From positions 1 to 37,251 of the forward strand of contig DVLB01000026.1 in assembly GCA_018715695.1 (NCBI GenBank): DNA of 37,251 nucleotides, written 5' to 3'. Source of the stretch: Candidatus Galloscillospira stercoripullorum. GTDB lineage: Bacteria; Bacillota; Clostridia; Oscillospirales; Oscillospiraceae. Positions 1 to 37,251 of this stretch are shown here, in pieces. The translations under genes were made by a program, and so were the position numbers. Position 1 is the stretch's first letter. Each line of letters opens with the position of its first letter. The notes under the pieces were generated by a model. That model did not search any database. It saw only the letters and a list, made by a program, of their open reading frames with translations, and was not told the DNA's origin.

Positions 1-326
1 GAGATGCCGTCCACCGCCTCGGGGCACTCCATGATGGGGAAGCCGATGTTGATGGCGTTGCGGTAGAAGATGCGGGCAAAGCTCTTGGCGATGACGCACT
101 TGACGCCGCAGGCCTTGATGGCCAGCGGGGCGTGCTCCCGGGAGGAGCCGCAGCCGAAGTTCTGGCCGCCCACCACGATGTCCCCCTCCTCCACGGTGGA
201 GGCGAAGGCGGCGTCGATGTCCTCCATGCAGTGGGAGGCCAGGGACTTCTCATCGGGGGCGTTGAGGTAGCGGGCGGGGATGATCACGTCGGTATCCACG
301 TTGTCGCCGTACTTGTAAACTTTCAT
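1..326 (-). CDS. leuD: 3-isopropylmalate dehydratase small subunit (partial)
   Basis: N-terminal 108 codons of LeuD; the rest lies beyond the left edge. LeuD pairs with LeuC to isomerise 2-isopropylmalate to 3-isopropylmalate in cytoplasmic leucine synthesis. The reading begins [20 protein letters not shown], the usual start of the aconitase swivel domain, and contains the family motif [15 protein letters not shown] at about residues 53-67. The ATG at 324-326 is 19 bases after the leuC stop, so the two are co-transcribed as leuC-leuD. The family is usually about 160-165 residues, so roughly a third is missing only because of the window edge. A homoaconitase or methylsuccinate-type small subunit is possible in principle, but the leuC neighbour favours leucine synthesis. 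Confidence 0.93.
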
Positions 327-345
327 TGCTTTACACCCCCTCTGT

Positions 346-1605
346 TCAAACCGTGGCCGGGTCGGTGACCACGCCGGTGATGGCGGAGGCCGCGGCCACG
401 GCGGGAGAGGCCAGAATGATCATGGAGCTGGTGGGACCCATGCGGCCCACGAAGTTGCGGTTGGTGGTGGAGATGGCCCACTCATTGTCGCTGAGCACGC
501 CCATGTGGCCGCCCAGGCAGGGGCCGCAGGTGGGCGTGGACACGGCGGCGCCGGCTTCGATAAAATCGGCGATGAGGCCCTCGGCCATGGCGTCCAGGTA
601 GATCTGCTGGGTGGCGGGGATGACGATGCAGCGCACCCCGGGGCACACCTTCTTGCCCCGGAGGATGGCAGCGGCCTCCCGCAGGTCCTTGAGTCGGCCG
701 TTGGTGCACGAGCCGATGACCACCTGCTGAATGGGCTTGCCCGCCACCTCGTCCACGGTCTTGGTGTTGGAGGGCAGATGGGGCAGCGCCACGGTGGGCC
801 GCAGGGCGGAGAGGTCGATGGTGATCTCCTGGGCGTACACCGCGTCGGGGTCGGGCTCGAAGACCTGGTAGTCCCGGTCCACCCTGCCCTTGAGGTAGGC
901 CAGGGTCTTTTCGTCCACCGGGAAGATGCCGTTCTTGGCGCCTGCCTCGATGGCCATGTTGCAGATGGTGAAGCGGTCGTCCATCTCCAGGGCGGCCACG
1001 CCCTCCCCGGTGAACTCCAGAGACTGGTAGAGGGCCCCATCCACCCCGATCATGCCGATGAGGTGGAGCACCAGGTCCTTGCCGCTGACGAACGCGCCCA
1101 GCTTGCCCACCAGGTTGACCTTGATGGCCTGGGGCACCTTGAACCAGGCCAGGCCCGTGGCCATGCCGGCGGCCATGTCGGTGGAGCCCACGCCGGTGGA
1201 AAAGGCGCCCAGGGCGCCATATGTACAGGTGTGGGAGTCGGCGCCGATGATGACCTCGCCCGGGGCGGCCAGGCCCTTCTCCGGGATGAGGGCGTGCTCC
1301 ACGCCCATCTGGCCCACGTCGTAGAAGTGAGTGATATGGTAGGCGGAGGCGAAGTCGCGGCAGACGGCGCACAGCTGGGCCGACTTGATGTCCTTACAGG
1401 GGGTGGAATGGTCCAGCACGATGGCGATCTTGTCCCGGTCAAATACCGAGGACAGGCCCGCCTTGTTGAACTCGGTGATGGCCACCGGGGTGGTGATGTC
1501 GTTGCCCAGAACCAGGTCCAGCTTGCCCTCGATCAGCTGTCCGGGGGCCACTTCGGCCAGTCCGGCAGCCCGGGCAAGGATCTTCTGGGTCATGGTCATA
1601 CCCAT
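346..1605 (-). CDS. leuC: 3-isopropylmalate dehydratase large subunit
   Basis: A 419-residue aconitase-family large subunit, the length of the short LeuC/HacA type found in clostridia and archaea. It carries the [4Fe-4S] domain and, with LeuD, catalyses isopropylmalate isomerisation. Visible landmarks are [20 protein letters not shown], the iron-sulfur cysteines in IGSCTNGR and TCGPCLGG, and the C-terminal NRNFVGRMG segment. The open frame continues upstream, but the ATG at 1603-1605 is preferred: AGGAGG lies 9 bases before it and the product starts [12 protein letters not shown] second in-frame ATG is six bases further in. leuD follows at once. The gene diverges from the Crp-like regulator across about 100 bases. 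I saw no T-box leader in front of it. Confidence 0.95.
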
Positions 1606-1651
1606 GGGGGGATCCCTCCTTTTCTTTCCTCCTGCTATTATGGCCAATCCC

Positions 1652-1681
1652 TTGCCAAAAGAATGTAAAGCATGATACAAT
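1652..1681 (+). promoter_or_regulatory. Probable sigma-A promoter of the Crp-like regulator
   Basis: TTGCCA at 1652-1657 and TACAAT at 1676-1681 are separated by 18 bases. The start codon follows at 1709, behind the ribosome site GGGAGGTG at 1696-1703. No equally good promoter for leuC could be picked out on the other strand, although its CATAAT-like element near 1636-1641 is a weak candidate. Confidence 0.55.
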
Positions 1682-1708
1682 AAGAAAAAACAGCCGGGAG
1701 GTGAGCGG

Positions 1709-2317
1709 ATGGATACCTGGGCGCTGCTGGCGGAGGGCCGCACCCCACAGCTCTGCCCGCCGGGGCAGATGATCTACCTGCAAGGCACGGAGGCCGAGCA
1801 GTTCTATTACATCAAATCTGGCACGGTCAAGTGCTTCATCAGCTCGGAAAACGGGGACGAGCGCACCCTCACCCTCCATCGCAGCGGTGAGCTGATCGGA
1901 GAGGCCGCCTTTTTCGACGGACAGCCCAGGATCTCCTCGGCTGTGGCGGTGACGGCGTGCCAGCTGGTCTCGGTAAACCGGGAGCGGCTTTATGAGATCT
2001 TCTCCAAGCACCCCGACCTGGCCATGGCCATGCTGGAATACCTGGCCAAGACGGTGCGGCTGCTCTCCATCCATGTGGACGGCGCCTTCCTCCAGGCCAA
2101 GGAGCGCATCGTCCGCCACCTGCTCTCTCTCACCCCCGACCAGAAGGGACTGCTCCACTGCACCCACGAGGAGATCGGCTCCGCCGTGGGCGTGAGCCGG
2201 GTGACGGTGAGCCGGGTGCTCAACGACTTGGCCCGGCAGGGTCTGCTGGAGACCCGGTACCGGGCGGTCCGGCTGCTGGACGCCGGCACCCTGTCCCGGA
2301 TCGCGGCGGCGGAGTAA
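1709..2317 (+). CDS. Crp/Fnr-family transcriptional regulator
   Basis: A 202-residue cytoplasmic DNA-binding regulator. Residues about 15-110 form the cyclic-nucleotide-binding-like beta barrel ([36 protein letters not shown]). A long dimer helix follows, then a C-terminal winged helix-turn-helix at about 145-190, where [21 protein letters not shown] is the recognition unit. The cysteines do not form an Fnr-like N-terminal iron-sulfur cluster motif, so oxygen sensing is not supported and the ligand is unknown. ATG at 1709 has a good GGGAGGTG ribosome site. It is divergent from leuCD and followed by a hairpin terminator, so it is a single-gene unit. Control of leuCD by this protein is possible from position alone but unproven. 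Confidence 0.9.
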
Positions 2318-2339
2318 GCGGGACACGGAGGAACAAGGG

Positions 2340-2376
2340 GCGGCGGAGCCATATGCTCCGCCGCTCCCTTTTGTTT
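2340..2376 (+). terminator. Rho-independent terminator after the Crp-like gene
   Basis: A perfect 10-bp stem, GCGGCGGAGC (2340-2349) with GCTCCGCCGC (2355-2364), closes a 5-base loop. A T-rich run, TCCCTTTTGTTTCTT, follows in the plus direction. It sits between the convergent Crp-like and spoIVA genes. The minus-strand T run is poor, so it mainly serves the plus-strand gene. Confidence 0.75.
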
Positions 2377-2387
2377 CTTAGCTTTTA

Positions 2388-3866
2388 TCAAAGGATGATG
2401 CAGATCAGGCCGCCGGACCCCTCGTTGATGATGCGGGTAAGGGTCTCCTGAAGCTTGACGCGGGCGTCCTCCGGCATCCGCAGCAGCTTGGTGTGCAGAT
2501 CCTCGCTGACCAGCTCGTGGAAGGATTTTCCGAAGATGTTGGACTGCCAGATGGCCTTGGTGTCCCCCTCGAACTCCTGGAGCAGGTAGTTGATCATCTC
2601 CTCGGACTGCTTCTCGTTGCCCACGATGGGCGAGACCTCGGTCTCGATGTCCGCCCGGATCATGTGGATGCTGGGGGCGGAGGCCTTCAGGCGCACGCCG
2701 TAGCGTCCTCCCTGCTTGACGATCTCCGGCTCCTCCAGGGCCAGCTCGTCGGTGTTGGGGATGACGATGCCATACCCCTTCTCCTTCACGTCGGAAAGGG
2801 CCTGGGCCACCTTGTCGTACTCCCGCTTCACCTCCGAGAGCTCGGTGAGCAGGCCCATAAGGTCCCCGTCGTCCCGGATGGAGAAGCCGGACTGCTCCGA
2901 GATGGTGTCGTAGAACAGGCTGCGGGGCAGCTCCAGCGCCGCCGTGGCCACACCGGTACCCAGGCTGATGCCGGTGATCCTGACGTCGGAGACGCTTTCA
3001 CATTGACCGATGGCGTCCATGGCGCCGTCCACGTCCCGGATCCGGTGCATCCCGGCGGCGCCGGAGCGGATGGCGGCGTAGAGGCCGCTCTTGATGGGAT
3101 GGTCGTAGGGCAGCGCATCCACCCAGGGCGGCAGGAACAGGTCCAGCTCCTTGAGCGGGAACTCATAGAGCACGCCCCGGATGATGCCCGTGACCGCCTC
3201 CTCGTCCAGCTCCAGGCAGTTGACGGCCACGCAGGTCACGTCATAGCGGGAGGCCAGATCGGCGCGGATGGCCTGGGTACGCTCCGAGGACGGGTGGGCG
3301 GAGTTGACCACCACCAGGAACGGCTTTCCCAACTCCTTGAGTTCGGTGATGACCCGCTCCTCCGCCTCCAGGTACTCCTCCCGGGGAATGTCGGTGATGG
3401 AGCCGTCGGTGGTGATGACGATGCCGATGGTGGAGTGCTCGGCGATGACCTTGCGGGTGCCGATCTCGGCGGCCTCGGTCATGGGGATCTCCTGCTCGAA
3501 CCAGGGGGTGGTCACCATACGGGGCATGTCGTTTTCCAGAGAGCCCACAGCCCCCGGCACCATATAGCCCACGCAGTCGATAAGCCGCACGGAGAAGCGA
3601 GCGCCGTCCTCCATGGTGACCTCCACCGCTTCCTCCGGCACGAACTTGGGCTCCGCCGTCATGATGGTCCTGCCGGAGCCGCTCTGGGGCAGCTCATCCC
3701 TGGCCCGCTCCCGCCGGTAAACATTCTCGATGTTGGGAATGACCAGCGTCTCCATAAACCGCTTGATGAAGGTGGATTTTCCTGTTCTCACCGGCCCCAC
3801 CACGCCGATATAGATATCGCCCTGCGTGCGCTGGGCAATATCCTCATAGATCCTGCGCTGTTCCAA
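2388..3866 (-). CDS. spoIVA: Stage IV sporulation protein A, coat morphogenetic ATPase
   Basis: SpoIVA polymerises on the outer forespore membrane using ATP and forms the basement layer of the spore coat; cortex assembly also depends on it. The product is 492 residues, the same as Bacillus SpoIVA. It has a Walker A loop GPVRTGKS at 24-31, the SGSGRTIMTAEPKFVP region at about 62-77 that carries the sensor threonines, a Walker B-type LIDCVGY with Asp97, and the typical C-terminal end GGLICIIL. I chose the TTG at 3864-3866: GAGGAGG lies 8 bases upstream and the start MEQRRIYEDIAQRT matches the family; the frame upstream of it is not SpoIVA-like. It lies downstream of sipL, after a terminator and behind its own sigma-E-type promoter. 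Confidence 0.97.
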   Translation of the reverse strand: MEQRRIYEDIAQRTQGDIYIGVVGPVRTGKSTFIKRFMETLVIPNIENVYRRERARDELPQSGSGRTIMTAEPKFVPEEAVEVTMEDGARFSVRLIDCVGYMVPGAVGSLENDMPRMVTTPWFEQEIPMTEAAEIGTRKVIAEHSTIGIVITTDGSITDIPREEYLEAEERVITELKELGKPFLVVVNSAHPSSERTQAIRADLASRYDVTCVAVNCLELDEEAVTGIIRGVLYEFPLKELDLFLPPWVDALPYDHPIKSGLYAAIRSGAAGMHRIRDVDGAMDAIGQCESVSDVRITGISLGTGVATAALELPRSLFYDTISEQSGFSIRDDGDLMGLLTELSEVKREYDKVAQALSDVKEKGYGIVIPNTDELALEEPEIVKQGGRYGVRLKASAPSIHMIRADIETEVSPIVGNEKQSEEMINYLLQEFEGDTKAIWQSNIFGKSFHELVSEDLHTKLLRMPEDARVKLQETLTRIINEGSGGLICIIL

Positions 3867-3918
3867 TTCTGACTCCTCCTCACGGACGTTTCGCTCGGCA
3901 AGCCCGGCTTTCTCTACA

Positions 3919-3948
3919 TAGGTATGGGGATAAGCCGTGGAATATGCC
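3919..3948 (-). promoter_or_regulatory. Sigma-E-type promoter of spoIVA
   Basis: On the minus strand GGCATATT (3941-3948) and CATACCTA (3919-3926) are separated by 14 bases. This fits the mother-cell sigma-E pattern (-35 near GKMATATT, -10 near CATACAMT, about 14 bases apart). It is about 50 bases in front of the spoIVA TTG and just downstream of the sipL terminator. spoIVA is a known sigma-E gene in Bacillus, which supports the assignment. Confidence 0.75.
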
Positions 3949-3970
3949 ACAAAATCCCCCGCGCCAGCCC

Positions 3971-4007
3971 ACAAAAGGACCGGACGACAAATATTGCCGT
4001 CCGGTCC
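3971..4007 (-). terminator. Rho-independent terminator of sipL
   Basis: On the minus strand GGACCGGACG (4007-3998) pairs perfectly with CGTCCGGTCC (3986-3977) around an 11-base loop and is followed by TTTTGT (3976-3971). It begins about ten bases after the sipL stop and separates sipL from the spoIVA promoter. Confidence 0.85.
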
Positions 4008-4017
4008 TCAAAGTTTT

Positions 4018-5532
4018 TTACCTGCTTCTGGGGATCAGCAGGAGCCGTCCGTTCAGGCTCTCCCCCTCCGAGAGCTCATTTGCCCGGAGAATATCCGCGG
4101 TGGTGGTCCGGTAGCTCTTGGCCACATCCCACAGCCGCTCCCGGCCCATCACCCGGAGCACGATGGAAGGAACCTGCCCGGCAGCGGTCTCCTCCTCCTC
4201 CCCCGTCTGCACATCGGACACCGCCGAGAGCTCCTCGGTGCGGTAGGCCATATAGCTCAGGTCAACATCCAGCCTTATCTCAAGCCCTCCGGTGGTGGGA
4301 GTGGCGGACACCGCCGCCGGAAGCTGACACCGGCACGCGCACAGAGCGCCGGAGGGCAGCTCCGCGGGACAGGTCACCGGGATGGTGCGGGTGACGGCGA
4401 TGACCTTGCCGTCCTCCCCCTCGCAGAGCATAGAGACCGCCGCTTCTGCGGCAAAGACGACCCGGTCTCCCTCCCTGTTGATGTCGACGCCGCTCACCGC
4501 AGCCCAGGCGTCCAGCACCCCCTTGGTCAGCTCCTCCGTCTCCACGATCTCCCGGACGGACTGGTGCTTCACCCCCTGCTCCTCCAAACGGCACAGAGCG
4601 AGGGGGGCGAACTCCACGTTGAGCGGGACTGCGGTGCTGTAAAGATCGGTCAGCAGCTCCAGGGTGCGGCTCTCCCGCACCACCACCTGGGCCAGCATCT
4701 CCATCGTCACGGACAGCTCGCCGCTCTCCAGGGCGCAGGAGAGGCAGGTGAGCTGAACGTCCAGGGAGCAGTGGGCCTCTTCCCCCACCCCCGTCACCTC
4801 CATGATCTGAGAAAAAGGAAGCTGGTGGCTGGCGGCAAGCACCTGGCCCTGGGACGTGCGGCAGAGGATCTGGAGGTCTGCCCGGCCCTTGAAGATCAGC
4901 TTGTTGCCGATGATCTTGGACTCATTGCAGTGGAGGGAGGCTCTGCTGTGGAGCAGGGCGCTGACCTCCTGCTGGTCGGACGGCAGCGGCAGGGTGTCGG
5001 AAAACGTAAAGGGTTTTTCCTGCACAGATACGACCACATAAGTATCGCGGCTCTCCCGCAGCTGCTGGAGGCCGCTGAGGGCGTGTTCTCCGGCGCCGGT
5101 ACAGAAGGCGAGCTGGGCAGGCGCGTAAGCGCGCACGGAAAGGATCAGGTTGACTCTGGTCAGCACCTTTCTGGAGTTGAGGGCCCGGGTATCCGCGCTC
5201 TGGGCCTGGGCCTCCGCGCAGACGAGACAGCTTCCGGCAACGCCCGGCGCGTCTACCGTACAGCGAAACGGGATGTTCACCTCCATGTGCTGGAGGGGGC
5301 CCTCTCCTTCGGGCAGATAGAGCACGCCGCACCGGACACAGCCGGATATGAGCACACTGCCCTCCTGGACCTCACGGCTCTTGAGCAGCACGTTGGGACA
5401 GGTGTGCACGATCTGAAGAATATCCGGGCAGGTGTCCGGGACGATCATCTCCATGGTCTCCTCATGGGGGACCACGGTGTCCAGGACGGTATTGAAACAG
5501 CTGATTTGGTTGCGGTCAAGTTCCAGTTCCAT
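4018..5532 (-). CDS. sipL: SipL-like SPOCS (DUF3794)/LysM sporulation protein
   Basis: A 504-residue protein made of repeated DUF3794/SPOCS beta domains (about 35-120, 190-275 and 330-410) and a C-terminal LysM-type domain (about 457-504, RERLWDVAKSYRTTTADILRANEL). This architecture is that of Clostridioides difficile SipL, whose LysM domain binds SpoIVA and is needed for coat localisation. The ATG at 5530-5532 has AGGAG 9 bases upstream; the longer in-frame start at 5571 lacks this support. There is no signal peptide, as expected for a mother-cell cytosolic coat protein. The gene lies between spoVM and spoIVA, with its own sigma-E-type promoter in front and a terminator behind. SPOCS proteins also occur in other spore proteins, but context and LysM make SipL the best call. 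Confidence 0.9.
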   Translation of the reverse strand: MELELDRNQISCFNTVLDTVVPHEETMEMIVPDTCPDILQIVHTCPNVLLKSREVQEGSVLISGCVRCGVLYLPEGEGPLQHMEVNIPFRCTVDAPGVAGSCLVCAEAQAQSADTRALNSRKVLTRVNLILSVRAYAPAQLAFCTGAGEHALSGLQQLRESRDTYVVVSVQEKPFTFSDTLPLPSDQQEVSALLHSRASLHCNESKIIGNKLIFKGRADLQILCRTSQGQVLAASHQLPFSQIMEVTGVGEEAHCSLDVQLTCLSCALESGELSVTMEMLAQVVVRESRTLELLTDLYSTAVPLNVEFAPLALCRLEEQGVKHQSVREIVETEELTKGVLDAWAAVSGVDINREGDRVVFAAEAAVSMLCEGEDGKVIAVTRTIPVTCPAELPSGALCACRCQLPAAVSATPTTGGLEIRLDVDLSYMAYRTEELSAVSDVQTGEEEETAAGQVPSIVLRVMGRERLWDVAKSYRTTTADILRANELSEGESLNGRLLLIPRSR

Positions 5533-5579
5533 AGCATTCCACTCCTTGTACAGGCACTCCGGGCCCTTCATGCTAGAGA

Positions 5580-5609
5580 ACTATATGTGCCGGGAACGGC
5601 TGATATGTC
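5580..5609 (-). promoter_or_regulatory. Sigma-E-type promoter of sipL
   Basis: On the minus strand GACATATC (5609-5602) and CATATAGT (5587-5580) are separated by 14 bases, the same geometry as the spoIVA promoter. The -35 element overlaps the stop codon of spoVM. The sipL ATG is about 48 bases downstream of the -10 element. Confidence 0.65.
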
Positions 5610-5679
5610 ACCGCAGGCCAAAAATCGTCCGCAGGATGCCCCGCAAAGCCTTGGGGGATTTTACCACCACGATCTTCAC
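5608..5679 (-). CDS. spoVM: SpoVM-like amphipathic coat-anchor peptide (23 aa)
   Basis: A 23-codon gene too short for most gene finders. The peptide MKIVVVKSPKALRGILRTIF ends GLR. From memory, Bacillus SpoVM begins MKFYTIKLPKFLGGIVRAML; the two share about ten positions, including Lys7, Pro9, Lys10, Leu12, Gly14, Ile15 and Arg17. Pro9 is important for SpoVM localisation. SpoVM is an amphipathic helix that recognises the convex forespore membrane and anchors SpoIVA. Start is GTG at 5677-5679, with AAGGAG 8 bases upstream; it shares GTGA with the stop of the 58-codon gene, implying translational coupling. In Bacillus, spoVM follows prkC-rsgA-rpe-thiN, so its place after rsgA here is syntenic. 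It is followed by sipL and spoIVA, its functional partners. Confidence 0.88.
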   Translation of the reverse strand: MKIVVVKSPKALRGILRTIFGLR

Positions 5680-5852
5680 TCGCTCATCTCCTTGTCATCA
5701 AAAAATTTTACCGCCCACGCCCGGCCCCGAAGCCCCAGCAAGGCACCGGCTGCCAGCATGAGAACGCTGCCCGGGAAGAACAACACGGCGCCGACGGCCG
5801 CACAGGCCGCTGTGCCGTAGAGGTACTTCCGCGGGATCTTAGGCAAATTCAT
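5676..5852 (-). CDS. Small membrane protein, 58 aa, coupled to spoVM
   Basis: Unrecognised 58-residue protein. A basic N-terminus (MNLPKIPRKYLYG) leads into one long hydrophobic stretch at about 13-41 (a membrane helix or hairpin) and a charged tail ending DDKEMSE. The tail codons AAGGAGATG also supply the ribosome site of spoVM, and the two genes overlap by four bases (GTGA). The ATG at 5850-5852 has AAGGAGG upstream, but at a long 12-base spacing and inside the 3' arm of a strong hairpin. In Bacillus the same place between rsgA and spoVM holds rpe and thiN, so this is a lineage-specific substitution. A role in forespore membrane or coat assembly is inference from position only. The longer upstream frame runs through the hairpin and is not convincing. 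Confidence 0.72.
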   Translation of the reverse strand: MNLPKIPRKYLYGTAACAAVGAVLFFPGSVLMLAAGALLGLRGRAWAVKFFDDKEMSE

Positions 5853-5853
5853 G

Positions 5854-5913
5854 ATAAAAGGCCGCCTCCTTCCGCTCTGGCGTCTAAACCAGTATACGCG
5901 GAGGAAGGCGGCC
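5854..5913 (-). terminator. Terminator-like hairpin after rsgA that buries the next ribosome site
   Basis: On the minus strand the arms 5913-5898 and 5875-5860 pair at 14 of 16 positions. An inner CTGG/CCAG stem sits between them, and TTTTAT follows (5859-5854). It lies after the rsgA stop, so it can act as a terminator. The ribosome site AAGGAGG of the 58-codon gene is part of the 3' arm, so full-length transcripts would hide it. Confidence 0.75.
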
Positions 5914-5929
5914 TGTGCCGTATCAAGTA

Positions 5930-6823
5930 TCAGGTTTTTTTGTGTTCCCACTGCCGGTATTCCGCCGCGCGCTGGTACAGGCGGACGTAACTCTCATGCC
6001 GGCTGCGGGGGATCTCCCCGGCAGCCACCGCCTCCAGAACGGCGCACCCCTTCTCCTTGCGGTGGGAGCAGCCTACAAAGCGGCAGCTGTCCAGATAGGG
6101 TCTGAATTCCCGGAAGCACCTGGCCAGCAGCTCTGTCCCCCCGGTCTCCAGTCCGTCCGTATCAAAGGAGGAAAACCCGGGCGTATCCGCTACCACCGCG
6201 CCGTCCCGGAGCCGGAAAAGTTCCACATGGCGGGTGGTATGCCGGCCGCGGCCCAGCTTCTCGCTCACGTCGCCGACGGCCAGGCGCAGCCGCGCCTCCA
6301 GCGCGTTGAGAAGGCTGGATTTGCCCACGCCGGAGTTGCCGGTAAAGGCGGTGGTCTTTCCCCGCAGCAGCTGCCCCAGGGTCTCGATGCCCTCGCCGGT
6401 CTCGGCGCTCACCAGCAGGGTGGGAAAGCCCGCGGCATGGTAGATGTCATAGAGCGCTCCCCCCTGCTCCAGGTCGTTCTTATTGATGCAGATGACGCTC
6501 TCGCACCCCTTGGACTCCGCCAGGGCGGTGGCCCGGTCGATGAGGAAGGGGTCGGTGACAGGGGTGGCGCAGGAGGCCACGATGACCAGCTGATCGATAT
6601 TGGCCACCGCGGGGCGCTGAAACTCATTTTTCCGGGGCAGGATCTCGTCCAGCATCCCGCTCCCATTCCCAAGGTCGGTGAAGCGGACCCGGTCCCCCAC
6701 CAGAGGCGAGATCCCCGCGTGGCGGAACTTTCCTCTTCCCCGGCAGGCGACGGGGGAACTGCCGTCACCGGCGTCCACATAGTAAAAGCCGCTGAGGGCT
6801 TTCATGATGAGCCCTTCACCCAT
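5930..6823 (-). CDS. rsgA: Ribosome small-subunit-dependent GTPase A
   Basis: A 297-residue circularly permuted GTPase that helps late 30S ribosome maturation. An OB-fold covers about 10-65. The GTPase motifs appear in permuted order: NKND (114-117), GNSGVGKS (162-169), DTPG (213-216). A zinc site follows in the classic pattern Cys247-x4-Cys252-x-His254-x5-Cys260. The ATG at 6821-6823 overlaps the prkC stop (TGATG); GGAG lies 8 bases upstream. An ATG six codons further in is an alternative. Position after rlmN-prpC-prkC matches Bacillus, where RsgA (CpgA/YloQ) is a PrkC substrate. A terminator-like hairpin follows the gene. Confidence 0.96.
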   Translation of the reverse strand: MGEGLIMKALSGFYYVDAGDGSSPVACRGRGKFRHAGISPLVGDRVRFTDLGNGSGMLDEILPRKNEFQRPAVANIDQLVIVASCATPVTDPFLIDRATALAESKGCESVICINKNDLEQGGALYDIYHAAGFPTLLVSAETGEGIETLGQLLRGKTTAFTGNSGVGKSSLLNALEARLRLAVGDVSEKLGRGRHTTRHVELFRLRDGAVVADTPGFSSFDTDGLETGGTELLARCFREFRPYLDSCRFVGCSHRKEKGCAVLEAVAAGEIPRSRHESYVRLYQRAAEYRQWEHKKT

Positions 6824-8916
6824 CAGGAGAACTCCACAACAAAGGACTGGGCCAGAGAATCGTCAAAGTATACCTCTACCAGCTGGGAGCCCTTTCCGGT
6901 CAGCGTGGGATAGATGGGCGACGGGATGGTGGCGTCGATGGTGCTGGTGTATTTGGTGACGCCCCCCACGGTGATGCGCACCTGAATGGTGCCGGTACGG
7001 CCGGTGGGCAGGTCCACCCGGACGCTCTTGGCCACTTCCGCCGTGGGCTCCTGGGATGTGGCGGGCGGCGTGGTCTCAGGCTCCGGGCTCTCTGTCACCG
7101 GCGGCGTGGTCTCAGGCTCCTGGGAGGGCTCCACATTGGGGTCGGGTCCCAGGCTCACCTGAAGGGTGATGGTGCTCCCCTGCTCCACCTCGGTATCCAC
7201 CGGAATGCTCTGGTAGACCACATAGCCGGCGGGCTGGGTGGAATCGTAAACCTCCGTTATCTCCGGCTTGAGCTTGAGGGTATCTCTGGCGATGCTCTCC
7301 GCCTGCTCTCTGGGAAAGCCCACCAGAAGGGTAACCACGGAGGTCTTGGGCTCGGGACCCATGCTGACCTTGAAGGTCACCTTGTCCCCGGGGAGCAGCT
7401 CGGTCCCGGCGGAAACGTCCTGGGAGACGATGTAGTCCTCGGTGACGGACTCGTCGTACACGTCCTCCCGCACCGCCTCGATGCCCTCGCTGCGCAGCAG
7501 CAGCTCCACCTCGCGATAGCGGCGGTTATAGTAGTCCTCCATGACGAAGTTGTTGGAGCCGGCGCTGACCGTGACGGTGATCTCCAGCTGGCCGGAGCGG
7601 ACAGAGGTGCCTGCATCCGGCTCCTGGTCAATGATCTCACCGGCGGGGAGGTCGCTGACCTCTTCCCTGCTGACGGTGATGGTAAAGGGCGCGTAAGCCT
7701 CCGGATCACTCTGGACCTCTTCGATCTGCTTGCCCGTGAGGGTGGGAACGGTATAGCTGTCGGCGGGCGTGATCATGGGCAGGATGATGGCATTGTAGAG
7801 GAAGTAAACGATTCCGGCCAGGAATACCAGGATGGCGGCCACGGCCAGCAGGGCTGGAACCACGCTGCCCCGATCCGACGAGGCGGCCCCTCGTCCGCGC
7901 TTTCTGTGCCTCACGTCCTCCTCCTCCTCGTCCCTGCGGCGGCGGGTCCCCTGGGTCCGGGGCTCGGAGCGCTCCTGCGCTGCAAGAGCGTCCTTCAGGT
8001 TGTGGGAGCCGCTCCCCTCCAGCACCCGGGTGGGCTCGTCGCTGCCGGAGAGCAGGTCATCCCTGGTGTATTCAAAGCTGATATTGGGGTTTTTGCGAAA
8101 CTCCTCCAGGTCCGCGAGCATGGCGTCGGCCGAGGCGTAGCGCTTGCTGACGTCGGAGGCCATGGCCTTGGTGGTGATGAGCTCCAGGGCCGGAGGAATG
8201 TCTGGATTGATCTCCCGGGGGGACAGAGGGATGGAGTTGATGTGCTGGATCGCCACCGAGACGGGAGAGTCCCCTTCATAGGGCAGGCGGCCGGTGAGCA
8301 TCTCGTAGAGGACCACACCGGCGGAGTAGATGTCGGAGCGGCAGTCGATGTGGCTGCCTCTGGCCTGCTCCGGCGAGATATAGTGCACCGAGCCCAGTGC
8401 CTCCTGGGTCAGTGTGCTCTGGGCAGCGGAGACCAGGCGGGCAATGCCGAAATCGGCCACCTTCACGCTGCCGTCCCGCAGCACCATGATGTTGTGGGGC
8501 TTGATGTCCCGATGGATGATCCCCCGGCTGTGGGCGTGGGAGAGCCCCTTCATGATCTGCGTGATGAAATGGAGCGACTCCTTCCAGCTCAGGGGCCCGC
8601 CCTTCTTCTGCATGTACTGCTTGAGGGTGATGCCGTCGATGAGCTCCATGACGATATAGTCCAGGGAATCGGACTTGGACACGTCGTAGACCGCCACGAT
8701 ATTGGGGTGGGACAGCATGGCGACGGCCTGGGACTCATCGTGGAAGCGGCGGCGGAACTCTGCGTCCTGGGCCAGGTCAGCCTTGAGGATCTTGATGGCC
8801 ACCATCCGGTTGAGGCGGTGGCACAGGGCCTTGTAGACCACGGCCATGCCGCCGGAGCCGATGCGCTCCAAGATCTCATATCGGTTGTCGAGCAATTTAC
8901 CTATGTATTGATCCAC
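6823..8916 (-). CDS. prkC: PASTA-domain Ser/Thr protein kinase
   Basis: A 697-residue membrane kinase of the PrkC/Stk1 type that senses cell-wall fragments through external PASTA repeats. The kinase domain spans about 12-275, with GSGGMAVVYKA, catalytic Lys42, HRDIKPHN at 135-142 and DFG at 155-157. A charged Arg/Glu-rich juxtamembrane region follows, then one transmembrane helix near 350-376 and three PASTA repeats (about 382-585). Beyond these comes a Pro/Thr/Glu-rich linker and a final beta-rich domain of about 70 residues, which is not part of the core family. Start is GTG at 8914-8916, with AGGAGG 9 bases upstream. The phosphatase prpC is immediately upstream (19-base gap) and rsgA overlaps the stop. 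Confidence 0.95.
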   Translation of the reverse strand: MDQYIGKLLDNRYEILERIGSGGMAVVYKALCHRLNRMVAIKILKADLAQDAEFRRRFHDESQAVAMLSHPNIVAVYDVSKSDSLDYIVMELIDGITLKQYMQKKGGPLSWKESLHFITQIMKGLSHAHSRGIIHRDIKPHNIMVLRDGSVKVADFGIARLVSAAQSTLTQEALGSVHYISPEQARGSHIDCRSDIYSAGVVLYEMLTGRLPYEGDSPVSVAIQHINSIPLSPREINPDIPPALELITTKAMASDVSKRYASADAMLADLEEFRKNPNISFEYTRDDLLSGSDEPTRVLEGSGSHNLKDALAAQERSEPRTQGTRRRRDEEEEDVRHRKRGRGAASSDRGSVVPALLAVAAILVFLAGIVYFLYNAIILPMITPADSYTVPTLTGKQIEEVQSDPEAYAPFTITVSREEVSDLPAGEIIDQEPDAGTSVRSGQLEITVTVSAGSNNFVMEDYYNRRYREVELLLRSEGIEAVREDVYDESVTEDYIVSQDVSAGTELLPGDKVTFKVSMGPEPKTSVVTLLVGFPREQAESIARDTLKLKPEITEVYDSTQPAGYVVYQSIPVDTEVEQGSTITLQVSLGPDPNVEPSQEPETTPPVTESPEPETTPPATSQEPTAEVAKSVRVDLPTGRTGTIQVRITVGGVTKYTSTIDATIPSPIYPTLTGKGSQLVEVYFDDSLAQSFVVEFS

Positions 8917-8935
8917 GGTAAAATTCCTCCTACTA

Positions 8936-9667
8936 TCAAGCTTGGAGCAGGACTGCCGTCACATTGTCCGGCGCACCCCGGGAAAGCGCGATGTCCAAAA
9001 GCCGCTGGCAGCACTCCTCCGCCGGCCCGCCGTGGAGGATCTCATAGAGGATCTCCTGATCGGTGACCATGTTGGAAAGGCCGTCGGAACAAAGGAGGAG
9101 AAAGTCTCCCGGCTTGAGGCTCTGCTTATACAGGTCCGCCCGGATATGCTCCTCCGAGCCCAGGGCTCTGGTGATAAGGTTCTTTCTGGGGTGGCTTCTG
9201 GCAGCCTCCGGCGTCAGCTCTCCCCGCTCCACCAGGTCTTCCACCACCGAATGGTCCCGGGTCAGGCGGACGATGCCGCCGTCGGAAACGTGGTAGCACC
9301 GGCTGTCGCCGATGTTGAGGATATCAGCGGTGTCCATCCGGACAATGGCGGCCACCATGGTGGTGCCCATCCCCCGGCATTCAGGATCGGAAAGGGCCCG
9401 CCGGTAGACCGCGTCGTTTGCCTGTTCGGCGCTGTATGCCAGCAGGGCCTCCGCGGTGTCTCCGGGGCTGTCCTCCACCCGCTGGCGCATGGCGCTCACC
9501 AGGGTGTCCACCGCCAGGCGGCTGGCTACGTTGCCCGCTCTGGCTCCACCCATGCCGTCGCAGACCACGCACAGGGCCAGCTCCTGGGAGGGGACGTCTA
9601 CATAGTAGGCATCCTGATTCTGTTGTCTGACGGCGCCTCTGTCCGTGACGCCCCACGCTTTGCTCAT
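8936..9667 (-). CDS. prpC: PP2C-family Ser/Thr protein phosphatase
   Basis: A 243-residue metal-dependent phosphatase that reverses phosphorylation by PrkC. Typical motifs are DRGAVRQQNQDAY near the N-terminus, VCDGMGGARAGNVAS (about 34-48) with the metal-binding Asp, a central GDSRCYHV and the C-terminal LCSDGLSNMV and GAPDNVTAVL, where Asp residues bind Mg/Mn. The ATG at 9665-9667 shares ATGA with the rlmN stop, so translation is coupled. prpC-prkC pairing is universal in Firmicutes. Full length, no membrane segment. Confidence 0.96.
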   Translation of the reverse strand: MSKAWGVTDRGAVRQQNQDAYYVDVPSQELALCVVCDGMGGARAGNVASRLAVDTLVSAMRQRVEDSPGDTAEALLAYSAEQANDAVYRRALSDPECRGMGTTMVAAIVRMDTADILNIGDSRCYHVSDGGIVRLTRDHSVVEDLVERGELTPEAARSHPRKNLITRALGSEEHIRADLYKQSLKPGDFLLLCSDGLSNMVTDQEILYEILHGGPAEECCQRLLDIALSRGAPDNVTAVLLQA

Positions 9668-10728
9668 GGAAGGTCCCTCTTCTCCGCTGGAGATTTTGTG
9701 GTTTTGCCGTCTGCAAGCATCTGTTTCCGGCGCAGCTGTCCGCAGGAGGCGTCAATGTCGCTCCCCAGCTTGCGCCGCACGGTGGCGGTGATGCCCTGGG
9801 CCTCCAACCGCTTCCGGAAGGCGTTGACTCTCCGGCTGGGCTGGTAGGGGCTCTCGGCCACCGGATTCATGGGGATCAGGTTCACATGGCCCCCCGTCCC
9901 CTTGAGATGCTTGGCCAGCAGGTCCGCCTGCCAGTCGTGGTCGTTGACGCCGTCAATGAGGATGTACTCATAGGAAATACGGCGCCCCGTCTGCTCAAAA
10001 TACCGCCGGCAGCAGGCAAACAGCCGCTCCACACCCACTGCCCGGTTGGAGGGCATGATGGCGCTTCTGGTCTCGTCATCGGGGGCATGGAGAGAAACCG
10101 ACAGCGTTAATTGTAACCGAAGGGCGGCCAGTTTGTCAATTTTTTCAGTCAGCCCGCAGGTGGAAAGAGAGATATGGCGCATGCCGATATTCATTCCGTC
10201 AGGGCTGTTGACCAGGGTGAGAAAGCGCAGCACCGTGTCAAAATTGTCAAGTGGCTCGCCGATCCCCATCAGGACGATGTTGGAGATGGGAAGGCCGGAG
10301 TCCAACTGGGTGAAAAGGACCTGATCGAGCATCTCGGAGGGCGTCAGATTGCGCACCTTTCCGGCCAGGGTGGAGGCGCAGAACGCGCACCCCATGGCAC
10401 AGCCCACCTGGGAGGAGATGCAGACAGTATTCCCATGATGATAGCGCATCAAAACAGTCTCGATGCAGTTTCCATCCTTTAGACGCCACAAATACTTGAT
10501 CGTTCCGTCCTGGGCGGATACCTGCTTTCGCTCTACCTGGGGCACGGTGATGTAGCAAAGGCCGGAGAGCTTATCCCGCAGCGCCTTGGAGAGGTTGGTC
10601 ATCTCGTCGAAGGAACGGGCGCCCCGGTGGAGCCACTGAAAGATCTGTTTGGCGCGGAAGGCGCTCTCCCCCTGCTGTTTGAGCCAGGCCTCCATCTCGG
10701 GGAGATCCATGGATTTCAGGTCGAGCAC
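9664..10728 (-). CDS. rlmN: Dual-specificity RNA adenine-C2 methyltransferase
   Basis: A 354-residue radical-SAM enzyme that methylates C2 of A2503 in 23S rRNA and A37 in tRNAs. The radical-SAM cysteines are Cys110, Cys114 and Cys117 (CAMGCAFC); the C-terminal cysteine in DIDASCGQLR is the methyl-carrying residue of the family. I start at the GTG at 10726-10728 rather than the upstream TTG because AAGGAGGTGA, an almost perfect ribosome site, lies 7 bases before it and the product then starts MLDLKSMDLPEM. It follows rsmB by 20 bases and overlaps prpC by four. Confidence 0.96.
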   Translation of the reverse strand: MLDLKSMDLPEMEAWLKQQGESAFRAKQIFQWLHRGARSFDEMTNLSKALRDKLSGLCYITVPQVERKQVSAQDGTIKYLWRLKDGNCIETVLMRYHHGNTVCISSQVGCAMGCAFCASTLAGKVRNLTPSEMLDQVLFTQLDSGLPISNIVLMGIGEPLDNFDTVLRFLTLVNSPDGMNIGMRHISLSTCGLTEKIDKLAALRLQLTLSVSLHAPDDETRSAIMPSNRAVGVERLFACCRRYFEQTGRRISYEYILIDGVNDHDWQADLLAKHLKGTGGHVNLIPMNPVAESPYQPSRRVNAFRKRLEAQGITATVRRKLGSDIDASCGQLRRKQMLADGKTTKSPAEKRDLP

Positions 10729-10748
10729 GCCGTCACCTCCTTTCGCCG

Positions 10749-12086
10749 TCAAAGCTTACGGCGCAGTTTTGCAAAAAAGAACCCGTCCGTCCCATGGCGG
10801 TGCGGCCACAGGGTCAGCATCCCCGCCTCACAGCGGCCCACAGGTCCGGGCAGGGTGAAGCCCTCGGGGACAAAATCCGTCCGCCGGGTCAGGAATCCAT
10901 CCACCACAGCGCGGTTTTCCCGCTCCAGCAGCGTGCAGGTGGCGTAGAGCAGGACGCCGCCGGGGCGCACATAGCGCCCTACGTTATCCAGAATGGCGCC
11001 CTGCACCGCCGGCAGGCCGGAGAGGGGCGCAGGGTCCTTGTAGCGGATGTCCGGCTTTTTCCGGATGATGCCCAGGCCCGAGCAGGGCACATCGGCGATC
11101 ACCAGGTCGAAGCCCCCCTCCCACTCCGGCACGGCCTGTTTGGCGTCCCGGGTCATGGCGGTGATGCACGTAAGTCCCAGCCGCTCCGCGCCGGCGCGGA
11201 TGAGCTGCTCCTTGTGGGGGTGGATGTCGCAGGACACCACCGCGCCCTTGTCCCCCATGGCGATGGCGGCGGCAAAGGACTTGCCGCCGGGCGCGGCGCA
11301 GGCGTCCAGCACCCGCATCCCCGGCTCCGCCCCCGCCGCCATGACGGCCAGGCGGGCAGCAGGGTCCTGGATATAGATGATCCCGTCCCGGAAGGCCTGG
11401 GAGCGCTCCAGGTCCCCGGTGCTCCGCAGCAGCAGGCAGCCCCTCAGCCAGGGATGCTCCTCCGCCTCCATCCCCTCCCGGTGCAGCAGCGCCAGGGCCT
11501 GGGAGACGTCGGAGCGGAGAAGATTGACCTGGGCCATGGTGGGGACCTCCTGGTTGTCCGCCGCCAGAAGAGCCTCCAGCTCCTCTGCATCAGGAAGTGA
11601 GCGGGAAAACTCCTTTACAAGCCAGTCCGGGTGGCTGTACCGCGTTCCCAGGTCCTGGGGCGCCTGAAGGGTGTCCCTGCTGCGCAGCAGATTGCGCAGG
11701 ATGCCGTTGACCACCCCGGCCGCCCTGGGATTTTTTCCGTACCGCCTGGCCAGATTGACCGATTCGTTCACCGCCGCGCTGGGCGGGACCCGGTCCAAAA
11801 AGAGCAGCTGATAGGCGCCAAGGCGCAGGCACTCCACCACCCGTTCCTCCATCTTCTCCAGAGGAAAGTGGGACAGCTGCCCCAGGTAGTGGTCCAGCAG
11901 ACCCTTGTTTTGCAGCACGCCGAAGCACAGCCTGGTGCACAGGGCCGCGTCCCGGCTGTCCAGGGCGGCGTCCCGGATTGCCTTCTTGAGATAGGCGTTG
12001 GACCAGGCCCCCTGCTTCTCGCAGGCGGAAAGGGCCAGGAGCGCCACCTCCCGGGCACTGCCGCCCGATTCCCTGCCCGTCCTCAT
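10749..12086 (-). CDS. rsmB: 16S rRNA m5C967 methyltransferase
   Basis: A 445-residue RsmB/Sun protein that methylates cytosine 967 of 16S rRNA using SAM. The N-terminal 140 residues are the NusB-like RNA-binding domain (RYGKNPRAAGVVNGILRNLL). The Rossmann methyltransferase domain follows, with VLDACAAPGGKSFAAA, DVPCSGLGIIRKKPD (Cys of PCSG) and the catalytic cysteine in YATCTLLEREN. ATG at 12084-12086 overlaps the fmt stop as ATGA; longer frames upstream run into fmt antiframe sequence. Order fmt-rsmB-rlmN is conserved in Firmicutes. Confidence 0.95.
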   Translation of the reverse strand: MRTGRESGGSAREVALLALSACEKQGAWSNAYLKKAIRDAALDSRDAALCTRLCFGVLQNKGLLDHYLGQLSHFPLEKMEERVVECLRLGAYQLLFLDRVPPSAAVNESVNLARRYGKNPRAAGVVNGILRNLLRSRDTLQAPQDLGTRYSHPDWLVKEFSRSLPDAEELEALLAADNQEVPTMAQVNLLRSDVSQALALLHREGMEAEEHPWLRGCLLLRSTGDLERSQAFRDGIIYIQDPAARLAVMAAGAEPGMRVLDACAAPGGKSFAAAIAMGDKGAVVSCDIHPHKEQLIRAGAERLGLTCITAMTRDAKQAVPEWEGGFDLVIADVPCSGLGIIRKKPDIRYKDPAPLSGLPAVQGAILDNVGRYVRPGGVLLYATCTLLERENRAVVDGFLTRRTDFVPEGFTLPGPVGRCEAGMLTLWPHRHGTDGFFFAKLRRKL

Positions 12087-13006
12087 GAGACGTGGATGGG
12101 GTGCCCGCGGAGATAGTCCGCCGCGCTCATGCGCTTGCCTCCGTCGGCCTGGAGCTCGTTGATCCTCAGGACGCTCCCATCGCCGCAGGCGATGCGGATG
12201 CCGTCCTTGCCGGCGGAGAGAACGGTACCGGGGGCGGCGTCGGAGCGGTCCTCGCACACGTCAGTTGAAAACACTTTACACCTTATGCCCCCCAGCTCCG
12301 TCACCGCCACAGGCCAGGGCTGCAGACCCCGCACCTGGTTGTGGAGCTGCCAGGCGGTGCGGCCAAAGTCCATGGGAGAGAGCTCCTTGCTCAGCATGGG
12401 CGCGAAGGTGGCCGCGGCGTGGTCCTGGGGCGTGCGGGCGGCGGTTCCGGCCCCGATCTGGTCCAGAGCCTGCACCAGGGCCTCGCCGCCCAGAGCTGCC
12501 AGCCGGGTGAACAGCGCTCCGGCCGTCTCGTTGTCGTCGATGGCGGTGCTGCGCTGGAGGATGATGTCTCCCGCGTCCAGCTCGGAGGCCATGTGCATGA
12601 TGGTCACGCCGGTCTCACGCTCCCCGTTGAGGATGGCCCAGTTGATGGGGGCCGCTCCCCGGTACTTGGGCAGCAGCGAGGAGTGGACGTTGATGCAGCC
12701 CTTGGGGGGATACGCCAGAATATCATCGGGCAGAATACGGCCATAGGCCGCCACCACGATGAGCTCCGGGTCCAGCTCCTCAATGAGGGCCAGGGCGGTC
12801 CCGTCCCGCAGCTTGGCGGGCTGGTAGACCGGTAGCCCCAGCGCCTGTGCCGCGGCCTTGACGGGGGTGGGCTGCAGCTTGCCCTGGTGGCGGCCCACCG
12901 GCCGGTCGGGCTGAGAGAACACGCCGCATACGGTATGCCCCGCCGCCGCTATGGCCTCCAGGGAGGCCACGGCGAATTCGGGGGTACCCATAAATAAGAT
13001 CCTCAC
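12083..13006 (-). CDS. fmt: Methionyl-tRNA formyltransferase
   Basis: A 307-residue enzyme that formylates initiator Met-tRNA with 10-formyl-tetrahydrofolate. It starts MRILFMGTPEFAVASLEAI and has the signature INVHSSLLPKYRGAAPINWA with the catalytic Asn/His/Asp set, GVTIMHMASELDAGDI, and a C-terminal OB-like tRNA-binding domain (about 205-300). Start is GTG at 13004-13006, overlapping the def stop as GTGA. def and fmt act at opposite ends of the formyl-Met cycle and are nearly always paired. Confidence 0.96.
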   Translation of the reverse strand: MRILFMGTPEFAVASLEAIAAAGHTVCGVFSQPDRPVGRHQGKLQPTPVKAAAQALGLPVYQPAKLRDGTALALIEELDPELIVVAAYGRILPDDILAYPPKGCINVHSSLLPKYRGAAPINWAILNGERETGVTIMHMASELDAGDIILQRSTAIDDNETAGALFTRLAALGGEALVQALDQIGAGTAARTPQDHAAATFAPMLSKELSPMDFGRTAWQLHNQVRGLQPWPVAVTELGGIRCKVFSTDVCEDRSDAAPGTVLSAGKDGIRIACGDGSVLRINELQADGGKRMSAADYLRGHPIHVS

Positions 13007-13503
13007 GACTCTTCCTCTTCCTCCTGTGCCATCATTTCATCCAGTTCCTCGGTGGTATAGAGCTTGTCTGCATGCTCCACGAAGAGATGGCCGTCCAGAT
13101 GCTCCGTCTCGTGGCAGAAGCAGCGGGCCACAAGGCCCTCCCCCTCCGCCTCAAAGAAGGCGCCGTTGCGGTCCTGGGCCCGCACCTTCACATGCATGGG
13201 CCGCTTGACCACGCCCCAGCGGCCAGGGACGCTCAGGCAGCCCTCAAAACCCTCCTGCTCCCCTTCCTGGAGGATGATCTCCGGGTTGATGAGCTCCATC
13301 ATCTCTCCGTCATCGTTCATGACAATGACGGCCCGCCGCAGAATGCCGATCTGCGGCGCGGCCAGGCCCACGCCGTTTGCCTGGGCCAGGGTCTCCTTCA
13401 TGTCGTCCAGCAGGTCGTGAAGGCGGCTGTCAAAGTTGGTGACGGGGTGCGAGGTCTTGCGCAGCACCGGCTGTTCGTCGGTGAGGATTTCACGGATTGC
13501 CAT
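13003..13503 (-). CDS. def: Peptide deformylase
   Basis: A 166-residue metalloenzyme that removes the formyl group from nascent proteins. All three family motifs are intact: GVGLAAPQIG (44-53), EGCLSVP (87-93, metal ligand Cys89) and HETEHLDG (131-138, HExxH). The tail is very acidic (ends AQEEEEES). ATG at 13501-13503 has AAGGAG 8 bases upstream; frames that begin further upstream overlap priA. It sits 17 bases after priA and overlaps fmt. Confidence 0.96.
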   Translation of the reverse strand: MAIREILTDEQPVLRKTSHPVTNFDSRLHDLLDDMKETLAQANGVGLAAPQIGILRRAVIVMNDDGEMMELINPEIILQEGEQEGFEGCLSVPGRWGVVKRPMHVKVRAQDRNGAFFEAEGEGLVARCFCHETEHLDGHLFVEHADKLYTTEELDEMMAQEEEEES

Positions 13504-13520
13504 ATGGATCGCTCCTTTGT

Positions 13521-15995
13521 TTATTCCATGGGGTTGCAGTCCCCGAATACGGAGACGCCCCTGTTTTCCTTGTCGGTCTGCGCCAGTCTGATCAGCTCGG
13601 AGAGCATGGCGCGGATGGTGCGGGAATTTTTGCACATCAGGGTAATGCGGTAGCGGTAGCGGTTGTTCACCTTCATCACGGGGGCGGGGGCGGGCCCCAG
13701 GACCTGATAGGGCGCCTCGTCACTGGCCGCTCCCCGCAGCCAGCTCTCCAGGGTGCGGCGCAGCTTCGTACAGGCCCGCAGGACCGCTGCCTCATCCACT
13801 CCGGAGGCCGTCAGCATAAAAATGTCCCGGAAGGGCGGCATCCCCTGGCAGCGCCGGAGCGTGAGCTCCTGCCGGTAAAAGCTGTCATAGTCCTGGGCGG
13901 CGGCGGTGCGGATGACGTCGTTATCCGGCGTGTAGGTCTGGATCACCGCTCTGCCCCGCTTCTCGCCCCGGCCTGCCCGGCCCACCACCTGGGTGAGCAG
14001 CGAGAAGGTCCGCTCTCCCGCCCGGTAGTCGTCTACATAGAGGCCCTGGTCGGCGGCGATCACCCCCACCATGGTGACGTTCTCAAAGTCCAGCCCCTTT
14101 GCCACCATCTGCGTGCCGATCAGAATGGGAATCCGCTCCCGTTCAAAGCGCCTGAGCAGCTTTTCGTGGGAGTGGGTCACCGAGACCGTATCGGTATCCA
14201 TGCGCAGGATCTCCTGGCCGGGAAACAGCTCCCGCAGCTCCTCCTCCACCTTCTGGGTGCCCACGCCGATGAAGTTCAGACCGCCGCCGCAGTGGGGGCA
14301 GCTGTCCGGCAGCTTTTCCGAGTACCCGCAGTAGTGGCACATGAGGCGGACGTTGGCGGAGTGGTAGGTCAGATAGGTGGAGCAGTGGGGACAGCTGGGC
14401 GCCTGCCCGCACTCTCCGCAGGAGACCATGCGGCTGCTCCCCCGGCGGTTGAGAAACAGGATGGTCTGCTCCCCCGCCGAAAGGTTTTTCTCTATCTCCT
14501 CCTTGAGGGCAAGGCTGATGGAGGTCCCGTTCCCCTGCCGCAGCTCCTCCTTCATGTCGGAAATGAGTACCGCAGGGAGCGCGCGGGTATTGTATCGCCG
14601 GGTCAGGGTGAAGAGGTGGTATACCCTCTGCCTGGCCAGATACATGCTCTCCACGCAGGGGGTGGCGGAGCCCAGCAGCAGCAGCGCGCCATGGCGCACG
14701 CAGCGGAATTTCGCCACGTCCCGTGCGTGGTAGCGGGGCACGTTTTCCGACTTATAGGTGTACTCCTGCTCCTCGTCCAGCACCAGAAGTCCCAGATCCG
14801 AAAGGGGCGCAAACACCGCCGAGCGGGTACCCAGCACCACCCTGGCCTTCCCCGTCCGGATGCGCTTCCACTCGTCGTAGCGCTCTCCCGCCCGCAGGCT
14901 GCTGTGCAGCACCGCCACCTCGTCGCCGAAATAGGAGGCGAAGATCCGCAGCAGCTGCGGCGTCAGGGCGATCTCGGGCACCAGCACCATGGCGGTCTTG
15001 CCTCTGGCCAGGGTCTCCTGGATGAGCCGCAGGTAGATCTGGGTCTTGCCGCTGCCCGTGACCCCATAGAGCAGGGCGGCGGCGGAGCGCCCCTGGGCGC
15101 ACAGGGCATTGAGCCCCTGAAACGCCCGCTCCTGCTCCTCGTTGAGCTGGATGGGAGCGGCGGGTGGGGCCTCGCCCACCTCCACCCGGCGAAAGACCTC
15201 CTCCTTCTCCAGGGTGAGGATGCCGCTCTTGGCCAGCGAACGCAGGGTGGCCCCTGAGGCGCCGGTAAAATAGCACAGCTCCTTGGCCGAGGCGCTGCCC
15301 AGCGCGGCGAGCAGCTCCACCACCGCGTAGCGCAGGGGAGCGATCTTGCGCTTGGGGGTCACCAGGGCCATGGCCTCCTCCGGCGCTATGGCCAGAGAAG
15401 CCACCTGCTGCGTTTTGTCTCCCACGCCCCGCAGCGCGCTGGTCTCCAGGACGAGGATGCCCTTCTCCACCAGGCTTTTCAGAGCGAGGCTGGGGTCTCC
15501 GGTACCAAAGGCGGCGCGGATCTGTCCCCGCTCCGCCTGGCCGCCGCAGGCAAAAAGAAGCTCCAGAATGCGCCTTGCGTGGTCGGACCGCCCGGCGGCG
15601 GCGTACGCGGTCTCCCGGTCCACCCCCGGAGCCACGCGGTAGCGGTCCTGCAGGGAAAAGTACAGCCCCGCCGGGAGCATGGCCCGGGCCGCGTCGTACA
15701 CGGTGCAGAAGTACCGCTCCCGCATCCACAGGGCCAGCTGAATCCCCTCGGCGTCCAGCACCGGCGTCTCATCCAGCAGGGCGAGAATGGACTTCATTTT
15801 TTTGGACGGCTGGGTGGTTCCAAAGGCCAGGATCAGGCCCTCGGTCCTGCGGTTGCCGGGGCCAAACGAGATGAGCACCCGCATCCCCACCTGAGCCAGC
15901 GGCTTGAGTTCGTCGGGAAGCAGGTAGTCATAGGGCTTGTCGATGGCATAGGTCGCGGCGCTCACCGCCACCCTGGCGGTCATCACAGGCTCCAT
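13521..15995 (-). CDS. priA: Primosomal helicase PriA
   Basis: An 824-residue 3'-5' DNA helicase that restarts stalled replication forks. The N-terminal DNA-binding region covers about 1-200. The helicase core contains Walker A GVTGSGKTQ, Walker B-type LDEEQE (the clostridial variant of DEEH), and motifs GSATPCVES and VGRAGRGEKRGRAVIQT. Between them the zinc-binding insert shows eight cysteines in CxxC pairs (CGECGQAPSCPHC, CHYCG, CPHCGG). ATG at 15993-15995 is the annotated start; the ATG four codons later (15981-15983) has GGAG 6 bases upstream and may be used instead. The gene follows the rpoZ terminator by only about 20 bases. coaBC, which lies between rpoZ and priA in Bacillus, is missing. 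Confidence 0.95.
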   Translation of the reverse strand: MEPVMTARVAVSAATYAIDKPYDYLLPDELKPLAQVGMRVLISFGPGNRRTEGLILAFGTTQPSKKMKSILALLDETPVLDAEGIQLALWMRERYFCTVYDAARAMLPAGLYFSLQDRYRVAPGVDRETAYAAAGRSDHARRILELLFACGGQAERGQIRAAFGTGDPSLALKSLVEKGILVLETSALRGVGDKTQQVASLAIAPEEAMALVTPKRKIAPLRYAVVELLAALGSASAKELCYFTGASGATLRSLAKSGILTLEKEEVFRRVEVGEAPPAAPIQLNEEQERAFQGLNALCAQGRSAAALLYGVTGSGKTQIYLRLIQETLARGKTAMVLVPEIALTPQLLRIFASYFGDEVAVLHSSLRAGERYDEWKRIRTGKARVVLGTRSAVFAPLSDLGLLVLDEEQEYTYKSENVPRYHARDVAKFRCVRHGALLLLGSATPCVESMYLARQRVYHLFTLTRRYNTRALPAVLISDMKEELRQGNGTSISLALKEEIEKNLSAGEQTILFLNRRGSSRMVSCGECGQAPSCPHCSTYLTYHSANVRLMCHYCGYSEKLPDSCPHCGGGLNFIGVGTQKVEEELRELFPGQEILRMDTDTVSVTHSHEKLLRRFERERIPILIGTQMVAKGLDFENVTMVGVIAADQGLYVDDYRAGERTFSLLTQVVGRAGRGEKRGRAVIQTYTPDNDVIRTAAAQDYDSFYRQELTLRRCQGMPPFRDIFMLTASGVDEAAVLRACTKLRRTLESWLRGAASDEAPYQVLGPAPAPVMKVNNRYRYRITLMCKNSRTIRAMLSELIRLAQTDKENRGVSVFGDCNPME

Positions 15996-16018
15996 CCTAC
16001 GTTATCGCTCCTCTTCCG

Positions 16019-16061
16019 AAAAAAGCAAGAGCGGAGCGAACGGCGTCGCTCCCTCTCTTGC
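16019..16061 (-). terminator. Rho-independent terminator between rpoZ and priA
   Basis: On the minus strand GCAAGAGAGGGAGCGA (16061-16046) pairs with TCGCTCCGCTCTTGC (16039-16025) with one small internal bulge and a 6-base loop, followed directly by TTTTTT (16024-16019). It is a strong intrinsic terminator, ending only about 23 bases before the priA start. Confidence 0.88.
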
Positions 16062-16070
16062 CATCGTTTC

Positions 16071-16262
16071 TTATTCCACAGGGGTCACAAGACCGGCGGC
16101 CACCTCACGGATGGCGATGGACACCGGCTTATCTTCCAGCCGGATCCCGGCGTCTTCCGCCTCGCTGGAGATCTGCCGGGCCCGCTGGGCCACCACGTTC
16201 ACCAGCATATAGCGGCTGGGGATCTTCTCCAGAAGCACATTCATGGACGGTTCGAGCATCAT
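16071..16262 (-). CDS. rpoZ: RNA polymerase omega subunit
   Basis: A 63-residue omega subunit, which chaperones assembly of beta-prime in RNA polymerase. The sequence includes SRYMLVNVVAQRARQIS and KPVSIAIREVAAGLV, the family core. Two ATG codons stand at the start; the first (16260-16262) has AGGAG 11 bases upstream. It follows gmk by 6 bases, the standard gmk-rpoZ arrangement, and is followed by a strong terminator. Confidence 0.94.
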   Translation of the reverse strand: MMLEPSMNVLLEKIPSRYMLVNVVAQRARQISSEAEDAGIRLEDKPVSIAIREVAAGLVTPVE

Positions 16263-16268
16263 AATACA

Positions 16269-16877
16269 TCAGACTCCTTCTACCAAGTTCATTCTGTTTT
16301 TCGTGCGGCAGCTCTCCGCCGTCAGGATGGCGATGATCTCGGCCGCCGCCTGGGAAACCTTATCGTTGACCACCAGATAGTCGTAGTTGGGGATCTGGCG
16401 GTACTCCTCCCGCGCCTTCTCCAGCCGCCCGGCGATCACATCCTCCCCGTCGGTATTGCGGCCGTGGAGACGGCGGGAAAGCTCCTCAAAGGAGGGCGGA
16501 ATGATGAAGATGAAACAGGCGTCGGGGCATTTCTGCCGCACCTTGGCGGCGCCCTGCACCTCGATGTCCAGCAGCACGTCCACTCCCGCCGCCAGCTTCT
16601 CCTCGATCAGCTTAAGGGAAGTCCCGTAGTAATTGCCCACATACTGGGCGTATTCCAGCAGCTCGTCTCCGGCGATCATGGCTTCGAAGATCTCGCGGGT
16701 GACGAAGTTATAGTTGACTCCGTCCGCCTCCCCCACCCGCGGGCCCCTGGTGGTAAAGGAGACGGAAAAATAGATGTCTTCCCGTTCGTGCAGAAGCTCC
16801 GAGATCACGGTGCTCTTTCCCACGCCGGAGGGCCCGGAGAGTACGATCAGCTGGCCCCTGGTTTTTTTCCCTCTCAT
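16269..16877 (-). CDS. gmk: Guanylate kinase
   Basis: A 202-residue nucleotide kinase converting GMP to GDP. P-loop GPSGVGKST at about 15-23; the GMP-binding region contains [20 protein letters not shown] and [13 protein letters not shown]. The ATG at 16875-16877 shares ATGA with the remA stop, implying coupled translation. The order yicC-remA-gmk-rpoZ is the Bacillus order. Confidence 0.96.
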
Positions 16878-17149
16878 GTTGTCTCTCTCTCCTCCTCGGT
16901 TGCCGGGCCGGTCTCCTTGCCGGAAAGGCGGTCACACACCATCTCCGGCGTCAGCGCCGAGAGCACGATGTGGTCGCTGTCCATCAGCAGCACGGCCTTG
17001 GTCTTGCGTCCGTAAGTGGCGTCGATGAGCATTCCCCGCTCTCTGGCCTCCTGGATGGTACGCTTGACCGGTGCGGAGTCGGAACTGACCACGGCAATCA
17101 GGCGCTGCGCGGAGATCATGCTGCCGAAGCCGATATTGATCAACTGCAT
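16874..17149 (-). CDS. remA: RemA-like extracellular matrix regulator (DUF370)
   Basis: A 91-residue DUF370 protein. In Bacillus subtilis RemA is a small ring-forming DNA-binding protein that activates biofilm matrix and osmoprotection genes. The sequence [20 protein letters not shown], with [31 protein letters not shown] after it, matches the family closely. Residues after about 76 are a poorly conserved charged tail. The ATG at 17147-17149 is chosen because the family starts here; the upstream frame overlaps yicC. Gap to yicC is 13 bases. Whether it controls matrix genes in this organism is unknown. Confidence 0.93.
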
Positions 17150-17162
17150 GTCCCTCACCGCC

Positions 17163-18050
17163 TTACTCGATGTTTTGCACCTGCTCCCGGATCTTCTCGA
17201 TCTCCGCCTTGATGTCCACCACATAGCGGGTGGTCTCAATGTCGTTGCATTTGGAGCCGATGGTATTGGCCTCCCGGTTGAACTCCTGGATCAGAAAGTC
17301 CAGCTTTCTGCCCACTGCGCCCCCCTGGGAGAGCATCTGCCGCAGCTGAGAGAGATGGCTCTTCAGGCGCACGGTCTCCTCGTCCACTGCAACCTTGTCG
17401 GCGTAGATGGCGGCCTCCGTGAGGATGCGGCTCTCGTCGATCTGCGTGTTCTGGAGCACCTCCGCCATTTTGGCTGAGAGCCGGGCGCGGTAATCGGCCA
17501 CGATGCCGGGAGACCGCTCCTCCACCATGGCCACCAGCTCCTCGATGCGTCCGGCCCGGCTGAGGATGTCGTCCCGGAGCTTGTCTCCCTCCCGGGTGCG
17601 CATGGCGCTGAAATCATCCACGGCCTCTTCCAGCACCGCCAGAAGCTGCTCCTTGAGCTCCTCCAGGTCCTCCTCCCCTTTTTCCGCGGTGAGCACATCG
17701 GGGAAGCGGGCAAGCTCGGTGATGGTGCAGTCCTCTTGCAGCTGCTTTCTCTCGTCCAGCTGGGAGAGCTGATAGAGCGCCTCCAGATAGGCTTTGGCCA
17801 GAGGCTCGTTGACTGTAACGGTCACAGACTTGTCACCGGCGCTGACCACCGTGACAAACACATCCACCTTTCCCCGGGCCACAAGGGCCTGGATACGCCC
17901 TTTCAGCGCGTCCTCGGCGGAAATGTAGGCCCTGGGCATCTTTACGGTGCAGTCCAGATATCGGTTGTTGACGGAGCGCAGCTCAATGGTGACGGTGCGA
18001 GACCCATATACGCGCTGAGCCCGGCCATAGCCGGTCATGCTTCTGATCAA
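17163..18050 (-). CDS. yicC: YicC/YloC-family endoribonuclease-like protein
   Basis: A 295-residue YicC/YloC protein; E. coli YicC is an endoribonuclease implicated in small-RNA turnover. It begins [12 protein letters not shown], the hallmark N-terminus, and ends with the conserved [20 protein letters not shown] segment and a coiled-coil tail ([13 protein letters not shown]). The TTG at 18048-18050 is chosen over an upstream TTG in frame because it gives this conserved start and has AAAGGGGGG about 7 bases upstream. That ribosome site and the start codon lie in a small inverted repeat. It is the first gene after a good sigma-A-type promoter and leads remA-gmk-rpoZ. Confidence 0.93.
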
Positions 18051-18066
18051 AGGGCAGCCCCCCTTT
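18049..18066 (-). repeat. Small hairpin over the yicC ribosome site and start
   Basis: On the minus strand AAAGGG (18066-18061) can pair with CCCTTT (18054-18049) around the loop GGGCTG. The stem covers the purine-rich ribosome site and reaches the first bases of the TTG start. It is short, so an effect on translation is only a possibility. Confidence 0.4.
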
Positions 18067-18080
18067 TTGTTTATCAAATA

Positions 18081-18109
18081 AGTATACCAAATTTTTTGGC
18101 ATTTGAAAA
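18081..18109 (-). promoter_or_regulatory. Probable sigma-A promoter of yicC-remA-gmk-rpoZ
   Basis: On the minus strand TTTTCA (18109-18104) and TATACT (18086-18081) are 17 bases apart, about 30 bases before the yicC start. The spacer holds the inverted repeat CCAAAAAATTTGG, which could be an operator or just AT-rich promoter DNA. Confidence 0.65.
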
Positions 18110-18115
18110 GGGCTA

Positions 18116-18652
18116 TTATCTCTTTCGCAGCAGCGGCTCCACCCGCTTGAGGTAAAAGCCGATGAGCTTGGAAAAGCCCAGGTCATAGATCACAAACACC
18201 ACATTGCCGGCGGGATAGATGATCCAGAGGGGAAGATCCTCCACCGGAAGAGAGGCAAAGAAAACCGAAGAGAGCCCAAACAGAAACACCGAAAGCAGGC
18301 CGTTGAAGAAGAGCAGCTTGAGCGCCCACTCCGCCGGCAGCCTGCGCAGGCGCTCCACCCCCGCCTTTACCAGGGCGTAGAGCCCGAAAAACAGGCAGTA
18401 GAGGATGGCCGCGTCCTTGCCGGGGGCCAAAAGAAGGCCCAGGATGGCGGTGGCGCCGTAGCACAGCGCCCCGGCGCCCAGCCCCCCCGATATGACCGCG
18501 CAGGCCGGCACCAGTCCCGCCACCGCGGCCAGCCCCATCCGTCCGCTGGGGGCCATGGAGGCCACATAGAGCAGCACCACGGAGAGGGCGGTCAGCACCC
18601 CGTTCAGCGCTACCACCTTGGGGGAAATACGGCCCTTGTCCCGTCTCGTCAT
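18116..18652 (-). CDS. Multi-pass membrane protein, unknown function
   Basis: A 178-residue protein not assigned to a family. After a basic start (MTRRDKGRISPK) it has about five hydrophobic helices, with segments near 15-35, 40-60, 62-80, 105-130 and 140-160, and ends in a basic tail (YLKRVEPLLRKR). The fold recalls small substrate-binding membrane subunits such as ECF S components or the YybS group, but no diagnostic motif is visible. ATG at 18650-18652 lies 4 bases after the stop of the J-domain gene; GGTGAG just upstream is a weak ribosome site. It is the last gene of the cdaA operon, so a link to c-di-AMP or envelope physiology is conceivable but not shown. Confidence 0.75.
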   Translation of the reverse strand: MTRRDKGRISPKVVALNGVLTALSVVLLYVASMAPSGRMGLAAVAGLVPACAVISGGLGAGALCYGATAILGLLLAPGKDAAILYCLFFGLYALVKAGVERLRRLPAEWALKLLFFNGLLSVFLFGLSSVFFASLPVEDLPLWIIYPAGNVVFVIYDLGFSKLIGFYLKRVEPLLRKR

Positions 18653-18656
18653 GCGC

Positions 18657-19274
18657 TCACCGACCGCAGCCGCCGCACAGGCATTGCGCACACAGCAGCG
18701 CCGAGCAGCAGTCCATGGCGTCCATTCCGCCGCCGCCATAGACCCGGTAGGCCTGTCCGCCCTGCTGCATCATGTTGAGGGCCTGACGGTACTCCGGATT
18801 TCCCGGCTGGGCATTGCAGGCGATCTGATAGTGCTGCCTGGCCTCATCCAGCCAGCCTCTGCGGTAGGCCACACAGCCCATGAGGAAGTGCCACTCGGCA
18901 TCCTGCGTCCCCACGCTGCTGAGAAGCTGCTCCGCGCCCTGAAGATCCCCGGCGTTGATGAGATTGCGCACCCGGGCGTAGGTGGGGTTGGAGGAGGCGG
19001 AGGAATAGCCTTGCTGCTGCCCGCTCCCCTGGTAGCCGTAACCATACCCGCTCTGGTAGGAAGAAGAGGAGGAGGAAGCCCATCCGGCGCGCATTTTGGT
19101 GATGGTCTCGTACGCCTCGTTGATCTCCTTCATCTTCTCCTCTGCCAAATCGGCCAAAGGATTGTTCTGGTAATTGTCCGGGTGATACTTTCGCGCCAGC
19201 TCCCGGTAGGCCCGTTTGACCTCCTCGTCGCTGGCGTTGGAGCTGAGCCCCAGTACGCTGTAAGGATCGCTCAT
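18657..19274 (-). CDS. J-domain protein with low-complexity linker
   Basis: A 205-residue protein with an N-terminal J domain (about 3-65; HPD in KYHPDN), which should stimulate a DnaK-type Hsp70. Residues about 66-97 are a Ser/Tyr/Gly/Gln-rich low-complexity stretch ([19 protein letters not shown] and similar). A helical, TPR-like region follows ([35 protein letters not shown]). The C-terminus is cysteine-rich, ending [17 protein letters not shown]. It is therefore not DnaJ itself, which has a zinc-finger middle domain. ATG at 19272-19274 has AGGAG 10 bases upstream. Clients are unknown; it sits between DUF5685 and a membrane protein in the cdaA operon. Confidence 0.88.
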
Positions 19275-19318
19275 AGTTGCAGTTCTCCTGTTTCCGGCGG
19301 TATGGCCGCCAATTTCTA

Positions 19319-20197
19319 TTATTGGGGATGCCGGGGAAAGAAACGGCGCTCGGCCGCCTTCCATTCTCCCCGGAAGACCAGCTCCTCCACCGCGGGGAGC
19401 CCGAGATCAAGAATGTTTCCTATGGGTCCGCTCCAGCAGCCCGTGTCCAGCAGGCCAAAGGCCGAGCGGGCCAGATTCAGGGAGTGGCGCAGCGTGGTGC
19501 GCAGGTATTGGCGCTCCTCCTGCTCCCGCCCCTGGAATCTGGCGTGGATGGGATTATAATTTCCCTGGGCCTTGTCCTCATCCAGGTCGTCCCAGGCATC
19601 CACCAGGTAGATCCACCGCCCCAGGTGGTAGAGCAGTTCTCCCCTGCTTCGGTCCACGGCGGTGACGCCGCTCTCCGGCGCCGCCGAGCGCAGAATGCGG
19701 GCAAAGGTGTCCGCCGTACGGTCCAGGGACGTGCACCCCTCCTGCTCCAAGGTCCGCAGCTGCTCCAGGCTCTCCCGCACGCAGCGGTCAAAGTCCGGCT
19801 TTGCCGCGGCGGCGCGGCGATAGCCGCCCCGGCACAGGCGCGCCAGGATTTTTGCCCCCAGCTTTTTGACGCCCTTCCCGTCCTGGGCCTCATCCCGGAG
19901 CTTCCAGTAGGTGAGGATCACGCTCTCGTCCGCGGCTGTCTCCATGCCCTGGCTGGAGACGCAGACCCCCTTCTTTCGGTGGGGACAGGCCACACAGCGC
20001 CGGTACTCCAGGGTGGGCCGCTCCTCCTTTGGCGCCAGAAGCATGGCCAGAAAGGTCAGATCATAGCTGAGGAAGAAGCGGGAGAAGAAGCCGTACCGGC
20101 GGCCCAGCGCGTGGCAGAGCCCGCAGTAGGCCGCTTCATAGGCCTCCAGCTCCCATACCTTCAATTCTCCCCGGTAGGGTCTTACATATCCAAACAC
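19319..20197 (-). CDS. DUF5685-family protein, unknown function
   Basis: A 292-residue protein that I recognise as DUF5685, a family of clostridial proteins without a known role. It opens [20 protein letters not shown]. Cysteine groups YCGLCHAL (about 25-31) and [14 protein letters not shown] (about 67-80) look like a metal or iron-sulfur site. A mostly helical body follows, with an acidic motif [22 protein letters not shown] near 215-236 that resembles the metal-binding aspartates of helical isoprenoid-type enzymes; that resemblance is only visual. Start is GTG at 20195-20197, 3 bases after the cdaR stop. It is co-transcribed with cdaA-cdaR and followed 44 bases later by the J-domain gene. 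Confidence 0.8.
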
Positions 20198-20200
20198 GGC

Positions 20201-21460
20201 TTAACCCCGGATCAGGTTTACCACCACGGTATACCTGCCCACCGCGCCCACGCTGCTGCCGCCGCCGTCCACATGCACGGTGGCCGAGACGGTCTGACGG
20301 CCACCACCGCTGCCATCCAGCTGGGAGAGGTCCGCCTCGATCCGGATCTGGCCCTGGAAGATCTCATCCAGCTCCTCCTGCGGGCCCCGGATCAGGACAG
20401 ACTTGCTCAGGGTCAGCAGCTCGGCGTGGTACCCCTCCGGGATATTCACCAGGTCGATGTTGTCCACGTCGGTAAATTCACGGGTGGAAAGTCCCGTGAT
20501 GGTGAGCGTCACAGTGGCCTCCGTGATGCCGCTCTCGTTTGTAATATTGTCAGACAGTCGGATGGGGAACGTGATCTCATAGTTGGGGGTGTTGGTCACG
20601 ATGGACAGATCCACCTCGCCGATGATCAGCTCCGTAAGGTTGGCCAGCACGGAGGCCGGGCCGGACACGCTGATGGACGCAGGGTCGATCCGGAAGCTCT
20701 CCGGGTCCACGTTGGCCGCCGTGGCTCCGCCGCCGGGCAGGAAGGATACGGAAAGAGGTATCTCCTTTACCACCACCACCGGGTAAATGACATAGACCGA
20801 GGTCTCGTCACAGCGGATATCCAGGCCGGTCAGCTCCTCGCCGTTTTCGTTCATGAACACAAGGGGAAGCTCTCCCTCAAACGTGGCCTCCATATCCTGC
20901 TGTCCCAGAACCACCTCGGCATAGGCCACCTGGCTGATGTCCTCCTCCTTGCCCCGGATGACCACTTTATCCGGCGTAACGGTGAACTCGCCGCCCTGAT
21001 AGCCCTCCGCCACGCTGCCGGTGAATTTGGGCCGGACATCGATCTCCTTGGACGCGAGAGGGGCGACGGTAAACTCGATGTATCTGGATTCGTCATTTTC
21101 GATGGAGATATTGCTGCGGGATATATTGCTGGGGTAGATGATGTCCGCATAGAGGCGGTAGCGGCCGGGCTCCGTGATATTGCTCACGGACACGACCAGG
21201 CTGACGCTCTCCCGGTCCAGCTTGCTCGCCGTATCCCGGTCGGTGCGAAAGCGCAGCGATACCGTCTGCTCATTTCCCTCTGTAATCAGCAGGTTTCGGC
21301 TCTCCAGCAGATCCTCTCCCTGAAATTCCACCGGGATGCCGGTGATGGTCTGCTCGTGGGTAGGATTCACTTCCCCCACCACATAGCTCCAGATCAGCAC
21401 GGAGAGGAGTATGGAGAGGACGACATAGAACGTCTTACTTTCTTTGATCTTTTTCCACAT
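20201..21460 (-). CDS. cdaR: YbbR-domain regulator of diadenylate cyclase
   Basis: A 419-residue protein with one N-terminal membrane helix (about 10-30, FYVVLSILLSVLIWSYVVG) and a long extracellular part of repeated YbbR beta domains, probably four (TITGIPVEFQGEDLL... through the final IRIEADLSQLDG unit). In Bacillus and Listeria CdaR/YbbR binds CdaA and modulates c-di-AMP production. Its ATG lies inside the cdaA coding sequence (26-base overlap), as is usual for the pair. In many Firmicutes glmM follows; here DUF5685 follows instead. Confidence 0.93.
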   Translation of the reverse strand: MWKKIKESKTFYVVLSILLSVLIWSYVVGEVNPTHEQTITGIPVEFQGEDLLESRNLLITEGNEQTVSLRFRTDRDTASKLDRESVSLVVSVSNITEPGRYRLYADIIYPSNISRSNISIENDESRYIEFTVAPLASKEIDVRPKFTGSVAEGYQGGEFTVTPDKVVIRGKEEDISQVAYAEVVLGQQDMEATFEGELPLVFMNENGEELTGLDIRCDETSVYVIYPVVVVKEIPLSVSFLPGGGATAANVDPESFRIDPASISVSGPASVLANLTELIIGEVDLSIVTNTPNYEITFPIRLSDNITNESGITEATVTLTITGLSTREFTDVDNIDLVNIPEGYHAELLTLSKSVLIRGPQEELDEIFQGQIRIEADLSQLDGSGGGRQTVSATVHVDGGGSSVGAVGRYTVVVNLIRG

Positions 21461-22331
21461 CGTCGGCGTCTCCCTTTTTGGCCTTGAATAGGTTGATCAA
21501 GTTGAACTTGCGGCCGTTTCCGCTCTCTTCCTCAGAGATCAGTTCGTTGCGCAAAAGCCGCTCCAGCGTCTCAGGCGCCAGGTGGCGCTTGAGCATTCCG
21601 CCCACCGCCACGGAGATAGAGCCGGTCTCCTCCGAGACGATGGCCACCACGGCGTCGGACTGTTCACTGACGCCGATGCCGGCCCGGTGGCGCATGCCCA
21701 GGTCCTTGGACAGGTTCACATTGCTGGACAGGGGGAGCATGCAGCCCGCTCCCGCCAGCCGTCCGTTGCGGACGATGACCGCGCCGTCGTGGAGGGGCGC
21801 CTTGTTCCAGAAAATGTTTTTCAGCAGCTCGCTGTTGACCTCGGCGTCCAGGGCGGTACCTGTTTTCAGCGCGCTGTCCAGCCGGTTGCTCCGCTCAAAG
21901 ACCATGAGGGCGCCGGTCTTGCTCTGGGAGAGGGAGGCGTAGGCCTCCACGGTCTGCAAAATGGCGTTTTCCATCTCGGTGGGGGTATCCGGGTGGGAAA
22001 AGACGTTGTTCAGGCCCAGCCTGCCGCTGCCCATTTGCTCCAGGAAGCGGCGGATCTCCGGCTGGAACAGGATGACCAGCGCGAGAACGCCCAGCTCCAG
22101 TGTGCGGCTGAGCAGATAGCTGAATACCGTAAGCTGGAAAAAAGACGCCAGTCCGAAGGCCACCAGCACCACAAGCACACCTTTGACGACCTGGCCGGAG
22201 CTGGTACGGCGGATGAGCATCATGAGCTTGTAGATCAAAAATGCCATGATGAGAATATCAAGGATATCGGAAATGCGGATGAGACTGAGATTACTCACCC
22301 AATTTATCAGTAAACTTGACAGCCAGTTCAT
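21435..22331 (-). CDS. cdaA: Membrane diadenylate cyclase CdaA
   Basis: A 298-residue enzyme that makes cyclic di-AMP from two ATP. Three N-terminal membrane helices (about 17-37, 47-66, 68-90) are followed by the DAC catalytic domain with the DGA motif (182-184) and the RHR motif (214-216, in GMRHRAGIG), both intact. ATG at 22329-22331 has AGGTGAT about 8 bases upstream. It heads an operon with cdaR, DUF5685, a J-domain protein and a membrane protein. Two promoter candidates and several stable inverted repeats lie in the 340-base stretch before it. Cyclic-di-AMP governs potassium and osmolyte balance and cell-wall homeostasis. Confidence 0.96.
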   Translation of the reverse strand: MNWLSSLLINWVSNLSLIRISDILDILIMAFLIYKLMMLIRRTSSGQVVKGVLVVLVAFGLASFFQLTVFSYLLSRTLELGVLALVILFQPEIRRFLEQMGSGRLGLNNVFSHPDTPTEMENAILQTVEAYASLSQSKTGALMVFERSNRLDSALKTGTALDAEVNSELLKNIFWNKAPLHDGAVIVRNGRLAGAGCMLPLSSNVNLSKDLGMRHRAGIGVSEQSDAVVAIVSEETGSISVAVGGMLKRHLAPETLERLLRNELISEEESGNGRKFNLINLFKAKKGDADDVEKDQRK

Positions 22332-22356
22332 CCACCATCACCTGCAGTGTAGTTCT

Positions 22357-22393
22357 GAGTCGGCAACCCTCTCCGCCTCAGGGTATGCGACTC
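22357..22393 (-). promoter_or_regulatory. Leader hairpin of cdaA mRNA
   Basis: On the minus strand GAGTCG (22393-22388) pairs with CGACTC (22362-22357). Inside, after symmetric 3-base internal loops, ACCCT (22384-22380) pairs with AGGGT (22370-22366). It starts about 5 bases after the expected transcription start of the nearer promoter and ends about 25 bases before the cdaA ATG. It may stabilise the 5' end or regulate translation. Confidence 0.5.
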
Positions 22394-22404
22394 CATATTT
22401 GATT

Positions 22405-22433
22405 ATTATATAGCCCTGCGCACAAAATTGAAA
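22405..22433 (-). promoter_or_regulatory. Downstream promoter candidate of cdaA
   Basis: On the minus strand TATAAT (22410-22405) is preceded, 17 bases upstream, by TTTCAA (22433-22428), a weak -35. The -35 element touches the end of the 26-base palindrome. The expected transcript would start near 22398 and have a 5' leader of about 65 bases. Confidence 0.5.
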
Positions 22434-22459
22434 GCCTTGAAAGCCGCGGCTTTCAAGGC
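22434..22459. repeat. Perfect 26-base palindrome upstream of cdaA
   Basis: GCCTTGAAAGCCG is followed immediately by its exact reverse complement CGGCTTTCAAGGC. No T run follows on either strand, so it is not a standard terminator. It may be a protein-binding dyad, a cruciform-forming site or part of an intergenic repeat family. Confidence 0.8.
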
Positions 22460-22501
22460 CCTTTGGCTTTGTTCGGTCGCAAGGCTCCGGGGGGCAAGGT
22501 C

Positions 22502-22563
22502 GTCTACTCCCCCTGCGCCTTCCGCTGGCGCGAATAAACCGCAAAGCGGTTTATTCAGTAGAC
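22502..22563. repeat. Three-way-junction inverted-repeat element
   Basis: Three nested perfect stems: an outer GTCTACT (22502-22508) with AGTAGAC (22557-22563); an inner GCGCC/GGCGC hairpin (22515-22531) with a 7-base loop; and an inner GAATAAACCGC/GCGGTTTATTC hairpin (22532-22556) with loop AAA. The second inner hairpin abuts both neighbours with no unpaired base. The outer stem lies right beside the -10 element of the upstream promoter. Origin unknown; a mobile intergenic repeat or a structured leader are the main options. Confidence 0.7.
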
Positions 22564-22566
22564 ATC

Positions 22567-22595
22567 ATTATACTTGATTGCAGAAAAAATGGCAA
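22567..22595 (-). promoter_or_regulatory. Upstream sigma-A promoter of the cdaA leader
   Basis: On the minus strand TTGCCA (22595-22590) and TATAAT (22572-22567) are exactly 17 bases apart, a strong consensus fit. Transcription would start near 22560, inside the outer stem of the three-way element, and give a leader of about 230 bases before cdaA. Confidence 0.7.
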
Positions 22596-22630
22596 GAACA
22601 AGAGCGGTGAATTTTCTTTGAATTCGTTAG

Positions 22631-22671
22631 AAAAGGCTGCCGAAAACCCGCGGTTTACGGCAGCCTTTTTT
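22631..22671. terminator. Bidirectional terminator after the desulfurase-family gene
   Basis: AGGCTGCCG (22634-22642) pairs with CGGCAGCCT (22658-22666), with a further AAACC/GGTTT stem inside. A TTTTTT run follows in the plus direction and TTTTC in the minus direction. It directly follows the stop of the minus-strand gene at 22671 and insulates the cdaA leader from that operon. Confidence 0.8.
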
Positions 22672-23816
22672 CAATTTGAACGCAGGCCCTTCCCGCTGGA
22701 AATGCCGCGCACCGCCCTGGCAAGGGCATCGGCCTCCCGGGGGGTGTTGAAGGCAGAAAAGCTGGCCCGGACCGTACCGCTCTCCAGGGTAGCGGCGGTG
22801 CGGTGCGCCAGCGGGGCGCAGTGGAGCCCGGAGCGCACGGCGATCCCCCGCTCCCCCAGCGCCGCCCCCAGCTCCTCACAGTCCATCCCTTCCACCACAA
22901 AGGACAGCACTCCGCCCTGGCTCTCCCCCGCTCCGCCGGCAAAGACACGGACCCCAGGGAGCGCGGCAAGCTGCTGTGCCGCCCGGCGGCAAAGCCCCAG
23001 CTCATGGCGGAAAATGGTCTCGGTGCCGGTGCGCTCCACAAAGCGCAGGCCCTCCAGCAGTCCGGCAATGCCCGGGATGTTGTGGGTCCCCGCCTCCAGC
23101 CGGTCGGGCAGGAATTCCGGCATAGACGGCGATTGCGACAGGCTCCCGGTGCCTCCTTCCAGCAAGGGAACGCTCTCACAGTCCCCGCACAGCAGCAGTC
23201 CGGTGCCCTGGGGTCCATAAAGGCCCTTGTGGCCCGGCATGGCGATAAATGCGGCCCCCAGCTCCTCCATGTGCACCGGCAGACAGCCGGCGGACTGAGA
23301 CGCGTCCAGGATCAGCGGCACCTTCCGCTCACGGCACAGCGCCGCGATATGGGCAATGGGCAGCACATAGCCAAAGACATTGGAGACATGGGTACAGATC
23401 ACGCAGGATACCTCCGGCGTCATCTGTTCCCGGAACGAAGCCACCATGGCCTCCGGGTCAAAGAGCGGCGCGGCGGCGACCTTTACCGTTACCCCCTCCA
23501 GAGCGGCCAGAGGCCGTGTGACCGCGTTGTGCTCAAAGCCGGAGATGAGGACAGTGTCACCGGGCCGGACAAGGGATTTTATGGCAATATTCAGGGCATG
23601 GGTGGCATTGAAGGTAAATACCACCCGCTCCGGGTCACTCACATGAAAAAGCCGGGCGGCGGTCTCCCGGCAGGCAAAGGCGGTCTTTGCGGCCAGCATG
23701 GCGGGGCGGTGTCCGCCCCGCCCGGGGCTGGCCATGGAGCCCATGGCGGCAGAAACCGCCCGGGCGACGGCAGGCGGCTTTTGCAGTGTGGTGGCTGCAC
23801 TGTCCAGATAGATCAC
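22671..23816 (-). CDS. Cysteine desulfurase family protein (aminotransferase class V)
   Basis: A 381-residue PLP enzyme of the NifS/SufS fold, closest in appearance to the clostridial cysteine desulfurase family TIGR01977. It opens MIYLDSAATTLQKPPAV. The PLP region is DASQSAG (Asp171, Gln174), the Schiff-base lysine Lys197 is in MPGHKGLYGPQG, and the catalytic cysteine Cys333 is in RSGLHCAPLAHR; all are intact. It should take sulfur (or selenium) from cysteine (or selenocysteine). GTG at 23814-23816 overlaps the DUF3343 stop as GTGA; longer frames are out of family. No iscU or sufU is next to it, so a general Fe-S role is less likely. The adjacent DUF3343 protein is a suspected Se/S carrier. 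Confidence 0.87.
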   Translation of the reverse strand: MIYLDSAATTLQKPPAVARAVSAAMGSMASPGRGGHRPAMLAAKTAFACRETAARLFHVSDPERVVFTFNATHALNIAIKSLVRPGDTVLISGFEHNAVTRPLAALEGVTVKVAAAPLFDPEAMVASFREQMTPEVSCVICTHVSNVFGYVLPIAHIAALCRERKVPLILDASQSAGCLPVHMEELGAAFIAMPGHKGLYGPQGTGLLLCGDCESVPLLEGGTGSLSQSPSMPEFLPDRLEAGTHNIPGIAGLLEGLRFVERTGTETIFRHELGLCRRAAQQLAALPGVRVFAGGAGESQGGVLSFVVEGMDCEELGAALGERGIAVRSGLHCAPLAHRTAATLESGTVRASFSAFNTPREADALARAVRGISSGKGLRSN

Positions 23817-24070
23817 AGCAGGCGCACCTCTTTGTAGCTTCCGTCGCTGGAAATGATATAGACCCGCTTGGGGGTTAGATTCACCCGGCTCAGGACCACC
23901 AGCGACTCGGACAAATACCGCTCCGACACCTTGACCGAGTGACTGCACCCCTCGCCGGAGATCACCTTGGGCGAGCGGAGGATGTGGGCCGTAATGCCGG
24001 AGCGCTCCAGCGCGGCGGCCGTGCGCTGGGCATAGGTAAGCGAACGGCAGACGATGAGATAATAGACCAT
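23813..24070 (-). CDS. DUF3343 putative sulfur/selenium carrier
   Basis: An 85-residue DUF3343 protein. This family has been described as putative Se/S-binding carriers. The N-terminus MVYYLIVCRSLTYAQRTAAAL resembles the family, with Cys8, and a second cysteine lies in SGEGCSHSVKV (about 41-42), the usual position of the conserved Cys. ATG at 24068-24070 has GAGGAG 9 bases upstream, but this ribosome site lies within the 3' arm of an inverted repeat. It overlaps the cysteine desulfurase-like gene by four bases, so the two are probably translated together and likely work as donor enzyme and acceptor; that pairing is inference. Confidence 0.82.
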   Translation of the reverse strand: MVYYLIVCRSLTYAQRTAAALERSGITAHILRSPKVISGEGCSHSVKVSERYLSESLVVLSRVNLTPKRVYIISSDGSYKEVRLL

Positions 24071-24074
24071 AGCA

Positions 24075-24116
24075 AAACGCTCCTCTCGTGCCAGTGTATG
24101 CACGCAAGGAGCGTTT
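24075..24116 (-). promoter_or_regulatory. Hairpin masking the DUF3343 ribosome site
   Basis: On the minus strand AAACGCTCC (24116-24108) pairs perfectly with GGAGCGTTT (24083-24075). An inner GTGC/GCAC stem lies in the loop. The GGAG of the DUF3343 ribosome site is in the 3' arm, and a short T run follows. It could be a weak terminator after ispF, a translation switch, or both. Confidence 0.6.
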
Positions 24117-24125
24117 GGAGATTCC

Positions 24126-24596
24126 CTATTGCGCCGGGCTCAGCAGGCAGACTGCGTGGGCGGCCATGCCCTCTCCGCTACCGCTGAAGCCAAGGCCTTC
24201 CTCGGTGGTGGCCTTCACGTTGACTCTTCCTTCCCCCAGGATCATTTCCAGATTTTTTATCATCTGCGGGATGTGAGGCATCAGCTTGGGGCGCTGGGCG
24301 ATCATGGTGGCGTCAACATTCTCCACCTGCCAGCCCTTTCCCCGCACCCGCTCCACCACCTGCTCCAGCAGTTTGAGACTGTCGGCTCCGGCGTAGGCGG
24401 GATCGCTGTCCGGGAAGAGCCGCCCGATATCGCCCTCCCCTGCCGCGCCCAAAATCGCGTCCATCACCGCGTGGACCAGCACGTCCGCGTCAGAATGGCC
24501 CAGCAGTCCCATTTCCCACGGAATGTCCACCCCGCCCAAAATGAGTCTGCGCCCCGGCACAAGCCGGTGCACGTCATACCCGTGTCCGATCCTCAA
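24126..24596 (-). CDS. ispF: 2-C-methyl-D-erythritol 2,4-cyclodiphosphate synthase
   Basis: A 156-residue trimeric enzyme of the MEP isoprenoid pathway that cyclises CDP-ME 2-phosphate. Motifs: RIGHGYDVH (metal-binding Asp8, His10), [20 protein letters not shown] (metal-binding His), [11 protein letters not shown] and [21 protein letters not shown]. Start is TTG at 24594-24596, sharing TTGA with the ispD stop, with GGAGGG 7 bases upstream. The product length is normal. ispD and ispF catalyse steps 3 and 5 of the pathway; ispH, the last step, is in the neighbouring operon. Confidence 0.96.
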
Positions 24597-25324
24597 CGTG
24601 ATTCCCTCCAGTTCAGGATGGCCTCACCCAGTGCCAGGTCCACCGGTGTGGTGATCTTGATGTTCTCGTAAGACCCCTGGGTCAACGCCACGGGGAAGCC
24701 CAGCCGCTCTACCGCGCTGCAGTCGTCCGTCAGCTCAGCGCCGTCAGCCATGGCCTTGCCCAAAGCCCCCCGGATCAGGTCGGCCTGGAACACCTGCGGG
24801 GTCTGTACGGCGAAGAGCTCCCGCCGGTCCGGGGTGCGGATCACCATGGCGTCCCGCGCCTGCTTGACGGTGTCCTTCACCGGCACCGCCGGCGCGGCGG
24901 CGCCGCACTCCCGGGCCCGGAGGATGGCCTCGTCGATGATTTGCGTGGTGACCAGCGGCCGGGCGCCGTCCTGTATGGCGATGAGCTGCACGTCCTCCCT
25001 CACCTCGCGAATGCCATTGAGGACCGATTGGCAGCGGTTTGCCCCGCCTACGACGATATTGGTGACCTTTGCAAGGGCCGCGTCCCGGCACAAAACGCTC
25101 ACCGGCACGATCAGGTCCTCTCGGGTGACCACCACGATCTCCCGGATCAAATCGCTGTTTTCCAGCGCCTTGAGGGTATGAAGCAGCACCGGCCACTGGC
25201 CCATGGGGGCAAGTATCTTGTCCACGCCCTCCATCCGGCTGGCCGAGCCCGCCGCGGCCACCACCGCCGCGCAGGCCGGCTGCTCCGCCCGGCGGCGCAG
25301 CAGCTTATCAAGCAATCCGCTCAC
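24593..25324 (-). CDS. ispD: 2-C-methyl-D-erythritol 4-phosphate cytidylyltransferase
   Basis: A 243-residue nucleotidyltransferase that joins MEP to CTP. N-terminal [13 protein letters not shown] is the CTP-binding loop; [10 protein letters not shown] and VPVKDTVKQ follow, with [13 protein letters not shown] and the C-terminal [18 protein letters not shown] short N-terminal extension of about 17 residues precedes the core. I start at the GTG at 25322-25324, about 10 bases after GAGGAGTG; an ATG-type start further up at 25375 lacks ribosome-site support. It follows carD by 60 bases and overlaps ispF. Confidence 0.95.
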
Positions 25325-25384
25325 CCGTCCCACACTCCTCAAAGGCCCCGTGTGCGGCGCGGGGCGGCTTTTCACAGCAATCTA

Positions 25385-25861
25385 TTAGGCCAGAGCTGTA
25401 TTTATGCGCTCCTCCACGTCCTCATAGCTGGCGTTCTGAGAAAGGACGATCTCGGAGATCAGGATCTGCTTGGCGGAGTGGAGCATCTTCCGCTCACCGG
25501 TGGACAGGCCCCGGTCCGTATCCCGGAGCATAAGACCCTTCACCACCCGGGCCACCTCAAGCAGATCGCCGCTTTTCAGCCGGAGCATATTCTCCCGGTA
25601 GCGGCGGTTCCAGTTCTGGGTCATATCCACCTCAATCTCCGGGATGGCGGCGAGGATCCTGTCCGCTTCCTCTCCGCGGCAGACCGGGCGCACGCCGATC
25701 TCCTCGCTGTTTTCTGTGGGGATCATGACCAGCATGCCGCCCACAGGCAGCTTGAGGATATAGTACTCCCGCACCACTCCGTTGAGTTTTTTCTGCACGA
25801 TGCCGTCAACGATACCGGCGCCATGCATCGGGTGTACGATCTTATCGCCCACCTGAAACAT
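25385..25861 (-). CDS. carD: CarD-family transcriptional regulator
   Basis: A 158-residue RNA-polymerase-binding regulator. The N-terminal CarD/TRCF-type domain (about 1-60) begins MFQVGDKIVHPMHGAGIVDGI, and a helical DNA-binding C-terminal region follows (NWNRRYRENMLRLKSGDLLEVARVV, where the tryptophan is the promoter-wedge residue of the family, and ERKMLHSAKQIL). CarD stabilises open promoter complexes. ATG at 25859-25861 has GGAGG 7 bases upstream; the longer open frame runs into the leader. It heads carD-ispD-ispF-DUF3343-desulfurase. The frequent carD-ispD neighbourhood in Firmicutes is kept here. Confidence 0.95.
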   Translation of the reverse strand: MFQVGDKIVHPMHGAGIVDGIVQKKLNGVVREYYILKLPVGGMLVMIPTENSEEIGVRPVCRGEEADRILAAIPEIEVDMTQNWNRRYRENMLRLKSGDLLEVARVVKGLMLRDTDRGLSTGERKMLHSAKQILISEIVLSQNASYEDVEERINTALA

Positions 25862-25899
25862 GATCCCACCTCCCAATATGGCAAATAAGTTCCTCATTC

Positions 25900-25945
25900 G
25901 CCCCGAGCCTGGGACTGCCGAAGGTATTTTGCGCGTTCTCGGGGC
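25900..25945 (-). promoter_or_regulatory. Leader inverted repeat of the carD operon
   Basis: GCCCCGAG (25900-25907) and CTCGGGGC (25938-25945) are a perfect 8-base inverted repeat with a 30-base interior, in the roughly 120-base leader between the promoter and carD. No T run follows, so it is not a terminator. No known riboswitch was recognised. Confidence 0.5.
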
Positions 25946-25987
25946 AGGAGCGGAAGAAAACTGCTCTCCCACATGTTTATATGGATC

Positions 25988-26016
25988 ATTATATCGTTTT
26001 TTTGAATCTTTTGCAA
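25988..26016 (-). promoter_or_regulatory. Sigma-A promoter of carD-ispDF
   Basis: On the minus strand TTGCAA (26016-26011) and TATAAT (25993-25988) are exactly 17 bases apart in an A-rich spacer. It lies about 130 bases before carD and about 30 bases downstream of the ispH/rpsA terminator. This is one of the best consensus promoters in the window. Confidence 0.85.
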
Positions 26017-26042
26017 GTAAAATAAGGCGAAAATACTTGTAA

Positions 26043-26084
26043 ATAAAAAAAGACACCCACTTCAAAAAGAAATGGGTGTCTTTT
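26043..26084 (-). terminator. Rho-independent terminator of the murR-to-rpsA operon
   Basis: AAGACACCCA (26050-26059) pairs perfectly with TGGGTGTCTT (26073-26082). On the minus strand a TTTTTTTAT run follows the stem; on the plus strand TTTT follows. It lies about 20 bases after the ispH/rpsA stop codon and marks the end of the operon. Confidence 0.9.
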
Positions 26085-26101
26085 CCTTTTCTCTCGGGAT
26101 A

Positions 26102-28117
26102 TTACTCCTCGGTATAGGCGGGGTCGATCTGGGTGCCCTCGCCGTCGGCGGTGGCCACCAGAGCATCCTCGCCGTCCTCAGCGTCAGCGGAGGCGGCGGC
26201 GCCGTCCTCCAGCAGAGCGCGGATGGACAGGGAGATCTTCTTGCGGTCCATATCCACGTCGGTGATCTTCACGTCCACCATCTGGCCCTCGCTGAGCACG
26301 TCGCCGGGCTTGTCGATGCGGTGGTCGGCGATCTGGGAGATGTGGATCAGGCCATCCACGCCGGGCACGACCTCAGCAAAGGCGCCGAAGGTCATCAGCT
26401 TGACGATGCGCACATTGGCCACGTCGCCCACGCCGTACTTGGAGGTGAACACAGTCCAGGGGTCCTGGCTGCGGTCCTTCATGCCCAGGGAGATCTTCTT
26501 CTTCTCCTTGTCGGCGGAGATCACATACACCTCCACGGTGTCGCCCACGTTGACCACCTCGGAGGGGTGCTTGATGCGGCTCCAGGACAGCTCGGAAACA
26601 TGGACCATGCCGTCCACGCCGCCGATGTCCACAAAAGCGCCGTAGGAGGTGAGGGACTTGACGGTGCCGGTGTAGCGCTTGCCGTCCTCGATGGTCTCCC
26701 AAACCTGGGCGGCCTTCTCGGCGCGCTCAGCGCGCTCCACGTCGCGGATGGAGCCCACCACGCGGCGGCGGGCACGGTTGACCTCGGTGATGCGCAGACG
26801 GACCTTCTTCTTGAGCAGCTCGCTCATGGCAGTGCCACGGGGCAGGCCGGTCTGAGAGGCGGGCACAAAGACCCGGACGCCCTTGATGGAGACCACCACG
26901 CCGCCCTTGTTCTCCTCGGTGACCACACCTTCCACCACGGTGTGCTCCTCCTGGGCCTGCTCGATGTCGTCCCAGCTCTTCACGCTGTCCAGACGCTTCT
27001 TGGAGAGGGTGACCACGCCCTCCTGATCGTTGACGCGCATGACATAGGTCTCGATCTCATCGCCCACTTTGACCAGGTCCTCCACCTTGGCGGTGGGGTC
27101 GTCGGTCAGCTCGGCCACGGGTATGTAGCCGGCGTGCTTGGTGCCCAGATCCACATAGATCTCGGTGGGGGTGATGCCAGTTACGACACCGGTGACCTTC
27201 TCTCCTGTATGCAAAGTTTTGATCGATTTCTCCAGCATTTCAGCAAAGGATTCCTCGATCTCAAGCTCGATCTTGTCGCTCATTTTGTTATAGACCTCCT
27301 TTATAATCCACCCGGGCGTGGATGCGCCCGCGGTGATTCCGACAGAAGCCTTCCGGTCCAGGGTGGAAGGTTCCAGCTCCTCCGCATTCTCGATCCAGAG
27401 GACTGTGGGACACAGTGCACGGCACAGCTGATAGAGCTTACCGGTGTTCGCGCTTTTTCGGTCACCGACGACCACCATAATGTCGCTCTGAGCAGCCAAT
27501 GCCTGGGCGGCTTCTTGCCGTTTACACGTAGCGCCACATATTGTATCAAAAATTTTGAGATTTGTACACTCTTTTTTTGCTTTTTCTACGCAGGCTGTCC
27601 ATGTCTCTCTGGTAGAGGTGGTCTGGACCACCATGGTCAGGGGAAGATGGCGGTACTTTTCGTCACTGGAAAGCCAGTTTTCCAATTCCTCCGGCCCGGA
27701 AAAAACCAAGGGCTCCGTACACCAGCCCGCGATGGCGGCCACCTCAGGGTGCTCCGGCATCCCGATGATTATGCAGCGCCGCCCCTCCTCTTCGGCCTCT
27801 CTCACCAGGCGGTGGATGCGGGCGACGTTGGGACAGGTGGCGTCCTTTATCTCCGCGCCGCCCTCCTCCAAAAGGCGGTAGACCGCTCTCGCCTCTCCGT
27901 GGGAGCGGATGAGGACCACCGCTCCCTCCGGGACAGCCTCGGGACTGTCGGCCACCTCCAGGCCCAGGTCGCGCAGCCGGGCGATCACCTGGTCGTTATG
28001 GATGAGGTGGCCCAGCATCACGCAGCGGCGGCCCTCACGGGCAAGCTGTTCGGCCATCTCAACAGCCCGCTCCACGCCGTAGCAGAACCCCGCGTGCTGG
28101 GCAAGCGTCACCTTCAT
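26102..28117 (-). CDS. ispH-rpsA: Fused IspH (HMBPP reductase) / 30S ribosomal protein S1
   Basis: A 671-residue two-part protein. Residues 1-278 are IspH, the Fe-S enzyme making IPP and DMAPP in the last MEP-pathway step; cluster cysteines Cys12 (AGFCYGV), Cys95 (DATCPNV) and Cys198 (or Cys194; ICGATCKR), active-site His40, His73 and His123 and the PEHPEV motif are present. Residues about 300-640 hold four S1 RNA-binding repeats (for example YTGTVKSLTSYGAFVDIGG), followed by a very acidic tail. Such fusions are known in clostridia. ATG at 28115-28117 shares ATGA with plsC. A strong ribosome site precedes an in-frame ATG exactly at the junction (27283), so free S1 may also be made. Confidence 0.95.
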   Translation of the reverse strand: MKVTLAQHAGFCYGVERAVEMAEQLAREGRRCVMLGHLIHNDQVIARLRDLGLEVADSPEAVPEGAVVLIRSHGEARAVYRLLEEGGAEIKDATCPNVARIHRLVREAEEEGRRCIIIGMPEHPEVAAIAGWCTEPLVFSGPEELENWLSSDEKYRHLPLTMVVQTTSTRETWTACVEKAKKECTNLKIFDTICGATCKRQEAAQALAAQSDIMVVVGDRKSANTGKLYQLCRALCPTVLWIENAEELEPSTLDRKASVGITAGASTPGWIIKEVYNKMSDKIELEIEESFAEMLEKSIKTLHTGEKVTGVVTGITPTEIYVDLGTKHAGYIPVAELTDDPTAKVEDLVKVGDEIETYVMRVNDQEGVVTLSKKRLDSVKSWDDIEQAQEEHTVVEGVVTEENKGGVVVSIKGVRVFVPASQTGLPRGTAMSELLKKKVRLRITEVNRARRRVVGSIRDVERAERAEKAAQVWETIEDGKRYTGTVKSLTSYGAFVDIGGVDGMVHVSELSWSRIKHPSEVVNVGDTVEVYVISADKEKKKISLGMKDRSQDPWTVFTSKYGVGDVANVRIVKLMTFGAFAEVVPGVDGLIHISQIADHRIDKPGDVLSEGQMVDVKITDVDMDRKKISLSIRALLEDGAAASADAEDGEDALVATADGEGTQIDPAYTEE
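27281..27302 (-). promoter_or_regulatory. Internal ribosome site and start for free S1
   Basis: On the minus strand AAAGGAGGT (27302-27294), nearly a perfect anti-Shine-Dalgarno match, stands 10 bases before an in-frame ATG (27283-27281) at codon 279. Translation from here would give a 393-residue protein starting MSDKIELEIEESFAEMLEK, a complete four-repeat S1. The same bases encode Lys-Glu-Val of IspH, so part of the match may be chance. Confidence 0.6.
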
Positions 28118-28719
28118 GCCTGTTCCCCCAGCGCGTAGATCCGTTTCATCAGCTCGTCGGCAATGGCCTTGTACTCCTCCGCGGTCCCCTTCTTGCTCTC
28201 CACGGTGGGACGGTAGGGCTCTCCGATGACGATGGTGGTAAAGCGAAACCACTTTTTCTTCGCCGGGATGTAAACCGGGACGATGTCCACCCCGGTGCGC
28301 ACCGCCAGCATGGCGGCTCCGGCCTTGGCCTCGCTCTCATGGCCGTGCTTGTCAACGCCGTTTTTGATTCTGGTCCCCTCGGGGAACAAAAGCACGTTCT
28401 CGCCGCTTTTCAGGAACTTGATGGCGGTCTTGATGGCGCCGATGTCCGACTTGCCCCGCTCCACCGCGAAAACGCCCGCCTTTTTCAGCAGCCAGCCCAA
28501 AACCGGCACGCGCATGAACTCCGCCTTGGCCATGGGGCGCATCTGCCGGCGGGGCCCCAGCGCCATGACGAGGCACACCGGGTCGCTCAGGCCGCTGTGG
28601 TTGCCGCAGTACAGGGCGCCGCCCTCAGGCAGATGCTCCTTCCCCACCGCCCGGCAGGGATGAAACAGGCTGAAAAAAGGCCAGATGATATACCAAAGGA
28701 TCGTATAGACAGTTCTCAT
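28114..28719 (-). CDS. plsC: 1-acyl-sn-glycerol-3-phosphate acyltransferase
   Basis: A 201-residue membrane-associated enzyme that acylates lysophosphatidic acid in phospholipid synthesis. The catalytic HxxxxD motif is NHSGLSDP (His41, Asp46), the phosphate-binding motif is FPEGTR, and an N-terminal hydrophobic segment (about 5-20) anchors it. A PAVPVYIPA-like motif appears as IVPVYIPAKK. The ATG at 28717-28719 overlaps cmk as ATGA and the end overlaps ispH/rpsA as ATGA. Order cmk-plsC-ispH is typical of clostridia. Confidence 0.94.
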   Translation of the reverse strand: MRTVYTILWYIIWPFFSLFHPCRAVGKEHLPEGGALYCGNHSGLSDPVCLVMALGPRRQMRPMAKAEFMRVPVLGWLLKKAGVFAVERGKSDIGAIKTAIKFLKSGENVLLFPEGTRIKNGVDKHGHESEAKAGAAMLAVRTGVDIVPVYIPAKKKWFRFTTIVIGEPYRPTVESKKGTAEEYKAIADELMKRIYALGEQA

Positions 28720-29393
28720 TCCCCAAACCGCTCCTTCACCGTTTTGAGGAGCATTTGAAAGCTCTCCTCCAGGGTATTGCCGGTGGTGTCCACCAGCACC
28801 GCGTCCTCGGCCTGACGCAGGGGAGCGGCGGCGCGGCTTGCATCGTTTTTGTCCCGGGTCGCCATATCGGCCAGGACCGTCTCAAAATCGGTGGCGATCC
28901 CCTTTTCCCGCAGCTCCGCGTAGCGGCGCTGGGCCCGGTCCTCCGCGCTGGCGGTCAGAAAGAGCTTGAGGTCGGCGTCCGGCAGCACCACGGTGCCAAT
29001 GTCCCGGCCGTCCATGATGACATTCTGCCGCCGGGCAAGCCCCCGCTGCATCTCCATGAGAAATTCCCGCACCTCAGGCAGCGCCGAGACGGCGGAGGCG
29101 TACATGGAGATCTCCGGGCGGCGAATATCCTCTGAGACGTCCTCCCCGTCCAGATACATGTGCTGCAGGCCGTCCTCCCCGTGCTTGAGGTCAAGGGAGA
29201 AGGTACCCAGCATGGCCACTACCCCGGCCCGATCCTCGGGCGCGATCCCCCGCCGAAAGGCGCACAGCCCCACGGTGCGGTAGATCGCCCCGGTATCCAC
29301 ATAGAGATAGCCCAGCTCAGAGGCCAGCAGCTTGGCCAGTGTGCTCTTGCCGGCGCCGGAAGGCCCGTCGATGGCAATGCTCTTATAGTTCAT
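28716..29393 (-). CDS. cmk: Cytidylate kinase
   Basis: A 225-residue (d)CMP kinase. P-loop GPSGAGKST (about 10-18), LGYLYVDTGAIYRTV, the CMP-binding ISMYASAVSALPEVR and DGRDIGTVVLPDADLKLFL, where Asp and Arg bind the nucleotide. ATG at 29391-29393 has GGGAGG 6 bases upstream and lies within the 3' end of baiN (11-base overlap). It ends overlapping plsC by four. No truncation. Confidence 0.96.
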   Translation of the reverse strand: MNYKSIAIDGPSGAGKSTLAKLLASELGYLYVDTGAIYRTVGLCAFRRGIAPEDRAGVVAMLGTFSLDLKHGEDGLQHMYLDGEDVSEDIRRPEISMYASAVSALPEVREFLMEMQRGLARRQNVIMDGRDIGTVVLPDADLKLFLTASAEDRAQRRYAELREKGIATDFETVLADMATRDKNDASRAAAPLRQAEDAVLVDTTGNTLEESFQMLLKTVKERFGE

Positions 29394-30654
29394 CCCAATC
29401 CTCCCAATCCATGTACTCGCCCACGGCCAGAGCGGCGGCCTCTCCGGCGGCGCGGCCGGTGGCCCAGGCGATCTGGAGATTGAACCCGCCGGTATAGGCG
29501 TCCACGTCCAGGATCTCCCCGGCAAAGTAGAGGCCGCTTACCTTTTTCGACGCCATACTCTTGGGGTCCACCTCCCCAACTTTGATTCCGCCGGAGGTGA
29601 CGATGGCGTCCGCCACCGGCCGGGGGCCGGACACCTCCACCGGGAAATTCTTCATCAGCTCCAGCAGACGGCGGCGCTGCTGCCGGGTGACGGAATTGAC
29701 CGGCAACTCGGGCGCAATGCCCGATCGCTCCACCATCACGGGGATCATAAGCCGGGGCAGCAGAGCCGTGAGCGCGTTGTGGAAGCTGCGGTTGCTCCCG
29801 CTGCCGAACTCCCGCACCAGCCGCTCATCCAGCGTTTTCTCGTCCAGCGCCGGCTTGAGGTCGATCCAGACCGTGTAATGCTCCTTCTCATAGTCGCGCA
29901 TATGGGCGCTGGCGCTGAGGATCAGCGGCCCGGACAGGCCAAAATGGGTGAAGAGCATCTCTCCCTGCTCCTCAAAGAGCACCTTTCCCTTCTGGTTTTT
30001 GACCCGCACGCCCACATTGCGCAGGGAGAGCCCCTGCATCCGGGCACAGGCCGGGTCCGGCGAGATCAGCGGGACCAGAGAGGGCTTGGGCGGGACCACG
30101 GTGTGCCCCAGGGCCTGCGCCATGCGGTAGCCGTCCCCGGTAGAGCCGGTGAGCGGATAGGAAATGCCGCCAGTGGCAAGGATAACCGCCTTACAGCGAT
30201 AGCGGCCATGCTCCCCCCGCACGGCCGCGACACGCCCGCCCTCGGTCAGGACATCCGTGGCCCGATCCTCCACGATGTCCACGCCGGTGCGGCGCAGGCG
30301 GTTGAAAAGCGCGTCAATGACATCCGCAGCTTTGTCCGACTGCGGAAAGACCCGGCTGCCCCGCTCAGTCTTCAGCGCCACCCCCAGGCCCTCAAAAAAC
30401 GCCATGACCTCAGCGGGTGGGAATCGGGTCACGCTGCTTGTCAGAAACCGGCCGTTGCACGGCACATGGGCGATCACTTCGGGGCTGGTGCAGTTGTTGG
30501 TCAGGTTGCAGCGGCCTTTCCCGGTGATATAAAGCTTGCGTCCCACCTTCTGGTTGCGCTCCAGCAGCAGGACCTCCGCTCCCTTTTCCGCGGCGGTGAG
30601 AGCGGCCATCATTCCGGCGGCGCCGCCGCCGATCACTACGATGTCGGTACTCAC
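29383..30654 (-). CDS. BaiN/RdsA-family NAD(P)/FAD-dependent oxidoreductase
   Basis: A 423-residue flavoprotein of the HI0933/YhiN type. It has an N-terminal FAD Rossmann fold (VVIGGGAAGMMAALTAAEKG), the GKGRCNLTN motif at about 47-55, a mid-domain and a C-terminal VTSGGIKVGEVDPKSMASKKVSGLYFAGE flavin segment. Clostridial BaiN acts in bile-acid 7-dehydroxylation, but most family members are general reductases with unknown substrates, so that specific activity should not be assumed. Start is GTG at 30652-30654, sharing GTGA with the murR stop. It precedes cmk, a neighbourhood common in clostridia. Confidence 0.9.
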   Translation of the reverse strand: MSTDIVVIGGGAAGMMAALTAAEKGAEVLLLERNQKVGRKLYITGKGRCNLTNNCTSPEVIAHVPCNGRFLTSSVTRFPPAEVMAFFEGLGVALKTERGSRVFPQSDKAADVIDALFNRLRRTGVDIVEDRATDVLTEGGRVAAVRGEHGRYRCKAVILATGGISYPLTGSTGDGYRMAQALGHTVVPPKPSLVPLISPDPACARMQGLSLRNVGVRVKNQKGKVLFEEQGEMLFTHFGLSGPLILSASAHMRDYEKEHYTVWIDLKPALDEKTLDERLVREFGSGSNRSFHNALTALLPRLMIPVMVERSGIAPELPVNSVTRQQRRRLLELMKNFPVEVSGPRPVADAIVTSGGIKVGEVDPKSMASKKVSGLYFAGEILDVDAYTGGFNLQIAWATGRAAGEAAALAVGEYMDWEDWDEL

Positions 30655-31529
30655 TGCTCCTCCGCCTTCTGGTCCACCTTTTCGTAAACCTGGTACTCGT
30701 CCCAGATGTGCTCCAGGGCCTCAAAGGTGGCGGCCAGGTCGTTGTCTTTCCGGCGGCTCACCGCCACGATGAGCGCGTTGACCAGGCTCAGCGGAGCCAC
30801 CAGGGAATCCACAAAGGAGGCCATGTCGCTCTTGGCCAGCAGGGCGTGGTCGGCGATGCCGGCCAAGGGAGAGGCCTCACTGTCGGTGATGGCCACCACG
30901 GTAGCCCCCTGATCGTGGGCAAACTCCAGCGCCTTCACCGTACGCCGGGAGTAACGGGGGAAGCTGACGCCGATGACCACATCCCCCTCCCGCACCCGGA
31001 GAAGCTGCTCAAAGATCTCGCTGGCCGACGCGGTGTTGACCAGGGTCACGTTTTCAAAGATCAGGTTGAAGTAAAAGCCCAGGAAGCTGGCAATGGCCGC
31101 GGCAGAGCGCACGCCCAGAATGTAAATGCGCCGTGCCGACAAAATGGCGTCCACCGCGCCGTCAAAGCCCTTCCGGTCGGTCTCCTCCAGCGTCATGCGG
31201 ATCTTCTCCATGTCGGCCTGGAGGACCATGGAGAGGATGTCCTGCTGGCCGATGCGGTCGTTGGAGACCTCAATGCGCTGGATGGAGGTGAGCTTATTGC
31301 GGATCATCTCCTGCAGGGCCTTTTGCATGGCGGGATACCCGTCATAACCCAGCTCCGCGGCAAAGCGCACCACGGTAGATTCGCTCACGTTCACCGTTTT
31401 GCCCAGCCTGCTGGCAGTCATGAAGGCGGCTTTGTCATAGGAGCTCAGAATAAAATTGGCAATGAGCTTCTGCCCTTTGGAAAATCCGCTCATATTGGAC
31501 TGGATCAGCGCCAGGATATCTTTTGACAT
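30651..31529 (-). CDS. MurR/RpiR-family transcriptional regulator
   Basis: A 292-residue repressor-type regulator. Residues about 1-78 are the RpiR helix-turn-helix (ASRLGKTVNVSESTVVRFAAELGYDGY); a SIS sugar-phosphate-binding domain spans about 125-250 (RRIYILGVRSAAAIASFLG; VIGVSFPRYSRRTVKALEFA; AITDSEASPLAG). The ligand is likely a phosphosugar, but no sugar genes are adjacent. ATG at 31527-31529 has GGAGG 9 bases upstream. It heads an operon with baiN, cmk, plsC and ispH/rpsA, an unusual place for a sugar regulator. Repeats in its promoter region may be its own operators. Confidence 0.92.
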   Translation of the reverse strand: MSKDILALIQSNMSGFSKGQKLIANFILSSYDKAAFMTASRLGKTVNVSESTVVRFAAELGYDGYPAMQKALQEMIRNKLTSIQRIEVSNDRIGQQDILSMVLQADMEKIRMTLEETDRKGFDGAVDAILSARRIYILGVRSAAAIASFLGFYFNLIFENVTLVNTASASEIFEQLLRVREGDVVIGVSFPRYSRRTVKALEFAHDQGATVVAITDSEASPLAGIADHALLAKSDMASFVDSLVAPLSLVNALIVAVSRRKDNDLAATFEALEHIWDEYQVYEKVDQKAEEQ

Positions 31530-31581
31530 ATCTGCTGTCCTCCCGCCCGCCCTTGTGTCACAAGAGCTGAATTCAACGTTT

Positions 31582-31610
31582 ATCATACCGTCAAACGGCG
31601 AAAAATGCAA
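31582..31610 (-). promoter_or_regulatory. Sigma-A promoter of the murR-baiN-cmk-plsC-ispH/rpsA operon
   Basis: On the minus strand TTGCAT (31610-31605) and TATGAT (31587-31582) are exactly 17 bases apart. The murR start is about 52 bases downstream. Confidence 0.75.
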
Positions 31611-31615
31611 GCGCA

Positions 31616-31675
31616 TTCTGCAAGACGCGGAATTTTTCCTGCAAAATCAAGGCAAATGCTAGAGTTCCTGCAAAA
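31616..31675 (-). repeat. TTGCAGGAA-like direct repeats before the murR promoter
   Basis: On the minus strand TTTTGCAGGAA occurs at 31675-31665 and 31646-31636, and a shorter CTTGCAGAA at 31624-31616. The first and last share CTGCAARACGCG as read on the plus strand. They lie upstream of and against the -35 element, so they may be regulator half-sites. The first lies within the end of rluB. Confidence 0.4.
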
Positions 31676-32366
31676 CGCGCACTTCCTCCGCGGTCAGGTA
31701 CCGCCACTTCCCCACCGGCAGCCGGCCCAGGGTCAGCTTCCCTTCCCGAATCCGCTGGAGCCGCACTACCGCAAGGCCGGCGGCTGCGCACATGCGGCGC
31801 ACCTGGCGGTTTTTCCCCTCGTGGATGGTAACGGAGAGGGTCCACTCCTCCCCCTGGCCGCTCTTCACCTCCACTTTTGCAGGGTGCAGGCGCTGACCAT
31901 CCAGCGTCATGGGGCTTCTCAGCACGGGCAGGGCCTTTTCTCCGTCGCCCCGAGTATAGACGATATACTCCTTTTCCACCTGGTGGCTGGGGTGGATGAG
32001 CTTGTGGGTGAGGGCGCCGTCATCGGTCATCAGCAGCAGCCCCTCCGAGTTCAGGTCCAGCCGCCCCACCGGCCACACCCGCACGCCGCAGTCCCGGACC
32101 AGGTCGGACACGGTCCGCCTTCCCTTTTCGTCTGAAAGGGTGGTCACATAGCCCACCGGCTTATGGAGCATCAGGTAGACATGCTCCTGAGGCAGCGTGA
32201 CGCGCTGCGCGTCCAACGTGATCTCGTCGCGCTGCGGGTCGGCCCTGTCGCCCAGCGAGGCCACCCGGCCGTTTACCCGCACCCTTCCCTGCGTTATGTA
32301 CTCCTCTGCCTTGCGGCGGGAGGCCGCCCCTGCTGCCGACAGGATCTTTTGCAGCCGCTCCTCCAT
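31659..32366 (-). CDS. rluB: Ribosomal large-subunit pseudouridine synthase B-type
   Basis: A 235-residue RsuA/RluB-family enzyme that makes pseudouridine in rRNA. The N-terminal S4 RNA-binding domain (about 1-60) begins MEERLQKILSAAGAASRRKAE; the catalytic motif is VGRLDLNSEGLLLMTDDG with the essential Asp. EGKNRQVRRMCAA near 186-198 is the C-terminal family motif. ATG at 32364-32366 has GAGGAGG 7 bases upstream. In Bacillus rluB follows scpA-scpB-ypuI-dacB-spmA-spmB; here it follows ytfJ and the carboxypeptidase directly, so spmA and spmB are absent. RsuA-type activity on 16S rRNA cannot be ruled out from sequence alone. Confidence 0.93.
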   Translation of the reverse strand: MEERLQKILSAAGAASRRKAEEYITQGRVRVNGRVASLGDRADPQRDEITLDAQRVTLPQEHVYLMLHKPVGYVTTLSDEKGRRTVSDLVRDCGVRVWPVGRLDLNSEGLLLMTDDGALTHKLIHPSHQVEKEYIVYTRGDGEKALPVLRSPMTLDGQRLHPAKVEVKSGQGEEWTLSVTIHEGKNRQVRRMCAAAGLAVVRLQRIREGKLTLGRLPVGKWRYLTAEEVRVLQEL

Positions 32367-32390
32367 GCATCCGCCTCCTCCACGTCATAG

Positions 32391-32420
32391 GCGGCGGAGC
32401 GATTTGGGCCGCTCCGCCGC
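32391..32420. repeat. GC-rich hairpin between dac and rluB
   Basis: GCGGCGGAGCG (32391-32401) pairs perfectly with CGCTCCGCCGC (32410-32420) around an 8-base loop. No T run follows on either strand, so it is not a classical terminator; an mRNA processing or stability element is possible. Confidence 0.6.
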
Positions 32421-32462
32421 AAGATCATCCAATATATGACGGCCCAGTCCCTTGAAAGGGGT

Positions 32463-33587
32463 CTATTTCGCCGCCTTGATATAGCGCTGAAAAAAGTTCC
32501 CGATACGCTCCAGCAGGCTCTCGTATTTGGAGAGGTCGGTGTGCACGTCCTGGCTGTAAACCAGATAGGACGTGCCGATCAGCGTCTCGTCCAGGTAAAA
32601 GCGGATCTCCCCCGCGATGGAGCCCTTTTTCACCGGCGCCTCCACCTCCCGCGCCAGGGTGAGGACCGCCCGCACCCGCTCGTCCTGGGAGAGGGGATAG
32701 TAAATGTCGTTATAAGTGCACACGCCCACCAAGCCCACCAGGCTTCCGCTCACCCGGACCGACCAGGCCTCTTTCCCTGCCCTGGCCAAAATCTGCCGGG
32801 GCCAGGTTGCAAAGCCGTAGTCAAACAGGGTGGTGTGGTCCCGCCAATCGTCGGGGGCGTTGAGGGTGACCGCGATCAGGCGCTGGCCGTTGCGCTGCGC
32901 GCAGGACACCAAGGTCCGCCCCGCCTCGTCAGTGTAGCCGGTTTTGAGCCCGATGCAGCCCTCATACTGCCAGAGAAGCTTGTTGTGGTTGGTGAGGGAG
33001 CGTCCGGCCACCGTGGCGCTCCCTGTGGCCACGATCTCCGCCAGCAAGGGCTGCTCCATCACCGCCCGGCCCAGCAGCGCCATATCCGCCGCGGTGGAGT
33101 AGTGCTCCGGGTCATCCAGGCCGTTGGGGTTTGCAAAATGGGTGTCCGCCATCCCCAGCTCCTGGGCCTTGTCGTTCATATAGGAGACGAAGGTCTCCAC
33201 GTCGCCGCCGCAGCAGCCCGCGATGGCCACCGCCGCGTCATTTCCCGAAGCAAGCAGCAGCCCATAGAGCAGCTCCCGCAGCGTCAGCTCCTCCCCCGCT
33301 TTCAGGTACATGGAGGAGCCCTCAATGCCGGTCCACTCCTGGCAGATGGTCAGCTTCTTGTCTGGGTCCAGGCCGCACTCCACCGCCACCAGAGCGGTCA
33401 TCAGCTTGGTGATGCTGGCGATGCTCCGCTGCTCGTGGGCGTTTTTTTCATAGAGCACCCGTCCTGAGTCGGCATCCACCAGGATGGCCGAGGAGGCGGA
33501 CACCTCCGGCGCTGAAGAAGCCGCTCCCGCGGGCAGGGTGCCCAGAGTCAGCAAAACCGCCAGCATAGCCACGGCAAGACGCTTCAA
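32463..33587 (-). CDS. D-alanyl-D-alanine carboxypeptidase (DacB/DacF type)
   Basis: A 374-residue penicillin-binding protein that trims the terminal D-Ala of peptidoglycan stem peptides. An N-terminal signal peptide (about 1-22, ends PAGAA) exports it. The three active-site motifs are intact: SITK (58-61), SGN (114-116) and KTG (215-217). The C-terminal part is a PBP5-like domain with a final amphipathic helix. Start is TTG at 33585-33587, with GGAGGTGAT 5-6 bases upstream. By position (scpAB region, rluB) it corresponds to Bacillus dacB; a sigma-F-like promoter in front is more like dacF. Either way a role in spore cortex crosslinking is likely. Confidence 0.93.
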   Translation of the reverse strand: MKRLAVAMLAVLLTLGTLPAGAASSAPEVSASSAILVDADSGRVLYEKNAHEQRSIASITKLMTALVAVECGLDPDKKLTICQEWTGIEGSSMYLKAGEELTLRELLYGLLLASGNDAAVAIAGCCGGDVETFVSYMNDKAQELGMADTHFANPNGLDDPEHYSTAADMALLGRAVMEQPLLAEIVATGSATVAGRSLTNHNKLLWQYEGCIGLKTGYTDEAGRTLVSCAQRNGQRLIAVTLNAPDDWRDHTTLFDYGFATWPRQILARAGKEAWSVRVSGSLVGLVGVCTYNDIYYPLSQDERVRAVLTLAREVEAPVKKGSIAGEIRFYLDETLIGTSYLVYSQDVHTDLSKYESLLERIGNFFQRYIKAAK

Positions 33588-33614
33588 ACCGCATCACCTC
33601 CACAGAGATGATGC

Positions 33615-33644
33615 TAGTATCGCCCTCAGAAGGTCTCTCTATCC
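33615..33644 (-). promoter_or_regulatory. Forespore sigma-F-like promoter of dac
   Basis: On the minus strand GGATA (33644-33640) is followed after 15 bases by GGCGATACTA (33624-33615). The latter matches the sigma-F -10 pattern GGNRAYAMTW at every position; the former matches GYWTA at four of five. The -35 part lies in the last codons of ytfJ. The dac start is about 28 bases downstream of the -10 element. Confidence 0.55.
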
Positions 33645-34045
33645 CTCTCCTCGGCTCTGTCCTGCTGCTTTTCAATGAAGCCGGTGACCTTATCGATGAC
33701 CTCGGGCACCATTTCCACCACTCTGTCCACGGTGCTCCCGGCCGGGGGCGCCACGGGCAGGAGGCGCACGCTGTCCGCCTTCACGATGAGAAAGGCCACG
33801 GGCATCACATTGATCCCCGCGCCGCTGCCGCCGCCGAAGGAGTTGTCCGCCTCGGGCTTCTGGTTCTTGGTGGTGAAGTCCGAGCCGCCGGAGGCAAAGC
33901 CGCAGCTCACCTTGGAGACGGGGATGATGGTGACCCCCTCCGCCTGGATGGGCGTGCCGATCACGGTGTTGGCATCCACCATCTCCCGGATCTTCTGCAT
34001 GGTGGTGGTCATGAGATCACTGATGGGGTGCTGCTTGTTTTCCAT
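33626..34045 (-). CDS. ytfJ: YtfJ/GerW-family spore protein
   Basis: A 139-residue YtfJ (GerW) family protein; in Bacillus GerW is a forespore-expressed protein needed for normal spore germination. Characteristic segments are NTVIGTPIQAEGVTIIPVSKV, GFASGGSDF, the Gly-rich SFGGGSGAGINVMPVAFLIV and a hydrophilic C-terminal helix. ATG at 34043-34045 is 3 bases after the DUF2953 stop; GAGGCGG is a moderate ribosome site. DUF2953-ytfJ adjacency is a recurrent clostridial arrangement. No signal peptide or membrane helix. Confidence 0.92.
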   Translation of the reverse strand: MENKQHPISDLMTTTMQKIREMVDANTVIGTPIQAEGVTIIPVSKVSCGFASGGSDFTTKNQKPEADNSFGGGSGAGINVMPVAFLIVKADSVRLLPVAPPAGSTVDRVVEMVPEVIDKVTGFIEKQQDRAEERDRETF

Positions 34046-34047
34046 GG

Positions 34048-34671
34048 TTAAACCGCCTCTTTCTTTGTATTGTCCGCGGGCGCCTGCTCACGTCGATACG
34101 CCCCGTAGATGGCTGAAAATCTCGCCAGAAGTTTGATGGCCAGCACCAGCGCCTGGCCTAGAGTGAGGGTGGCCTCCAGCCGGAGATAGACCGCCGGAGC
34201 GGCCCGCTGAAAGTCTGCCCTGGTACGGATGCAGTGGTCCTTGATATTGAAATTATGATCCAAGAGAGGCCAAATCATACCGATGGCGCTGTTGACATAT
34301 CCAAAGGAGAGGGCGGTCTGGGCCGCTTCCTCCCCGCCGGCGGTAAACTCCAGCCAGAGCATATCCACCCGGACCTTGCGCCGCAGCTCCCCCGCCGCCT
34401 GCGCCGCCAGGGGCAGCAGCTTCTTAAGCAGGGCCAGGCTCCCGCCCCGCTTGGACTGGGGCTTCTCCTTCTGCTCTTTTTTCTCTTTTTTCTTCTTTTT
34501 CCCGCTGTCCGCTTTCTCCTTTGGGGGAAAGGCCTGGAACCAAAGGGGCCCGGCCTTTATCCGGAGCGAAAAGCCGGACTCCTCATACTCCGCCCGTGCG
34601 CCGATCCGAAGCTGTCCCAGAAGGAACAGGACCGCCAGGACGGAGAGCACCACAATCACCGCAGTCATCAT
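34048..34671 (-). CDS. DUF2953 membrane-anchored protein
   Basis: A 207-residue DUF2953 protein of unknown function. One N-terminal hydrophobic helix (about 2-22) anchors it. A highly basic/acidic low-complexity stretch follows (about 50-75, rich in Lys and Glu), then the conserved C-terminal part (LWLEFTAGGEEAAQTALSFGYVNSAIG; FNIKDHCIRTRADF). DUF2953 proteins usually sit next to ytfJ, as here, which suggests a sporulation role. ATG at 34669-34671 shares ATGA with the scpB stop; a second ATG is next to it. Confidence 0.85.
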   Translation of the reverse strand: MMTAVIVVLSVLAVLFLLGQLRIGARAEYEESGFSLRIKAGPLWFQAFPPKEKADSGKKKKKEKKEQKEKPQSKRGGSLALLKKLLPLAAQAAGELRRKVRVDMLWLEFTAGGEEAAQTALSFGYVNSAIGMIWPLLDHNFNIKDHCIRTRADFQRAAPAVYLRLEATLTLGQALVLAIKLLARFSAIYGAYRREQAPADNTKKEAV

Positions 34672-35372
34672 GCGCCCTCCGCTTCCTTGCCTTCCTCCCC
34701 CGTCGCGCCGGACGCCGCCGCCTCGCGCTGCGCCAGCTCCACCGCCGCGGCCAGGATCTCCTCTTCCGAGGGGGGAGTCTCGCCGCCCTCGCTCTCCTGC
34801 TGGGCCTTGAGCCGCTCCACCGCCGCCTGCATCTCCATGGTGATCTGTCCGTCCTCGGGGGTGGAATTGGGCAGCTCGGGCAGCTCATCCAGGCCGGCAA
34901 TGCCAAACGAGCGCAGGAAGTTCTGGGTGGTGCGGTAGAGGATGGGCCGCCCCGGCACAGCCAGACGGCCGCACTCCTCGATCAGCTCCCGCTCCAGCAG
35001 CAGGCCCACGGTGTACGAGCTGTCCACCCCCCGAATCTGATCCACATAGGCCCGGGTGGCGGGCTGATAGTACGCGATGATGGCCAGCACTTCCAAAGCC
35101 GGCTGGGAAAGCCGGGCGGGCTTGCGGCTCTCAAACGCTTTGCGGATATAGCCCGCGAACTCCGGCGCCGAGCACATCTGGTAGCTGCTCTCCAGCCGCA
35201 CCAGGCGTATCCCCCGGCGGTCGTAGCGGTAGCGGTCGGCCAGACGCTGGCACACCGAATCCACCGTGTCCCGGTCCATGTCAAGGGCCATGCACAGCCG
35301 CTCTACCCCCACCGGGTCCCCTGCGGCGAACAAAATGCCCTCAATGGCCGCTTCCATTTCCTTCAGTTCCAT
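34668..35372 (-). CDS. scpB: Segregation and condensation protein B
   Basis: A 234-residue winged-helix protein, the kleisin partner in the SMC-ScpA-ScpB chromosome condensation complex. It begins MELKEMEAAIEGILFAAGDPV and has the core ARLSQPALEVLAIIAYYQPATRAYVDQIRGVDSSYTV and GRPILYRTTQNFLRSFGI. An acidic/alanine-rich C-terminal extension of about 50 residues (EEEILAAAVELAQREAA...) goes beyond the Bacillus protein. ATG at 35370-35372 follows AGGTGAGAGG. It is 32 bases after scpA. Confidence 0.95.
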   Translation of the reverse strand: MELKEMEAAIEGILFAAGDPVGVERLCMALDMDRDTVDSVCQRLADRYRYDRRGIRLVRLESSYQMCSAPEFAGYIRKAFESRKPARLSQPALEVLAIIAYYQPATRAYVDQIRGVDSSYTVGLLLERELIEECGRLAVPGRPILYRTTQNFLRSFGIAGLDELPELPNSTPEDGQITMEMQAAVERLKAQQESEGGETPPSEEEILAAAVELAQREAAASGATGEEGKEAEGA

Positions 35373-35404
35373 AAACCTCTCACCTCGCCTGGGTGCAGCT
35401 CGCT

Positions 35405-36220
35405 TCAGTATGTATCGGCGGAAAACTCTATGGCCTCATCGCCATCGCTCTCCATGCAGGTGACGGTGCAGTCCTCTTCGCTGCCCGCCAGCAGAATACG
35501 GCGGGCCTTGCACAGCTCCAGTACCGCCAGGAAGGTGGCCACCACCTCCGACCTGCTGCGGTTGCCCTTAAAGAGTGCCCGGAATCGGGTCACTCCAAAC
35601 GCGATGAGCCGCTGCACGATCTCTCCCGCCTTATCGGACACCGGGTAGGGCTCCCGGCCCACGATGCCCTCGAAGGCGGCCATGGGCGGAGGCAGCCGGT
35701 GGTCCACCCGCTCCAGCACCGACGCCATGGCCCGGCGCAGATCCTCCTTCTGGTGGACATACCGGTAGGTCCGCTTGATGGGCACCGCCTCGGGCACCTT
35801 TGTGATGTAGTCCCGGCCCACGGCGTACCGGTCAGAGAGCGTGGGGATCACGCTTTTGATCTTGGTGTAGTTCTCGTTGCGCTGGTGCGCCTCCAGCGAG
35901 GCGATGAGGAGCTCCATCTCCGAGAGCGCCTCCTCGTCGTTGATGGAGAGGAGCATGCGGGTCTTGATGAACACCAGGTGGGCGGCCATGGTCACAAATT
36001 CACTGGCCACTTCCAGATCCAGCTCCTTGCGCCGCTCCATCCACTGCATGTACTGGTCCAGGATCAGGGTGATCTGGATGTCCTTGATCTCCATCTTGTT
36101 CTTGCTGAGCAGACTGAGGATCAGGTCCAGGGGCCCGTTGAAATCCTCCATATCGTCCGTCTTGGCCTTGACGACCTTTTCCAGGTGGAAAATGGGGCTT
36201 TCCGCAGGCAATTCGCTCAC
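35405..36220 (-). CDS. scpA: Segregation and condensation protein A
   Basis: A 271-residue kleisin that bridges the SMC heads. The family N-terminal motif is DFNGPLDLILSLLSKNKMEIKDI (about 26-48), with AAHLVFIKTRMLL next; the C-terminal winged helix contains SRSEVVATFLAVLELCK. The GTG at 36218-36220 gives an extension of 23 residues before the usual start; a closer ATG at codon 24 (36151) is possible but has no better ribosome site. Oscillospiraceae ScpA proteins commonly have such an extension. It follows the M50 protease by 6 bases. Confidence 0.94.
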   Translation of the reverse strand: MSELPAESPIFHLEKVVKAKTDDMEDFNGPLDLILSLLSKNKMEIKDIQITLILDQYMQWMERRKELDLEVASEFVTMAAHLVFIKTRMLLSINDEEALSEMELLIASLEAHQRNENYTKIKSVIPTLSDRYAVGRDYITKVPEAVPIKRTYRYVHQKEDLRRAMASVLERVDHRLPPPMAAFEGIVGREPYPVSDKAGEIVQRLIAFGVTRFRALFKGNRSRSEVVATFLAVLELCKARRILLAGSEEDCTVTCMESDGDEAIEFSADTY

Positions 36221-36226
36221 CTCACA

Positions 36227-36940
36227 TCAAAAAAGGAACAGCAGCTCCAAAAAATTGCTTCCCAGCGCCAGCATCTCCATGGGCAGGCCGGTGGCGCTGC
36301 ACAAAAGGCTCAGCACGCCCTGGATGCAAAAAGACAGCGGCGTGGAAAAGACCCCGGTAAACATCAGCACCAGCACCAAAAGCATAATATACCGCTCATA
36401 GCGCATGACGGTATAGTACATCCGGTCGGGCAGCAGAGCGAAAAGGACCCGGGACCCATCCATGGGGGGAATGGGCAGCAGGTTAAAAAGGCCCAGGCCC
36501 ACGCTGAGCAGCGCCAGATTGCACAAAAAGCCAAATATGCACCAGCCCACCACATTCCGGACAGCCCCCATATGGTAGAGCCCGGAGCAGATCGCAACGG
36601 AGATCACCGCCGTAAAGAGGTTTGCCCCCGGACCGGCCAGCGCGGTGATGGCCATGTCCCGCTTGGGATGGCGGAAATACCGCATATCCACCGGCACCGG
36701 CTTGGCCCAGCCCACGCCGGCCACCAGCATGCATAAAAAGCCCATCAAGTCGATGTGCCGGATGGGGTTGAGAGAAAGCCTGCCCTGCGTCTTGGCCGTG
36801 GGGTCGCCCATGGCGTAGGCGGCCAGGCCGTGGGAGAGCTCATGGAAGGTGAGACACAGCACCACCACCACCATGGTGACCAGGAAGGAAAGCATCCCCA
36901 GCCAGTCCATGTGCGCGGCGAAATTTGAGAGTGCGCCCAA
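36227..36940 (-). CDS. Site-2 protease family membrane metalloprotease (M50)
   Basis: A 237-residue polytopic membrane protein of the YwhC/M50 group. The zinc motif HExxH is FHELSH (about 32-37, in a membrane helix) and the second ligand motif is LPIPPMDGS (around 157-165). About five membrane segments. I start at the TTG at 36938-36940, where AAGGAG is 7 bases upstream, rather than the upstream TTG at 36958, which contains the ribosome site. Substrates are unknown. It heads the scpA-scpB-DUF2953-ytfJ-dac-rluB operon and is preceded by a good promoter. Confidence 0.92.
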   Translation of the reverse strand: MGALSNFAAHMDWLGMLSFLVTMVVVVLCLTFHELSHGLAAYAMGDPTAKTQGRLSLNPIRHIDLMGFLCMLVAGVGWAKPVPVDMRYFRHPKRDMAITALAGPGANLFTAVISVAICSGLYHMGAVRNVVGWCIFGFLCNLALLSVGLGLFNLLPIPPMDGSRVLFALLPDRMYYTVMRYERYIMLLVLVLMFTGVFSTPLSFCIQGVLSLLCSATGLPMEMLALGSNFLELLFLF

Positions 36941-36970
36941 GTTGCTTCTCCTTTTCAACTTATTTGATTT

Positions 36971-36999
36971 AGTATATCAGATTTGCACCCGAAATACAA
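36971..36999 (-). promoter_or_regulatory. Sigma-A promoter of the M50-scpAB-ytfJ-dac-rluB operon
   Basis: On the minus strand TTGTAT (36999-36994) and TATACT (36976-36971) are exactly 17 bases apart, about 31 bases before the M50 protease start. The insertion sequence begins only about 30-40 bases upstream of its -35 element. Confidence 0.8.
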
Positions 37000-37073
37000 G
37001 GCGCAAGGCGGCCAAGTCCCCACCCCGCGTGTAGGTGTACAATACATGTTGGACAGTTGAATAAAAAAGGATG

Positions 37074-37142
37074 AAGGATAAGGCCTCATCGGTTAAAGTT
37101 GAAGTTGCGGACAACAACGTAACGAGAGGGGGCCATATCCTT
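37074..37142 (+). repeat. Inverted repeat in front of the transposase start
   Basis: AAGGATAAGGCC (37074-37085) and GGCCATATCCTT (37131-37142) pair at 11 of 12 positions with a 45-base interior. The 3' arm ends one base before the transposase ATG and touches its purine-rich ribosome site GAGAGGGGG. This resembles hairpins in other ISs that limit transposase translation from read-through transcripts. Confidence 0.55.
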
Positions 37143-37143
37143 C

Positions 37144-37251
37144 ATGAGCAAGAGTATAACACAGGACATGGCATATCGGCAATCCCTGATGAAATACGCA
37201 GAGAAATACGGCGTCAGCCGTGCCAGCCGGAAGTACAACAAGAGCCGGTCG
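37144..37251 (+). CDS. Transposase N-terminus (partial)
   Basis: 36 codons from ATG at 37144 to the right edge, open to the end. The peptide MSKSITQDMAYRQSLMKYAE and the following KYGVSRASRKYNKSRS form a helix-turn-helix start of the type seen in IS481/IS3-like DDE transposases of clostridia. The catalytic core is outside the window, so intactness cannot be judged. The ribosome site (GAGAGGGGG) is about 12 bases upstream and partly in a hairpin arm. It is the only rightward gene besides the Crp-like regulator. Confidence 0.75.
   Translation, partial: MSKSITQDMAYRQSLMKYAEKYGVSRASRKYNKSRS

Follow-up and report, generated by a model that had tools for sequence, protein, structure and literature searches.

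In the genome of Candidatus Galloscillospira stercoripullorum, a run of inverted repeats separates a good promoter from cdaA, and the question raised by this locus is whether the run is a regulatory RNA leader of that gene or something that came to lie there by other means. The window, which is the whole stretch of DNA analysed (37,251 nucleotides), carries cdaA on its minus strand; toward cdaA on that strand, the order of features is a TTGCCA-17-TATAAT promoter, the inverted-repeat run, a second TATAAT, and then the gene (Table 1). An initial annotation had described a dual-promoter leader of the c-di-AMP synthase gene, either a regulatory RNA or a repeat element domesticated as a leader. The inverted repeats that it listed are real: the 26-base palindrome, the 11-bp hairpin, the three-way set and a hairpin at 22357-22393 are all present. 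The minus strand from 22332 to 22600 folds at -111.1 kcal/mol (z = -5.9), with none of 200 shuffles folding as well, and transcription starting at the upstream promoter would take in most of the structured stretch, as had been proposed. The stretch is also, as stated there, unlike the ydaO riboswitch: a search of the window against Rfam gave no match at family threshold, ydaO-yuaA (RF00379) included, and all that it has in common with this riboswitch is the c-di-AMP theme of the neighbouring gene.

Table 1. Features of the cdaA upstream region, with coordinates in the window
Feature	Position	Strand	Basis
cdaA, host gene (CdaA_N and DAC domains)	21435..22331	-	Pfam
Right copy of target duplication, ATAAT	22405..22409	-	relatives have a single TATAATAAT here
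Inserted element, 157-bp degenerate deletion derivative of the ~257-bp family	22410..22566	-	own-genome copies; boundaries via empty sites
Perfect 26-bp palindrome, tip of hairpin 6	22434..22459	-	inverted-repeat search; family alignment
Hairpin 5, degenerate remnant	22475..22519	-	read by comparison with family alignment
Three-way junction of the initial annotation	22502..22563	-	read from sequence; compared with full copies
Hairpin 1, intact, 11 bp, GAATAAACCGC/GCGGTTTATTC	22532..22556	-	inverted-repeat search; family alignment A1
Left copy of target duplication, ATAAT, last five bases of the -10 box	22567..22571	-	empty sites of G001 and L190
-10 box TATAAT	22567..22572	-	promoter scan; empty site in G001 and L190
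-35 box TTGCCA, ancestral cdaA promoter, external to element	22590..22595	-	promoter scan; kept in element-free relatives

The stable predicted fold, located upstream of cdaA and downstream of a good promoter, is compatible with a cis-regulatory RNA leader dedicated to cdaA that controls expression of the c-di-AMP synthase by alternative folding. However, the terminal motif of the element was found in the fetched region around cdaA in none of 29 relatives (0/29), although the promoter is present in them; the same structure precedes many unrelated genes; no Rfam family matches it; and the copy at cdaA is degenerate relative to other copies. Absence in relatives together with presence elsewhere led us to reject a cdaA-dedicated riboswitch. 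A dedicated leader is exceedingly improbable, and a c-di-AMP regulatory role for the element is unsupported. The initial annotation had itself allowed that many unrelated copies, with no covariation in front of cdaA, would reduce the structure to a simple repeat, and many copies do precede unrelated genes; the covariation that it suggested looking for upstream of cdaA is strong, yet it belongs to the whole mobile family and not to cdaA. The structured stretch is best read as a worn copy belonging to a dispersed family of mobile elements and not as a leader dedicated to cdaA, and the c-di-AMP regulatory leader was a false lead, now replaced by a mobile family. Very probably, the stretch is a non-autonomous MITE-like element that entered the ancestral cdaA promoter at its -10 box.

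A similarity search of the window's own genome with this region gave partial matches at more than 10 other places, and about 14 copies were gathered by searches of this genome, which is 74% complete. These copies have a common left end, AATGTCTGCTGAAYAAAC, and a common right end, GTTCAGTACGCATT, with a chain of near-perfect hairpins between them. The element contains no gene, and its copies front many unrelated genes. A scan for the left end in a collection of 85,000 genomes identified at least 115 loci, and there are at least about 100 distinct sites in other Oscillospiraceae; the named taxa among the matches listed are Flavonifractor, Pseudoflavonifractor, Oscillibacter, Intestinimonas and Limivicinus, along with unnamed Oscillospiraceae or Clostridia. 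Nine of 157 genomes in an order-level sample matched, with several copies only in members of the window's own family, and no copy was found among the viral contigs, plasmids and phages searched.

Intact copies are about 257 bp long (AATGTCT...CGCATT), and the distance from left end to right end has a sharp peak at 254-257. The family has several properties of a MITE, being short, non-coding and repeated in many copies, with terminal inverted repeats (AATGTCTRCTGAAYAAA / AATGCGTACTGAACAAA, the right end being degenerate in the window copy), target-site duplications, and empty sites in relatives. Among 49 distinct sites with both ends, the flanking 5-mers match in 39, although the 5-mer varies between sites, and the other 10 have one mismatch. 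The duplicated 5-mer of the 39 matching sites is ATAAT at 23, ATTAT at 6, AAAAT at 4 and ACAAT at 3, with rarer ones including ATACT, AGAAT, ACTCC and ACAGC. The bases flanking the duplicated 5-mer are nearly always T and A, and the target therefore reads TATAATA. A duplication of 7 bp, in place of 5 bp with flanking T and A, was considered and rejected: the empty sites of L239, L242, L237, L241 and L247 have TATAATG, in contrast to TATAATA in the left copies of the filled sites, and a difference at position 1 in L100 also contradicts it.

The site at cdaA is empty in the closest relative, G001 of the same genus, which has TTGCCATTTGAGGAGCGATACAGTATAATAATCTAGAATGG, and in L190, which has TTGCCATTTCCCACTGAATCAAGTATAATAATTCAAATGGA; in the window the same site reads TTGCCATTTTTTCTGCAATCAAGTATAAT, then 157 bp, then ATAATAATCAAATATGGA. 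Six copies in another genome, G023, were examined by searching for their joined flanks within its genus, and five of the six insertions correspond to continuous, element-free sequence in G136 at 91-98% identity, several of them also in G149 and G143. In the alignments of these empty sites the promoter is intact and the target (TATAATA, TATAATG or TATACTA) is present once. G023 shares one insertion site (L049/L084) with Flavonifractor sp. An112. A few further sites, of copies in the window's own genome, are spanned by alignments to more distant relatives at 72-78% identity.

The empty sites have a single target, which shows that the element has inserted within the -10 box; the window's two -10 boxes are the duplicated target. 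The first of the two promoters with 17-base spacers that had been proposed, TTGCCA-17-TATAAT at 22595-22567 (minus strand), was found by the promoter scan with 11 of 12 consensus matches, and relatives that lack the element have kept it at cdaA. The second, TTTCAA-17-TATAAT with its -10 at 22405-22410, is weak, with 3 of 6 matches at -35, and escaped the scan; its -10 consists of the right duplication copy, ATAAT (22405-22409), plus base 22410. The "upstream promoter" is thus the one that cdaA had ancestrally, whereas the second -10 is the duplicated target. On the evidence of sequence, the cdaA mRNA is expected to start just inside the element, giving a leader of roughly 220-230 nt versus about 70.

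The window copy has been reduced by deletion. Its left end, GATGTCTACTGAATAAAC, can be compared with the family consensus AATGTCTRCTGAATAAAC; as the right end is degenerate, the boundary on that side was placed by means of the empty site. The copy retains hairpin 1 and, of hairpin 6, the tip, whereas hairpin 3 and most of hairpin 4 are gone, as in L002. The three-way set consists of GTCTACT (22502-22508) and AGTAGAC (22557-22563) around hairpin 1 plus GCGCC (22515-22519) and GGCGC (22527-22531); in it the left terminal repeat GTCTACT pairs with AGTAGAC, across hairpin 1 and the GCGCC/GGCGC hairpin, in an internal stretch joined by deletion, and it is not a conserved feature of the family. The window copy, seen in a single species only, is decaying, and its insertion was probably near-neutral for cdaA. 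Of the suggestion that a repeat had been domesticated as a leader, the repeat element stands, and this degenerate deletion derivative in one species provides no evidence of the domestication. A mobile insertion could nevertheless have been kept at cdaA later, if its hairpins at the 5' end (through stability) or its second -10 usefully altered expression: the copy is in sense orientation, the promoter sequence is intact, and hairpin 1 is perfect at the expected 5' end of the mRNA. The loss of hairpin 3 and of most of hairpin 4, the degenerate right end and the restriction to a single species speak against such retention, which we regard as improbable.

Intact copies are remarkably structured: L151 has six hairpins and a fold z of -20.6. 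In a family alignment of 46 copies (A1), 91.8% of cells pair, falling to 45% or less when partners are slid one to three columns, and 309 cells are doubly changed versus 93.7 +/- 9.5 in shuffles. Among 24 copies that are less closely related, G.T mismatches on the sense strand outnumber A.C by 118 to 67 (P = 0.0002 assuming independent cells, an assumption that fails), and hairpin 3 has no G.T excess. This family-wide excess hints at constraint at the RNA level, and would favour retention of the insertion at cdaA; transcription-linked C-to-T change, however, gives the same bias.

The full element is a tandem of two multi-hairpin sub-elements, A and B. The middle of a full copy reads ...CAGCCATT-GTTAC-AATGCGTA..., so that a right end is followed, after 5 nt, by a left end. 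A script measured this spacer as 5 nt in 44 of 48 copies, and inspection by eye gave the same for the remaining four; the target duplication has this length too. Sub-element A is also found alone, as 103-bp copies with ATAAT on both sides (L110, L165), and there are shorter solo copies with duplications of their own, one of 78 bp (L015) and one of 45 bp that is a single hairpin (L024). Most simply, insertion of one sub-element beside another would have produced the full element, and the spacer would be a fossil duplication. The near-perfect covarying hairpins and the tandem with its 5-bp spacer make origin and mobilisation directly testable.

Two copies of the window's own genome (L015 and L028, contig C103, about 6360-6680) lie within about 150 bp of each other in divergent orientation. 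One of them is the 78-bp solo sub-element, flanked on both sides by GTTAT, which resembles the GTTAC spacer of full elements.

The sites were also examined for promoter features. TTG is found 17 bp upstream of the target at 25 of 106 sites, versus 0-7 at the other spacings from 5 to 31, and -35 sequences with four of six matches are mainly on the left (12/48 versus 4/48 on the right). Targeting of promoters beyond the motif was rejected, TTG at 17 bp being present at 18 of 45 TATAATA sites with the element (40%) and at a similar 24 of 76 element-free TATAATA sites on the same contigs (32%; P = 0.43). Thus, a preference for TATAATA itself explains the -35 enrichment, and TATAATA in these genomes is often a predicted -10 box. 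A built-in outward -35 at the right end was likewise rejected: TTG is at 17 bp in 13 of 48 copies, but four of six matches were found in just 2 of 48. Insertion is oriented, with 45 sites in TATAATA versus 7 in TATTATA (P = 7e-8), a bias that may come from the enzyme or from later selection. Of 39 copies, 31 are followed within 350 nt by a start codon that has a ribosome-binding motif, in most at 30-95 nt. In L150, at position 1318, a short copy lies apparently within a coding region that resembles an IS110-type transposase (by eye only), so insertion outside promoters also occurs.

In the mechanism that we propose, a family that encodes nothing and is built from two multi-hairpin sub-elements in tandem, 5 nt apart, would be mobilised by an enzyme supplied in trans, probably a transposase with a 5-bp staggered cut. 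It would insert at T-ATAAT-A sites in a preferred orientation, duplicating ATAAT; many insertions would land in promoters because TATAATA is often a -10 box, and the -10 would be rebuilt at the left end, with the hairpins becoming part of the mRNA at its 5' end. The cdaA promoter retains its original sequence, and transcription from it would yield a leader longer by about 160 nt. Since the -10 box is the target and is rebuilt by the duplication, the element can enter promoters of presumably important genes, cdaA among them, and leave the promoter sequence undestroyed.

The transposase is put forward only as a probable agent: no autonomous partner with the same 17-bp ends was found in three near-complete genomes, where paired terminal motifs enclose short elements only; a parent sharing fewer bases would escape such a search. 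The missing partner would also suit movement in which folded single strands recombine in a site-specific or structure-directed way, with hairpins as the recognised substrate, as was suggested earlier for bcr repeats, and the extreme hairpin content, evident even in the 45-bp single-hairpin copy, points the same way. A 5-mer that varies between sites and matches within a site, with a single copy in the empty site, is by contrast the expectation for a staggered cut, and we consider recombination of folded strands rather unlikely. A transposase-type cut remains our preferred reading.

The nearest known kinds of element are the structured bacterial MITEs (Correia/NEMIS) and bcr1. The repeats bcr1, bcr2 and bcr3 of the Bacillus cereus group are intergenic, non-coding, structured and MITE-like, often within UTRs (PMC3446304), with a consistent secondary structure (PMC2267715), and their mobility has been linked to a short AT-rich motif, TTTAT (PMC6542083). 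The present element is likewise non-coding and structured with a short AT-rich target, a likeness to bcr1 drawn by description, but differs in its host clade, its target (ATAAT in TATAATA), its length and its two-part tandem of six hairpins. MITEs of the Correia/NEMIS, RUP and ERIC type are short and non-coding, with terminal inverted repeats, a target duplication and base-paired transcripts (PMC2229807); they are typically shorter than 200 bp with TA at the termini, whereas the present element duplicates a 5-bp -10-like sequence, ends in AATG/CATT, is a tandem of two sub-elements, and has no parent transposon found. Mutator-type elements (TnGBS, ISLre2, ISKra4) also insert in an oriented manner at sigma-A promoters, which is explained by their asymmetric ends, their insertion point being 15-17 bp upstream of the -35 in the TnGBS type (PMC3942029). 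Unlike these transposase-encoding elements, the present one is non-coding and lies inside the -10 box, its position being explained by the TATAATA motif without promoter enrichment beyond it.

A literature search, partial in coverage, gave no description of the element family in these bacteria. The family, apparently undescribed, would rewrite 5' leaders in common gut bacteria, and if left unmasked it will mislead searches for leader RNAs in this clade. One may speculate further that it is a new type of structured mobile element, oriented into -10 boxes that it duplicates, so that host transcripts begin with its folded RNA. This RNA would be under selection, as a stabiliser of the 5' end or else because mobilisation requires transcription from the captured promoter, and the element would have been formed by fusion of two shorter elements through one target duplication; we give little credence to this combination.

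Several minor features were noted. Four contigs from two metagenome bins (L076, L085, L101, L135) have a common left flank, GATACTACTCTCCCATTAAAATA, adjoining the element, with different sequence downstream, and in L135 only the first ~25 bases of the element remain; these are possibly a larger repeat with a truncated copy, or assembly chimeras. The hairpin at 22357-22393 (minus strand, GAGTCG.../...CGACTC), which defines the left coordinate of the studied stretch, belongs to the native cdaA leader between element and start codon, with no evident conservation in G001. At 22631-22669, in the interval that separates cdaA from the class-V aminotransferase gene upstream, there is a strong inverted repeat with 18-nt arms (94% complementary) and T-runs on both sides; it looks like a bidirectional terminator, and cdaA is therefore probably not read through from the upstream gene. 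A stand-alone perfect palindrome, CCCTTGAAAGCCGCGGCTTTCAAGGG, was found in G023 (L056/L057, contig C39, 68423-68452); it is like the tip of hairpin 6, lacks the ends of the element, and may serve as a terminator.
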